DNA of 64,000 nt from Spirochaetaceae bacterium (GTDB taxonomy: Bacteria; Spirochaetota; Leptospiria; Leptospirales; Leptonemataceae): NCBI GenBank assembly GCA_002729885.1, contig PBUB01000008.1, positions 62,001-126,000 on the forward strand, written 5' to 3'. The notes under the pieces are model-generated. The model was not told the origin of the DNA, searched no databases, and was given only the letters and a program-made list of their open reading frames with translations. The translations under genes were made by a program, and so were the position numbers. Below, one piece after another: positions 1-64,000 of the stretch (the stretch's first letter is position 1; each line of letters begins with the position of its first letter).

Positions 1-431
1 AAGACCAGTTCCTTCTTTTGCCAGTGGCCTGGAGGCAAATCCGACATGGATTCCCGATCTGGTTCCAGGTATGCGGAATCTGCAGGTTGGATTCTGATTC
101 CGTATTCGATTAGAGCCGACAGGTGTCCCGGATTCAAATGGCCTTCCAGGGATTCTAGAGCCGCCTGTTGTACTTCCGGATGATCCCCGAGCACGATGGC
201 CATCAGTGCATCGCCTATGGCCGGTCCCTGGCAATGGGCCGCAGCCCGGGCTGCATACAGTCGCTGCAACCTGGAGGGATGGTTCAGCCGTTCTGATAAA
301 TCCTTACAGTCGGAGGAGTCCTTCGCTGATGAGGGCTCCTCCGGCGCGGCGAAGCTCGTTTTGAAAGCCAGAGTGCTCAATGCAAAGATCAGGATGTAGC
401 ATATAGAGGTTCTGATTCTGGAAGAGCTCAC
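1..431 (-). CDS. Secreted HEAT-repeat-like protein, N-terminal part, runs off left edge (GTG start proposed)
   Basis: Open frame on the minus strand not in the ORF track. GTG at 431, then SSSRIRTSICYILIFALSTLAFKTSFAAPEEPSS (signal-peptide-like), then LQRLYAARAAAHCQGPAIGDALMAIVLGDHPEVQQAALESLEGHLNPGHLSALIEYG (HEAT-like); AAAGGAG lies upstream. Confidence 0.55.
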   Translation of the reverse strand, partial: MSSSRIRTSICYILIFALSTLAFKTSFAAPEEPSSAKDSSDCKDLSERLNHPSRLQRLYAARAAAHCQGPAIGDALMAIVLGDHPEVQQAALESLEGHLNPGHLSALIEYGIRIQPADSAYLEPDRESMSDLPPGHWQKKELV

Positions 432-2472
432 TGCTCTGGCGAACTCCTTTAAATGAAAACGATGGACCCTGGCGAATAAGATCCGCAGGGCCTGGCCGGA
501 GCACAGGAAAAATCTGAATGTCAAACATTTGCTCACCAAAACCTGCCTCCTTTCTGAAATCTCGAAACGCTTCGATGAACCCGCCTTTGCGATCCACCAT
601 TCCTTCGCTTCTAAACTGGGCACCGGTGTAGACTTTGCCTCTGCCTCGAAGGTCCGCTTCCTTGCGATTCAGACCCCGGTTCCGTCCAACCCGATCCAGA
701 AACAAATTGTAGGCCCGGTCCATAGATTCGTCAAGCAGAGCCTGGCTTTTCTTGCTGAGATTCCCGGATTCTGAAAGAATATCCGTAGTGGGGCCAAATC
801 TAACCCTCTGTTTGTGGATTCCCAGTTTGCGATATAATCCGGATAATTCGGGCCGCATTCGTAGTACTCCGACACTACCTGTAAGGCTTAGATCCGGGCT
901 GTAGATTCGGTTCGCTGCACAGGCCATATAGTAACCGCCGGAGGCAGCTACAGGTCCGATTATGGCAAACACTGGTTTGGCCCGGGACAGCCGATATATA
1001 TCCTGATATAGTGCTTCGCTGGCATCGCTGAGGCCTCCCGGACTATTTATATAGAGAAAGATGGCTTCATTTTTTGATTCTTCCAGGTCCTGAAAGATCT
1101 TTCGCATGGAAAGAGCACCAATACGTCCTGAATCCGGCTGTTCATCTCCCCATACAATCATTCCTTCGCAGCTAACCAGTGCTACAGATGGATATCTGCG
1201 AATGCGAAACGGTTTAAATCTTTTTCGTTGATATCTTTTTTCAGCCTGCTCCATTTCTATAAATCTAAAGCGTGGCACGCTGGCGGTTTGCTTCTGACTT
1301 TCCCTGTTTTTCTTTCTTTCTTTTTTGAGTTCCTTCTTGTTCTTTTTCCCGCCGATGGATTTCAGAGATTCGCCGGTGGTCGGTCCTTTTTTCGCGGCGT
1401 TGGGATCCATTTTTTTATCTGCATGCTCGGTCTGTTCGCCTTGCTGCAGCTGCTCCATAACATCTGCCATTGTTCGCTCTGCAATTCCAGGAAATGTGTG
1501 CGATACGGGCGCATCGGTAACCTGTATTCCGTCATCCAGACTCAGGATGGGTAATCGATCGGAATTGTTAAGACTGGAATCGGACGGCAGTGGTTCCCCT
1601 GCATGCCAGTAGGGCAACAGATCTTCGCATAGGTCTCTAAAGTTGGCTCGCGCCACCAGACCCTGGCAGAACTTCAGTGAATACAATTCCTCCGAATCCA
1701 GAAAAGCATTCTCTCGTATTTTCTTGCGCAGCTCTTCTTCCGGATGGGATTTTGAATCGTTTAGAACGGTAATGCCGGACAGTATCGCTTCTGATCTGGC
1801 ATCCAGAAGTTCTTCCAGATTCTTTCTGGCTGCAGGCGTCATGGAATCACGGCTCACGGATTCTCCGGCGCTCTTAAACTCTCCGGCTGTATGGACTTCC
1901 ACGCGAATGCCCAGTTTCTTCAGAGCCGATCCAAAAAAGAACGATTCTGAATGGGGTAGCGCAGTCATGAAGCTTGTGCCGGGTGCCAGGAATCTTCGCT
2001 CACAGGCAGATAGTAGACATAGAGTTTTGAGACCTCCCTTTTCTGCATGACCTACCAGGCGCTTTCCCGATTTCACCAGTTCGTTGAGACGGATGCGAAT
2101 TTCTTCTATTTGAGACCATTCCAGATCCTCAAGATCTGGAATGGAGAGTATGATCCATTGAATACCGGGATCCCGACTCATTCTGGACAGAAAACCCAGA
2201 TAGTGAAACCAGAGAGTATCCTGTTTGTTGATGATTCTGTATAGAAGTCCGGATTGAACACTGGATGTAAATCGATCCGGAACGGAATGGTAAAGAACGT
2301 TGCCCCGGAGAAAAGAAAGTGTGATTTTGAACCAGAGAAAAACTATCAGTCGGATGGGAATCAGGACGGGCAACAGAATCCAGCGCAGCATCTGTCCAGA
2401 CCGCCAGCCGGGCATTCTCTGTAATCCGATTTTCAATTGACCCGGTGTCACAAAAGGGGGCACTGACTGCAT
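304..2472 (-). CDS. sppA: Signal peptide peptidase SppA-like (S49 family serine protease), membrane anchored
   Basis: Two S49-like halves; C-terminal half has FLYINSPGGLSDASEALYQDIYRLSRAKPVFAIIGPVAASGGYYMACAANRIYSPDLSLTGSVGV. True start probably downstream (MPGWRSG or MLRWILL). Confidence 0.85.
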   Translation of the reverse strand: MQSVPPFVTPGQLKIGLQRMPGWRSGQMLRWILLPVLIPIRLIVFLWFKITLSFLRGNVLYHSVPDRFTSSVQSGLLYRIINKQDTLWFHYLGFLSRMSRDPGIQWIILSIPDLEDLEWSQIEEIRIRLNELVKSGKRLVGHAEKGGLKTLCLLSACERRFLAPGTSFMTALPHSESFFFGSALKKLGIRVEVHTAGEFKSAGESVSRDSMTPAARKNLEELLDARSEAILSGITVLNDSKSHPEEELRKKIRENAFLDSEELYSLKFCQGLVARANFRDLCEDLLPYWHAGEPLPSDSSLNNSDRLPILSLDDGIQVTDAPVSHTFPGIAERTMADVMEQLQQGEQTEHADKKMDPNAAKKGPTTGESLKSIGGKKNKKELKKERKKNRESQKQTASVPRFRFIEMEQAEKRYQRKRFKPFRIRRYPSVALVSCEGMIVWGDEQPDSGRIGALSMRKIFQDLEESKNEAIFLYINSPGGLSDASEALYQDIYRLSRAKPVFAIIGPVAASGGYYMACAANRIYSPDLSLTGSVGVLRMRPELSGLYRKLGIHKQRVRFGPTTDILSESGNLSKKSQALLDESMDRAYNLFLDRVGRNRGLNRKEADLRGRGKVYTGAQFRSEGMVDRKGGFIEAFRDFRKEAGFGEQMFDIQIFPVLRPGPADLIRQGPSFSFKGVRQSSELFQNQNLYMLHPDLCIEHSGFQNELRRAGGALISEGLLRL

Positions 2473-2474
2473 AG

Positions 2475-2960
2475 ATGAAGCATATTCTGTCCATAGTCGT
2501 AAGAAACAAACCAGGTGTAATGAGCCACGTCTCAGGGCTGTTCACTCGTCGAGGCTACAATATTGATAGCATTGCAGTGGGTGTGACTCATGAGGATGGG
2601 GTGTCTGTAATCACCATCGTTCTGCGGGGCGATGATCAGGTGCTTACCCAGTTTCAGGGACAGCTGCTCAAGCTGGCAGACGTAATCGAAGTTCGAACGC
2701 TTCCCTACCATGATTCCGTGATCCGAGAGTTAATCCTGATTCGAGTGTCCTGTAAAAAGGACGATCGGACTCAAATATTCGGAATCGTAGAGGTGTTCCA
2801 TGGCAGAATCCAGGAAATTATGCCAGAATCCATGCTCATTGAAATGCAGGGCAGCCCGCGCCAGGTAAACAGTCTGCTGACCATGCTGGAGCCCTTCGGA
2901 ATTATGGAAGTGGCCCGTACCGGCCAGATCGCTTTGCCATTGCAGACGGAAATGGACTGA
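2475..2960 (+). CDS. ilvN: Acetolactate synthase small (regulatory) subunit
   Basis: MKHILSIVVRNKPGVMSHVSGLFTRRGYNIDSIAVG is the ACT domain typical of IlvN/IlvH; 161 aa. Confidence 0.93.
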   Translation: MKHILSIVVRNKPGVMSHVSGLFTRRGYNIDSIAVGVTHEDGVSVITIVLRGDDQVLTQFQGQLLKLADVIEVRTLPYHDSVIRELILIRVSCKKDDRTQIFGIVEVFHGRIQEIMPESMLIEMQGSPRQVNSLLTMLEPFGIMEVARTGQIALPLQTEMD

Positions 2961-3010
2961 CCATTTACTGACCATTTATGGGTCTGAGCACTCGAAAATA
3001 TTGCCGCCCA

Positions 3011-3616
3011 TCATTTTCTGTTCTCCGGTGCGCAGAAGGTCTTTCGCACAGATAGCTTCAAATTCTTAATATATTCGCGATTGCTCCAGCCCATTCTCTG
3101 CAGCTCTTCCCAGCAAGGGATAGAAAGCATCCCTGTAAGCATGATCGTGGCTCGGGGCACCGTCCATTCCCTGGAAAGCAGTCCCTGGTTTTTAAGTGTA
3201 ACCAGGCAGTCCCGGCAGACATCGCTCAGGCACCTCACGGTTTCATCCCAGGCAGCCATTACCTCTGGATCGGAATCCCGGAGCATGAGCAACGCTCTGG
3301 AAATACCCTGGATGACCGGCAAGTAATCTCCCCATACCTGGACGCACCGCTCCAGCTTTTCTATGCCCGATTCTATGGACTGAATTGCAGCAAGCCGTTG
3401 GGGAAGACCATTTCTCTCATCTATAAAGCGGATGGTTTCGATTAGCAGTTCCGCACGGGAGCCAAAATGCAGGTATACGGCCTGCCGGGAGATTCCTGCG
3501 CCAGCAGCAACATCGGCCATTCCCGGTACCGAAGCGTTAGAGCATTCTAGAAGCTTTTGCGTGGCTTCCAGGATTCGCATTCGAGTTTCTGACTTTTCTT
3601 CTTTTTTGCTTGACAT
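3011..3616 (-). CDS. TetR/AcrR family transcriptional regulator
   Basis: N-terminal HTH: TRMRILEATQKLLECSNASVPGMADVAAGAGISRQAVYLHFGSRAELL. Confidence 0.9.
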   Translation of the reverse strand: MSSKKEEKSETRMRILEATQKLLECSNASVPGMADVAAGAGISRQAVYLHFGSRAELLIETIRFIDERNGLPQRLAAIQSIESGIEKLERCVQVWGDYLPVIQGISRALLMLRDSDPEVMAAWDETVRCLSDVCRDCLVTLKNQGLLSREWTVPRATIMLTGMLSIPCWEELQRMGWSNREYIKNLKLSVRKTFCAPENRK

Positions 3617-3624
3617 AGTGTAAA
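3610..3624. promoter_or_regulatory. Second, imperfect TetR-like operator overlapping the tetR start codon
   Basis: TTGACATAGTGTAAA resembles the TTGACA-N3-TGTCAA core of the 3646-3674 palindrome; centres are 43 bp apart. Confidence 0.5.
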
Positions 3625-3645
3625 GTGTTGTTCTCTTTTAGACAG

Positions 3646-3674
3646 GCTTTGCTTGACACATTGTCAAGCAAAGC
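3646..3674. promoter_or_regulatory. Probable TetR operator (perfect palindrome)
   Basis: GCTTTGCTTGACA-CAT-TGTCAAGCAAAGC: 13-bp arms, 3-bp spacer, between divergent tetR and flavodoxin-like genes. Confidence 0.8.
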
Positions 3675-3693
3675 GAAAAAAAGGGGGAGTTAG

Positions 3694-4305
3694 ATGAAAA
3701 GAAGCGGGAATGATTCAAGTAAAAAACAGGTGCTGGTGCTGTATTCTACCGGCAGCGGCTCCACGAGGCTGATTGCAGAGACAATTGCTCAGGCCCTGGG
3801 CGAAACAGCAGAAATCTCACTCACCGAAGTTGATGAAAATCGTCAGTTCTGGCCTGATCCATCCCGATTTGATGCGGTCATCGCTGGAAGTGCTATTCGT
3901 TATGATCGATGGCTCAAACCAATGAGCGACTATGTCAAAACATTCGAAAAGGAGCTTTCCCGGAAACCCGTTTCATTCTTCTTTTCCTGTCTTTCTCTGG
4001 CCGGCGGTGAGGCCGGACAAATGAGTGCGCGCAAGTATGAGGCATGGATTCGCAATTTGGCGCCGGTTGTCCGCCCGCTGGATATTCGTGGGTTTGCAGG
4101 GACTTTGAATTACGGAGCCATGCCTGTGTGGGCCAGGCTCCCCTTCAGGACTGCTATGCTCTTTACTGGATTAAAGGAGGGGGATTATCGGAATTTTTCC
4201 GAGATCCGCGATTGGGCCAAAGAGCAGATGGGCGTAATCCACAGGACCTGGCAGGAGGATGTGCAAACAGCGCGGCAGTCCCTCACTTCTCTGGCTCAAG
4301 TCTGA
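3694..4305 (+). CDS. Flavodoxin-domain protein (HemG/menaquinone-dependent protoporphyrinogen oxidase-like)
   Basis: VLVLYSTGSGSTRLIAETIAQAL FMN-binding motif; AVIAGSAIRYDRWLKPMSDYVKTFEKELSRKPVSFFFSCL. Confidence 0.75.
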   Translation: MKRSGNDSSKKQVLVLYSTGSGSTRLIAETIAQALGETAEISLTEVDENRQFWPDPSRFDAVIAGSAIRYDRWLKPMSDYVKTFEKELSRKPVSFFFSCLSLAGGEAGQMSARKYEAWIRNLAPVVRPLDIRGFAGTLNYGAMPVWARLPFRTAMLFTGLKEGDYRNFSEIRDWAKEQMGVIHRTWQEDVQTARQSLTSLAQV

Positions 4306-4324
4306 TTCGCCAGAGAATGAGAAT

Positions 4325-4360
4325 GGCAGCGACCGTTAATTCGCTGTCGCTGCCTTTTTC
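4325..4360 (+). terminator. Rho-independent terminator
   Basis: GGCAGCGAC...GTCGCTGCC (9-bp perfect stem) followed by TTTTTC. Confidence 0.75.
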
Positions 4361-5622
4361 TTTGTTCCCAGGATCATGTGTGAAGTGCCCTTGATATAGT
4401 TGTAACCAATACCGATGGGCAGAGGGCGTATGTCATTTTCCTTGTTTCGAAAGTCTGCTTTGAAGTCAGGCTGATGTCTGACGGAGAACAACTTGATCGG
4501 CTGATCGTACCTACCGTAGTAAGTGAGATCCCATCGACCATCTTTCATATACTGGATTGGAATACCCGAGCTATCCCCGAGCAGGAATTCGCTTTCGTCC
4601 AGAATGAAGCTGCGGATATCGGAGAAGGTATCTCTGTGCATCAAGTATGATGCTGCTTTCAGGTAACCGATGGTAGGATCATTCAGCGCACTCTTGATAG
4701 CCGGCAGAAAATAGGGAGTCTCTTTCAAGCCCTGGTTGGAAATGTCCGTAGAAAAATAGGCAACGCTATGCACCGGCCCGCCGGATTCCGTGCGATAGAA
4801 GATCTGTACTCCGGAAACGGCACTTAGAGAAGGGTCCTCTTTCTTCATGGATTCGAAAGCAGTTTTTGTTACCGTCTTTCCGTTGGACACTACTCGGATT
4901 TCTCGAAAGGCCAGAAGTTCATAGTCCAGTCGTGCAAGAAACACCGCCAGCACTGGAGCCACTCCATCCAGCACATTGGCGAAGTCATCGCGCATGGCCA
5001 GTGTGCGAAAGAAGGAAAATTCAATAATGCTGAACAGGGATTGTCGTACTGCTCCCAGGTATCTGCGTCTGGCTGGCTCGGAAAGCCTGGTCGGATCCGC
5101 TATGGTTCCTGGAGGCTCCAGTCCAATCATTACAGTGTTTCTTCCACAGGGAAAAAACAGGGAAGAATGAAGTATGTCTGCACCACCGAAAGGGTAGAAT
5201 ACTGTGGCTGTTTCTTTACAGAGAGGCTTGAACTCCTCATGGCCCCAGGTGCGGATTTTGGTTAGCCTTAGATCCTCGCCCTTTTTCCAGATTCGGTTAA
5301 ATGCTGATGCATGGTCCGCATAGCTACTGGAAGAATAGGCATCTTTCTTACCTGCCAGGTAATCCGCTTTCTTCTGCAATTCCGGATCGGAAAGTCCATC
5401 ATAGCCCAGTAAAAAAGAATTCAACTGCTTGTTATTTTCCTGCGAAGATGAATCAGAGGATCCGTCTCCTGGATTCGATGGGCCGCAATAGGCAGTAGCT
5501 AACAACAGAGTAAGAATTAGAGCATGTTTAAAAACGTTCATGGGATGTTTAAGAGGGGAACAAAAGATGTCCGGGATTTTGCATCCGAATATTCGAACTG
5601 CAGGGACACACCGGTTGATCAA
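4336..5622 (-). CDS. Putative lipoprotein of unknown function
   Basis: Internal start MNVFKHALILTLLLATAYCGPSNPGDGSS with lipobox-like LATAYC; remainder not recognised. Confidence 0.6.
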   Translation of the reverse strand: MINRCVPAVRIFGCKIPDIFCSPLKHPMNVFKHALILTLLLATAYCGPSNPGDGSSDSSSQENNKQLNSFLLGYDGLSDPELQKKADYLAGKKDAYSSSSYADHASAFNRIWKKGEDLRLTKIRTWGHEEFKPLCKETATVFYPFGGADILHSSLFFPCGRNTVMIGLEPPGTIADPTRLSEPARRRYLGAVRQSLFSIIEFSFFRTLAMRDDFANVLDGVAPVLAVFLARLDYELLAFREIRVVSNGKTVTKTAFESMKKEDPSLSAVSGVQIFYRTESGGPVHSVAYFSTDISNQGLKETPYFLPAIKSALNDPTIGYLKAASYLMHRDTFSDIRSFILDESEFLLGDSSGIPIQYMKDGRWDLTYYGRYDQPIKLFSVRHQPDFKADFRNKENDIRPLPIGIGYNYIKGTSHMILGTKKKAATAN

Positions 5623-5702
5623 AAAAGGTAAGCATTATGTCAATAAGAATTTGCCCTCAGGGCCCCTTTCTGCGATGAAGTCATTTTAGCCCTCCTAGCC
5701 CC

Positions 5703-7400
5703 ATGAGTCATCACGGATTAACAAGACAGCTGGGTTTCTGGACCGCTACGCTTGTGGTTATCGCAAGCATGATTGGATCTGGAATCTTCGGAAACACAGG
5801 TATCATCCAGCAGGCCGTAGCCAATCCAGGATATGTAATCCTGCTATGGCTGGTGGGGGGACTTCTGGCCCTGTCCGGAGCTCTATGTTATGCAGAGCTT
5901 TCCACCATTATGCCCCATGCCGGTGGGGAGTACGTCTATTTAAAGAACATCTTCGGATTGCTGCCCAGCTTTCTAACAGGGTGGGTATCTTTCGTAGTGG
6001 CCTTTTCTGCACCCGCAGCCAGCGCTGCCTTGCTTTCCAGCGAATATGCAGAGAAAACCGTAGCATTGCTGGATCCTTCATCTCCGCTGGTTCCCTTTCT
6101 GCAATCCAGTGTGAATCAGAAGATTGTGGCCTGCGGCCTGGTTCTGCTTTTTACCGGAATCCACATGTTTGGTGTTCGGGCAGGTGGATATCTGCAGAAT
6201 GTTCTGACCGTCGTCAAGCTGGCCCTGGTAGTGGCCTTTGTGAGCGCTGGTCTGTATGTAGCTCTGGGTGTGGAAAACATGCCGGTGACCGAAACCGTGA
6301 CTCCTGGAAGCGCTATCGCCTGGGGCGGAACAGGCGTTGGATTGCTTTACGTAACCTTTGCTTACAGCGGATGGAATAGCGCTGCCTACCTGGCAGAAGA
6401 GGTGAAAGATCCTAAAAAGACGCTGCCCAAAGCTTTGATTGTCGGGACGTTGCTCACTACAACGCTGTACATCTTGCTCAATCTGGTGTACTATCTGGCT
6501 GTGCCTGCAGAAGATCTGGCAGGTGAAAAGGCCGTGGCGGCCATGAGTGCAGGCAGTCTGTTTGGTGCGAAAGTGACTGCGCTTTTTAATCTTGGATTCT
6601 TTTTCATACTGATTTCCACTCTTTCTGCTACCATCATGCTGGGCCCCAGGGTGTATTTTGCCATGGCCCGGGATAATCTATTTTTCCAGGCTGCTTCCAG
6701 GGTTTCGCCTCGATTCGGAACTCCCATTGTAAGTTTCCTCCTTCAAGGATTTCTTGCCATTCTATACATTGTAAGCGGAACCTATGAACAGATCCAGACC
6801 TACATGGGGTTTGCTCTGGCCATCTTTCCTGTTGTGGCTGTTGTGGGTCTCATGAAACTCCGAAAGGATCGACCCGATCTAAACGGTCATTACAAGACTC
6901 CCTGGTATCCGCTAACTCCTCTGTTCTTTATTGGAATTTCGATCTTTGTGATGGTAGCCAGTCTATTGTATTCCTATGAGGAGTGCCTTATCGCTCTGGC
7001 TGTAGTGCTTTCCGGAGTTCCTCTCTATTTCGCCTGGATGAGAATTGTCCACCGAGGTAAGGATCATGAGGAATTGAGGCAGACTCTTATGAACCTGCCT
7101 CTGTTCCATGGTACCGGCGAATTCCTGGAAGAAGATGAAGGGGATTCAGATTTTGGTCATTCCGGCTTCTCCGAGTATCCGGATTATCCCATGCCGGAAG
7201 ATCCAGGCATCAATGGTAAGAACCCCTCGGATCATTATGGCAATGGACAGGAAGAGAACGGCAATACTTCCTCTCATGGTGATTCTGAATCTGAAGATTC
7301 CATCCGCAAGACAAGTGAAAGCAGCTCCCAACATCGAAATTCTGCCAGTGAAGATGCGCAGGAAGATGTTCAGCTTGCCATCTCCCGCCGCAAATCTTAA
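5703..7400 (+). CDS. APC superfamily amino acid permease with long acidic C-terminal tail
   Basis: [30 protein letters not shown] typical APC TM1; about 12 TM segments; acidic/Ser-rich C-terminus. Confidence 0.88.
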
Positions 7401-7411
7401 AACTGTCCAGC

Positions 7412-8989
7412 ATGGACCGTCAGCTAGCCTTTGAAATGGAAGGTGAGCGCCTTACTGGGCGTCTCAGGCTTCTTCTGATCATTATTTTTTTGGCCGGCAC
7501 CGCGGTTGGTTATTTCTCGGGCACCGCACAGTTGAAGCAAACGTTGTTCTACCTGGTCGGCATTTCGGTTTACGCCCTGGTCTTTATCCTCTCATTTCTG
7601 GCCCTTCGCTACAACAAATACAGATCCTATATGAAATATCTGTTCACCGTAGGTGAGATGATAGGTCTATTTATTGTTAATCTCGGTCATGTTTTCGTTG
7701 AAGATGGGCACGAATGGGCCGTGCGAAATGCCACCCGGCATGGTTTATATTACGTTTTGATCGCCGCTTCCGTGCTACGCTTCGCGCCCAGGCTGGTTGT
7801 GATCACCGGTCTTCTCGCCGTGCTAGTAAATACCTCACTTCATTTCATTGTGGATAGATTGACCCCTGTTCATTGGAGTATCAAGAAAGGCAGTAACCAG
7901 CTGGATTTCATAAGTCCCATTGATTTGATTATCGCTTCCATATTCATGCTGGGACTGTCTGTGGCTCTGGCCATGGCCACAAAGATGATTCGAAAGATGA
8001 TTTTCAAGGTCAGCGAGGAAAGGGAGGATTCGCAGAAGCGATTCAAGCTTCTTTCCGAGCTACTGCGAAGCGCTCGCTCGGTGGTACAGAGTCTGGGAGA
8101 TCAAATCGAAGAACTGAAACTCAGCGTTCAAACCCTGGATGCTACGCGAGTTCATCAGAAGGATGCTCTGGATCATACCGGTGAACTGATTCGAAATGTA
8201 AGTGGAGAAATGCAGGAAGCTGCAGCAGGAGCCAGCCGGCAGGATCAACTCTGTCAGTCCAATACGGATCTGGTGCTGAAGTTTCGGGCCAGGATGGAAG
8301 AGATCATCCGCTCCAGCGAATTGAATCTTACGGGCTCGCAGCAAATCATGGATCTTCTCACTGACGGAGAAAGCACACTGCAAAAGACTCTTAGCGGTAT
8401 GGAAGGCATCCAGGAAAGTTCCAATCGGATTTTTGAGATCCTGGATATCATTAATGAAATCGCAGAAAGAACCAATCTACTGGCTTTAAATGCAGCCATC
8501 GAAGCGGCTCGCGCCGGGGAAGAAGGAAGAGGCTTCTCTGTAGTGGCTTCGGAAGTCGGTAAGCTGGCCGAGATGTCCAGTCGGCATGCCAGCGAAATTG
8601 AGAGTTTGATTCGAAGAAGCCATGATCAAACCATGGAAGGGGCCGGCCTGGTGCGAAGCATGGGCAGCACAATGCAAAGGATTCATGAGCGATCCGAGCA
8701 TATGCAGACCAGAACCCAGGAAATCCATGAGCAGATCTCCAGACAGCAGGGATTCTTTACAGATATTCAAAAAGCAACCCTGGAAATACAGAATGTTGCA
8801 GGCCAGATGAAATCCAGAACCGCTGAGCAGGCCGGTCAAACCAGCCAGGCTAACCAGGAGCTGGATTCCTTGCGCCAGGAGCTGGAAGAGCTATCCGGGG
8901 CAGTGGGAGCCATTCAGTCGGTGGTAGATTCCCTGGAACTGGAAAAGCAGCATCTGGCCTCTACCCTGGAAAAGAGCCAGGAAGATTAG
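7412..8989 (+). CDS. Methyl-accepting chemotaxis protein, multi-TM N-terminus
   Basis: Signalling hairpin [49 protein letters not shown]-terminus has several hydrophobic segments and no obvious large periplasmic domain. Confidence 0.92.
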
Positions 8990-9027
8990 GTCGTCCGGCC
9001 AGGTGCCTTTCGTGGCTGCCCGGAACT

Positions 9028-9056
9028 TTCCCCTGGAATCAATGAAGCCAGGGGAA
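9028..9056. terminator. Hairpin in convergent intergenic region
   Basis: TTCCCCTGG-N11-CCAGGGGAA perfect 9-bp stem; no T-tract. Confidence 0.35.
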
Positions 9057-9120
9057 TGCGGTCGAATTCGGCAGTCAAAACAGGTCGGCCCATTCATGGA
9101 TTCTCTGCCCGCAAGCGGGA

Positions 9121-9942
9121 TTACGAAGATTGTTTTGGATCCAGGCGAGTGCCCAGCCATCCCAGGAACTCTTTACCACCCTGGAAAAGTCGAAGCACCA
9201 GAAATCCAAACAATACAAGGATTGTGATGGCCCCAAAAAGGGCAACGCTCCACCAGAGCGCATCCATAAAGAGCGCAGCAACGGAAGCAAAGCCCAGTCC
9301 GGACTGAGATAGAAAGACCACTGTCAGCGCTTGCTGTGGAGGGAGAGTCCTGGCCCTTTCAAACTCCTGCAGACGACTTTGAAGGGAGGCCTGCTCCTCG
9401 CTTACCTCTCTGGAGGCGCTTAACTTGAACTGCTCCGGTGTTATGGTAATCCTGGCCCGGGTCTGTTGTAGAGCCTCCAGTCTGGCACTCAGAGAATTGA
9501 ATTCGCTGGTTCTGTCCTTTCGGTTCTCTTCGAAGCGAAGAACCCGGTAACTGGATTTCCAGCTCTCTAGAAGCGCTGATGCCATCTGCTCATTGATAAC
9601 CGAGTGAAGCACAGAATAAGTAGTGTCCTCCAGATCACTCTGCTGTTGATGTAGTATCGTTCCCTGCCCGGATTGTAGCTCATTCAGGGCTTTACTATGA
9701 ATCTGCTGGAAGTCCTTTCCCGGAATGGCGAGCCAGATAATGCTACTACGGCTATAAAAACCCTCCGGACCCGAGCTCAGAGCTTCCCGGGACTTCCAGT
9801 CCAGATCGGCTTTTCGCTCCACAGTGTTAAAAGATTCCTTCCACGGATCGTATTGAACGAGATTATAGGCCAGGCGTACGAGGGCGATGGCTGCGAAAGC
9901 GGCCAGAGCAAACCAGGCAATGCGGACAGTTCTGGATTTCAT
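9121..9942 (-). CDS. Hypothetical membrane protein
   Basis: Long ORF with N-terminal and two C-terminal hydrophobic segments; not recognised. Confidence 0.6.
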   Translation of the reverse strand: MKSRTVRIAWFALAAFAAIALVRLAYNLVQYDPWKESFNTVERKADLDWKSREALSSGPEGFYSRSSIIWLAIPGKDFQQIHSKALNELQSGQGTILHQQQSDLEDTTYSVLHSVINEQMASALLESWKSSYRVLRFEENRKDRTSEFNSLSARLEALQQTRARITITPEQFKLSASREVSEEQASLQSRLQEFERARTLPPQQALTVVFLSQSGLGFASVAALFMDALWWSVALFGAITILVLFGFLVLRLFQGGKEFLGWLGTRLDPKQSS

Positions 9943-10100
9943 ATCTGTCAGAATTATAGGATGAATTCAATCTGCGGCAACCCAAATTTGTAAGAGATTC
10001 GGGATGACAGAGATGGTTTCACGGGCGTTCCGGAAGCGGGGCTTTTCTTTAGGTTGGTAACCGCCCTGAAAAAAAAAGAGTGTTCGAAAAACCCAATATG

Positions 10101-10114
10101 CTTTAATGTTAAAG
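10101..10114. promoter_or_regulatory. MarR-type operator box 1 (9 bp before proposed marR start)
   Basis: CTTTAATGTTAAAG; identical to the box at 10924-10937. Confidence 0.7.
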
Positions 10115-10122
10115 TATCTGCC

Positions 10123-10590
10123 ATGCCCACTCATTTCACAGGAAAGTCCCGGGATAGAAGTATTCTCGATGCCTATATCAAACTAATGCGCTCCTCGGGA
10201 GAGGTTCATTCCATGTTATATTCCGTGGCAAGGCGGCATGATCTTACTCCCAGCCAGTTTGGTGCTCTGGAATGTTTGTATCATCTGGGGCCTCAGAATC
10301 AGAAAGCAGTGGGGGAGAAGCTATTTTTCACAGAAGGTAACGTAACCCAGGTGGTGCGCAATCTAGAGAAAAGGAAATGGATTCAGCGAAGAAGGGATCC
10401 AGATGATGCGCGATCCATAGTGCTTTATATATCTGCTTCAGGAAAGAAAAAGATTCAGACTGCTTTTGCGGATTTTCTTGGGGAGCTGCAGTCCGGGTTC
10501 TCCGGTCTTACCGATGCGGAAATCCAGGAGTTGGGGCGATTATGCCGGACCCTGGGTTTGCATGCACGTAAAACCCGACCTGGGATTTGA
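10123..10590 (+). CDS. MarR family transcriptional regulator
   Basis: DLTPSQFGALECLYHLGPQNQKAVGEKLFFTEGNVTQVVRNLEKRKWIQRRRDPDDARSIVLYISASGKK winged-helix; start moved from 10054 to 10123 (MPTHFTG). Confidence 0.92.
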   Translation: MPTHFTGKSRDRSILDAYIKLMRSSGEVHSMLYSVARRHDLTPSQFGALECLYHLGPQNQKAVGEKLFFTEGNVTQVVRNLEKRKWIQRRRDPDDARSIVLYISASGKKKIQTAFADFLGELQSGFSGLTDAEIQELGRLCRTLGLHARKTRPGI

Positions 10591-10783
10591 AAGAATTTTC
10601 CAGATGCGCCATATGAATCATAGAGAGAAACCAGGGCATCATTTTCACTTGAACTTATTGGTACGGGAAACCTACCAGGGACACCCATTCAGTAGTAAAT
10701 AAGGATGGCGGGCTCAAGGAATGGCATTGTCCGGCGCGCACGGTCCGGCTGTAGAGAGGGAGGATCTTTTTCCGAGTCAAATA

Positions 10784-10797
10784 CTTTAAGATTAAAC
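10784..10797. promoter_or_regulatory. MarR-type operator box 2 (degenerate)
   Basis: CTTTAAGATTAAAC, one arm mismatch to CTTTAA-N2-TTAAAG. Confidence 0.5.
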
Positions 10798-10923
10798 TAA
10801 ATGTAGCATAGGCCCTGGCTCAGAGTGGCTCACTCTAGAGCAATTCGGAACTTCTAAATTATACAGAGGAGTTATTCAGACAAGCGTGAGCGGAGTCAGG
10901 CTGAAATCTCGGAGCCTTAAATA

Positions 10924-10937
10924 CTTTAATGTTAAAG
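10924..10937. promoter_or_regulatory. MarR-type operator box 3, upstream of doxX-like gene
   Basis: CTTTAATGTTAAAG, exact copy of box 1. Confidence 0.7.
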
Positions 10938-11006
10938 CAAATATTGATGCGCAGAGGCGAAATGAAATGGAATAAAAAATAGATTTATGAAAAGGAGAAA
11001 ACAAGA

Positions 11007-11492
11007 ATGAGAACACAACTGGCGAACAAACTTTTCGCAACAAAAAACAGGAGCGATGTGCTTCTGCTAAGATTGTCTCTGGGGCTTGTCATGCTGGCCC
11101 ACGGGGCGCAGAAATTAACCGGATGGTTTGGTGGGTTCGGATTCGAAAATACCATGAGCTATTTCACAGAGACCCTGGGCATGCCCTGGATACTGGGATT
11201 TTCAGTGATCATGATTGAATCTCTCGGCTCAGTGTTTCTAGTCCTTGGGTTACTGACGCGACCGGTAGCCCTGGGATTATTGATCATAATGCTTTCGGCT
11301 GCCCTGATAGTTCACTGGCCCCATGGTTTCTTTATGAACTGGTTCGGGAATCAAGAGGGAGAGGGCATTGAATTCTTCATCCTGGCTGCCGGCATGGCTC
11401 TGGCATTGGTGCGATCCGGAGGAGGAAGCTTTTCAATAGATTCCATTTTCGGATCACTGCATGAACCAGCCCTGGAAGGATATCAAGGGTAA
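11007..11492 (+). CDS. DoxX family membrane protein
   Basis: LLLRLSLGLVMLAHGAQKLTGWFGGFGFENTMSYFTETLGMPWILGFSVIMIESLGSVFLVLGLLTRPVAL. Confidence 0.92.
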   Translation: MRTQLANKLFATKNRSDVLLLRLSLGLVMLAHGAQKLTGWFGGFGFENTMSYFTETLGMPWILGFSVIMIESLGSVFLVLGLLTRPVALGLLIIMLSAALIVHWPHGFFMNWFGNQEGEGIEFFILAAGMALALVRSGGGSFSIDSIFGSLHEPALEGYQG

Positions 11493-11553
11493 ACGATTTG
11501 CCCCGTTGGATAACGCGATGGGGCTACACAGCTTAAAGAGAGAGGAGGATAAA

Positions 11554-11928
11554 ATGAATACATCTATTACTACAAACGAAGAGCTCCTGGAAAAAGTGCA
11601 GGAGTACATTAAGATGCAGAAAAACGGAGAGATCATCGCTGCCCTGGAGAGATTCTACTCAGATGATACCATCATGCAAGAAAATGAGATGGCACCGACG
11701 GTAGGAAAAGAGGCCAATCGGCAGAGAGAAGAGGAATTTCTGCGAAACATTCAAGCGTTTCGAAAGGCGGAGGTGAAATCCGTGTCCATCGGTTCAGATA
11801 CAGTAGCCATAGAATGGCATTACGATTATGACCACCGCGAATGGGGTACTCGTAACTATCATCAGGTTTCATTGCAACGATGGAACGACGGTAAGATCGT
11901 TCATGAGAGATTCTATTACGGAAGCTGA
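11554..11928 (+). CDS. SnoaL-like / NTF2-fold protein
   Basis: Start MNTSITTNEELLEKVQEYIKMQKNGEIIAALERFYSDDTIMQENEMAPTVGKEANRQREEEFLRNI, preceded by AGAGGAGGATAAA. Confidence 0.75.
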   Translation: MNTSITTNEELLEKVQEYIKMQKNGEIIAALERFYSDDTIMQENEMAPTVGKEANRQREEEFLRNIQAFRKAEVKSVSIGSDTVAIEWHYDYDHREWGTRNYHQVSLQRWNDGKIVHERFYYGS

Positions 11929-11973
11929 TACAGCATATTTCAGGTCAGCCTCAGTGATACTGAGCAAATCCAG

Positions 11974-11999
11974 AGGCAGGGCTCCCCTGCCTTTTTTTT
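11974..11999 (+). terminator. Rho-independent terminator of the doxX operon
   Basis: AGGCAGGG-CTC-CCCTGCCT followed by T-run. Confidence 0.8.
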
Positions 12000-12024
12000 A
12001 TGGTAAGCCTGTGGAAATCCCGAA

Positions 12025-13296
<1,272 letters not shown>

Positions 13297-13348
13297 TCAA
13301 ATGTGATCATTTCGCTTCACTTTCAGCCTGTTCCACGACCTGCTGGTT

Positions 13349-14314
13349 TCAAACACCCACCTTCCTGGAACGAATCAGTTCAGAAAGATGCACGGCAAAA
13401 CCTGCGGCTGGCAGAGACTTTCCACTGAATTCCTTTGCGAGGCTATCATAAAGTCCACCGGAAAGAATGCGATCGGTATGACCGGGCAGGAATGCTTCAA
13501 TGACAGGACCATCGTAATAGCTCAATTCCCGAACCAGGCTGAAATCAAATACAACATCTTGAATGGCACGGGCTTCCTTCAGAAGCAATAGCAAACCAGG
13601 TTCGCTGGAGCACAGTTTTTCCAGTTCATCCAGGCATTCTTCGCCGCCAAAAATATGCGGCATTTCCGAAAGAATATGGGCTCGATCCGAGGAAACATCT
13701 CCTTGCTGGCACAGTTCCTGAATTTTTCGTCTGTCCTTCTTATAGAAGGCTTCGGATAGTTCCCGGCGGAGCATGGAGTCGATGCCGTTGAACAGAATTT
13801 CCAGAAAGCGGGCATCTCCGTAGATGAATCGGGCTCCGGGTGCAAGTTCGTTGAGCACCGTTCTGGCCAGCTCTACCAGGCGTTGAACTCGTTGGATGTA
13901 TGTAGTTCCATTGGAGGTGCCAATCATCTCCACCCCGGCCTGGTAGATTTCCCGGGCGGCTCCGCTGCCTTTACCTGCATCTACGAATACAGGCTGAACG
14001 TAGAATAGATCCGCCGGTATGCTGGTACCGGCCCTTCCGGAAGACACAGCTTTGATGACCTGAACCGTAAGATCCGATCTTACAGACAGGATTTCCCCGG
14101 CGGAGTCTCTAAATTCGAAAATACGATCGGGTACAGCATTTCTGCCGGTTATAGCAAAAGCCCCGGCATAGTCTATGCCAGGTGGTATGATCTCGGTGAA
14201 ACCTTCCTTTTCAAAACAATCCCGGCTTTTTGCCTGCAGGCGGCGAAGAATCTTGATCTCATCCGGGGAAAGGTAATCGAAACCGTGCGGAATCCAGCTT
14301 CGGAATTTTTCCAT
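13349..14314 (-). CDS. hisZ: HisZ-like ATP phosphoribosyltransferase regulatory subunit (class II aaRS fold)
   Basis: IPHGFDYLSPDEIKILRRLQAKSRDCFEKEGFTEIIPPGIDYAGAF...LSVRSDLTVQVIKAV; adjacent to purA. Confidence 0.8.
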   Translation of the reverse strand: MEKFRSWIPHGFDYLSPDEIKILRRLQAKSRDCFEKEGFTEIIPPGIDYAGAFAITGRNAVPDRIFEFRDSAGEILSVRSDLTVQVIKAVSSGRAGTSIPADLFYVQPVFVDAGKGSGAAREIYQAGVEMIGTSNGTTYIQRVQRLVELARTVLNELAPGARFIYGDARFLEILFNGIDSMLRRELSEAFYKKDRRKIQELCQQGDVSSDRAHILSEMPHIFGGEECLDELEKLCSSEPGLLLLLKEARAIQDVVFDFSLVRELSYYDGPVIEAFLPGHTDRILSGGLYDSLAKEFSGKSLPAAGFAVHLSELIRSRKVGV

Positions 14315-14402
14315 GCAACGGGAGTTGATTTTCTTAAAGGCACATTTCCTGGCAAATTCTTTTCACATTCAGGGGGGTAACTGGCCGATCATAATACAGA
14401 CT

Positions 14403-15488
14403 ATGGCTGCCCGAATGTTCAAATGGCTCGGAGGATCCTTCCTCATTTCGATCATGCTTCTTGTAGGAATGGTGCCTGCCGGCTATTTCATCTATAGAGA
14501 TGGCGCTGAAATGGTAGGGGAAGTGCAAAATCAAGCACGGAGCCGGGCCAGCCAGCTTACTGTAGCTCTGGGTGCCCAGGCCTCGGAAGCCACCAGTCCC
14601 GAAGCCCTGGTGGGATTGTGCGAGACCATGAAGCAGCTGGTGCAGGACTCCCAGGAGGCCGCTCGAGCATTTGTAGTGGAAGAAACCTTTTTTATCGATC
14701 TGGAAGGCCGAGTTCTGGCTCACAATGACATTGCCCGGGTGGCCAAAGATTCCGGGATTACCTACACAGAAGAGAAATACAAAGAAGTACTGCTTAATGC
14801 TCGCAGATATCCCCTGGACCTGGAAGTAATTGGACGAACCACCTATCGTCCGGACGCTCCCCTGGCATGGATGATTCCCATGCTGGAAAAATACATCCCG
14901 GATCTGCGAGCCAATCGGTTTCATGTAGCCTATGCCGTGTATCTACCGGATGCAGATGTGCCTTCCGGAAGTTTGCATGTGTATCTGCGAAACGATGGAA
15001 TCGACAAGATCCTGAACCTTTACTGGCAAAATGTTCTGCGAACCATTACCTACAGTCTTATTGCCTATGGCGCATTAACGTTTATTCTCAGCATTCTTCT
15101 GGCACTCACCATCTTCGGTGGGAAGAAAGCACGAAAATCGGCTCCGGCTGCAGCAGCTTCCGCCTCTGGTTTCTCCGAATGGTCCGATGAAAACGCCGAT
15201 CGAAGCATGGATCTGGAGGAAGCTGGCTTTAGCAACCAGCCTTTCGAATCCGAGGCCACCAGTATGCCTGTACCTGGCTGGGAGTCCGGTGGACAACCCG
15301 GCAGTCATTCTACGGGCGAAACCAGTGAATGGCCTGCTTTTCCAGGTGCTGCCCATGTCAGCGCTCCGGCGAATTCTGAAGGAAGCCAGCGAAGTCATAC
15401 CATGGAAGATACAAACTACGAAGCGCCCCGGGTCATTGATCGAGATATTCTGGATGCCATCCCTCTAAAGAACGGAGACCAGGGATGA
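14403..15488 (+). CDS. Two-TM membrane sensor-like protein with extracytoplasmic domain and low-complexity cytoplasmic tail
   Basis: Two hydrophobic segments flank about 190 aa; start moved from 14313 to MAARMFKWLGG. No catalytic domain visible. Confidence 0.6.
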   Translation: MAARMFKWLGGSFLISIMLLVGMVPAGYFIYRDGAEMVGEVQNQARSRASQLTVALGAQASEATSPEALVGLCETMKQLVQDSQEAARAFVVEETFFIDLEGRVLAHNDIARVAKDSGITYTEEKYKEVLLNARRYPLDLEVIGRTTYRPDAPLAWMIPMLEKYIPDLRANRFHVAYAVYLPDADVPSGSLHVYLRNDGIDKILNLYWQNVLRTITYSLIAYGALTFILSILLALTIFGGKKARKSAPAAAASASGFSEWSDENADRSMDLEEAGFSNQPFESEATSMPVPGWESGGQPGSHSTGETSEWPAFPGAAHVSAPANSEGSQRSHTMEDTNYEAPRVIDRDILDAIPLKNGDQG

Positions 15489-16513
15489 AGATACTTGCAA
15501 TCCGAGGAGTTCTGGATTCCAGCACCGGGCATCGCTTTGAGCGAAGCCTGATGGATCTATTGCGTGAGCATCAGGAGCCCATAGGTCTGGATTTTTCCGG
15601 GCTGAAATACATGACCAGTGCCGGTGTGGCCTCGTTTCTTCGAGTAAGTCAGAGGGCCCGGGAAAGAAATCTAAAGCTGGGAATCCTGCGGCCTTCGCAA
15701 GAAGTGGGTATGATGCTGGAATTTCTGGGCATCGCAAAGCATATTCCTGTGTTTCAATCAGAAGAGGAAATGCGAGCGGCTATGCCAGAAACCGTGCAAT
15801 CCCTGGATGTTGTAGAGAAGTATTCGATTCAATCGCCGGAAGCCTCTTCGTCCGGCCTGGCTTCCAGTGGCAGCCATAGCTCCGGTGTTAAAGGTGGAAT
15901 TCTACCTACTTCGTATTCCGGTGCAGGAATGGCAGGCGGTTCTTCAGTATCCTCTGATTTAAGAAGCCCGGCCTCCGGCGGTTCTGAAGAAGCATTTCAT
16001 ATGGGACAGTCCATGGGCCGACTTTCCGAAACCCTGGATGGACTGACGCGAAATCTGAAAAGCCTGGGTAAAACCATGGAAGATCTTCAGCGCACGGAGC
16101 ATTCTCTCAAAGAAGAGTTTGAAAAGGACCGTGCGGCTCGCCGAAGCGGCAAGGTCCAGAATTCGGACGGTCGTAGCTTTGCCTTCTCTGAGTCCGGATC
16201 CGGAAGCGGGACCGCGAAAGCCAGACCCGGTGCATCCGGAGCTGTAGAGGTGCCGGTGGCCAGAATGAAGGATCAGGCTCCTGGTTCTGCAAGCCAGGCC
16301 AGAAATGCTCGGGCCGGACTGGAAACATCGGCGGCTCGCAGGATGTCTGCCAGCCAGCCTGCTGAAATGAATCGCATCCTGGAATGTGAACAGTGCGGAA
16401 GCAAGCTCAGAATATATCATGCAGGGCGACATCTTTGCCCCGCATGTAAAATCGAATTTGAAGTGGAAACGGATGGATCTACATCCTACTATGAAAAACT
16501 TGCCACTTCATGA
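15485..16513 (+). CDS. STAS-domain protein with C-terminal zinc-ribbon-like motif
   Basis: MKILAIRGVLDSSTGHRFERSLMDLLREHQEPIGLDFSGLKYMTSAGVASFLRVSQRARE (STAS); C-terminal ILECEQCGSKLRIYHAGRHLCPACKIEFEVE. Confidence 0.82.
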   Translation: MKILAIRGVLDSSTGHRFERSLMDLLREHQEPIGLDFSGLKYMTSAGVASFLRVSQRARERNLKLGILRPSQEVGMMLEFLGIAKHIPVFQSEEEMRAAMPETVQSLDVVEKYSIQSPEASSSGLASSGSHSSGVKGGILPTSYSGAGMAGGSSVSSDLRSPASGGSEEAFHMGQSMGRLSETLDGLTRNLKSLGKTMEDLQRTEHSLKEEFEKDRAARRSGKVQNSDGRSFAFSESGSGSGTAKARPGASGAVEVPVARMKDQAPGSASQARNARAGLETSAARRMSASQPAEMNRILECEQCGSKLRIYHAGRHLCPACKIEFEVETDGSTSYYEKLATS

Positions 16514-18093
16514 GCCGTACGGCCCGCAATTCGCTTAAACTTTCCTTTTTTACCATGCTGTCCCGGGTCCTGGGACTGGTGCGGGATCACTTCCAGGCAA
16601 CCTTCTTCGGTACCGGAGCTGTGGCTGCGGCCTGGGAAATCGCCTACATGCTTCCCAACATGCTGCGCAATCTTCTGGCAGAAGGTGTGCTATCCCAGGC
16701 ATTCATTCCTATTTATGGTCAGGCGCTGAAAGAAGGGGATGAAAAGGGCCGGGAGGCAGCCGGGGCGGTCATCGCAGTTCTGGCATTGTTCCTGACCGGT
16801 CTGGTAGCCACGGCCATCTTAATCTTTCCATTTTTCATTCCGCTTTATGTGGATCAAGATCCGGCTCAGGCAGGCCTGGAAATCTATCTAAGTCAGGTAC
16901 TCTTCGGATTTATTCTATCTGCCAGCTTAACCGCCATCCTCAGCGGAATTGCACAAACCCATCAGCACTTTTCCTTTCCAGCGCTTTCGCCGATTCTACT
17001 AAATCTGGTATTCATCGCAGGATTCCTGATATTGAGACCACTGGATCTTACGCAGGAAGGTAATGCTTCTGCTCTCGCCTGGATTGTACTGGGCGGTGGT
17101 TTTCTACAGATTGTATTGCAGGCAGGTTACGTCTATTTCCATGGCTGGTGGCCTCGACTGAAGCTTGCATGGAAGCATCCAGCTCTGCGAAAGGTGCTTA
17201 CGTTGATGGCGCCGGCTGTACTGGGAGCCAGTCTATTTCATATAAACCAGCTGATGGATATTGTTCTGGCCAGCTATTTGATCGACGATACCGGAGCCAT
17301 TCCAGGGCTTAGATTTGCGCATCGTTTGATTCAGTTGCCTACTGGTATCATTGGGGTAGCTCTTTCAACAGCCATTCTACCTACACTGGTAGCCGCCATG
17401 AAGTCTGACGGAAGCGATGATAACGGACAGGAGCTGGTAGGAGCTATTTCCTTCTCACTTTTTCTTACGGTGCCAGCCGGACTGGGTCTATATTTGCTGG
17501 GCCCCTTCATTATCCATCTGTTATTCAGTGGAGGGGAGTGGACCGTGGATTCTACTCTGACTACATGGCATGCTTTGCAGTTTTATTGCATTGGCGTGCC
17601 TTTTTATAGCATGAATCGAATTCTGACTTCCAGCTTCTTCGCCTACCAGGATACAAAGACTCCGGTGCGTATTATGGCGGCTACCGTGGCTGTAAATTTG
17701 AGCCTGAACTTGATTCTGATTCCATTTCTTGCTCATGGCGCTCTGGCTTTGAGCACTTCCACCACTTCTTTTCTGAACTGTATGGCTCTGCTTTTCTTTC
17801 TAAGAAAGAAGATCCATCGTATACCCTGGAGTGATCTGGCGGGCCGAGTGCAGGCATTGCTTCCACTGTGGATTGCTCTGGCCGGTGTTGTAGCGCTATC
17901 TGTATTCTTTCTGGGGGGACTGGATTTCTGGCAACTCGGTGACCCAGAGCTGATTCGCAGTAGCCTGGAAAGCCGAAGCCGTGTCTGGCCCGTGGTTTTT
18001 GGCTCCATTGGCCTGGGTGGCATTATCTATCTACTCAGTGCCCTGATCATGCGGAACCGGGAAATGGGCGTGATTCGCTCTCTTTTTCGTTGA
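16510..18093 (+). CDS. murJ: Lipid II flippase MurJ (MviN family)
   Basis: NSLKLSFFTMLSRVLGLVRDHFQATFFGTGAVAAAWEIAYMLPNMLRNLLAEGVLSQAFIPIYGQAL. Confidence 0.96.
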   Translation: MSRTARNSLKLSFFTMLSRVLGLVRDHFQATFFGTGAVAAAWEIAYMLPNMLRNLLAEGVLSQAFIPIYGQALKEGDEKGREAAGAVIAVLALFLTGLVATAILIFPFFIPLYVDQDPAQAGLEIYLSQVLFGFILSASLTAILSGIAQTHQHFSFPALSPILLNLVFIAGFLILRPLDLTQEGNASALAWIVLGGGFLQIVLQAGYVYFHGWWPRLKLAWKHPALRKVLTLMAPAVLGASLFHINQLMDIVLASYLIDDTGAIPGLRFAHRLIQLPTGIIGVALSTAILPTLVAAMKSDGSDDNGQELVGAISFSLFLTVPAGLGLYLLGPFIIHLLFSGGEWTVDSTLTTWHALQFYCIGVPFYSMNRILTSSFFAYQDTKTPVRIMAATVAVNLSLNLILIPFLAHGALALSTSTTSFLNCMALLFFLRKKIHRIPWSDLAGRVQALLPLWIALAGVVALSVFFLGGLDFWQLGDPELIRSSLESRSRVWPVVFGSIGLGGIIYLLSALIMRNREMGVIRSLFR

Positions 18094-18124
18094 TCTTTTT
18101 TCTGACATCCCGTAAGTTTGCAGT

Positions 18125-19645
18125 ATGCAAACCACACAGAGTCCGGCCATCGCCGAAATGCAGAACGGAAACAGAAGGACTATCCCCAACATCAATCCAG
18201 CTACCATGGAGTTGATTGCGGATGTCCCTGTATTTACATCCCAGGAAGTAGATGAACTGGTCAAGCGGGCTCGCCGGGCCTTCAAGGACTGGAGTGGTCT
18301 GAGCCTCAAGCAAAGAGCAAAGATACTGAAAAAGCTTCAGAAGCTAATCGTTGCTCGAAAAGATGAAATTGCCCATACGGTTTGCGAAGAGACCGGAAAA
18401 ACCGAGATGGACGGTATCCTGGAAGTATTTACCGTTTCCGAGCACCTGAATTATTTTCGCAAGAAAGGCCCTAAATATTTAAAACCGGAAAAGCGAAGCA
18501 CCGGAGTCTTTCTCTGGAAAGCCGCCTACACCAATTTCCAGCCCCGCGGCGTGGTAGGTGTTATCAGTCCCTGGAATTATCCATTTATCCTCACTGCCGG
18601 TCCAGTGCTTCAGGCTCTCATGGCCGGAAATACAGTCATTGTAAAGCCTTCTGAGGTAACTCCGGCCACCACACTTAAGCTTAAAGAGTTGGCTCTCGAG
18701 GCCGGTATTCCCGACGATGTATTGCTGGTAGCTACAGGCGATGGCTCCACCGGCGGCGCTCTGGTAGAGCATCCAGATACGGATATGATCTGTTTTACCG
18801 GATCTACGGCCACCGGACGAAAGATCGGTGAGATCTGCGGTCGTATGCTGAAACCCAGTATTCTGGAGCTGGGCGGCAAAGATCCCATGGTGGTATTTGC
18901 CGATGCGAATCTGGAGCGTGCTGTAAATGCTGCAATCTGGGGTGGATACTCGAACTCGGGTCAGACCTGCATTAGCGTGGAGCGAGTTCTGGTTGAGTCC
19001 AGCATCCACGATAAGTTCGCACAAATGGTAGCAGATAAGCTTAAAGAAACCAAACAGGGCTTTCGTCAGGATTTTCCCAGTCTGGGCTCCATGACATTCG
19101 AAAAGCAGGTAGGTATTGTACAGGAGCATCTGGAGGATGCGAAGCAGAAGGGCGCGCATCTGATGCTGGAAGGTGGCCGTCATGATGATTTTGATGGTCT
19201 GTTTATGAAGCCTGCCCTGGTCACCGAGGTTACTTCCGATATGAAAGTATGGAAGGATGAAACGTTCGGCCCTGTCATCGCTTTGCAAAAATTTAATACA
19301 GAAGAGGAAGCCATCGATCTGGCCAACTCCACGGCTTACGGACTGAATGCATCCGTATGGACCAAAAATGGAAAGAAAGCACGTAGAGTGGCTCGCAGCA
19401 TAATCAGTGGTGCAATCTGCATCAACGATGTGGATGCAAACTACATCATGTCCGATCTTCCTTTTGGCGGCGTCAAAGAAAGCGGCATTGGCCGAGTCTA
19501 CGGCAAAGAAGGACTGAGAGCCTTTACCAATATGCAATCCGTGCTTAGAGATCGCCTGGGTCTGAAAAAGGAGCTATGGTGGTTTCCTTACAGTCAGGGA
19601 ACTCAGAAGCTTTTTCGCAAGGTGATCAATACGCTGTTCGGTTAG
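18125..19645 (+). CDS. Aldehyde dehydrogenase family protein
   Basis: GVISPWNYPFILTAGPVLQALMAGNTVIVKPSE; FTGSTATGRKIGEICGRMLKPSILELGGKDPMVVFADANLERAVNAAIWGGYSNSGQTCISVERVLV. Confidence 0.95.
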   Translation: MQTTQSPAIAEMQNGNRRTIPNINPATMELIADVPVFTSQEVDELVKRARRAFKDWSGLSLKQRAKILKKLQKLIVARKDEIAHTVCEETGKTEMDGILEVFTVSEHLNYFRKKGPKYLKPEKRSTGVFLWKAAYTNFQPRGVVGVISPWNYPFILTAGPVLQALMAGNTVIVKPSEVTPATTLKLKELALEAGIPDDVLLVATGDGSTGGALVEHPDTDMICFTGSTATGRKIGEICGRMLKPSILELGGKDPMVVFADANLERAVNAAIWGGYSNSGQTCISVERVLVESSIHDKFAQMVADKLKETKQGFRQDFPSLGSMTFEKQVGIVQEHLEDAKQKGAHLMLEGGRHDDFDGLFMKPALVTEVTSDMKVWKDETFGPVIALQKFNTEEEAIDLANSTAYGLNASVWTKNGKKARRVARSIISGAICINDVDANYIMSDLPFGGVKESGIGRVYGKEGLRAFTNMQSVLRDRLGLKKELWWFPYSQGTQKLFRKVINTLFG

Positions 19646-19648
19646 TCA

Positions 19649-20707
19649 ATGAATCTACAGCAATTCCTTGACCTGAAATGGTCCGACCCCGGCGGCCCCG
19701 AAATACAGCCGCCGTCCGCATCACCGGTAGTGGCCGATCCCAGTTTTTTGTTACCGGAAGAAACTCCGGACGGCCGATTTCAGCTTTTCGCGCATACAAT
19801 CTGGGGAATTCACCGATTTGAATCTGATGATGGCCTGGACTGGAAGCATTGCGGCCTTACCGTTCGCTTCGGGATGCGTCCTTTCATCCGAAAATTCCAT
19901 GGCATCTATTATCTTTACTATGAGCGTTATCCTCCCTTCTTGATGCCTCTTTCCTGGCTGCCGGTGCCCTGGCATTCTCGAATCGAGGTTCGCACCAGCA
20001 AAGATCTAATTCGCTGGTCATCGCCGAAGGTGTGTATAAAACCCGGGCTTCCCTGGCATAAGGCATTTCGTATGAGCGCCTCTGTAAGTAATCCCTGCGT
20101 CGTAGAAACAGATTCTGGATTTCGCATGTACTATAGCGCATCCCTGGTGTTTGTGCCGGATTGCGGGTTCTCTGAGCCTGCCTACATTGGAATCGCAGAA
20201 GCTAGCAGCCCAGAAGGTCCCTGGAAATGCGAAGAACAGCCTATTCTTTCTCCGGATCCAGAACTGCCTGGCCGCAACATGGGTTGCGGTTCTATCAAGG
20301 TATTTGCCCTGGATGATGGCTGGATAGGATTGCAAAATGGAATCTTCCTGGAAGCCGGGGAAGAACGGGCGCAAACCACGGAAGAGCGGAATCGGACGAT
20401 ACCGGTGAAGGTCGAAAGCTCTGCCAGATCAGGTGATGTTTCTGAAGATTCAAGCACGGATGATTCCAGCAATGAATCCCGCAGTCGATCAGCTCTATTT
20501 CTTCTAACCTCTAGAGATGGCAAAGAATGGGAGTATGGTCATAAGGAGCCGTTGATTCGACCCACTCATGGATGGATGAAATCCCATGTATATGCCTGCG
20601 ACTGTAGACTTCTGAAAGATGGGACATGGGTCCTGTATTTTAATGCCAGAGATGAATGGAATGTGTTTAAAGGCAAAGAGCGCATCGGTCGGATTACGGC
20701 CAGATGA
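19649..20707 (+). CDS. Five-bladed beta-propeller glycosidase-like protein (GH43/GH130-like)
   Basis: VADPSFLLPEETPDGRFQLFAHTIWGIHRFESDDGLDWKHCG; YYLYYERYPPF; RTSKDLIRWSSPKVCIKP; MYYSASLVFVPD. Confidence 0.65.
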   Translation: MNLQQFLDLKWSDPGGPEIQPPSASPVVADPSFLLPEETPDGRFQLFAHTIWGIHRFESDDGLDWKHCGLTVRFGMRPFIRKFHGIYYLYYERYPPFLMPLSWLPVPWHSRIEVRTSKDLIRWSSPKVCIKPGLPWHKAFRMSASVSNPCVVETDSGFRMYYSASLVFVPDCGFSEPAYIGIAEASSPEGPWKCEEQPILSPDPELPGRNMGCGSIKVFALDDGWIGLQNGIFLEAGEERAQTTEERNRTIPVKVESSARSGDVSEDSSTDDSSNESRSRSALFLLTSRDGKEWEYGHKEPLIRPTHGWMKSHVYACDCRLLKDGTWVLYFNARDEWNVFKGKERIGRITAR

Positions 20708-20887
20708 ATAGTCTGTTTTTCGATGCATGAAGAGATCCTTCGAAGAATCGCGGCCCCGAATTAAGGAAGATTCGCATTAGTGACATCCACTGGGAAATTC
20801 GCGGGGAAAGTCCAGGCATGTAAATGAAATCTCCCCGTGCCAGGGTCCGTGGCCCTCAGAAGTCGGAAATCGCAATCAAAGAATCAT

Positions 20888-22759
20888 CTAATCTCCCCGG
20901 GCCCAGGTTTCCTCTCTGGGATCCGCCGCTCCAAGAAGCCTGGTTTCCCCTTGAATGGCGGCTCCCACAGCGCCGAATCTCTTTCGATAATCAGGAAATA
21001 CGTTTACTTCGTATCCTTTTTCTTCCAGGGGCCTTTTCAAAATTCGGGCCAGAGACTCTTCCAGTTCAATTGTATGGGGAAGATACTCATGAGGGGAAAA
21101 TGCATCGGGCCAGTTGCGGCTGCGAAAACGAAATGCTTCCACCGCTTTCTGGGGATCCATTTCAAAGAGTATATGGTTTAATAGAAACTGAAGTGTTGCC
21201 TGGGTCTGCATTTCCCCACCGGGTGTGCCACAGCTCATATAGAATTTTCCGTTTTTCAGAACCATTACGGCATGCGGGGTAATTCGGGGACGCTTGCCCG
21301 GTTCCAGGGATGAGGGATGCTCTGGCTGCAATCTAAACTGAGTCATTCGAATACCCAGAGTAAGACCTGTGTCTGGAATCATAGGAGAGATGGGAAAATC
21401 GCTGGGTGTAAGTGAGATCGCATTTCCCTGACTGTCGATTATGCTTATATAGCTGGTATCCTTTCCCGGAAAAAGAAAACTCTGCTCATCATCCGTCAAC
21501 TCAGAAGATGAATCATACGAATCATGCGAAGCATGTGTCGAATCATCGAGAGTAAGGGCAGGGGGAGTTTGAGCAAAGGCTGTCTCCTGGAGTAGAGATC
21601 TTCTTTTCTTCGCATAGTCCGGTCCCAAAAGCTCTTTTAAGGGAACATCTACGAAGGCCGGATCCCCTGCATAGGCTTCCCGGTCTGCCATAGCCAGTTC
21701 AATAGCCTGAAGCACTCGATGCGCATACTCGGGGCTATTATGCCCGGCTTGCCTCAAATACTCACGGTCCGCTTCCAGTATCTTCAGTGCCAGAAGCAAT
21801 GCGATTCCCTGAGTGTACGTGGGGTTCGTCAGCACCGTGTATTCGCCAAATTGCACCTCCAGAGGTTCATCCCAGGATCCTCGGTAGCCAGCCAGATCTT
21901 CAGCTGTAATAAGCCCTTCTTCTTTTTTATGAAAGTCCACTATCTTCTTTGCGATAGGACCTTCATAGAAATAGTTCCGTACCTCCTGCAGAGCAGCATT
22001 GCGCGAAAGACCGGACTGCAGGGCCTGTTTTTCAGCAGCTGCCAGATCTTCCAGCGTTCGGGCCAGGTCCGGTCGTTTAAACCGATCTCCATGGTGCAGC
22101 GGTCGCCACCACTGGCCGTTCAGATAGACCTCTGCATTGTATGGCATAAGGATCGTAAATCCCAGTCGAGTGAGCATACCCATTTCAAAGTTTTCCAGCA
22201 TGCTGTTATGCACAGGAAAACCGTTTCGAGCCATCTCTATGGAAGGGGCTGCCAGTTCGGCAAATCCCATGGTGCCGCAATCCTGAAGCAGAGAGATCAT
22301 CGCATCAGGCGATGCGGGAATCAGCTGCGCCAGGATGCTTCTTCTGGGAACGGCATCGTATCCCTGGTCCTTGAAAAAATCAATGGTGGCCCCTTTCGGC
22401 GCCGTGCCCACTCCAGAGTAGCTGCGAATCCTTCTGGTCCGGGCATCGTAATGAAGCAGCGGGGCCACCGAAGGAAAGCTGGCAGCTTCGCCATAGGTGA
22501 CATTGATCATCAGAAGGGCGGCCACAGTGGCATCGCATGCATTGCCTCCCTTTCGCAGTACGCCTACAGCAGTATCTGTGGCCCAGGGGGTGCCGGTAAC
22601 TACCATAAAGTCATCGCCAGTGGTTACCGGTCTTCGCTTACCCTGGGGATCGTCGAATTCCATGGGATCCCGGGGACCGGTGGGCAATAGAAAATAAGTG
22701 AGTAACAGCCCACCGGAAATGATGAGAATAGTATAGAAAGCGATCTTGATACCTTTCAT
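20888..22759 (-). CDS. Gamma-glutamyltransferase family protein
   Basis: MVVTGTPWATDTAVGVLRKGGNACDATVAALLMINVTYG; DTSYISIIDSQGNAISLTPSDFP; PRITPHAVMVLKNGKFYMSCGTPGGEMQTQATLQFLLN. Confidence 0.92.
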   Translation of the reverse strand: MKGIKIAFYTILIISGGLLLTYFLLPTGPRDPMEFDDPQGKRRPVTTGDDFMVVTGTPWATDTAVGVLRKGGNACDATVAALLMINVTYGEAASFPSVAPLLHYDARTRRIRSYSGVGTAPKGATIDFFKDQGYDAVPRRSILAQLIPASPDAMISLLQDCGTMGFAELAAPSIEMARNGFPVHNSMLENFEMGMLTRLGFTILMPYNAEVYLNGQWWRPLHHGDRFKRPDLARTLEDLAAAEKQALQSGLSRNAALQEVRNYFYEGPIAKKIVDFHKKEEGLITAEDLAGYRGSWDEPLEVQFGEYTVLTNPTYTQGIALLLALKILEADREYLRQAGHNSPEYAHRVLQAIELAMADREAYAGDPAFVDVPLKELLGPDYAKKRRSLLQETAFAQTPPALTLDDSTHASHDSYDSSSELTDDEQSFLFPGKDTSYISIIDSQGNAISLTPSDFPISPMIPDTGLTLGIRMTQFRLQPEHPSSLEPGKRPRITPHAVMVLKNGKFYMSCGTPGGEMQTQATLQFLLNHILFEMDPQKAVEAFRFRSRNWPDAFSPHEYLPHTIELEESLARILKRPLEEKGYEVNVFPDYRKRFGAVGAAIQGETRLLGAADPREETWARGD

Positions 22760-22789
22760 TGTACTCCAGGCTGCAGGAATCTTTCCTTT

Positions 22790-23587
22790 CTACAATGAGA
22801 TTTCTTTCGCATGGACTGGAATCCAGCCGAAAAGGTGTGCGAAGGAATATATATGAGAAAGTAGCGCCACCGGAACAAGGAAGGCCGGAAGAAGAATGAA
22901 AGGGAAGCGAAGCACCGCCACATTGGGCTGATCCAATCCGAACATCTGGAATTGAGTAGGCATGGACAGTATGGCCACCCCGACGATGTTAAATAAACAG
23001 CCCAGAGAAAGCAGGTTCCAGGTAATGAGTCCCCATCCAGGTAGCCATCTGCGGCTGTATAGCCAGGCAATCAGAGGTGCGCTAAGACCTACATAGATAT
23101 CTGGATTGCGTCCAAAGACAGTCATTTCTTCTGGAATGCCTCCTAGATTCAAAAAACCCATAAAGAGAACCCCTTCTATGACTATGCGAAAGGAATGGAT
23201 CCAGGTCAGGGCAGTAAGACTCATACCGCCAATGATTCGTCTGCCCTCGGCAGAGCAGAACAGAGCCAGTCCCGATGCGGTAAAGGGCAGTAGCAGAGGA
23301 AGAACTGCCAGCGGAAGATAGCCTGCACGAATTATCCTCTCGGGAAGTCCAAGCCATCCGTAGACGCCCTGGAGAATGAGTGCTGCAAAAAGGATGGCGG
23401 TCCAGATAGCCATTTTTCCGTTCCAACCAGTGGTCTTATTTATCTGAACGAAAGCGCTCAAAAATACACCCAGAAGAAGTAGACCAAAGATCCAGGATAG
23501 CTCCGGATAGCCAGGTCTCGAAAAGTCAAAAGATAGTGAAGTCATTGTAATCCTCATGGTAAGCTCCTGCCGGAAACACCGGCTCAA
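22790..23587 (-). CDS. Polytopic membrane protein of unknown function
   Basis: Multiple hydrophobic segments; start may be MRITMTSL or MTSLSFDF. Confidence 0.65.
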   Translation of the reverse strand: MSRCFRQELTMRITMTSLSFDFSRPGYPELSWIFGLLLLGVFLSAFVQINKTTGWNGKMAIWTAILFAALILQGVYGWLGLPERIIRAGYLPLAVLPLLLPFTASGLALFCSAEGRRIIGGMSLTALTWIHSFRIVIEGVLFMGFLNLGGIPEEMTVFGRNPDIYVGLSAPLIAWLYSRRWLPGWGLITWNLLSLGCLFNIVGVAILSMPTQFQMFGLDQPNVAVLRFPFILLPAFLVPVALLSHIYSFAHLFGWIPVHAKEISL

Positions 23588-23656
23588 GTAGAGACCAGGT
23601 TACCACGGAAAGCTCAGAAGCCTCTATGAGTGAAGTAATGGTCTGGATAATAGCGT

Positions 23657-23672
23657 CATGACTTGAGTCATG
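23657..23672. promoter_or_regulatory. Palindromic operator candidate in divergent intergenic region
   Basis: CATGACT-TG-AGTCATG, perfect 7-bp arms. Confidence 0.5.
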
Positions 23673-23741
23673 GTTTTGCTATTTTGCGCCCAGGAGGGCC
23701 AGACGAAGGCTAAAATGGGGGAGGAGAAGATAGGCTGAATT

Positions 23742-24908
23742 GTGCTTTTAAAGGCGGATAGAAATCCGCCAATAGCTACCAGGTTCCTTATGAGCTTTGC
23801 ATACTACATTCCGGTGGCGGCTATCTTTTCCGGGATAAGCGTTCTTGCGCATCTTTTTTCTCTGCCCAGGAAAGCCAGATGGCAGACATCGCTAATATGG
23901 CTGTATTCGGCGCTGCTTCTCAGCAATACATGCATCGCTTTAATGATCAGCAGGCAATCGGCTGAGAATGCAGAGTTCTTCCTCTTTCTTTTGAGACATT
24001 TCTTCTTTTCTCTGCCAGCCCTGTTTCTCTGGTTTGCCATCAGCCTGACTGGAGAAAGCAAAAGATGGCTCTTTCCAGCTCTTTTCTATACTGTAATCCT
24101 GATTTTTCTGGCAGACCTGGATTACATCTTTCGGCTCCATCTGCTTCTGGATCGGATGGAGCCGCATTCCTGGGGTTTCTTTCCCAGAGGCATGCCTCTG
24201 GCCATTATCCTGCTGGCCTTACTGGCTCTTTATTGCGTCGGGGTGTCCTTCTGGTATATGGTGCGCCATTCCAGCGAATTGAAACAGGAAGGCCTGAAGC
24301 CGGTGGTAGTGCTCTTTGTATTCTGGTGGATCGGAATTGTGCTTAGCATGCTGCCTTTCTCCGGTATTTCCATTTTTCCGCCCGGGCCCGCAGTGGATGC
24401 AGCTCTTTCCGCTTTGATCGCAGCTCTTCTTACCCGCGGCCAGCGCAATAGCCGGGTCTCAGCCAATCTGCGTACCATTTCTGGCGGATTCGCATCTGTG
24501 GCCATGGGCACACTGGCTGGATGGCTCCTCAAAACCCTGAATTCTTCGGTGGATGAACTGGTACTATTGATCGTAGTGAGTGGTTGTAGCCTGGCTTCCC
24601 TGGCCGGATGGAACTACCTTGCGCGATACAGGCTTTCTCTCAGGCCTTTGTTTGTAATTCTACAGAACGATTATGAACTCAGTTATCAGGAGGCCAGAAT
24701 CTGCGAACTACTTCTGGAAGGCCTGGACCGTCACCAGATTGAAAGCCGGCTGGGGGTGGGGGGCGGCACCCTGAGAAATCATTTAACCTCTATCTATGGT
24801 AAAACCATCGATATCCATGAGCCTTCTTCGGAGCAATCCAGAGATAAGCTCCAGCGACTCACGGTTTTTCTTTCCCGCATTCAGACCGGTATACTTTCCC
24901 GCCCCTGA
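23742..24908 (+). CDS. Polytopic membrane protein with C-terminal LuxR-type HTH
   Basis: About 8 hydrophobic segments, then LSYQEARICELLLEGLDRHQIESRLGVGGGTLRNHLTSIYGKTID. Confidence 0.75.
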   Translation: MLLKADRNPPIATRFLMSFAYYIPVAAIFSGISVLAHLFSLPRKARWQTSLIWLYSALLLSNTCIALMISRQSAENAEFFLFLLRHFFFSLPALFLWFAISLTGESKRWLFPALFYTVILIFLADLDYIFRLHLLLDRMEPHSWGFFPRGMPLAIILLALLALYCVGVSFWYMVRHSSELKQEGLKPVVVLFVFWWIGIVLSMLPFSGISIFPPGPAVDAALSALIAALLTRGQRNSRVSANLRTISGGFASVAMGTLAGWLLKTLNSSVDELVLLIVVSGCSLASLAGWNYLARYRLSLRPLFVILQNDYELSYQEARICELLLEGLDRHQIESRLGVGGGTLRNHLTSIYGKTIDIHEPSSEQSRDKLQRLTVFLSRIQTGILSRP

Positions 24909-25064
24909 TCTGCAGCCATCCGGCCGTATCGATTTTTCTGATTTTTTTGCAACCCGGAAGCCAAATCGGACTCCTATCAGCATAAGATAAAGCAAAGGCC
25001 TTAAGGCCCTGGCATTAAACGGTGGAGCTCCAAAATAACCATCGGAATGCCAACAGGAGACATT

Positions 25065-26171
25065 ATGAAACTCAAGGATTTTCGCTGGTCTACCGGAGTA
25101 TTTCTGATTCTAAGCCCACTGGGCGCAGCCGCCGCCCTGGCATGGTATTTCTACTATGATGCCTTTCAGTGGCAGACAGTTACCTGGGCTGTGTTTATGG
25201 CATTTGCCACAGGAATGGGGATCACCGTGGGATACCATCGTCTGTTTTCCCATAAGAGTTACGAAGCCGCAGCTCCCATTCGCTGGTTACTAACTTTCTT
25301 TGGAGCTGGAGCTCTGGAGAAGTCTGTAATTGAATGGTCTCATGATCATAGAAATCACCACCGATTCGTGGACACCGATCAGGATCCATATTCCATCAAC
25401 AAAGGATTCTTCCATGCTCACATTGGCTGGCTCTTTGTAAAAAGAGGAACCAACGGACGTGCGAAGGTGGATATCAACCAGGTAAAAGACCTCTGGGCAG
25501 ATCCATTCATTCGATTTCAGCACAACTATTACACTGCCTTTGGATTATTTGTATGCTTTCTGTTTCCCGGACTGGTAGCTCTGGCCTGGGGTGATTTCTG
25601 GGGTGGCGTGCTCATCGCAGGTCTGGTGCGAGTCGTAGTGGTGCATCATGGAACCTTTTGCATCAACTCCATCTGCCATTCCATCGGGCAGCAGCCTTAC
25701 TCCAGTCGTCATACAGCTCGCGATAGCTGGATTTCTGCACTGTTTACTTTCGGTGAAGGGTATCATAACTATCACCACGAATACCCGGCCGATTATCGAA
25801 ATGGAATTCGAGCGTGGCAATATGATCCTTCCAAGTGGATGATCTGGACTCTGTCCAAACTGGGTCTTGCTTCCAATTTAATCCGCATGCCAGATGAGAA
25901 AATCCTGGAAAGCAAGCTTGAGATGAAAGCATCCAGAGTGGATTCCGCTCATCGATCCGGCCTGGAAGCAAACATGGAGGAATTCTCTAGAGTGGCTTCT
26001 GAACTGAAGCAAACCAGAAAAGCTTATATGAAGGCTCGCAAGGAAAAAGCTCCTGCCACTGCGGATCTGGAGAAAACTTTAAAGCGCAATCGCAAAGCTC
26101 TGCTGGCAGCTTATAAAAGTCAAAAGAGCAGAATTCGGATGGCCGGTCGAAGCGCAGTTTCTGCAGCGTAA
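25065..26171 (+). CDS. Fatty acid desaturase (acyl-CoA delta-9-like)
   Basis: His boxes HRLFSH, HDHRNHHRFVD, EGYHNYHHEYPADYRNG; SD CAGGAGA before MKLKDFRW. Confidence 0.93.
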   Translation: MKLKDFRWSTGVFLILSPLGAAAALAWYFYYDAFQWQTVTWAVFMAFATGMGITVGYHRLFSHKSYEAAAPIRWLLTFFGAGALEKSVIEWSHDHRNHHRFVDTDQDPYSINKGFFHAHIGWLFVKRGTNGRAKVDINQVKDLWADPFIRFQHNYYTAFGLFVCFLFPGLVALAWGDFWGGVLIAGLVRVVVVHHGTFCINSICHSIGQQPYSSRHTARDSWISALFTFGEGYHNYHHEYPADYRNGIRAWQYDPSKWMIWTLSKLGLASNLIRMPDEKILESKLEMKASRVDSAHRSGLEANMEEFSRVASELKQTRKAYMKARKEKAPATADLEKTLKRNRKALLAAYKSQKSRIRMAGRSAVSAA

Positions 26172-26197
26172 TGCATTGAACACTTACTCTCTTCCCG

Positions 26198-26220
26198 GGG
26201 GGCTTCGGCCCCCTTTTTTT
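26198..26220 (+). terminator. Rho-independent terminator of desaturase gene
   Basis: GGGGGC-TTCG-GCCCCC followed by 7 T. Confidence 0.9.
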
Positions 26221-26264
26221 ATGGTCAAAATCCAATGCCAGGTGAAGTTAAGCTTTGAGGCATT

Positions 26265-27416
26265 ATGGAAAGATCTGGATACGACTATGCAATCCTGGGA
26301 GCAGGCGCCATCGGCTGCTACACCGGAGGCTGGCTGGCAAATAGGGGCCACTCCGTCTTATTTGTAGGTAGACCATCCATTCTGGATGTACTGGCCAGCC
26401 AGGGATTGGCTCTTGAGTCGGTGGAGGGTAAGAAATCTACTGTACCTACGTTTCCGCTCCAGAAGGCAGAATCCTCCATTCCTGCGAATACTTCCGAAGC
26501 AGATTCAGTGGCCAATGGTTCCGAACCTGATTCCGTAGGCGATGGTTCCGGGGAAGCGGCCTCCATTGGACTTACGGAATCTCCATCCGATCTGGCAAAA
26601 TGTAAAACCATACTTGTATGCGTCAAAAGTGCATCCACCGATGAAGCCGCCGCCCAAATTCGAGAGTATGCTCCTCATGGCTCCGCTGTAATCTCATTAC
26701 AGAATGGACTGGGGGCCGCCCGAATTCTAAAAGAGAATCTACCGGATCACAGGGTGTTTGCAGGGATGGTAACCTATAACGTGGTGCGAGAAGGGAATCA
26801 TTTTCGTCAATCCACCTCCGGTCCCATAACTATTGAATTACCGCCGGATGCCGCCCTGGCACAAACTGCCCGGGCCGTAGCTAACGATCTGAACGAGTGT
26901 GGGATTCAAGCCTATCTACGTTCAGATATGCAAAATGTGCAGTGTAGCAAACTACTTCTGAATCTGAATAACGGCATCAATGCCCTGGCAGGTATTCCCA
27001 TTCGAGAAATGCTTTCTGATCGAAAATACAGAAGGATTATCGCTGCCTGCATGAAAGAAGCCATACAGATCTATAAATCGGCCGGAATCAAGATGGTGAA
27101 GCTTGGAAAAATTATTCCTGGCATCGCTCCTGCGGTTCTGAAGTTGCCTGACTTTCTTTTCTTTCGCGTCGCTTCAACCATGATCAATATTGATCCTACG
27201 GCCATGACATCCCTGGCTCAGGATCTAATTGCAGGTAAGAAAACGGAGATTGACTTTTTAAACGGAGAGATTGTTCGCCTGGCCCGGTCCAGGGGACTTA
27301 AGGCGCCCATTAACTCTGCTGTGGTGCAGCTAGTGAAGGATGCAGAAGCTACCGGACAGGGCTCTGCTCGAATGGATCCAGAAGCGATGGCTCGCGCTCT
27401 GGGTCTGGAAAGCTAG
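26265..27416 (+). CDS. panE: 2-dehydropantoate 2-reductase (ApbA/PanE family)
   Basis: YAILGAGAIGCYTGGWLANRGHSVLFVGR; VCVKSASTDEAAAQIREYAPHGSAVISLQNGLGAARILKENLP; SKLLLNLNNGINALAGIP. Confidence 0.85.
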   Translation: MERSGYDYAILGAGAIGCYTGGWLANRGHSVLFVGRPSILDVLASQGLALESVEGKKSTVPTFPLQKAESSIPANTSEADSVANGSEPDSVGDGSGEAASIGLTESPSDLAKCKTILVCVKSASTDEAAAQIREYAPHGSAVISLQNGLGAARILKENLPDHRVFAGMVTYNVVREGNHFRQSTSGPITIELPPDAALAQTARAVANDLNECGIQAYLRSDMQNVQCSKLLLNLNNGINALAGIPIREMLSDRKYRRIIAACMKEAIQIYKSAGIKMVKLGKIIPGIAPAVLKLPDFLFFRVASTMINIDPTAMTSLAQDLIAGKKTEIDFLNGEIVRLARSRGLKAPINSAVVQLVKDAEATGQGSARMDPEAMARALGLES

Positions 27417-27706
27417 AGTTTGATAGTTCCTGCGTAAGCCGGGCATCCTGCCTGGTTGATACCGATATTGTGCCTGTGTTTCGTAATTATTACAGCCGCG
27501 GACCTTTCCATGGTTTGGGCTTGATACACCTTTGTAGCGAGACTTGAATCTGAGTGTTCCTGCTCCGGGGCCTCGATGTTATCCATAGAGTTGTATTCCA
27601 TTGCAGGGATAACGGTCATCTACCTGTAACCCATGCTTTTACCGATTGACCGATTCTAAAAAATTTTCAAGTCTGGGTTTGCCTCTCTTCGGCGCCGGCC
27701 TATTCG

Positions 27707-30451
27707 ATGAATTTCCATAATCTAAAGTCATTATTTCAGATAAGTATTGCAGGAAAGATTTGCCGTGCTTTTGGGCTACTGCTCCTTTTTCTCTGCTTCA
27801 TCGCTCCTCGCTTGCAGGGGCCATTGCTTGCTGAGGAACCCATCGCTTCGGAAACAGAAGAAAGCAGTGGCCATTGGCCGATTCAGAAAGTGTATGCAGA
27901 CCGCGTTAATGCGCTGGACACTGTAGAGCCGGCCAGGGCCCCGAATGGTTCCAACCGAGTTGATGCAATAGATACTGCAGATCAGGTGAATACTCAGGAG
28001 ACCGCAGAGACAGCTCATACCTGGTGGGTTACATTCTCCAATCCTGGATCGTTACAACCGGAGCCGGTTTCGTCCAATGGATGGCATCCGGTTACGGTTC
28101 CGGGATATCTTACCGATGTTCCGGGATACTCCGATTCTGTAAGCGAAATGTGGTATCTAAAACGATTTCGCATTGAAGGAGATCTGGAGCATTCACTTTC
28201 TTTGAGACTTGGGCGAATCGACGATCGCGACCAGGTATATGTAAACGGAAAGCCTATCGGAACAACGGGGAAATGGGACTCTGCTGTACCTGTGGCCTAC
28301 GATAAGATTCGCATCTACGAAATTCCTCCGGGCGTTCTGGTACAGGGCGAAAATACTATACTGGTAAAAGTGCAGGGTTATTTCCCCGGATTGAACGGTA
28401 TTGTAAGAGGAAGAACAGAGATCGGTCCTACCAGGGAGATTGTAGAGTCCCTGCGCGATGAGGACTATCGAGAGCTAATATTTCTCACCGGCTATTTTAC
28501 TGCAGGCTCCTATTTTTTGTTTCTGTTCTTGCGGAGAAGGCAGAATCGGGAGAATTTGATCTTCGGGCTTTTTATCTACGGATTTGTTCTGAGGCAGTTG
28601 ATTCGCACAGAATTGCGATTCGAGATGGACATTTCCTTTCTTGAATTCAAGCGACTGGAGTTTATTCTTACATATCTTCTGTTTATTGCATTTCTCTATT
28701 TTGTACGGGTATACTTTGAACTGGCACGAACAAAATTGCAGAAGGTCATGGATATACTCTCCCTTGTCTTCTCTGCCATCATGGTTCTTTTGTCCGGCCA
28801 TGTGATGCTTTCAGACGATGTGAATCAATGGTGGACTCTGCAGTCGCAAATCGGCCAGGGGATCTGGCTTTTGATGCTGGTTCAGGTAATATTCTTCCAG
28901 GTAAAGGCAGGTCTATCCGGAAATCGAGATGGCTACTACATGCTGGGAGGCATGATCTTTGTTATGATCGGCTTTTTTGCTGATCTGGCTGTAAGCAATG
29001 GACTCTTGAATATTCCTCCTCTGTTTTCCTATTTCTTCGCGGCCTTTATTTTCTCCCTGGCGTTGATTCTGGCAAACCGCTTCGTTCGGCTGCATCGTCG
29101 AGTAGAGGATCTGAATGCAAACCTGGAGCGAAAGGTTGTGGACCGAACCGAAAAGCTAAATACTACCCTGGAGGAAGTCCAGGAGCTCAAAGAGAAGCAG
29201 GACGGAGACTATTTCTTAACATCTTTGCTCATGAACCCTCTGGGAGGCCACTGGGCTAGAAGCGATAGCCTGGATATGGAAACCCTCCTGGAGCAAAAGA
29301 AGAAGTTTCACTTTCGTAAATGGGACAGCGAAATCGGAGGAGACCTGGTTGCTCTGTATGATATAATCCTTCGCGGTGAAAAATACTCCGTATTTTTGAA
29401 TGCGGATGCTATGGGAAAATCCATGCAGGGCGCCGGGGGTGCCATCGTAGTTGGGACGGTGTTTAAGTCTCTCGTGAGTCGTACACAGGTTGTGCATCAG
29501 GCCTCGGAGAAGAGTCCGGAGCAATGGCTCAATGAATGTTTTCAGGAACTTCAGTCCGTGTTTCTGGGCTTTGACGGCCATATGCTGATTTCTGCTGTAG
29601 TGGGTCTTGTGCATGATGCATCGGGCACTGTATATTTCTTCAACGCAGAGCATCCGGCCACCGTACTCTACGAGGATCAAAAGGCCATCCACCTGGCAGA
29701 TATAGATACCGATATTCGCAAGATTGGAATCGAGGTGCCGGAAGGAGCCTTTCGAGTGCTGGTGCACAAACTTTTGCCCGGCCAGGTACTAATAATGGGC
29801 TCTGATGGTCGCGACGATCTGCTTATGGGGACTACCGAGGAAGGGCAGCGTATTATAAACGAAGATGAGAATCTGTTTTTGCGAATCGTTGAACAGGCAG
29901 AGGGACAACTGGATGGCATTCGAGACATTCTGCAGAGCAGAGGAGAGCTTACAGATGATCTCAGCCTGATTCGGCTGGAATACCTGGAGGACGCTCCCAG
30001 GACATCCGATCCTGGACTGCCTTCATCTATCAAGGAGCATATTGATGCCGGGGACTATGCTCAGGCCTACCGGGAGCTGGAGGGCATTCCATGGGATTAT
30101 CCATCTGCGCTGCAGGCCGGAGTCTGGCTCACCGGAAAACTTAAAGATTACAATACCTCGGCGATGCTGGCCCGTCGCCTGGTAGCTCTGGACCCTACAG
30201 ACTCTCTGGCCCTGTTTCGATGCAGCCATGCGCTCAAACGAACCGGTCGTCTGGAGGATGCCATCGACTATGGCGAACGCTGCCGGCTACGACTGCCGGA
30301 CCATGCCAGAAACCTGACCAATCTGGCGGACTGCTACAGGCTAAAGGGAAACCATGATCGCGCCATTCAACTGGCGAATCGCGCTTTGAATCTGGATCAT
30401 GAACTGGAAGCTGCCAGACAGATTCTGGAAAGAACCACCGCAAGAGTCTAG
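27707..30451 (+). CDS. Receptor-type SpoIIE/PP2C-like phosphatase with 7TM-DISM-like region and C-terminal TPR-like repeats
   Basis: Beta-sandwich-like ectodomain (DRDQVYVNGKPIGTTGKW), about 7 TM, coiled coil, GGDLVALYDIILRGEKYSVFLNADAMGKSMQGAGGAIVVGTVFKSLV, then TPR-like GRLEDAIDYGERCRLRLPDHARNLTNLADCYRLKGNHDRAIQLANRAL. Confidence 0.82.
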   Translation: MNFHNLKSLFQISIAGKICRAFGLLLLFLCFIAPRLQGPLLAEEPIASETEESSGHWPIQKVYADRVNALDTVEPARAPNGSNRVDAIDTADQVNTQETAETAHTWWVTFSNPGSLQPEPVSSNGWHPVTVPGYLTDVPGYSDSVSEMWYLKRFRIEGDLEHSLSLRLGRIDDRDQVYVNGKPIGTTGKWDSAVPVAYDKIRIYEIPPGVLVQGENTILVKVQGYFPGLNGIVRGRTEIGPTREIVESLRDEDYRELIFLTGYFTAGSYFLFLFLRRRQNRENLIFGLFIYGFVLRQLIRTELRFEMDISFLEFKRLEFILTYLLFIAFLYFVRVYFELARTKLQKVMDILSLVFSAIMVLLSGHVMLSDDVNQWWTLQSQIGQGIWLLMLVQVIFFQVKAGLSGNRDGYYMLGGMIFVMIGFFADLAVSNGLLNIPPLFSYFFAAFIFSLALILANRFVRLHRRVEDLNANLERKVVDRTEKLNTTLEEVQELKEKQDGDYFLTSLLMNPLGGHWARSDSLDMETLLEQKKKFHFRKWDSEIGGDLVALYDIILRGEKYSVFLNADAMGKSMQGAGGAIVVGTVFKSLVSRTQVVHQASEKSPEQWLNECFQELQSVFLGFDGHMLISAVVGLVHDASGTVYFFNAEHPATVLYEDQKAIHLADIDTDIRKIGIEVPEGAFRVLVHKLLPGQVLIMGSDGRDDLLMGTTEEGQRIINEDENLFLRIVEQAEGQLDGIRDILQSRGELTDDLSLIRLEYLEDAPRTSDPGLPSSIKEHIDAGDYAQAYRELEGIPWDYPSALQAGVWLTGKLKDYNTSAMLARRLVALDPTDSLALFRCSHALKRTGRLEDAIDYGERCRLRLPDHARNLTNLADCYRLKGNHDRAIQLANRALNLDHELEAARQILERTTARV

Positions 30452-30582
30452 CGTCCAGGGGGCCGAACTGGTTCGTAGAGGAGCTGAAATGGCTGCCGCA
30501 TTTTTCTTTCAGGAAGATTTCGCTTCCTCGACGGGATCTCCACGGGAGGGATGCGAAAAAAGAGAAAGGGATCTATGGGCAT

Positions 30583-31743
30583 TCAGGGAACCAGTAGTCT
30601 GGTGCTTTTTTCGGCCAGGCGAATCTGAACGGTGGTGCCGGAGTTAAACTGCATAAAATCTTCCAGCATTCCGTCGGAAAAGACAACTCCTCCCTCGGGC
30701 ATATGACTTTCCAGAATCAGTTCCTGGGATTCTCCAATCTCACCGGCTACAATATCCGCTCCGCTCCAGTTGCTGCGAAAGGGTTCTCGAACCATAAAGA
30801 TCAGCTTTCTGGCTTCCCATTGCATTGCACCAGGGGAAACCCCGTGGTTGGAGGTTCCGGAGCCATTGCCAGAAGTATCCATTCCTTTCTTGTTTTCGCC
30901 GCTACTTTTCTTTGTCCCGGGCGATTTATTGATGGGGAGCTTTCTGGTTCTTACAGATGGAGAACCGCTGGCGAAATCCTGGATGCCTGCTGCCATGTTG
31001 TACAAGGAAGAAAGCCAGCCGGTACTTCCGGCCGGAGTGCTAACAATGACTCCGCTGGAACTATGCCTTTCGCTGGAGTCGCCGAAGCGAAGCGTGTACC
31101 GAGCGCTAACATGCGAATCGGCTCCAATAAAGAAATCATTAAATGCATAAAGATGCTGTCCGTCGTTTAGATCGGCTCTGGCCATGGAAATGCTGCGACT
31201 TCCAAGCTTTCCTTCCAGAGTCTGTCGAATTACGGCTACCGCACTGTGCCAGATAAAGGGAAGCAATACACCATCGAATCTTTCTGGATCCGGATTGAAT
31301 GCCAGCACCGGCTGACCTTCCAGATATTTGGCGGTATTTACCACCAGTCCATCCTGGCCCAGTGGCATCGCCAGATCTCCAGGACCAAAGAGAAAATTGG
31401 GAAGCATGGTTCGGTCAATGACCTGAAAGCGCATTTCAGAAGGAATGCTTCTTACCAGGGCATCTCTGGCTCTCTGGTAGTTATCATACTCGGTAACATA
31501 GTCATCGAAGGATTGACCGCGACTTTCAACGAAATACTTCGCCTGACTGATGGTATTGAATCGCTTTATACTTTCTTCCAGTCTGGTCTGTCGGGTAATT
31601 ACAATTATCTTTTCGATATTCAGGTTCTGCGCATGGGATGAATCTGCATCTCCAGGGGAAGGCTTCGCAGCTTTCTTTTTTCGTTCTGGAACCATGAAAT
31701 TACTTCTGTTTTCGCGACTACTATAGTTTGCCGATATTTCCAT
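30583..31743 (-). CDS. NAD kinase-like fold protein
   Basis: LGQDGLVVNTAKYLEGQPVLAFNPDPERFDGVLLPF and SSGVIVSTPAGSTGWLSSLYNMAAG. Confidence 0.72.
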   Translation of the reverse strand: MEISANYSSRENRSNFMVPERKKKAAKPSPGDADSSHAQNLNIEKIIVITRQTRLEESIKRFNTISQAKYFVESRGQSFDDYVTEYDNYQRARDALVRSIPSEMRFQVIDRTMLPNFLFGPGDLAMPLGQDGLVVNTAKYLEGQPVLAFNPDPERFDGVLLPFIWHSAVAVIRQTLEGKLGSRSISMARADLNDGQHLYAFNDFFIGADSHVSARYTLRFGDSSERHSSSGVIVSTPAGSTGWLSSLYNMAAGIQDFASGSPSVRTRKLPINKSPGTKKSSGENKKGMDTSGNGSGTSNHGVSPGAMQWEARKLIFMVREPFRSNWSGADIVAGEIGESQELILESHMPEGGVVFSDGMLEDFMQFNSGTTVQIRLAEKSTRLLVP

Positions 31744-31851
31744 TGGTCCGTGCAGTCGGACTTTTCTGAAAATCTGGCTTATTTCGTACGGTTGTCTTCA
31801 TTGGATCTCCGGGCGCCATAGACCGTGCGCCAGAAACCATAGAGGAATAGC

Positions 31852-32940
31852 TCACGATTGATTTTGCTGATGGAAATTCGATCCGTCCAGCAGAGATTGC
31901 AGTAGATCGGGACTGATATTCAATGTTCCTATTTTCTCTGCGTTACCAGCAAGATCTCTCATGGCACGGCTGATAAGTGTTCTCGCATCCATCTGGTTGG
32001 CAGCGAGGACCTCCAGAAGCTCCGGCGAAAGCCCGGAAAGTCCATCCATTTGAAAGCGAATTGCCTGACCTTCGGTTTTGGCCTGTTGCAGCCGATTCTG
32101 GCTTTCCAGCTCTACAAGTTCCTTTCTCTTCTGTTCCAGGCTTGTTTTAGCATCCAGTTCCTCTTTTTCGATTTCTCGATTCTTTCTGGCTACTGTAGCT
32201 TTGGCCTCCATTTTGGCCTCTTCTACAAGTTTCTGCTTCTCCTGGACTGCGATCTCCGCATTCATCTGAGTTTCGCGAATTTGCCTTTGCTTTTCTTCTA
32301 CTGCGATTTCCGTTTGAAGTTCATTCTCTTTGATGCCTCGTTCCTGATCTACAGCGAAGTTCCTTCGTTGATAGATTGCATCGTCTGCTTCTTTTAGCAG
32401 ATTCTCACGAGCGGTAGCCTCCAGGGCGCGAGCCATCTCCGGAGTAGGGCTAACCCGCAATATGGCAAAATCCAGTACAGAAAGCCCCAGCTCCTGGATT
32501 ACAGGTTCTTCGCTCAGTCTACCTTTGACGAATTCTACCAGTTCCGGTCCGGCACCCAGAGCTTCTCGCAATGCGAACCCTCGTATCTTTTCTCGCAAAG
32601 TGACCTGAACCTGGTTTGTAAGTCGTAGCTGTAGCTTTTCCAGTCCGTCGCCCAGGGGGCGTCCGGTGGGATCCACAGTAAAGTCCAGCATGGAAGCCAA
32701 TCGGCGGGCATCCTGCACGCGATAGGTAACCTGGCCCTGAATATCCACAGCCTGGAAATCCTTCAGGGTCTCTTGAAAAATGAAGGGAGCATCCCGGCTA
32801 TCTGCAGGAACCATTACCAGGCTGGCGGATGGTGCAAAATAGAAAAAGGAAAGGCCCGGCCCTTCCTTGCGGATCTTGCCTCCGCGATAGAGCAAAACGT
32901 AGTCTGCAGGTCTGGTCTTCAGGTATCTAAAACCGAACAT
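31852..32940 (-). CDS. SPFH/Band 7 domain protein
   Basis: [47 protein letters not shown]...[18 protein letters not shown]; long charged coiled coil. Confidence 0.85.
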
Positions 32941-33032
32941 GGACTGTAGAAACCCTGGCAGTGCAGCACAGGCAATTCTTTTTCCCAGGTTTTCAGGATG
33001 CGGATTTATCCCCGGCCGGAATTTCTGACTAT

Positions 33033-36000
33033 ATGGATTCCATTCGCGTCCAGGGAGCCAGAGAGCATAACCTGAAGAATATTACAGTGGAGATTCCGCG
33101 AGATAAACTGGTGGTGATTACCGGTGTATCTGGTTCCGGGAAATCTTCTCTGGCCTTTGACACAATCTATGCAGAAGGACAACGCCGATATGTAGAGAGT
33201 CTTTCTGCCTATGCACGACAATTCCTGGGCCAGATGGAAAAGCCGGATGTGGATCTCATCGAAGGGCTTTCGCCTGCCATCTCCATAGAACAAAAAACTA
33301 CTCACAGAAATCCGCGTTCCACTGTCGGCACTGTAACCGAAATCTATGATTATCTTCGTCTGTTGTTTGGCCGGGTGGGCCAGCCTCATTGCCATAACTG
33401 TGGGCGACCTGTAGAGGCCATTACTATAGATCAGATTGTGGATCGAATTCTTCTTATGCAGGAAGGATCGAAGATTCAGATTCTGGCTCCCTTGATAGGA
33501 GATAAGAAGGGAGAGCACAAGGACGTTCTGGAAAAGGCGCGCAAGGAAGGATTTGTGCGAATGCGAATCGACGGCCAGATTCGAGATCTGTCCGAAGACA
33601 TCGCGCTGGAAAAGAAGCATCGTCACAGTCTGGATGTTGTGGTGGATCGCCTGGTGATCCGGGATGGTATCCATTCCAGGCTAACCGATAGTGTGGAAAC
33701 AGCTCTTACCAATGGCAATGGCCAGGTTCTAATATTCGATGGAGAGAAGGATCATATCTATTCTCGAAATCTGAACTGCACTCATTGCAACATCTCACTT
33801 CCGGAAATCAGTCCAAGAAGCTTTTCTTTTAACTCTCCCCAGGGAGCCTGTTCCACATGCGATGGTCTGGGAGTACTCCTGGAATTTGATGAAGAACTGG
33901 TGGTGCCCGATGCCTCTCTTTCCATCCTCGATGGCGCTGTGGCGCCCTGGTCCAGCGGTAGAGGATACTGGTATCTGGAACTTCTTCAGGATTTATCGTC
34001 TGAACTTGGCTTTCATCCGTCCATTCCGTTCAATAAACTCAATGCCAGTCACAAAAAGGCCGTGCTCTATGGATTCCATCAGGGAGGATATCATTTCGAG
34101 GGTGTAATACCCAATCTTCGCAGGCGCTATCGGGAAACCAAATCCGACGATGTTCGCATCTGGCTGGAAAAGTATATGGGCGAAAGCCAGTGCCCGGATT
34201 GCAAAGGAAACAGACTTCGTCCGGAATCCCTGGCAGTGCGATTTCATGGTCAGGGAATCCATAATCTGGTAGATAAAAACATCCGGGATTTGCTCCATTT
34301 CTTTTCAGACATCAATCTTACCGAGTCTGAAGCTAAGATCGTCGAACGAGTACTGAAAGAAATCAATGAACGGCTGGGCTTCCTGCACAACGTAGGTGTA
34401 GGATATCTAACTCTATCCCGATCCGCTGGAACACTTTCTGGCGGTGAAGCTCAGAGAATTCGTCTGGCTACTCAGATTGGTTCTGCATTGATGGGTGTGC
34501 TCTACGTTCTGGATGAGCCATCCATTGGATTGCATCAAAGAGACAATCGCAGGCTTCTGGATACCCTCAAGAGTCTTCGCGATATGGGAAACACTGTGCT
34601 GGTGGTAGAACACGATGAGGAAACCATCCGTGAAGCAGATCATGTAGTGGATCTGGGCCCCGGGGCCGGAGTGCATGGAGGATACGTAGTTGCAAATGGA
34701 CCTCCAAAAGAGCTGTCCAGGAGCAAAGATAGCGTCACTGGAGACTATCTGTCCGGTAAAAAGCAGATTCCTATTCCGGCAGAGCGACGAGCCGGAAACG
34801 GTCATAAACTTACGGTTGTAGGAGCCAGTGAAAACAATCTGCAGAACGTGGATGTGGACTTTCCTCTGGGGCTATTGATCTGCGTTACCGGTGTAAGCGG
34901 CTCCGGCAAATCCACTCTCATTAACGACATCCTGTATAAATCCCTGGCTCAAAGGCAGGGATCTCGAAATAAACCTGGTAAGCATAAGAAGCTGGAAGGT
35001 CTAAAGCAAATCGATCGAGTGATTGCTATCGATCAGGAGCCCATCGGCAGAACCCCCAGATCCAATCCCGCAACTTATACTGGTCTTTTTACTCCTATTC
35101 GAGAGCTCTTTTCAAACTTACCGGAGGCCAGGTTAAGAGGATATAAGCCAGGTCGCTTCAGCTTCAATGTGGCCGGTGGACGATGCGAAAACTGCGAAGG
35201 GGCCGGTATCTTGAAGATCGAAATGCATTTTCTGCCGGATGTATTTGTTACCTGCGATGTTTGCCAGGGAAAAAGATTCAATCGAGAAACCCTGGAAGTC
35301 AAATATCGCGGAAAAAGCATCTATGATATTCTGGATATGACTGTGGAAGATGCCATTCCATTCTTCGAAAACATCAGCATAGTTCATAACAAACTCAAAA
35401 CTTTGTCCAGAGTAGGCCTGGACTATATCAAGCTTGGTCAGGCCGCCACCACATTGTCCGGGGGTGAAGCTCAGAGAATCAAGCTGGCTTCCGAGCTCTC
35501 CAGGAGAAGCACTGATAAGACAATGTACATTCTGGACGAGCCAACCACGGGACTTCATTTCGAAGACATTCGCAAGCTTCTGGAAGTATTACATGAGCTG
35601 GTGGATCGCGGAAGCAGTATGGTAGTGATCGAGCACAACCTGGATGTTATTAAAACCGCAGACTGGATCATCGACCTGGGACCTGAAGGCGGCGACGGTG
35701 GAGGAACCATTGTTGCGGAAGGTAGTCCGGAAGATGTAGCCGGCGAAAGCCACAGTTTTACCGGTCAGTTTTTGAAGCCGCTACTACAGGGAAAAGAAGC
35801 CTCCCCGGCCGGTCGAGCTGCCGTCAATGCTGCTGTAAATGGCCATCCGAATGCGAAAGACTCAAGCGCAACATCAGGCACCGGAGTGAAATCTTCCCAT
35901 CAGGGATCTTCTAGCAAGGCTTCCAGCCGTGGATCATCCGGGAAAGCTTCGGGAAGCAAAAAGAGTGCTGGCAAGAACGGAAAAGCCGGCAAAACGGCGA

Positions 36001-36035
36001 AAACAGCAACCAGGAAAAAGGCCAGCCGATCCTGA
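33033..36035 (+). CDS. uvrA: Excinuclease ABC subunit A, with K/S-rich C-terminal extension
   Basis: [87 protein letters not shown]; second Walker [16 protein letters not shown]. Confidence 0.97.
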
Positions 36036-36066
36036 TGATCCGCCAGGCCAAATTCAAACTCGAAGC

Positions 36067-36603
36067 TCAGTGATCTTCGGAATGCTCGTCCAGATCCTCA
36101 TCGAATAGGTCTGGATACAGGCTTTGCAGAGCCTGCACTTCCCAGAGAGAAAGGAGCAGATCTACCTTTTCCATTCCTTCTTCTGGATCAGACTGCAGGG
36201 TATCCAGAAGCTGTTTTGCCTCGGTGTCAATACTGGATAGTGCCTCGGCCAGTTCTCCTGGTTCGTCTTCGTAGGAAAAGTAAGCCACGATCTTCTTGAT
36301 GGCCAGGCGATGCTTCACCTCGGCCGTGGCCGGGTCTTCGTCGGGAAAGAATTCCAGCTCCGCGATGTTTGCCTGACGATAATAATGATCTATGATCTTC
36401 TGCTCGAAATCCAGAAGCTGAGTTTCTGCTTCATGGAAATCGGTTTCAAAAGTATCGGAGATTTTGTTAAGGATTTCCTCTTCTTCTGAATCGGCCACAA
36501 GAGCGGCATATATCAAAAGCATTCGTTCCAGCAATGATGGAAAGAGCTCGGATGCCGGGTCATTACTGAATAGAGCTTCTTCTTCGATATGATCTTCTTC
36601 CAT
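36067..36603 (-). CDS. Hypothetical acidic protein
   Basis: 178 aa strongly acidic ORF between convergently and co-directionally placed genes; unknown family. Confidence 0.5.
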   Translation of the reverse strand: MEEDHIEEEALFSNDPASELFPSLLERMLLIYAALVADSEEEEILNKISDTFETDFHEAETQLLDFEQKIIDHYYRQANIAELEFFPDEDPATAEVKHRLAIKKIVAYFSYEDEPGELAEALSSIDTEAKQLLDTLQSDPEEGMEKVDLLLSLWEVQALQSLYPDLFDEDLDEHSEDH

Positions 36604-36780
36604 TGGTTCTGCAATCTCCTGCTCGCGGTCTGTCCGGTCAGGTGAAGCATGCCCGGAGATGTGTCCAGTAATTACCCTGGCCGGTGCAGCGAATCCAGCA
36701 GCGCTCCGGGCGGCCGGAGGCTGCGCTACGAATGGGCCGGCAGGCTGAAATCCATTTAGGTGGAGAGGGTCTCCCAGAAG

Positions 36781-37842
36781 CTACATCTGTCGGAGAAACT
36801 CTTCCAGCTCCTGCTGAACATCGGAGCCCAGGGATTCGAACTCCAGGCCAATGCGATGGGCCCTTTCCAGACTCTTGATGTTTCGAATATTTCCCATTAT
36901 TGGGTAAGATTTTTCGCCCGGGAAATGCAGATCGAATGTAACTTCTTCTCCGGGAAGGAATCCCCGCATTACGTGTGGGTTATGGGGATGAAGGATTCCT
37001 GCTCCTCCAGAGTTGATGTCCACTACAGGACAATGCTCCGGATTGTAGGGAACAATGTGGCGATCCAGAATCTCTTTTTCCAGGTTCTTTACGATTTCAT
37101 CCACCGCTTCATAGTGATGGTCGGTCATGGGTTCCGATGAGATAATCGTAGCCACTCCCATTAAATACAGACCTTTGAATCGCACAGGGATAGAAACTTC
37201 GCTCAGGATCTGGTCCGGATGGGGCTCATAGTTCAAGATCTTCCTGTATTCATCCATGGTAATGACAGGAAACTCGGGCACCCGGCTACTGGTGCGATCC
37301 GGAATAAATATAGGTACATCTCGCGCCATCATGGCTCGCATTCGATTGTCCAGGCGAAAGGACTTGCGCACGGTAAGTCTCGCTATGGACTGGATGGTTT
37401 TTAGCTGGGCCAGGGCTTCCTTGAACGGAGAATCATTCTTTTCATCGATTTTGGATAATCCTTCGGGTATAGAGCGCAACGTAATCAGGTCATCCACCAC
37501 CAGCTTGCCGGAGTCAGATGCAAGGCTTACCCTTTTCTGCTTTCTGATCTTTCTCTTGAGGTGCAGTCGGACCGGATGAAGTTTCTCCTGGCCCGGATTC
37601 AATCGCTCCTGAACCTTGCATTCCATCAACATCAGATGCTGGTCATGATTCACTATGAGAACACGTAGATCTGCATCCGGTCGATTGTGCTCCACAGTAA
37701 GCAGTGGAGGTTCATAGCCCAGCACACGAACGGATTCTACTTTCTCTTTGTCTTTGATATGTACAGGAAGCTTTGTAAAGATCCGGGCGCAAATCTGTCT
37801 GAGCTGCTCCGGGTCATTGACCTTTTTTACTTCCTCTGACAT
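36781..37842 (-). CDS. PilZ-like domain protein (possibly the DUF1577 type)
   Basis: VVDINSGGAGILHPHNPHVMRGFLPGEEVTFDLHFPGEKSYPIMGNIRNIKSLERAHRIGLEFESL resembles PilZ C-terminal motifs; DUF1577 assignment from memory. Confidence 0.5.
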   Translation of the reverse strand: MSEEVKKVNDPEQLRQICARIFTKLPVHIKDKEKVESVRVLGYEPPLLTVEHNRPDADLRVLIVNHDQHLMLMECKVQERLNPGQEKLHPVRLHLKRKIRKQKRVSLASDSGKLVVDDLITLRSIPEGLSKIDEKNDSPFKEALAQLKTIQSIARLTVRKSFRLDNRMRAMMARDVPIFIPDRTSSRVPEFPVITMDEYRKILNYEPHPDQILSEVSIPVRFKGLYLMGVATIISSEPMTDHHYEAVDEIVKNLEKEILDRHIVPYNPEHCPVVDINSGGAGILHPHNPHVMRGFLPGEEVTFDLHFPGEKSYPIMGNIRNIKSLERAHRIGLEFESLGSDVQQELEEFLRQM

Positions 37843-37971
37843 TTCATCCAGACCAGCACAGGGCCATGTTCTCTTCTACAAAAAAAGAGACTGTATCTCT
37901 TGAAGGTGAGAACAATAAACGGTTGCCAGAGGGCTTCCAACGACGAGCCTATCCGAAGCTTCTGCACCGGC

Positions 37972-38988
37972 ATGTTTCCTGAAAAAGCCACTGTCTTAAC
38001 CTTTATTCTTTTCCTTTTACCGGGGATCCTCTCTACCGGACCTGTATGTACCGGGCCCGGGACACCGAATGAAACCCGATCCCCGGTACTCCCATCGGAT
38101 TCCTCCGGCAACGAATCCCGGCCCAACGTATCGCATCTGCCCCTTCGAATACTTACCTGGAATATTTCACTCCGTGAATTTCTGCGGGAAGACCGGGCCC
38201 GTGAAGTTCGACGGGTTATTCTGGAAAGCAAAGCAGATGTCATCGCTTTTCAGGAAATGACTCCGGAGTTTTACCGTTTGCTATCCTCTGATGCGAAGTT
38301 TTCAGAGAATTACAGGCTGGTACCCGGGAATCCGGCTCATGTTAAGGGAAGATTGGTTCTGGCCACAAGGCTGAATGTTGTGGAAAGCCGCTACATTCGG
38401 CTTCCCGGCAGGATGGGGCGGTATGCCCAGAAGGCCGTTTTTCAACTGGAGGGTGGGCAGGATGAAGCTGACTCCGGAAGCAGCAAGACGCCGGGCGATA
38501 TTGCCATACGCTTTTCCATCATGAATCTTCACCTGGAGAGTTACCTGGAGGATGGAGCGATTCGCGCCAGCCAGATTCGCAGGATTGCTCCGTTTATTCA
38601 GGCGCCGGCGCTGGTTCTGGGGGACTTCAATTTTGGCGATGGACCGGAGGCAAACCTGGAGCGACAGGCTATTCCGGAGGGTTACAGGGATCTCTGGAAA
38701 GAGAGATATAAAGTGGATCCAGGTCTCACCTGGAATCAGGAAGAAAACCCCCTTTCGCTGATGTTTAAATTCGATGGAGAAAAGAGCAGACGGCTGGACT
38801 ACATTTTACTTTTCGAAGAATCCTGGAGATTGCACGAAATTCAGATGTTGGGGCGCCGCAAGGTCCTGGAATACAGGGGAAAGCCTATTCCTCCTTCCGA
38901 TCATTATGCAGTCATGGCCGATCTAATCGTTCCCCGTTCCAATCCCGTGAGCAAAGAAGAACCAGATAAGCAGTCTACATCAGATTAG
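37972..38988 (+). CDS. Endonuclease/exonuclease/phosphatase family protein
   Basis: LRILTWNISLREF...ESKADVIAFQEMTPEFY...LVLGDFNFGD...SRRLDYILLFEESW...PSDHYAVMADLIV. Confidence 0.85.
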   Translation: MFPEKATVLTFILFLLPGILSTGPVCTGPGTPNETRSPVLPSDSSGNESRPNVSHLPLRILTWNISLREFLREDRAREVRRVILESKADVIAFQEMTPEFYRLLSSDAKFSENYRLVPGNPAHVKGRLVLATRLNVVESRYIRLPGRMGRYAQKAVFQLEGGQDEADSGSSKTPGDIAIRFSIMNLHLESYLEDGAIRASQIRRIAPFIQAPALVLGDFNFGDGPEANLERQAIPEGYRDLWKERYKVDPGLTWNQEENPLSLMFKFDGEKSRRLDYILLFEESWRLHEIQMLGRRKVLEYRGKPIPPSDHYAVMADLIVPRSNPVSKEEPDKQSTSD

Positions 38989-39064
38989 ATCGCGCTGGCG
39001 GGCCTATTCCTTCCAGGGTAGTAGTCCGCTTCTGAAAGGAAGTGCTGTTCGCCGCCTCTTGCGA

Positions 39065-39451
39065 CTAATAGCCCCGATCGTACCAGGTGGCAATGAGCCT
39101 GGGTTGCTTGCAGCCTTTACGAACGCACTCGCTAATTGTCTTTTGAGTTGCACTTCGCAAATCCGGATAGCCAACTACTCCTACCAGCAGATTTCCATCT
39201 GCGGCTATTGCTCCGTAACCATGCTTATCTGTGGAAACCAGGATTTTAACGTCAATGCCTCCGTGCTTTTTGGCCATTTCAATGGCCAGCTTCTCGGCTT
39301 CTTCCACGGTTCCCACGTTGAAGCTGTATCCATAGGCCTGGGGACTGTAGGCGATAGCGGATGCGCCCCGGACCTCTGCAGAGGGGATACTCATAAACAG
39401 GGCGGCCATCGTGGCTGCCAGAATCATTTTTATTCCTATCAAACTTCGCAT
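39065..39451 (-). CDS. Small secreted DUF4189-like protein
   Basis: Signal peptide MRSLIGIKMILAATMAALFMS; GASAIAYSPQAYGYSFNVGTVEEAEKLAIEMAKKHGGIDVKILVSTDKHGYGAIAADG. Confidence 0.6.
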   Translation of the reverse strand: MRSLIGIKMILAATMAALFMSIPSAEVRGASAIAYSPQAYGYSFNVGTVEEAEKLAIEMAKKHGGIDVKILVSTDKHGYGAIAADGNLLVGVVGYPDLRSATQKTISECVRKGCKQPRLIATWYDRGY

Positions 39452-39476
39452 AGTTCTCTTCCTGGTTACTTTATTG

Positions 39477-41597
39477 CTATGGGCCTACACAGAATGGGCA
39501 GTGAATCATCACTTCTTCGCCCTGAGCATTGATAAACGGAACTCTTCGCTGCGGATCTCCTCGAAGCTCCGTGCTCTCTCCGGGCGTGGCGCATTCCATA
39601 TGCGAAGGTAGCTGATCGCAATCTGTATACAGCTTTCCTCCACCTCCATAGAAGCTGGCACCTGTAGCAAAGGGCCCCATGCGAATGGGAGGAGACAGGA
39701 GCTCTCCGGCCACGCCCACTTTTCCGGGGGCCAGCCCCATATCCAGAGCCTGCAGGGTTTCTACGAAGTCCTCAGCATGCCCATCCATGTTCTCTTCATT
39801 CCAGGCCGCCTGAATCTGATCATGGAGGTCCAGGCGGTATACGGTACGTTCTGGATCGGAATAGATCCATTTTGTATCTCCGTAAATGAATCCGCGAAAA
39901 TCGTCCACTCGCCAGACCCAGAGAGGAAGATGAAACTGATAGTCGGGATCAAAGGCACTTCGTCCGTGACGGGTACCATCGTAGGACAGTCCCAGGATAT
40001 CGAATATGGTGGGAAATAGATCCAGCATTGTAGCCCGTGGTAGCGGCTTTTCCTGCCAGACCCGATGAAACTGATGGTGACGAAACACCAGGGGAACCCT
40101 TACTTCTTCATTGTAGATGCTGAAGCTATGACCGTGGGCCCCTCGTTCTCCAAAGCTCTCACCGTGATCCGATATCAGAACAAACAGTGTTCGTTCTGCC
40201 ATGCCTCGTTTTTCGAACTCTTCTACAATGCGATCCGCAATGTGTAGTCCGTAGTCGATGCCATTTCTATGACGCCCTTTGATTTTAGTATTATCGAAGC
40301 GATTGAATTTATCTGGATGGGGGTTGTGGTAAGGATAATGCGAGTTTGTCATGACAGCTGTCATGGTAAAGGGTTCCTGCACACTATCCAGGATGTTCTG
40401 GGTTTCATGAACGAGAGCCACATCGTCCAGGCCAAACTGAAAGCTTGCGTACGCTTCGCCGGTTTCAGGATTTTTCCGCTTCATGAAATCGGCTTTTTCG
40501 ATGATATTCATGTTCAGCTTACGAAGCATCACAATTTCTGATTCGAAGGCCGTGCTATCGGTATAGATGTAGTGGTTCTTGTAACCCAGTTTTTGAAGAA
40601 GAACGGGCATGGTGGTGCCAGGCTGCAACTGAGCATACAGCTGATCAAAATCCCGGGCGCTGTGCATTCCGGTGAACATGGAGTAGTGCGAATTGGAACT
40701 GTGCGGCACTGGAACAAAGAAATGGTCTGCTACAATGGTTTCTCTCAACTCAGGCGCGAAATATCTTGACTTCTCCAGATCCACAAATTCCGCTCGCGCA
40801 CTTTCCAGAATAATTATGACTACATTGGTTCCTGCAGGCAGGTTGAATCCGAATCGCTCTGAAAAGAATTTTTGCTGAGGATGCTGCTGAAGTTCCAGAT
40901 CCTCTTCCAGAGGGAAGGGGGAATCTCCGGTGGCCTCCTTTTTGCTGCCATCTTGCGGTCTGGCCACCTGGTTATGGCTATGGGTGGGGGCCATAAAGGC
41001 CATGAGCGGACCGCAGGCCAGGATGAGTACGGCAATGCTGGCAACCACCGGCTTTATGCGATAGGGTTCCGGAGAGAGGGGAGCTCTCAGCCAGCGATGA
41101 AAGCCATAAGCCCATCCGATGGACAGAAGCCACAGAGACAGAAAGAGGGATGGCAGGGTTAGATCTATGCTCAGTGCCTCGGGGGCCGTGGCGAATATGA
41201 GGCCCCGAATTTCGCTCAATCCGTAGAGAGCCAGTTCCGGAGTCACTTCCAGCCGCATATAATAGTAAACAACCACACGGACCATGGGCCACAGAATCAG
41301 CAGGCAATTCGTGGTAGTGGCCAGAACCAGAAAGGTTCGGGGTAGTCGAAAGTAGTTCAGCAGGTTTCCTGCGATGGTTAGAATGCCGCAGTATAATAGA
41401 AGAAAGCCAATGGGCCGCAGAGCATATCCGCTTTCCAGGAAATAGCGAGACATTCGATTCCCGGCGCGATCCCAGTCCTGGAATTGATAGATGGAAAACA
41501 GAAATGTTTCGGTGAGCCATGCCAGTCCCAGTATAAGAGCCAGTCCTGCTGCAAAGAGCAGAATGGCGCGGTCCGAATAGTGCTCCGAGCGATCCAT
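39477..41597 (-). CDS. Membrane-anchored LTA synthase-like sulfatase (1)
   Basis: N-terminal TM bundle; NVVIIILESARAEFVD...HSSNSHYSMFTGMHSA...FVLISDHGESFGERGAHGHSFSIYNEEVRVPLVF. Confidence 0.85.
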   Translation of the reverse strand: MDRSEHYSDRAILLFAAGLALILGLAWLTETFLFSIYQFQDWDRAGNRMSRYFLESGYALRPIGFLLLYCGILTIAGNLLNYFRLPRTFLVLATTTNCLLILWPMVRVVVYYYMRLEVTPELALYGLSEIRGLIFATAPEALSIDLTLPSLFLSLWLLSIGWAYGFHRWLRAPLSPEPYRIKPVVASIAVLILACGPLMAFMAPTHSHNQVARPQDGSKKEATGDSPFPLEEDLELQQHPQQKFFSERFGFNLPAGTNVVIIILESARAEFVDLEKSRYFAPELRETIVADHFFVPVPHSSNSHYSMFTGMHSARDFDQLYAQLQPGTTMPVLLQKLGYKNHYIYTDSTAFESEIVMLRKLNMNIIEKADFMKRKNPETGEAYASFQFGLDDVALVHETQNILDSVQEPFTMTAVMTNSHYPYHNPHPDKFNRFDNTKIKGRHRNGIDYGLHIADRIVEEFEKRGMAERTLFVLISDHGESFGERGAHGHSFSIYNEEVRVPLVFRHHQFHRVWQEKPLPRATMLDLFPTIFDILGLSYDGTRHGRSAFDPDYQFHLPLWVWRVDDFRGFIYGDTKWIYSDPERTVYRLDLHDQIQAAWNEENMDGHAEDFVETLQALDMGLAPGKVGVAGELLSPPIRMGPFATGASFYGGGGKLYTDCDQLPSHMECATPGESTELRGDPQRRVPFINAQGEEVMIHCPFCVGP

Positions 41598-41839
41598 CGG
41601 GGCAAAGATTATGGATCACGTCAATTTGAGCAATAGAAATCAGCGATTCAGGGTGTTGAAATATTATCTTTAAGAGTCCCTGTTTCAGTCCACCTGGCTT
41701 GCTTATGGAATTCTCGATGAATCAAACATAGTATTTCCAGCGCCGATGTCGAATTGGGAGGGCCATCTCACATGATGTGGTTACAACTACCGGCCGAAAT
41801 TTCATTGCCTGTGAGGCTACACCCGGGAGCAGTAACCCG

Positions 41840-43123
41840 ATGAGCTGGTATAATGGAATCAGTCTTCTTGGAATCTTTGGCCTTATTGCTATTGCCTGGC
41901 TGATATCGGAGAATCGAAAAGCCCTGCGGTGGAAGCCTGTACTGGCTGGACTAATCCTGGCTTTTCTGATTGCCGGGTTCCTTTTCTCACCCATCGGGGG
42001 CACTACTGTATTTCAATGGATCAATTCTGGAGTGCTGGCTCTGGTGGATGCCGCTGCAGCCGGGGCTCGTTTCCTCTTTGGACCGCTGGCCCTGGGGCCT
42101 GGCCAGGAAGGAAGCCTGGGTTTCATTCTGATGTTTCAGGCGCTGCCAACAATTGTATTCTTTTCCGCCTTGATCTCGGTGCTGTATTATTTTGGAATCA
42201 TGTCCTTTCTGGTGCGTATGTTTGCGAAGGTTTTCACCAGATTGTTTCGCACTTCTGGTGCGGAGTCTCTGACAACAGCCAGCAACATTTTTGTAGGTAT
42301 TGAATCCGTTCTAACCGTAAAGCCCCATCTGCAGAATATGACTCGAAGCGAGTTGCATACAGTGCTTACTGCCGGAATGGCTACTGTGGCCTCCAATGTC
42401 CTGGCGCTCTATGTCATGACCTTACAGGGCCAATTCTCAGAGATAGCAGGTCATCTGGTTTCGGCAAGTTTGATCAGTGCTCCGGCTGCCATTATCTTTT
42501 CCAAGATCCTTGTACCGGAAAGGGAACAACCCGAAACACTGGGAATGAATGTCCATCCTCACTATGAAAAAGAAGACTCATTGATTGAGGCGATCATCGG
42601 CGGTTCGAACAATGGAATGAAACTGATTTTCGGTATCGTAGCCTTATTGCTTGCGGTACTGGGTCTGGTGGAGCTGATCAATCTGATGCTCAAAGGAATC
42701 TCGGGTTGGCTTAGCGATGGAAGTACTGTGATCAGCCTGGAGGATCTCCTGGGCTATGTTTTCTATCCTTTTGTCCTGATGATGGGTGTGACTCCGGACC
42801 AGGCGCTGGAAGCGGCCCGTATTGTAGGGGAGAGGATTATAGTAACCGAGGTTGCCTCTTATGGACATCTGGCTACAGCTCTGGCTGAAGGTACTCTCGA
42901 TAAGCGAAGCGGAATTATCGTAAGCTACGCCCTTTGCGGTTTTGCTCATTTCGCATCTCTGGCCATTTTTGCCGGTGGAATCACCGCCATTGTGCCTGAG
43001 AAAACGAAAGAAGTAGCTTCTGTCGCAATTCGCGCTCTGATTTCCGCCAACCTGGCATGCCTGATGACCGGTGCAGTAGCAGGGCTATTCTACACCGGCC
43101 AATCTGTGCTTTTTTCAGGTTGA
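41840..43123 (+). CDS. NupC-like concentrative nucleoside transporter
   Basis: LPTIVFFSALISVLYYFGIMSFLVRMFAKVFTRLFRTSGAESLTTASNIFVGIESVLTVKPHLQNMTRSELHTVLTAGMATVASNVLALYV. Confidence 0.9.
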   Translation: MSWYNGISLLGIFGLIAIAWLISENRKALRWKPVLAGLILAFLIAGFLFSPIGGTTVFQWINSGVLALVDAAAAGARFLFGPLALGPGQEGSLGFILMFQALPTIVFFSALISVLYYFGIMSFLVRMFAKVFTRLFRTSGAESLTTASNIFVGIESVLTVKPHLQNMTRSELHTVLTAGMATVASNVLALYVMTLQGQFSEIAGHLVSASLISAPAAIIFSKILVPEREQPETLGMNVHPHYEKEDSLIEAIIGGSNNGMKLIFGIVALLLAVLGLVELINLMLKGISGWLSDGSTVISLEDLLGYVFYPFVLMMGVTPDQALEAARIVGERIIVTEVASYGHLATALAEGTLDKRSGIIVSYALCGFAHFASLAIFAGGITAIVPEKTKEVASVAIRALISANLACLMTGAVAGLFYTGQSVLFSG

Positions 43124-43127
43124 GGAA

Positions 43128-43976
43128 TTATCGGAGTAGCTGCATTACCGTCTGAGGTTTCTGATTCGCCTGGGCCAGCATCGCAGTGGCTGCCTGGGTC
43201 AGAACCTGATATCGGGTAAAGCTAATCATTCTCTCGGCCATGTCTGTATCTCGAATGCGAGATTCAGATGCCTGGATGTTCTCGTAAGCGTTCATGAGAC
43301 CTTTGGCCGCATGCTCCAGTCGGTTCTGGTAAGCACCCAGATCCGCTCTTTGCTTGGAGATACGCTTCAGAGCTTCATCCGCCATTCCAATTACAGAGTT
43401 GGCTTTGCCCGGAGTACTGATTGAAATAAAAGTCAGCACCGTTGGGTTTCTCAGCCCCAGAGCTGCTGTGGTCATGGTATTTACATACACTCGCTCACGC
43501 TGGTGCATGTTAGGACCAATATGGAACCACATAGAAGCCGTGGGATTCAATCGGGCGAAAGCTCCGGTAAGCATTTTCATTTTGTTGAATTCTGCCTGAG
43601 AAGCGATTCGATCGATTTCGTCGATTAGCTGTGAAACTTCTACCTGGATTTGCTGACGGTCTTCTGCGGAATAAATGCCGTTTGCAGATTGAACAGCCAG
43701 CACTCGAATTCTCTGAATGATGGATGCCGTTTCCTGCAGATAACCTTCCGTGGTTTGAATGAAAGAAATACCATCTTCAGCATTCCTTTCTGCCTGACGC
43801 AGACCCTGGACCTGTGTGCGCATCTTTTCCGATACAGCCAGTCCAGCCGCGTCATCCCCAGCACGATTAATCCGCATACCTGAAGAAAGCTTTTCGATGT
43901 CCTTGGATAAATCCCAGTCATGAAATTTCAGTGTGCGGTGCGAATTAACGGCACTGATGTTGTGGTTGATAATCAT
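43128..43976 (-). CDS. flaB: Flagellin, FlaB-type core protein of periplasmic flagella
   Basis: [96 protein letters not shown]. Confidence 0.97.
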
Positions 43977-44365
43977 GAGTAACCCTCCGTGTCTTCCTCG
44001 CTTTATTGATCGGAGCCTAACTCAAATTTGATGTAGAACTTTTTTGGATGCGGGAGGAAAATTGAATTAAATGGGTAAAGGCAGACTGAATTAGCCCTGC
44101 ATTCCAGAGCCCGATTGAATCAACCGCGTGAAGTTGCTGGAATCAGCGATAGCTTTCTGAAGGGACCAGGCGGGGAGTGAACCAGCTCCTTCCACTGATC
44201 AGGACATCGCATTCAATATAGCGGGGCAGGGCCCAGGAGAGTCCTTTACGCTGATTCCATCTTGTATCGATGGCTTCCCAGAGAATGAAAGATAACCTGG
44301 ACTTCCAGGTTGATTATGGCTGCATCGGAAAGTCCGGTGCAGATGGGCCAAATTCAGAATAAATA

Positions 44366-44587
44366 CTAATTCTTCCAGTGAATGCATTCACCGGGGCATT
44401 CATCGATTTCATTTTGTACTTTGTCCCAGTCATTTTCCGGGATTTGAGCATCGTTCAGGTTATTTCCGTTATTATGGCTTTCCGACAGATCATCCTCATC
44501 CATCTGAAAATACACCGGTAGATTGTCTGCACACTGGTTACATGATGTGCATTCATCTTTATCTACAAATACAATCTTCTTCTCCAT
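44366..44587 (-). CDS. Ferredoxin (single 4Fe-4S type)
   Basis: KKIVFVDKDECTSCNQCADNLPVYFQMDEDD...DECPGECIHWKN. Confidence 0.82.
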   Translation of the reverse strand: MEKKIVFVDKDECTSCNQCADNLPVYFQMDEDDLSESHNNGNNLNDAQIPENDWDKVQNEIDECPGECIHWKN

Positions 44588-44754
44588 AGATTGCCAGAAC
44601 CTCCAGGGCTAATACATTGCCTCTTCGAACAACAAAATAGAAGAGCATCCCTCAGGCCACCTCTTCCATGGCGTACCTATGAAAAATTGAGCCCAGATTC
44701 TTCCAGCATTCCGATCCATACACAGAAGTCCTGCAAGTAGCCTCGGATCATTCG

Positions 44755-46155
44755 ATGGTCCGAAAGTGCAACACAGACTTCGCATCTGTTAATAGAAGCC
44801 TGCAGGCAGGCCTTCGAAAGGGGAATGAGTTGGGAGCAACAGCAAGGGAACTGGATTCAGATATTTCGGCAGAAGCAAAGCCTTCCCGCAAAGGGATGAA
44901 GTTAAAGCCCACCGGGCCCGGACCGGGGAAGAGGGCCCCTGGATCCAGAGCTGCAAAGAAGGAGCAGATCCTATCGGATAATACCTACAAGGCATCTGAT
45001 GTTCCGCTAACCATAGGGGAGCTCTGGACTTCCAGGCAGCGCCAGATGCATCCCATCCATTATACTGTGAGCTATCGGGCCAGCTTCAAGCCGGAGCTTC
45101 CAGACTACTTCATAAAGAGATATCTTTCGGATAAGAAAAAGGCTCTGGTGCTGGATCCTTTTGGAGGTCGCGGAACTACCATCATCCAGTCCAATTTAAA
45201 CGGCTTTTCTGCCATCCACAATGATCTGAGTCCCATCGCAAGCTTTCTGGGTCGCGCCAGACGTCGTATTCCTGATCTCGCAGAGCTTGAACTCCGGCTC
45301 GACGAAATCCAGCTATCTTCAAAGAAGAGCAATGTCTCTGATGAGGATTTTCTTAGACTGGAACCATTCTTCCATGAAAAGACCATCCATGAGATCCACA
45401 ATCTACGTCAGATGCACCTGGATAACCCGGATGATTCGGCCCTTTCCTATATCGCACTCACTGCTCTGTCCCGTCTTCACGGACATTCCGATGGATTCTT
45501 TTCTGTATATTCCTTTCCGCAGATCTCCATCATGCCAGATGCCCAGAGAAAGAATAATCGTAAGCGAGGACTGACTCCCGAATACAAGGCCGTCAAAGAG
45601 AGAATCCTCAAGAAGATGAAGCGGGACCTGGCTCAACCACTGCATCCTTCGTTCAACAGAGCTGCAGCGAATAATCGTTATCTTTCCTGTGATGCAACAG
45701 ATCTCAATGGAATAGAAACATCTTCGGTGGATCTAATTGTTACTTCTCCTCCATTCCTGGACAAGGTAGACTACAAGAAAGATAACTGGATGAGAGCCTG
45801 GTTTCTGGGCGTGGAAGATCGTATGGATGAGCTTCCGCTGGCCATATTCGCTCGGCTGGAGCAATGGAAGGATTTTATGCGAGAGGCCATCCGGGAATTC
45901 GGACGCGTGCTAAGACCAGGGGGACACGCTGTGATCGAAGTAGGTGAGGTGATATCCGGAAATCAGCTCATCCTTCTGGAACGGGAAATGGCAGAGATGC
46001 TTCCGCTGGAAGTTCGTGGAGGAGGCCGAGTGGTGGCCCGGGAAATATGCATCAATCAGCAGGAATTCACAAAGCTTGCGAACTGCTGGAAAGTCACAAA
46101 CAATTCCAGAGGCACAAACACCAATCGCTGTCTGGTAATTCAGAAAGAAGGCTGA
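44755..46155 (+). CDS. SAM-dependent DNA methyltransferase (N4-cytosine/N6-adenine type)
   Basis: Motif I-like VLDPFGGRGTTIIQSNLNGFSAIHNDLSP; motif IV-like VDLIVTSPPFLDKVDYKKD; RVLRPGGHAVIEVGEV. Confidence 0.8.
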   Translation: MVRKCNTDFASVNRSLQAGLRKGNELGATARELDSDISAEAKPSRKGMKLKPTGPGPGKRAPGSRAAKKEQILSDNTYKASDVPLTIGELWTSRQRQMHPIHYTVSYRASFKPELPDYFIKRYLSDKKKALVLDPFGGRGTTIIQSNLNGFSAIHNDLSPIASFLGRARRRIPDLAELELRLDEIQLSSKKSNVSDEDFLRLEPFFHEKTIHEIHNLRQMHLDNPDDSALSYIALTALSRLHGHSDGFFSVYSFPQISIMPDAQRKNNRKRGLTPEYKAVKERILKKMKRDLAQPLHPSFNRAAANNRYLSCDATDLNGIETSSVDLIVTSPPFLDKVDYKKDNWMRAWFLGVEDRMDELPLAIFARLEQWKDFMREAIREFGRVLRPGGHAVIEVGEVISGNQLILLEREMAEMLPLEVRGGGRVVAREICINQQEFTKLANCWKVTNNSRGTNTNRCLVIQKEG

Positions 46156-46172
46156 AATTCGGAGCGCCGGAG

Positions 46173-46410
46173 CCCCAGGTTCGGGTAAAAGCGCGCTGGT
46201 CGTTTTAAGTCGAACCGGCTCCCGGCTGAGCGGGGGGAGTTCGGGTAAATGCCTGCGTGGCGCTATAAGTCGAACTGACCCGTGGCTGAGCGTCGGGAGT
46301 TCGGGTAAATGCGTGCTGGTCGCCATAAGTCGAACCGGCTCCGGGCTGAGCGGCGGGTCGGGTAAAAGCGTGCTGGGCGCCATAAGTCGAACCGGCTCCC
46401 GGCTGAGCGG
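46173..46410. repeat. Tandem repeat array A, 4 units of 57-60 bp
   Basis: Consensus GTTCGGGTAAATGCGTGCTGGTCGCCATAAGTCGAAC + CGGCTCCCGGCTGAGCGG; unit starts at 46179, 46239, 46299 and about 46356. Confidence 0.9.
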
Positions 46411-46533
46411 CCCCGAAGTATGGAGCGTCTTTACTCTGGTCCGTCGGCTCCAACGAAGAGTGCCACAAAATTATGTCCCGGCAAACCCTACCTTTATTCT
46501 AATTTTTCTTCAGATAAGGCCGATGCTGATGAT

Positions 46534-47331
46534 ATGTTAAGATCTCTCTGGACTGCAGCTACAGGCATGATTGCCCAGCAATATCACATGGACACGATTT
46601 CCAATAACCTGTCCAATGTGAACACAACAGGTTTTAAGAAGAATCGGGCTGATTTTCAGGATCTGGTTTATCAGCAACAGGTACTGGCTGGAACTCCTGC
46701 CACTGCTGTAAGCGAAATCCCCACGGGAGTCTATGTTGGACACGGAACCAGAGTGGCCGCTACTCAGAAGCTCTTCGAAATGGGTAGTTTGCAATCCACC
46801 GGAAACAAGTTCGATATGGCCATTACTTCGGAGGTAGGATTCTTCAAAATCCTTATGCCGGATGGAAGCTTTGGCTACACCAGGGATGGATCCTTCAAGA
46901 TTGATTCAAATCAGCAGATTGTAACTTCTAACGGATATCTGCTGGAGCCTCCCATTACCCTACCTCCCGGCGCTATCAATAATTCTTTGCAAATCAGTGA
47001 GAACGGAGAGGTTACTGTTAAGGTAGGGGATGATATTCGACCTACAAGAATCGGCCAGATTGATCTTTACAGGTTTGTGAATCCTGCGGGTTTACAGGCT
47101 ATCGGGCAGAACCTTTTCAAAGAGACTGTTGCTTCCGGGCCGGAGATCCAGGGAACTCCAGGGCTGGATGGTATGGGCTCCATTCTACAGGGCTTTCTGG
47201 AAATGTCCAATGTGAAGCTAGTAGAAGAAATGGTGAATATGATTGTTGCTCAACGTGCATATGAGTCGAACTCTCGGGCCGTAATGACGTCTGATTCTAT
47301 GTTGGGCACAGCCATATCCATGAAGCGCTAA
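46534..47331 (+). CDS. flgG: Flagellar distal rod protein FlgG
   Basis: MLRSLWTAATGMIAQQYHMDTISNNLSNVNTTGFKKNRADFQDLVYQQ...VEEMVNMIVAQRAYESNSRAVMTSDSMLGTAISMKR. Confidence 0.96.
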   Translation: MLRSLWTAATGMIAQQYHMDTISNNLSNVNTTGFKKNRADFQDLVYQQQVLAGTPATAVSEIPTGVYVGHGTRVAATQKLFEMGSLQSTGNKFDMAITSEVGFFKILMPDGSFGYTRDGSFKIDSNQQIVTSNGYLLEPPITLPPGAINNSLQISENGEVTVKVGDDIRPTRIGQIDLYRFVNPAGLQAIGQNLFKETVASGPEIQGTPGLDGMGSILQGFLEMSNVKLVEEMVNMIVAQRAYESNSRAVMTSDSMLGTAISMKR

Positions 47332-47381
47332 TTGCGCAGGTGCAGTACTGTGTTTTTTCCAAGACCGCGTATCCTGTGTTT

Positions 47382-47414
47382 CATCCGAAGCTCACGCTTC
47401 GGATGGCTTTTTTT
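47382..47414 (+). terminator. Intrinsic terminator-like hairpin between flgG and flgA
   Basis: CATCCGAAGC-TCAC-GCTTCGGATG (10-bp perfect stem) then GC + 7 T. Confidence 0.85.
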
Positions 47415-47469
47415 CAGATGGTTCACTGGAACCCGGTTGGTGCTTGCACTTACTTCAACAAATCCTGCC

Positions 47470-48507
47470 ATGCTATTTCAAATCATTCCAACCAGTCAGT
47501 ACAGGGTGCGGACTCGCACCCCAGGGGGAGCGGCTCTGTTTCGGGGCCTGGTCTGGTCTCTTTCGCTTTTCTCTGTAGTTGCATTTTCAGCGGGTAACAT
47601 TGGCGCTGAAACTCAGAGTTTTTCCAACCAGGGGCATCCCACTCTTGTACTTCGCCTCAAGCCAGTGGCCGTAGTAGAGAGCTTTCCTGTCAGACTTTCG
47701 CATCTAGGACAGCTGGATGCATCATCATCTCGATTTGCAGAAAAGGTAGTGATGGAGAACCTGGAGTCCCCCATCTATTTGTCGGATGATCGACTCAAAG
47801 AAGCGCTACTTCAAAGCGGCGGTATTGAAAGCAAAGTCTACGGAAAAGGAATCTGGGTGATTCCTCTAACAGAAAAAATGTCTGCCTCCGAAACCGGGGA
47901 ATTCTTCGAAGGAATACTGGAAAATAGCATCCATGGTCAGGGCACCTATCGCATTGAGGCGAAGAAGGGGATGCTCTATAATTCCAAACTTCGATCTCTA
48001 ATCAAGTTTTCTGGACTTCAGCCTGGTGCCGGTCATCGAAACATTACGGTAGACGTAATGGATCCGGAAGATGGAAAAAGGATTTTGCATCGTCAGGTTG
48101 TTCCGGTGCGGGTTCTCCAGAAAGTGCGGGTACCTGTAGCGCAGAGAGATCTCAAGTTTGGAGAAACCATCAAAGAAGGGGACTATGTACTGGAAGTTCG
48201 CTATACCGATGGAAAACTCAAAGATTTCTCCGGTCAGAACATCCATGGCTGGAAATTGAATGGGCCTGTGCGAAAAGGTCAGGTGCTTCAAGCGCCGGAT
48301 ATTCAGGAAACTCCGGACATTCGCCGGGGACAGAGTCTGGATCTAATTTATCAAAAGCCTGGACTGGTCTTAAAGATTCGATGTGTGGCCTACGGAGATG
48401 GAAACGTAGGCGATGAGATTCCGGTCCGAATCCTGGCATTCAATAACAAGACAGTCATCAAGAAAGCTCGCATTGCATCGGACAGGAGTGTAATCTATGA
48501 GCCCTGA
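47470..48507 (+). CDS. flgA: Flagella basal body P-ring formation protein FlgA
   Basis: SAF-like VPVAQRDLKFGETIKEGDYVLEVRYTDGKLKDFSGQNIHGWKLNGPVRKGQVLQAPDI...RRGQSLDLIYQKPGLVLKIRCVAYGDG; start moved to after the terminator hairpin. Confidence 0.85.
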   Translation: MLFQIIPTSQYRVRTRTPGGAALFRGLVWSLSLFSVVAFSAGNIGAETQSFSNQGHPTLVLRLKPVAVVESFPVRLSHLGQLDASSSRFAEKVVMENLESPIYLSDDRLKEALLQSGGIESKVYGKGIWVIPLTEKMSASETGEFFEGILENSIHGQGTYRIEAKKGMLYNSKLRSLIKFSGLQPGAGHRNITVDVMDPEDGKRILHRQVVPVRVLQKVRVPVAQRDLKFGETIKEGDYVLEVRYTDGKLKDFSGQNIHGWKLNGPVRKGQVLQAPDIQETPDIRRGQSLDLIYQKPGLVLKIRCVAYGDGNVGDEIPVRILAFNNKTVIKKARIASDRSVIYEP

Positions 48508-49243
48508 AAGAGAGCAAAATCGAAGAAACTCCATTCGTGCCCAGCGAAAATCGCTAATCATCACCATCCTGGTGGCCAGCCTGGCCGTGCTATTGTTTCC
48601 GTTCCTGTTGAAAAGCGGCCTCTTAAGCGCCGAGGATCTGTGGCAGGATAAGAATCCTTATGGTATTTCAATAGAGCTGCGAGAGGGAGAAATCCTGAAG
48701 CTCCAGATTCGCGAGCCCATGGTTGTGGATTATCTCCTGGAAGGGGATTTAACGGATGAAGTGCAGATCAAAATGGTGCCCGATTCCAAGCTATTTGAGT
48801 TTCTGCCGCCGGCGGATGATACCCGGACCATAACGGAAAAGAAGGACGCTCGCATTCGTAGTCGGGGACGACTGGTGATGGATCTGGCTGTGACCATCCA
48901 GAGCATAGATCAAAATACGGGCACAGTTACGTTCAGTGGAACAAAGCTTCTGGCCTACCAGCAGGGTACCGCCAGGCAGGCCGTTCAGGTCACCGGCAGA
49001 ATCAATGCAGGGGACATTATGCCGGGTAAAACCGTTCACTCATCCCGTGTTGCGGATCTGCAGGTTGTAATCCAGGGCGGTCCGGATGCTCAAAGAGACA
49101 ACATTCAGATGAAACAGAATCCAGGAGAGAATCCTGGTGATCCTCCGCAGCCCAGCGCCGAACTGAGTGATGCTGAGAAACAGAGAATACTGCTGGAGTA
49201 TTTGAATCGGATTCTGGGAGAGAGCGGGGAGGTCAGTCAATGA
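48497..49243 (+). CDS. flgH: Flagellar L-ring protein homologue FlgH, no lipobox
   Basis: DARIRSRGRLVMDLAVTIQSIDQNTGTVTFSGTKLLAYQQGTARQAVQVTGRINAGDIMPGKTVHSSRVADLQVVIQGG; between flgA and flgI. Confidence 0.85.
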   Translation: MSPEREQNRRNSIRAQRKSLIITILVASLAVLLFPFLLKSGLLSAEDLWQDKNPYGISIELREGEILKLQIREPMVVDYLLEGDLTDEVQIKMVPDSKLFEFLPPADDTRTITEKKDARIRSRGRLVMDLAVTIQSIDQNTGTVTFSGTKLLAYQQGTARQAVQVTGRINAGDIMPGKTVHSSRVADLQVVIQGGPDAQRDNIQMKQNPGENPGDPPQPSAELSDAEKQRILLEYLNRILGESGEVSQ

Positions 49244-50355
49244 GAGCCCATTCCTCCCATATTGCCCGTGCGAAGGGCCATATCACTCGTCGCCTGGCCC
49301 TGGTGATGCTGGTTCTGGGCACTCTGCTTCTGGGAAGCGTGGACTCCCGGGCTGAGGAAGCGTCTTCAAAAGAAGATGGAGTTCGCCTGAAGGATCTTGC
49401 AAGAATCCAGGGGATTCGCACCAACCAGCTTCTGGGCTACGGAATCGTGGTGGGATTGCCGGGAACCGGGGACACGCGAAGCACACTGGCAAGTACATCC
49501 ATTCAAAACCTGCTGGGAAACCTGGGCCAGAACTTCTCGGAGAAGGAACTTCGAGCCCGTAATATCGCAGCTGTAATAGTCACTGCAGAGATTCCACCCT
49601 TTGCACGGAAAGGGGACCGGATCAATGTTACTGTTTCCAGCATTGGCGATGCGAAGAGCCTGGAGAACGGTGTATTGATTCAAACTCCGCTACAGGCAGG
49701 TAACGATAAGATCTATGCTGTGGCTCAGGGAGTCATCAGCGCTACAGACCGTAGAAACAAAAACGATGATGCAGGCCGTACAGTAGGCGTTGTGCTGAAT
49801 GGAGCCATGGTGGAGAAGGATCTCCAGGAAAGCCTGTTCAAAAGCCGCGAAATTCGAATCCAGCTCAAGTCCTTCGATTTTACCACCCTGGATCGAGTGC
49901 ATAAAAAGGTTCAGAGCTCCTTTCCAGAGCTCAAGGCTACCATCGATGGATCCTCAGTGGTTATTACGGTCCCTGAAAATGAAGAGCCGGTGGCCTGGAT
50001 TGCCCGTGTAGAGCAACTGAGGGTGCAACCCAGCTATCCTGCTCGAGTGGTTATCAATGAGAGAACCGGAACCATTGTAATGGGCGGCGAAATTCGGGTG
50101 GATCCAGTGGCCATTTCCCGCGGCGGAATTCAGCTACAGATAAATTCATCCAGGGAAGCGTATCGGGGAGTGTATGTAGCGCCCCCTGCTGGTAATGAAA
50201 AATCCAGGGAAACCACAAAGGAGTTTTCGGGAGCCTCTATAACTGAGATCGTTGAAGCCCTGAATGAAATGGGAGCTACCGTGCAGGATATCATCTCTAT
50301 TCTGGAAGCATTGCGAGATTCCGGTGCTCTGCATGCTGAGCTCGTTGTCATGTGA
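49240..50355 (+). CDS. flgI: Flagellar P-ring protein FlgI
   Basis: VRLKDLARIQGIRTNQLLGYGIVVGLPGTGDTRSTLASTSIQNLLGNLG...ARNIAAVIVTAEIPPFARKGDRINVTVSSIGDAKSLENGVLIQTPL. Confidence 0.97.
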   Translation: MRAHSSHIARAKGHITRRLALVMLVLGTLLLGSVDSRAEEASSKEDGVRLKDLARIQGIRTNQLLGYGIVVGLPGTGDTRSTLASTSIQNLLGNLGQNFSEKELRARNIAAVIVTAEIPPFARKGDRINVTVSSIGDAKSLENGVLIQTPLQAGNDKIYAVAQGVISATDRRNKNDDAGRTVGVVLNGAMVEKDLQESLFKSREIRIQLKSFDFTTLDRVHKKVQSSFPELKATIDGSSVVITVPENEEPVAWIARVEQLRVQPSYPARVVINERTGTIVMGGEIRVDPVAISRGGIQLQINSSREAYRGVYVAPPAGNEKSRETTKEFSGASITEIVEALNEMGATVQDIISILEALRDSGALHAELVVM

Positions 50356-50503
50356 AACCGGCGCCTCTAGTTGGGCCGGCAGGCGGGCCGCAAGCGCATC
50401 GACTCAGAATGCAGGATTCCGGCTCCCTTTTGAATTCGCTCCTGGAAGGTAGCCAGGAATTACGTCTCCTTTTGCTTTAGCTTTTTTAATTCAGACCGAA
50501 GTT

Positions 50504-50977
50504 ATGAATATGGATATGTCTCTGGATAAACCCATTCCGCAGGAATTGCAGGGTCGACATAGTTCTTCCAATATCGAAACCAGACCGGACCCGGCGAAGC
50601 TGGACCTGAAAGGAGAAAGAAAGAAGCTCTATGAAACTGCGCAGAAATTCCAGGCACTGTTTATGGATATGATGCTGGATAGTATGCGAAAGACCGTGAA
50701 CAAAGAGGACAACCCTCTATATGGCGGGAATCGTCAGGACATTTTTGAGGATATGCTTTACGATGAATATTCTCAGCAGCTTTCGCAAACTCCAGGTATG
50801 ACTCTGGCCACTGATATCTACTACAGTATGGAAAGCAAGCTGCCAAAAGAAAGGGATATTAGCGAACTTCCTCAGGAAGTGCAGGAGCAAATCCGCAAAT
50901 TTCAGAAGGAAAGCTACGAGAAATCCCTGCCATCGTCTATTAGCACGGATCAGATCCAGCAAGAATGGATGCGATAG
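50504..50977 (+). CDS. flgJ: FlgJ N-terminal rod-binding protein (no muramidase domain)
   Basis: AQKFQALFMDMMLDSMRKTVNKEDNPLYGGNRQDIFEDMLYDEYSQQLSQTPGMTLATDIYYSM; C-terminus of FlgI block. Confidence 0.87.
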   Translation: MNMDMSLDKPIPQELQGRHSSSNIETRPDPAKLDLKGERKKLYETAQKFQALFMDMMLDSMRKTVNKEDNPLYGGNRQDIFEDMLYDEYSQQLSQTPGMTLATDIYYSMESKLPKERDISELPQEVQEQIRKFQKESYEKSLPSSISTDQIQQEWMR

Positions 50978-51001
50978 TACCTGGCTCGCCTGAAAATGCG
51001 G

Positions 51002-51403
51002 CTACACTCTTCTGAGCCATTCCTGAAACCATTCCAGGCGAAACAGAATCCATAGAATAACTGCATATTCAATGAACTCCAGACCCATCTGCCAGAATCG
51101 AGCTTCATGCTTCAGAATGAAGAATGTCTGGTAGGCACAGGTAAGCGCCATCAGACTGTAGAGGATGGACATCCATTCCGGCAAATTCGAGAATCGCGCC
51201 AGGAAGCCTGCAAGGTAGGTGAGGGAGGCCAATAGCACTAGAAGCCATTGCCACATGAGCATGGCCCGGCCAAACAGCGGATTGGAAATATTGGTAAGGT
51301 TCCAGTCCGGGTGAAATTCCAGTAAACCAATCACCGCCCAGCCCAGCAATCCAATGTGCACTACGACCAAAAGCAGAGCCAGAGCCTTTTGCAGATAGAA
51401 CAT
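51002..51403 (-). CDS. Small polytopic membrane protein
   Basis: MFYLQKALALLLVVVHIGLLGWAV, about 4 TM; upstream extension to 51508 runs into repeat array B so is unlikely to be coding. Confidence 0.55.
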   Translation of the reverse strand: MFYLQKALALLLVVVHIGLLGWAVIGLLEFHPDWNLTNISNPLFGRAMLMWQWLLVLLASLTYLAGFLARFSNLPEWMSILYSLMALTCAYQTFFILKHEARFWQMGLEFIEYAVILWILFRLEWFQEWLRRV

Positions 51404-51464
51404 AATAAGACCCTGAGTTCTTTCATTTTGCTTTGCAAGCAATTTACCTTGATACCCGCCCACC

Positions 51465-51775
51465 GAGGTTCGCCTAAACACGCTGGGACGATGCAAATGC
51501 GAACTCACTGGGGGTGACTACTAGAAGAAAGTGCGGAGGTTCGCCTAAACACGGGGGACGGTGCAAATGCGAACTCAGTGGGGTGGCTGCCAGAAGAAAG
51601 TGCGGAGGTTCGCCTAAACACGGGGGACGGTGCAAATGCGAACTCAGTCGGGTGGCTGCCAGAAGAAATTGTGGAGGTTCGCCTAAACACGCTGGGACGG
51701 TGCAAATGCGAACTCAGTGGGGGTGGCTGCCAGAAGAAAGTGCCGATGTTCGCCTAAACACGGGAGGAGCACGTA
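51465..51775. repeat. Tandem repeat array B, 4 full units of 69-71 bp plus a truncated fifth
   Basis: Units GAGGTTCGCCTAAACACG(C/G)NGGGACGGTGCAAATGCGAACTCAGTGGGG(T)GGCTGCCAGAAGAAAGTGCG at 51465, 51536, 51605, 51674; partial at 51745. Confidence 0.92.
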
Positions 51776-51802
51776 AAACCGCACTGGACGTGGTGGCCTG
51801 GA

Positions 51803-52621
51803 TTATTCGGCGTAGAAGGAGTTTTCCGGTCCGGGAAAAGCTCCCTTTTGTACATCTTGCGTATACTGATCAAAAGCCTGAATAATGGGATCGGCCAGAT
51901 CTGCGTATTTCTTTGTATGCCTGGGGGAGAAATCCGGATCCAGTCCCAGGATATCGTGAAGCACAAGTACCTGCCCAGATGTATCTGCGCCGGAACCGAT
52001 GCCGACGGTGGGAATACTGAGCTGCGATGTAAGATTCTTTGCGACATTCGCTTCCACAAGCTCAAGCAACAGACCGAAGCATCCGGCAGCCTGAAGGGAA
52101 AGGGCTGCTTCCTTCAGCAATGCAGCCGAATCGGATGTCTTGCCCTGTACGCGAAAACCACCGGCAGTAAGGACGCTTTGAGGTGTGAGCCCTGAATGAC
52201 CCATTACCGGTATTCCCGATTCTACCATTCTCGTAATCACTTGAATCAGAAAAGGCGTCGATCCTTCCAGCTTCAGAGCATCCGCATCTGTTTCCTTCAT
52301 GATGCGCATTGCATTTTCGATAGCCGCCTCCACGGATGAATGATAGGTTCCGGCAGGCATATCCACAATCAGGAACTTTTCCGGCGCCCCCCTGCGAACC
52401 ATTTCTGCATGGTAAATGATCTGATCGAGAGTAACAGGAACCGTGGATCGCTTCCCCTGGACCACCATGCCCATGGAATCCCCGACCAGAATGGCATCCA
52501 CAGAGGAGCGAGCAATGAGTCTGGCAAATGCAAAATCATAGCATGTGGCCATGGAGATCTTGCGACCTTCCGCATGAGCCTGCAACCAGTGAGATGGATA
52601 TTTCAGTCGTTTTTGAGCCAT
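51803..52621 (-). CDS. panB: 3-methyl-2-oxobutanoate hydroxymethyltransferase
   Basis: KISMATCYDFAFARLIARSSVDAILVGDSMGMVVQGKRSTVPVTLDQIIYHAEMVRRGAP...VMGHSGLTPQSV; start MAQKRLKYPSHW. Confidence 0.96.
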   Translation of the reverse strand: MAQKRLKYPSHWLQAHAEGRKISMATCYDFAFARLIARSSVDAILVGDSMGMVVQGKRSTVPVTLDQIIYHAEMVRRGAPEKFLIVDMPAGTYHSSVEAAIENAMRIMKETDADALKLEGSTPFLIQVITRMVESGIPVMGHSGLTPQSVLTAGGFRVQGKTSDSAALLKEAALSLQAAGCFGLLLELVEANVAKNLTSQLSIPTVGIGSGADTSGQVLVLHDILGLDPDFSPRHTKKYADLADPIIQAFDQYTQDVQKGAFPGPENSFYAE

Positions 52622-52647
52622 GGATGGTAAAGCCTTTTCAAGGGCTT

Positions 52648-53520
52648 CTACCAGAAAACGAAAAAATCCTCGGATTCGTCCACCCTGGAAGGCCTGTCTG
52701 CATACTGAATTTCGCACAGAGTCAGAATCGGGCCTTCCGGCCTGGATCTGAGAACCGACTGGATTTCCGGTTTCAATTGCGCTACATCTAGATGGGACGG
52801 TCGCACCTCCAGAACAGTGAGCTTGAGAAGAATCATGTGCATCTTCTCGGGAAATGCGGGAGATGGATTCGGCGCGGGAAGTTCCAGAGGGAAATCGAAA
52901 CTATCGGCTCTGGAAGGAATATCGATTTCATAGCTGGCAACAGGAGTGGCTTCTGGATAGCCGAAGTCCTGGTCGGGGTCATTCAGAGGTCGGTAATAGA
53001 AGTCCAGTCTTGCTTTCTTGAGCTGAACAATCCTGGTCCCGTTAGCGCTGGTTTCTCGCTGTCCCGAGCTGCCTTTCGGATTTGAATCGTCTAATCGGAT
53101 TAAATCCCGGGTGCAGGGGCCGTTCCACACTCGGATTCGATCCGGTACTCTGGGCGAAAATACAATGTCATTTTTATGATCCCTCTTTTGAGTATGATCC
53201 GATGTTTGAATCCGAACCGGCATACTGGATTCCTTTCTCTCCGCGCGAATCTCTGGAAAGTGACTGACTCCCAGTTCCAGCCAGAAATAATTCTGCTGCG
53301 AAGGTCCCAGAGGATAGTGCATGAAAGACGTATTGCCTGCATTTCCATCCAGAAGAGCTGCAGGGCCGTGCGCATCATGTTGCTGCTTTCCCGCCGGGGT
53401 CTGCGCCAACCGTGCAGTTTGAACAATGAATTTGCGAGGCTTGGAATACAGGAAGGCCTGCTGTATGGAAACGTAAGCCAGGGCCGCGGTGAAGGCAATT
53501 GCTAGAGTACTTCGTTTCAT
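52648..53520 (-). CDS. Secreted protein of unknown function
   Basis: Start MKRSTLAIAFTAALAYVSIQQAFLYSKP (signal-peptide-like); AALLDGNAGNTSFMHYPLGPSQQNYFWLELGVSHFPEI resembles discoidin/lineage-specific secreted proteins. Confidence 0.55.
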   Translation of the reverse strand: MKRSTLAIAFTAALAYVSIQQAFLYSKPRKFIVQTARLAQTPAGKQQHDAHGPAALLDGNAGNTSFMHYPLGPSQQNYFWLELGVSHFPEIRAERKESSMPVRIQTSDHTQKRDHKNDIVFSPRVPDRIRVWNGPCTRDLIRLDDSNPKGSSGQRETSANGTRIVQLKKARLDFYYRPLNDPDQDFGYPEATPVASYEIDIPSRADSFDFPLELPAPNPSPAFPEKMHMILLKLTVLEVRPSHLDVAQLKPEIQSVLRSRPEGPILTLCEIQYADRPSRVDESEDFFVFW

Positions 53521-53664
53521 GATTATGCTTCTGTAAATCCTCTGCAATCTGCTATTGGAAACTTCAGTGCCGAATCTTGCATTTGGAGCAATAACGGCCT
53601 TCATTCCTGATAGGGAGTCTCGGGTACTCTTCCGCCAATTTGCCAGGCACCTGTTTCGTTTGCA

Positions 53665-54507
53665 CTATCCCGCTTTGCTAAAACCTGTTTCCATTGGCTG
53701 ATAAACAGTGGGTCGCACTTTGATTAGATAGGATTGTGCAAAGTTAAGAGCCTCGGAGTGACCCACAATTAAGAAGCCATCCGGTCGCAGTGCAGATACG
53801 ATGTTTCGGATGATCGTTTCCTTTTCCGTCGCATTGAAATAGATCAGCATGTTGCGAAGAAATATAATATCAAAAGGTCCAAAGCCGGCCGGCCTGTTCA
53901 TAAGGTTCCAGGTAAAGAATCGACAGTTTTGTCTGAGCTCGGTCTTGATAATGAACTTACCCTCCTGGGAGCGAACTCCTTTGAGACAGTATCGCTTTCG
54001 GTAATTCTCTGGAATTCTTTCTACCATTTCCAGTGGGTACATTCCAGAAGCTGCCTGTTTAACAGTTTTCTGGGATATATCGCTTCCGGTTACCTGCCAG
54101 CCGCTATAGCCCAGGATGTTCGCAAGCTCCATGGCTACGGAATATGGTTCGGGCCCGGTGGAACAGGCGGCGCTCCAGACAGAAACCGGCGGACGATTCC
54201 TTCCTTTGATTTCTGGAATTAGCTCTTTGCGCAGTAATTCAAAATGCCCTTCTTCGCGAAAGAAATAGGTTTCATTGGTGGTAAGTGTATCTACCAGCCT
54301 TTGCTTTTCCAGTCCGGTAGGATCTACACGAACATATTCTACATATTGCTGATAGGTTTCGAAATTTAGCTCTCGCAGGATCTTCGCAAGTCGGCCGGCC
54401 ATAAGGCTTCTCTTGCTGTCTGCAAGCAGTACCCCGGAAAGAGAAAAGAAAAGGTCCCGAATCTCTTTGAATTCTCGATCTGTAAGGTTATAACTGTTGG
54501 CTGTCAT
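53665..54507 (-). CDS. cheR: Chemotaxis protein methyltransferase CheR
   Basis: LVDTLTTNETYFFREEGHFELLRKELIPEIKGRNRPPVSVWSAACSTGPEPYSVAMELANILG...FDIIFLRNMLIYFNATEKETIIRNIVSALRPDGFLIVGHSEAL. Confidence 0.96.
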   Translation of the reverse strand: MTANSYNLTDREFKEIRDLFFSLSGVLLADSKRSLMAGRLAKILRELNFETYQQYVEYVRVDPTGLEKQRLVDTLTTNETYFFREEGHFELLRKELIPEIKGRNRPPVSVWSAACSTGPEPYSVAMELANILGYSGWQVTGSDISQKTVKQAASGMYPLEMVERIPENYRKRYCLKGVRSQEGKFIIKTELRQNCRFFTWNLMNRPAGFGPFDIIFLRNMLIYFNATEKETIIRNIVSALRPDGFLIVGHSEALNFAQSYLIKVRPTVYQPMETGFSKAG

Positions 54508-55384
54508 CGAAGTATTTCCGCAAGAATTCGAAAGCCGGCTTAAGCTGCTGATTCCAGAAGCGAAAATCATGACCGGCACCGTCCACCATGTTTAATTGAA
54601 CATTAACGGTAGTGCCTTTTTCACTCTGGATGGCCCTGTAGAAGCGAAGTGTCTGATCCGGCGGGACGATTCTATCTGCTTTTCCATGGGACAGATAGAT
54701 TGGCATGTTCCATTGACTGGCAGAGTTCACAGGATTATCCATTTCTCTCCAGCGTTTGGAGTATTTTTCAAACGGTCCATATACTGCAGTCATCAGGTTG
54801 TCGGTGGGCATCACACTCTGGTCAAAGTCACCGGAGAAAGATGCACCGGCCATAAACATCCCCGGGTTGCTCAGAGCCAGCAGGGCCACGCCCCGTCCTC
54901 CGGTGGAAAGTCCCAGAAGATAGTTTTGCTTTCCTTTCTCAAAAAGACCATATCTGGCATTCAGGCCCGGTATGAATTTCTTGTTCAGTAATTCCAGGCC
55001 GGGTGTTGGATTCCATTTCATCCTGGTCTCGGGAAAGTAGGAGCTCGCATATATGCTGGTATGCATCTGCGGAAGCACAAGTATCATCGAGTACTGATCC
55101 GCGTAAGCTTTAAGTTCTGTTTCTTTGATCCATCTGGACTTATCGAATTTCCATCCGGGAAGTACCAGCATCAATCTGTAGCGATGGCTGGCTTCCTGGT
55201 CTGCGAGCAACGGAGGTACATAGAGATCGTAGCTCAGGCCTGCTTCGCTCAGGTTCTGGTGATAGCCCGGCGAGATAGGGGCCGGATATCGATCCTGCCT
55301 TGCCTGCGCTCCGGGAGTACAGGATAGAAGGCTAAAGAGCACCAGAGATAGAGATGCAATTCGCATGGTGTGCATGGTATTCAA
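54488..55384 (-). CDS. Alpha/beta hydrolase, esterase D/PHB-depolymerase-like, lipoprotein
   Basis: Lipobox SLLSCTPG; LLGLSTGGRGVALLALSNPGMFMAGASFSGDFD; HGKADRIVPPDQTLRFYRAIQ; GAGHDFRFWNQQLKPAFEFLRKYF. Confidence 0.85.
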   Translation of the reverse strand: MNTMHTMRIASLSLVLFSLLSCTPGAQARQDRYPAPISPGYHQNLSEAGLSYDLYVPPLLADQEASHRYRLMLVLPGWKFDKSRWIKETELKAYADQYSMILVLPQMHTSIYASSYFPETRMKWNPTPGLELLNKKFIPGLNARYGLFEKGKQNYLLGLSTGGRGVALLALSNPGMFMAGASFSGDFDQSVMPTDNLMTAVYGPFEKYSKRWREMDNPVNSASQWNMPIYLSHGKADRIVPPDQTLRFYRAIQSEKGTTVNVQLNMVDGAGHDFRFWNQQLKPAFEFLRKYFDDSQQL

Positions 55385-55406
55385 TGGACGTAGAATGATC
55401 TTTAGG

Positions 55407-55931
55407 TCAAGGCAAAGTAATTAAATCCGAAGCATTCAGGCGATCATAGAATCTGGATTTCTGTTCAAGAAATGTATGTACCGCACTGCGCATGGTATCG
55501 GTGAAAATTTCAGGTACATCTTCATTCATTGAGGCCCAGAAGTAATGGTTGTGCTCATCGGAAAGTTCCAGACTGCCTCCCAGAAGTTGCCCGGCATAGG
55601 CAATGCCCAGAGCTTCGGTTTGATCTCTGGCAACAAAATGGGGAAAGATAAACAGTGGATCGGGATTCATTCGATACTGAATCTGGCCCAGTTCTTCCTG
55701 TACTTCCCGGGCCAGACTTCGTTCAAAGGGGTCATAGATTTCATCTCGATTGATTCTACCGCCAGGCAAATCGCCCTGACCGGTGGCGGAATCCTGCATT
55801 ACAAGAAAATACCCTGACTTTGGAGAGGTGTCTGAATCAGTATTCTTAACTACATTCGCATCATCAGATAGCTCTGGAGACCAGAGAAACAGCTTCAAGG
55901 TAATCTGGAAGCGTCCTGGATTGTGAATCAA
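55407..55931 (-). CDS. NUDIX hydrolase
   Basis: GDLPGGRINRDEIYDPFERSLAREVQEELG Nudix box; likely TTG start overlapping the upstream stop (TTGA). Confidence 0.82.
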   Translation of the reverse strand: MIHNPGRFQITLKLFLWSPELSDDANVVKNTDSDTSPKSGYFLVMQDSATGQGDLPGGRINRDEIYDPFERSLAREVQEELGQIQYRMNPDPLFIFPHFVARDQTEALGIAYAGQLLGGSLELSDEHNHYFWASMNEDVPEIFTDTMRSAVHTFLEQKSRFYDRLNASDLITLP

Positions 55932-57145
55932 GTGGTTTCCTGATCGATAAGCGTCGGTCGTCCGTCGCGAAAGATGACTTCTCGACCAATAGCTCGAGCG
56001 CATCGCTGCATTCTTTTCTGTACTCTCGCTTTACTGGAATTCATTAACTGTTCCAGCTGGAATTCCAGTTCCTGAAGAAACAGTCCTTCTACACGACACA
56101 ATCCTTCCAGCATATCTTCAAAGGCCTGACCGGTATAGGTGCCCAGGTTTTCGAAAAAGTAGATCAATATTCGACTGGTTTCCAGTACATCGAATAGCTC
56201 TTCTTCCGAGAGTAGAGCCAGAATGCTTGCGCTGAACTCCACAAGTGGCTGATGCCGGAATACTCCGCTTTCCAGGCGTTCATCGTAAGGCCATGGGTTT
56301 CGCACAGACTCTTCGATGGCCTGGACCCATGCAGGCGAAAGCTGACACTGACTGATTTCGAACATGGACAGAAGACAGAACAATACCTCGTTTTTCCAGT
56401 CCGGATCTATAGAATCGATATAGCTGAGAGCCAGCTCACCATTCCATACGAAATCGTAGCTACAGTCATAGGCGTTCTGGATTAAATCGGGATGCAGACG
56501 ATCGGTAATGGTGATTCCAGCATCTTCGCCTCGAAGATACTGATCCATCACTTCCGGTCGGGTCATCATCAAATAGGCCAGCAGGATTAGCGATTCTGGA
56601 AGAGGTTTTCGGATGTCCATCATCCTTTCCAGGATATTCAGAACCTGTCCTTCATCTTCCAGGCTATCCAGGTATCTAAGCGCCAGCCAGATATCCACCC
56701 ATTCCTTTTCTCTTATGAAGTTCTGGGCTGTCTCATGTGGAAAACTTCCACCAATGATTTCGAAAATGGGAAAGTCTATTTCGTTGAACTCCAGGTTCTT
56801 CTGAAGCCGGTAGGAGGACTCATCCAGGCGGGCCAGCAGGGGAAGTTTGGCTTCCTTAAGATAAAACTCGGTTACGTCCTGGTTTCCATTCAGGTCTCGA
56901 TAGGAATGTAGCGCTTCGGTGAGTTCCAGAAGGCACAGATCCAGTAGACCACGCTCTCCTGTGAAAAAAGGGTCATCAATTTCACTGGCCAGTTCAATCA
57001 GTTCCAGGTAAAAATTCTCATCCGGCGCCCCGTTTTCCAACCAGAACAAGATCTGCCTGTAAATTAGACCGGACAGATGTTCTTCAGTCTGTTGATCCTT
57101 TCCCTCTTTGTAGGCCCTGTATTGAGCCAGAAGCTGATACTTCAT
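55928..57145 (-). CDS. Hypothetical alpha-helical protein
   Basis: 405 aa Leu/Glu-rich ORF in the same transcriptional direction as the NUDIX gene; unknown family. Confidence 0.65.
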   Translation of the reverse strand: MKYQLLAQYRAYKEGKDQQTEEHLSGLIYRQILFWLENGAPDENFYLELIELASEIDDPFFTGERGLLDLCLLELTEALHSYRDLNGNQDVTEFYLKEAKLPLLARLDESSYRLQKNLEFNEIDFPIFEIIGGSFPHETAQNFIREKEWVDIWLALRYLDSLEDEGQVLNILERMMDIRKPLPESLILLAYLMMTRPEVMDQYLRGEDAGITITDRLHPDLIQNAYDCSYDFVWNGELALSYIDSIDPDWKNEVLFCLLSMFEISQCQLSPAWVQAIEESVRNPWPYDERLESGVFRHQPLVEFSASILALLSEEELFDVLETSRILIYFFENLGTYTGQAFEDMLEGLCRVEGLFLQELEFQLEQLMNSSKARVQKRMQRCARAIGREVIFRDGRPTLIDQETT

Positions 57146-57281
57146 GGAGTCCCCTTATGGCATACTGTTTTAGGTCCTTTCAGATGAACATTTATTTCTG
57201 ACGCTTCCTGAAGGGCCAATGTCGGTCACCCCGAAGGGTATCCGATGATCCTCATGCAATGCCATTTCCCAACATTGCATG

Positions 57282-59375
57282 TTATTCTCTCGTCTTTACA
57301 GATCGGTATATATTTTCAAGCTGAACTGTGTCCGGCCAGATAGAATTTTCTTTTTCCAGTGTTCTTGCCAACTGATAAAAGATCTGAGCCTTCTTCAAGT
57401 ATTCCTCGTAAGTTTTCACCTCTTTATTAGCAAGGTTTTCTGTGTTCAATGGCTCCACTGATGGCAAGAGTATTCCCTGTTCAATAAAGAAATGTTTAAA
57501 CAGTATCCGGTCCGATTCAACCCATCCAATAATGTCTGTGTCGCTACCCCCTGCAAAGAATGCAAATGGCTTTCCATTGTTGCCATGAAAACCACTGGTT
57601 AGATCTCGACCCATGGATGCATAGATCTGATTGCCTCCAGATATAGCAAGTATGCTGGGTAGCAGGTCCAGTTGCGATGCAATGTCCATTCTAATTTCTG
57701 GCTTCCACATTGCTGGCGCATAGATAAACAGCGGAATGTGCCTGTCTTGCAGATAATTGAGACCAGCATGATGGGAATGATCCGCCACAATGATAAACAC
57801 TGTATTCTGGAAATAGTCCCGTTGCTTGATCCGGGTAAAGAATTCTTTCAAGGAATCGTCCATGAAATGGGCCGCAGCAAAAAAGCCGCCAAGATGGGCC
57901 GTTCGTGGGTCATTTAATAGAGTCTGCTGGTAATCCTCGGGCACTGAAAATGGATGATGTGTACTCTGGGAAAAGAAAACAGCAAAAAACGGATTATTCT
58001 TCTGGCTCTGCTGATTTAAATGCTCGGTAAAGACCTGTAGCACTTGGTTATCATCGTAACCTATAGTGCTTCCGGGCTCTTCCTGAATGAGTCTGGAAAG
58101 GGCATTCTGGCCATATACAGTATCAAAGCCCAGTTCGGGAAGGACTCGGTCCAGGTTGTCGAAGGCTGCATCGCCTCCATGGTAGAATGATGTTTTGTAC
58201 CCATTGGATTTCAGAAGTTTGGCCAGTCCGCCGAATCGATTCTGGATTTGCGATGAGCGAAGTATGGTTCGACCCGCACGATCCGGTAGACCTGCAAACA
58301 TAGAGAATATGCCATTGGCACTACGACCGCCGCTGGCATAGAAGCGATCAAAGAATACAGATCGATTTACCAGGTCATTTAGAAAGGGCATTATGGCAGG
58401 ATCGCCGCCATTTCTCTCAAGCAGCGATGCCGATCCTGATTCCAGAATTAACAGTACGATGTTTGGTCGACCAGGGACGGTCGTCCCGGGCTTCTGGCCC
58501 GCTCCCGCCAGCCTGGTGCTGAATGGCGAATCGCCGAGTTGACGAGGCTCCATATATCGCAGGAGAGGGAACTCTTGACTTATGAATGCATCTGATCCAT
58601 CCAGCATGGTGCGAACGACATCTACGGCCACCTCTCTATCTACCACCGGACGAAATTGATCTCTGTCTCCCAGGTCGCGGGAAACGGTGAATATACCGTT
58701 TAATGATAATTGATCCAGATAGGCATTTCCGGTTACCAGCGCATCCGCCGTTCGTATGGGACTGGTCTGAAAGCCGCCTCTGCCGATTACCAGAAACAGT
58801 AGAATCCAGACAGAAATATGTAGAATTTCTCTGCCCGGCTTAACTTCGATTTTGCGATCCAGTCGAATGGGCAGCCAGAAGGCCAGGCCGATCAGTAGAA
58901 CTACCACCAGGATTAGGAGTAATGAGAATACCAGAGACTGATCCAGTGAAGATCTGGCAAGCATGGGAAGATCCGTCATATAGGCACTGAACTCCCAGCC
59001 CAGGTGTCTGCCATTGAAGCGGTAGTTGTATGCACTGGATAACCCCAGACCTGTCAGGAAGGCCGAGCCGAGCAGATGGATAGACGTTTCCAGCCCAATG
59101 CTCCAGCGTATGGCGGTTCGCTTCATCCCTGGCTTTCTGGTTAAAACCAGAGCCACAAGCATTCCGGTGAAAGCTGCAATCATTCCTGGAAGTAGAATCA
59201 GAGGTACCGTGGCCAGATCAAATCGAAGGCCGCGAAGGAAAGCCATCGTGGTATCGCCGGCGGATACAGGTGACGATGGATCATTATAAATCAGGAAGAA
59301 TACTCGAAGGCATAGCAATCCAGCAAAGGCTAACAGGAAATAACAGATTCTACGCTGCCAGAGGGTTGCACTCAT
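57282..59375 (-). CDS. Membrane-anchored LTA synthase-like sulfatase (2)
   Basis: Start MSATLWQRRICYFLLAFAGLL; NIVLLILESGSASLLERNGGDPAIMPFLNDLV...YASGGRSANGIFSMFAGLPD...FIIVADHSHHAGLNYLQDRHIPLFIYAP. Confidence 0.85.
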   Translation of the reverse strand: MSATLWQRRICYFLLAFAGLLCLRVFFLIYNDPSSPVSAGDTTMAFLRGLRFDLATVPLILLPGMIAAFTGMLVALVLTRKPGMKRTAIRWSIGLETSIHLLGSAFLTGLGLSSAYNYRFNGRHLGWEFSAYMTDLPMLARSSLDQSLVFSLLLILVVVLLIGLAFWLPIRLDRKIEVKPGREILHISVWILLFLVIGRGGFQTSPIRTADALVTGNAYLDQLSLNGIFTVSRDLGDRDQFRPVVDREVAVDVVRTMLDGSDAFISQEFPLLRYMEPRQLGDSPFSTRLAGAGQKPGTTVPGRPNIVLLILESGSASLLERNGGDPAIMPFLNDLVNRSVFFDRFYASGGRSANGIFSMFAGLPDRAGRTILRSSQIQNRFGGLAKLLKSNGYKTSFYHGGDAAFDNLDRVLPELGFDTVYGQNALSRLIQEEPGSTIGYDDNQVLQVFTEHLNQQSQKNNPFFAVFFSQSTHHPFSVPEDYQQTLLNDPRTAHLGGFFAAAHFMDDSLKEFFTRIKQRDYFQNTVFIIVADHSHHAGLNYLQDRHIPLFIYAPAMWKPEIRMDIASQLDLLPSILAISGGNQIYASMGRDLTSGFHGNNGKPFAFFAGGSDTDIIGWVESDRILFKHFFIEQGILLPSVEPLNTENLANKEVKTYEEYLKKAQIFYQLARTLEKENSIWPDTVQLENIYRSVKTRE

Positions 59376-59520
59376 ATCCTGACCCTGTGTGAAATTTGCC
59401 GGATCAGTGTCAGCAGTTATTCCTGGGCTCCCCTGTCCGCTCAGGCGAGGCTGTATATGGACCGTTTTGCAGGGGTCTATTGTCCTTGATTTGTGGGCCC
59501 CGGTCCAAAAACTATCTCGA

Positions 59521-60516
59521 ATGGAAAAAACAACAGACGTATATGGCGTTGGCAATGCAATCGTGGATACACTTGCATTTGTGGACGATGATTTTATCCG
59601 TGAGAACGATCTACAGAAGGGCGGTATGACCCTTTCTGACTCCGGCGTCCAGGCCCAACTACTTTCAGCATTATCTCATAAAAGCCTGGAACTGCGTAGC
59701 GGCGGTTCGGCAGCCAATACAATGATCGGTATTGCCCGAAGTGGAGGCAGCGGCTTCTATACGGGCAAGGTTGCCAGAGATCCCAACGGCGAGTTCTATC
59801 GCAAGGATCTCCTGGATGCAGGGATTCACTTTGATGTTCATCCCATCCAGGAATCGGAAGGACCTACAGGCACCTGTGTCGTAATGACTACTCCCGATGC
59901 GGAGCGAACAATGTACACTCATCTGGGTGTTTCGGTGCAGCTGGCAGAAAGCGACATTGATCCGGAAAGGATTGCAAAGTCCAGGTATGTTTACGTGGAA
60001 GGATATCTCTTTGATGGCGAGGGCCCACGAAAAGCATGCTACAAAGCTCTGGAAGAGGCGCGAAAGAATAACGCTGTCCCAACTTTCACATTTTCCGATC
60101 CTTTCCTGGTAGGACGCTACAAAGAGGATCTTCATTCTCTGGTTCGAGATTATTGTGACGTTGTATTCATGAACGATGAAGAGGCGCGTGGTTTCACAGA
60201 AATTGAATCCCTGGAAGAATCCGCAAAATACATTGGAAACATAGTTGAAACTGGATTCATTACCAACGGAAAGAAGGGCGCTCTGGTTGTGCACAATAAA
60301 GAAGTGTTCGAAGTTCCAGGATTTGAAGTAAAAGCGATTGATACCAATGGTGCCGGCGATGCATTCGCTGCGGGTGCTCTTTTTGCTTTGAGCAAAGGAA
60401 AGTCTCCTCAGGAGGCTGCTCGATGGGGAAATTTTCTGGCATCGGAAGTAGTACAGATTCATGGCGCTCGTCTTGATAAAGACTACTCTTCGAAGTTCGG
60501 AGAAATCCTGTCTTGA
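59521..60516 (+). CDS. PfkB-family carbohydrate/adenosine kinase
   Basis: YGVGNAIVDTLAFVDDDFIRENDLQKGGMTL...GGSAANTMIGIARSGG...VKAIDTNGAGDAFAAGALFALSKG. Confidence 0.92.
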   Translation: MEKTTDVYGVGNAIVDTLAFVDDDFIRENDLQKGGMTLSDSGVQAQLLSALSHKSLELRSGGSAANTMIGIARSGGSGFYTGKVARDPNGEFYRKDLLDAGIHFDVHPIQESEGPTGTCVVMTTPDAERTMYTHLGVSVQLAESDIDPERIAKSRYVYVEGYLFDGEGPRKACYKALEEARKNNAVPTFTFSDPFLVGRYKEDLHSLVRDYCDVVFMNDEEARGFTEIESLEESAKYIGNIVETGFITNGKKGALVVHNKEVFEVPGFEVKAIDTNGAGDAFAAGALFALSKGKSPQEAARWGNFLASEVVQIHGARLDKDYSSKFGEILS

Positions 60517-61634
60517 TTTCTACGGGTGTCCTCCACATTACCACGGCCAGAAGCTGGCGTGGTGGAGAGCAACAGGTATTATATCTGGCCATTGCTCTTG
60601 CAGAGGAGGGCATCCGACAGTGTATTGTAGCCCCGCCCGGTTCCGAGCTTGCGAATCGAGCCCGGCAGGCGGGGATTGCTGTCATGGAAGTGCCCATTCT
60701 GGGCGAAATCGATTTTCTGGCTGTCTCCCGAATTCGAAGAATTGCCAGAGAGCAGGGCTACCGACTGCTTCATGCACATACTGCGAAGGCCCATAGCCTG
60801 GGATTACTGGCTCGTCGAAAGCAATCGGATCTTCGTCTTATTGTAACTCGCAGAGTGGATTTTCCCGCACGTCCTAATTTTCTTAGCCGGAAGAAATATC
60901 AGAGCCCATTTGTGGATCGCTACATAGCCATTTCAGAAAATGTGAAGCGCATTCTGATTCAGGATGGGATTTCTGCAGAGCGCATCTCTGTAGCCTATTC
61001 CGGCATCGATTCTGCAAAGTTCAAAAGGCTTCCGGACTCGAAATATCTGGCCCATGAATTTGGCTGCCAGGGCTATATGATTCTTGGAAACGTGGCTGCG
61101 CTGGTGGATCATAAAGATCATCGCACGTTGCTGGAAGCAGTGGGAGTTCTGGAAGAGCTCACCGATCGTTCCGATGGCCCGGAAAAGCACTGGAAGCTTT
61201 TCATCGTGGGCACGGGCGAACTGGAAGGATATTTGAAAGCTCTGTGCGAGGAGCTCAATCTTGAAGATCGTGTAATTTTTACAGGCTTTCGAAAGGATAT
61301 ACCGGCTTTCCTGGATCTATTTGATGTATTTGTAATGAGTTCTAAAGAGGAGGGCCTGGGCACATCGGTACTGGATGCCATGGCCGCCGGTCTTCCAGTG
61401 GTTGCCACAGCCGGTGGCGGGATTCCGGAAATGGTAGATCATAAAAAAGGCGGGCTGCTATCACCCACTCAGGGGCCCCGAAAGCTTGCAGAGAGCCTCT
61501 ATTACATTATGAGCAAACCAGGAATCCGAAAGAGATACGGAAGCTATAACCGAAAGAGAGTCCGGGATTTCGATTTTCGCAACACCGCCATTCAGAATCT
61601 GGAAGTGTATAAGTCCGTTCTGGGTGACGATTGA
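60513..61634 (+). CDS. Glycosyltransferase, GT4 family
   Basis: ARSWRGGEQQVLYLAIALAEEGIRQCIVAPPGSELANRARQAG; GFRKDIPAFLDLFDVFVMSSKEEGLGTSVLDAMAAGLPVVATAGGGIPEMVDHKKGGLL. Confidence 0.93.
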   Translation: MISTGVLHITTARSWRGGEQQVLYLAIALAEEGIRQCIVAPPGSELANRARQAGIAVMEVPILGEIDFLAVSRIRRIAREQGYRLLHAHTAKAHSLGLLARRKQSDLRLIVTRRVDFPARPNFLSRKKYQSPFVDRYIAISENVKRILIQDGISAERISVAYSGIDSAKFKRLPDSKYLAHEFGCQGYMILGNVAALVDHKDHRTLLEAVGVLEELTDRSDGPEKHWKLFIVGTGELEGYLKALCEELNLEDRVIFTGFRKDIPAFLDLFDVFVMSSKEEGLGTSVLDAMAAGLPVVATAGGGIPEMVDHKKGGLLSPTQGPRKLAESLYYIMSKPGIRKRYGSYNRKRVRDFDFRNTAIQNLEVYKSVLGDD

Positions 61635-61743
61635 CCGGGTTGTTCAAGGCTACGAAGAAAACCAGAAGTACAAATCCCTACCTGCAGGGGTGAATCGCGA
61701 TGCATCATATCGCTTCCAGCCAGGGGCCGTACCGGTGCTTTCA

Positions 61744-63435
61744 TTAATTCTTATGGATTTTGAAGTAGGAAGCTCCCTGGTTGAGTTCATCGGCCAATCG
61801 GGCCACTTCCTGGGAACCGCGGGCGATTTCTTCGGCTCCTGTGCTAACTGTAGATGCAGATTCTGCGATATGCGAAACAGAAGATACAATTTCGTTAATG
61901 GCGGATCTTTGTTGATCCATGGCATTTAGAATCTCCCGGGCCTGCTCTTGCAGATCCGTGGCAGAGGCCTTAACTCGAACTCCTGAATCCATCTGGCTGC
62001 TCATCAACTGATCGAATTTCATTACCATCTCTTCTATATGTTGCACCCCCTCCAGAATTCCGGAAACCACTGTAGTGGCCTCCGAGACTTCCTTGATTCC
62101 TGTTTGCACCTCTGCATCGCTCTGTTGCAGCAGAGATGTAATTTCTTTGATGCTGTTACCTGTCTTCTCCGCAAGATTGGCTACTTGATCTGCAACAACT
62201 GCGAATCCGCGGCCTGCTTCTCCAGCCCGGGCCGCTTCAATGGCAGCATTCAAGGAAAGCAGGTTTACCTGCTCGGAGATGCCAGTAATGACCTCAACAA
62301 TGCGAATAACCTGCGTGGAGCTATCTTGAATCCTTTTCATCGATTCGTTCATGCGCTTCAATGAACTCTGCCCCGATTGTCCGGAACGGCCCATGGAAAT
62401 TAGTAGCTCCCGGTTTGATGTAAGCACTTCATTCATGCTCTTGATTTCCGAATCCAGCTCTTCCATTTCGCTTACCAGTGCGTTGGTTCCGCTGGTTTGA
62501 TGCGAAGCCAGTTCAGCCACATTATCCATTCCTGCAGATAGCTCTTCCGAAGTAGCGGATATCTCTTCGGTGGCTCCTGCTGTAGATTGGGCGGTTTCCG
62601 AAAACTGAGAGGACCCGGATGCCATTTCCTCTGCGGTAGAGGCAAGAGCCGAAGACCCATCCTGAACGCTTCGCAGTATCTCATTCAGGCGAGTCAGCAT
62701 CTTGCTTTGAGACTTTATCATTTGACCGAACTCATTCTTTCCTGGGTTGCCTGCATTCACAGTCAGATCCCCATCAGCCAGAGAATCCGTAACGGCAACT
62801 GCATGGTCCAGGGGCCCTGTAATCCCTTTCATAAGCATGCGATAGGTAAGCAGAAGAGCAATAATAGTGATGCACAGAATACTTCCCAGGGTAATCACCA
62901 GTATTTCCAGAGCAGCCAGGCTACTGAGGTACTCCTCTTTCGCGTATTCATTGGATGCCTGGGTAAGTTCATCCATAGCATTTCGCATGTCTGAGAATTC
63001 TGCTTGATAGACTCCGTTGTATATTCTTCTCGCTCGCTCATCATCTCCATCGCGCAGAGCATATACGATTTGATTTGTGGACCGCTCCCACGCTGGGAAA
63101 TGGGCTTTAAACTGCCCGGTGGCCGGATGCGCTCCGGAGCTTTCATTCCAGATTTTGAGGAATTTGTTGAATCGCTGACTTACCTGGTCTCGGTTCTCTT
63201 CGATGGCTGGAACTGTATCTACTCCGTTCATAATACCCTGCAGGGAAGCAAGGTTTGATTGATAGGCATCGCGGTCTGCTTCAAGAAGGAAGCCCAGGCT
63301 TTGCAGTCGGACTTCAAAGATATTCTCTATGTCTGTGCGAACTGAATAAAGGGCGCCCAGAGAAAACAGGGTTCCCCCCACCAGTAGCAGGCTCACCAGA
63401 CCGAAGCTCAGCCTGAGCAGATTACGAATACTCAT
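61744..63435 (-). CDS. Methyl-accepting chemotaxis protein
   Basis: Two TM with 4-helix-bundle-like sensor, [44 protein letters not shown]. Confidence 0.96.
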
Positions 63436-63733
63436 GCTCAGCAGTAGAGGGGGACCGGTGACTTCTTCAACCCTAATTTGGATGCTCGCAGATTTTGACG
63501 GATCTGCCAGAGCTCTTGCCTATATGGTAGCCTTTGCCAGCGTTTATCTCCCGGGAAGGTTATGCATGCCTTTCCGCGTTTTGCAGAGTCTGGCAACAGA
63601 TATCCCCGGTTGTAACGTTCGGTCCAGGGTTGCCACAGAATCCGGATCCCGGGCTCAGCCCAGCTGCAAGAAGGCAACCTGGGCCCATTCATTTCCAGAA
63701 GAGGCCCCGCATCATTAAGCCCGGATCAAATTA

Positions 63734-64000
63734 CTAGCTTAGCTTAAGAATAAACTGCTTTGCATCCTTTACAGGCTCTTCGCATGTAAGATTTTTACAG
63801 ATAAATCCCCGGGCCGGTTCCTTTTCAGAAATCCTGCCTTCCAGAAGCGGGACTTTGCTGGCGAGGTCCGCCTGCTCCCCGGCGGTAGAACCATTTTCCA
63901 GGGGGGCAGGGGGATAGTAGGCAAAGATCCTGTCCGGATGACCTTTCTTCCATAGATAATCCATCATCCTATCAAAGTGCTCATCTTTCTGGCCGGATGT
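63734..64000 (-). CDS. C-terminal part of YyaL/DUF255-like thioredoxin-domain protein, runs off right edge
   Basis: YLWKKGHPDRIFAYYPPAP...VPLLEGRISEKEPARGFICKNLTCEEPVKDAKQFILKLS matches the C-terminal motif of that family. Confidence 0.6.
   Translation of the reverse strand, partial: TSGQKDEHFDRMMDYLWKKGHPDRIFAYYPPAPLENGSTAGEQADLASKVPLLEGRISEKEPARGFICKNLTCEEPVKDAKQFILKLS

Follow-up and report, generated by a model that had tools for sequence, protein, structure and literature searches.

A family of 37-bp two-ended DNA elements, probably protein docking sites, is confined to one genus of marine Leptospiraceae

Short repeats in bacterial genomes are mostly accounted for as hairpins that a transposase has spread. 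In sopC-type centromere arrays, tandem units of about 43-70 bp carry an inverted box pair, as do the elements described here, and in true recombinase core sites the arms flank 6-8 bp. According to PMC3733652, one end of a REP/BIME element is tagged with GTAG or CGTC. The 37-bp elements share with REP/BIME elements a short length, palindromic ends, about 100 intergenic copies and occurrence as singletons and clusters, and with dif/loxP-type core sites a pair of inverted arms, each about 10-13 bp long, around a variable middle. A likeness to integron attC sites was also found: the genus has a resident cassette array, whose inner box CTTCGCTTAAAGAC agrees with the half-site of the elements (p 3.4e-5 per position). 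However, unlike REP/BIME elements, the 37-bp elements have an exact length, a free interior and conserved loci; unlike attC sites, they show neither folded-stem conservation nor cassettes. Unlike sopC-type arrays, they are dispersed over about 20 chromosomal loci with no partner par genes nearby, and unlike dif/loxP-type sites (6-8 bp), they have a middle of 15-17 bp, many tandem copies and stable flanking gene order.

The window, i.e., the whole 64-kb stretch of DNA that was analysed, contains two arrays of these elements, A and B. Array A, reported in an earlier note, exists with the 37-bp core boundaries given there, the fourth core starting with GGTCG, and its coordinates and spacers were confirmed; those boundaries proved central to understanding the element. 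It consists of four 37-bp cores at 46179-46392 with periods of 60, 60 and 57. Tandem Repeats Finder reported 46179-46410 with period 60, 3.9 copies and 81% matches; calling the units "near-identical" was generous at that level of matching. The features of the window referred to below are as follows.

44755-46155, + strand: N6/N4-type DNA methylase gene (PF01555, E 6.5e-11)
46179-46215: array A element 1, GTTCGGGTAAAAGCGCGCTGGTCGTTTTAAGTCGAAC, 0 mismatches to GTTCGNNTWAW-N15-WTWANNCGAAC
46216-46238: array A spacer, 23 bp
46239-46275: array A element 2, 0 mismatches to the same pattern
46276-46298: array A spacer, 23 bp
46299-46335: array A element 3, 0 mismatches to the same pattern
46336-46355: array A spacer, 20 bp
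46356-46392: array A element 4, left end GGTCG, 1 mismatch to the same pattern
46393-46410: array A tail, CGGCTCCCGGCTGAGCGG
46500-46524, + strand: sigma-28-like site TAAT-N15-GCCGAT, a pattern match between array A and the flgG ATG
46534-47331, + strand: flgG, first of the rod/ring gene run (PF22692, PF06429, PF00460)
51468-51784: array B, five elements at 51468-51504, 51539-51574, 51608-51643, 51677-51713 and 51748-51784

The methylase stop codon ends 23 bases ahead of array A element 1. The pattern GTTCGNNTAAAN{8,28}CGAAC has seven matches in the window, where 0.01 would be expected; three are in array A and four in array B. Array B, which the earlier note leaves unmentioned, lies past the flagellar genes and has the core boundaries of array A but another middle; two of its elements are 36 bp long and the last is degenerate. 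Only repeat-derived ORFs were seen across array A, in agreement with the earlier proposal that it is non-coding. A separate 27-bp tandem repeat (2.2 copies) was observed at 26492-26550.

No other whole copy of array A was found in its genome. However, many copies of the 37-bp core were found in that genome and in relatives, and these rule out local replication slippage as the sole account of the array. With two mismatches allowed, the symmetric pattern GTTCGNNTWAW-N15-WTWANNCGAAC gave 66 sites in this genome and 33, 134, 35 and 12 in the other congeners, against 0, 1, 0, 3 and 0 in the same order for the reversed-pattern control. In 17 other family genomes the counts were at chance level (0-3 sites, control 0-3). 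An asymmetric pattern gave 86 matches in this genome with three mismatches (reversed control, 2) and, with one mismatch, none in 36 relatives outside the genus. A scan of 84,980 species with the exact pattern gave, apart from the congener Leptospiraceae bacterium SP332, a single match in Enterococcus; this lone match is fewer than the roughly seven expected by chance for 18 fixed bases. No element was found in the viral contigs scanned, and literature searches found no account of this element family. The 37-bp elements are thus a real, previously undescribed family confined to one genus of marine Leptospiraceae.

The consensus element, GTTCG-NN-TWAW-N15-WTWA-NN-CGAAC, is two-ended and exactly 37 bp long. 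Arm pairs with no more than one mismatch were tallied for each spacing of 22-89 bp across the fetched loci (about 522 kb): 147 were found at 37 bp and at most 2 at any other length between 22 and 82 bp; a small rise at 84-89 bp comes from the arms of adjacent units. The array-weighted half-site is GTTCG-nn-TWAW with less pronounced preferences for A/G (position 13) and C (position 14), and the inverted half-sites extend weakly to about 14 bp. Between arrays, identity is 87% in the GTTCG boxes and 94% at the T.A positions, against 32% in the interior. Similarly, arrays at orthologous loci in different species have arms of 0.89-0.98 identity and interiors of 0.24-0.70. The 15-bp interior differs from array to array and is alike within an array, and its GC skew tracks that of the flanks (rho 0.70, p 1.5e-5), as unconstrained sequence would. 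The spacers between elements are not constant across the family (about 10-34 bp). Selection would act on the two boxes and on their distance; fixed ends and length with a drifting middle form the footprint expected when a protein recognises a pair of boxes a given distance apart.

The arms look polar (TAA/TTA), and this polarity follows strand GC skew. A directionality of the elements was rejected, as only a weak bias (18/28, p 0.18) was left after the arrays had been masked and orthologues dropped. We read the arm polarity as a mutational strand bias, since the interior composition follows the skew strongly. A CRISPR array was also rejected as a class, as the repeat interior varies and the spacers within an array are themselves repeats.

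Because the arms can pair, the elements could in principle be a structured RNA, or could serve the neighbouring genes as a terminator or 5' UTR element. Core 1 does fold better than its shuffles (z -2.67), but the other cores do not stand out (z -0.98 to 0.01), nor do the units or the whole array (z -1.0 for the array), and a search of the window against Rfam gave 0 matches above the gathering score. Among 198 distinct elements there are 139 departures from the GTTCG/CGAAC box pairs, of which 137 are one-sided and none is compensatory, which suggests that the boxes are read singly as double-stranded DNA and not as an RNA stem. No terminator or sigma-70-like site was predicted at 46100-46600, and the elements have no orientation relative to genes; an assignment as terminator or operator was rejected for the same lack of orientation bias and of a predicted terminator. 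An RNA role is therefore highly improbable. As judged from the sequences, the elements are double-stranded DNA with two half-sites and not an RNA hairpin.

The earlier note had proposed that array A is the 5' regulatory region or an insulator of the flagellar genes. However, a sigma-28-like site lies downstream of the array, the neighbours of other arrays are unrelated, the elements have no orientation preference, and folding of the unit and the whole array, suggested there as a check, gave no conserved structure. The site TAAT-N15-GCCGAT, which we take to have the sigma-28 promoter form, is a predicted one; it is placed alike ahead of flgG in the congeners G002, G003 and G004. With one mismatch allowed, the sigma-28-like pattern occurs 10 times in the window against 7.8 by chance, which is no excess, so the support for the site comes from its position and conservation. 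The sole other exact TAAW-N15-GCCGAT in the window, at 31117-31141 (- strand), is a possible second sigma-28-type promoter. Since the predicted promoter is downstream of array A, its flgG transcript would omit the array, and array A is neither leader nor 5' UTR of flgG if the site is indeed the promoter. A 5'-leader role is not supported, and neither is a flagellar regulatory role specific to array A. From its upstream position, the array may have an architectural effect on flgG.

The wider genomic placement is likewise not specific to flagellar genes. Nearly all sites (199/200) are intergenic, and the array-bearing gaps are convergent, co-directional and divergent in the same proportions (13/27/11) as other gaps (50/93/47), i.e., without any gene-orientation preference. 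The elements adjoin unrelated genes, including bioA-like, serA, ssb, nrd, rtcB, lysS and others; these housekeeping names are presumptive, mostly given by reading the sequences and in a few cases by Pfam. The arrangement of methylase, array and flgG has 4 units in this genome (G000), 10 in G004, 1 (degenerate) in G003 and 1 (38 bp) in G002, whereas other genera have the gap between methylase and flgG but no element in it. Five further sets of orthologous array loci were found: G000:C2 with G001:C4; G000:C19 (7 units) with G004:C15 (1 unit); G000:C28 with G001:C17 and G004:C9; G000:C25 with G001:C20; and G000:C33 with G003:C94 and G004:C16. Interiors were clearly more alike than those of random arrays in 4 of 9 orthologous comparisons. 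The comparison used loci fetched for carrying arrays, so that the proportion of loci that are conserved is a minimum and subject to ascertainment. Shared loci with differing units and interiors indicate that the loci are old while unit number and interior turn over fast. Array size changes, but the family stays in place.

Spread of a short REP/MITE-type repeat, selfish or neutral, by an unspecified transposition route would account for a dispersed, intergenic, genus-specific family of about 100 copies, and for the two near-identical arrays at G000:C28, one on each side of a 1961-aa gene, which look as if one had been copied. The elements also fall within the usual REP/BIME limits of 20-40 bp, high copy number and extragenic position (37 bp, 66 copies, 199/200 intergenic). 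However, the copies share arms and length and not the interior, whereas copying of whole elements predicts otherwise, and their positions are conserved between species. The hairpin is not kept by compensation (0/139), the oriented consensus GTTCG...CGAAC lacks a GTAG/CGTC end tag, and the Y1 (RAYT) transposase PF01797 was found in 0 of 7 genomes searched, although controls were positive in 5 of 14. We consider this origin unlikely. Less probable still are centromere- or iteron-like tandem sites of a ParB- or Rep-type protein, which are suggested by the internal inverted boxes of the tandem repeats, reminiscent of plasmid sopC. Such sites do not agree with about 20 loci instead of one or with an arm unlike parS, and the genus shows no expansion of ParB-domain proteins (3-5 matches against 3-6 elsewhere).

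We therefore turn back to the reading of the elements as protein docking sites, which they probably are, and to the type of protein. The half-site was scored against known motifs, using for dif the consensus printed in PMC5993296 and for the others textbook motifs. The best score was with the XerC arm of E. coli dif (position-corrected p 3e-4), and the element arm is close to that arm, GTGCGCATAA. Weaker values were obtained for loxP (0.015), cer (0.03) and B. subtilis dif (0.048), with the lambda core within 0.015-0.048. FRT (0.24) and attI1 (0.12) do not stand out, so the resemblance to recombinase arms is not universal. Six non-recombinase motifs (parS, LexA, Fur, CRP, ArgR and matS) all gave p above 0.2. 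A search for a chromosomal dif for arm comparison gave nothing convincing, the sole syntenic match being at a gene start. A tyrosine-recombinase ancestry of the elements is plausible.

The same resemblance raises the possibility that the elements are working or recent recombination sites of an Xer/integron-type recombinase (XerC or the XerA-like enzyme of G000:C22), the arrays having arisen by site-specific exchange. The half-site resembles Xer/Cre arms, the interiors are alike within and unlike between arrays, as expected of an overlap region, the XerA-like gene and cassette array have degenerate elements beside them in both G000 and G004, and the C35/C11 arrays contain chimaeric left and right arms. 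However, the inverted arms of recombinase type are not 6-8 bp apart: TWA to TWA is 17 bp in nearly all copies, about one helical turn more, and the element therefore does not have the geometry that a recombination core site requires. The genes flanking the arrays on either side keep their order across species, and no rearrangement through arrays was seen. There is no cassette-like cargo between elements, the tandem paralogues at G004:C13 being an ordinary duplication, and the XerA/integron-type recombinase, intact, also occurs in G006 and G009, both without elements. Active recombination at these sites is thus doubtful. An assignment to attC was rejected on the outer boxes, which are RYYYAAC/GTTRRRY in attC and GTTCG/CGAAC in the element; G004:C20 does carry separate attC-like sites, with GCCTAAC/GTTAGGC.

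The genus encodes XerD, a XerC-like protein, the XerA/integron-like enzyme and several other tyrosine recombinases. In addition, a degenerate tyrosine-recombinase-like gene was found at the following positions.

G000:C8:7239-7934 (L161:4240-4935): degenerate tyrosine-recombinase-like gene
L162:5274-5969: the same gene in a congener
L163:5572-6360: the same gene in a congener
L164:3698-4384: the same gene in a congener

It encodes 228-262 aa, lies immediately upstream of what we take from its sequence to be mfd in 4 of 4 congeners tested, and is 52-82% identical among them. No close relative was found among the recombinase loci of three other-genus genomes, and a search of plasmids gave no match. 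All four proteins match PF00589 (E 4e-16 to 7e-12) and lack the usual N-terminal core-binding domain. From the R-K-H-R-H/W-Y set of an active recombinase they keep the second Arg and the Tyr, whereas the first catalytic Arg is replaced by Gln, the first His by Ser/Thr and the last His by Phe/Tyr. A first model from four sequences (pLDDT 39) was replaced by one with pLDDT 77.4, whose best PDB matches are XerA (E 5e-8, TM 0.6); its alignment included true Xer rows, which favours an Xer-fold result. The model suggests that the protein keeps the catalytic-domain fold. No element adjoins the gene. Because of the co-occurrence (four genomes versus three) and the arm resemblance, this protein is our first candidate binder of the elements.

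Taken as a whole, array A is probably a local tandem amplification of one genus-specific, 37-bp bipartite double-stranded DNA site read by a putative trans-acting protein. We infer that a protein binds the elements. It would contact both half-sites, probably as a dimer, on about the same helix face, as the outer boxes are 32 bp apart, or about three turns. Unequal exchange would grow, shrink and homogenise the arrays, and selection via the binding protein would maintain arms and spacing. Tentatively, the binder may be a tyrosine recombinase of Xer/Cre type that does not recombine but decorates the chromosome or has an architectural role; the first choice is the catalytically degenerate homologue encoded upstream of mfd. 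The full scenario, in which a catalytically dead, domain-reduced tyrosine recombinase was repurposed as a chromosome-decorating protein and Xer-type half-sites too far apart to recombine were amplified at conserved intergenic loci, is rather unlikely. If the link to the degenerate recombinase were true, it would exemplify the conversion of a recombinase to a structural DNA-binding protein.

Several further observations were made at these loci. At G000:C28, near-identical arrays at 148210-148487 and 154792-155149 (L125) lie on either side of the 1961-aa GAF/cyclase gene, as if duplicated. At G004:C13:66.5-70.3 kb (L073:6500-10300), a small coiled-coil membrane protein is encoded by tandem paralogues, and each intergenic gap contains elements. 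At G004:C20:37605-41533 (L142:3606-7534) and G000:C22 (L113:1-2221), a XerA/integron-type recombinase gene precedes a cassette array whose attC-like sites are long (GCCTAAC...CTTCGCTTAAAGACGTACGTTAGGC), and degenerate 36-37-bp elements lie between the recombinase gene and the cassettes. The contig G000:C1 (L150, 16046 bp) repeats exactly with a period of 11,056 bp, as expected of a circular plasmid of ~11 kb assembled past its start, and carries a tyrosine recombinase and a ParB-domain protein. Finally, a further short recurrent motif, GACATAAT, occurs in the same intergenic regions in G002 (L138) and G003 (L041).
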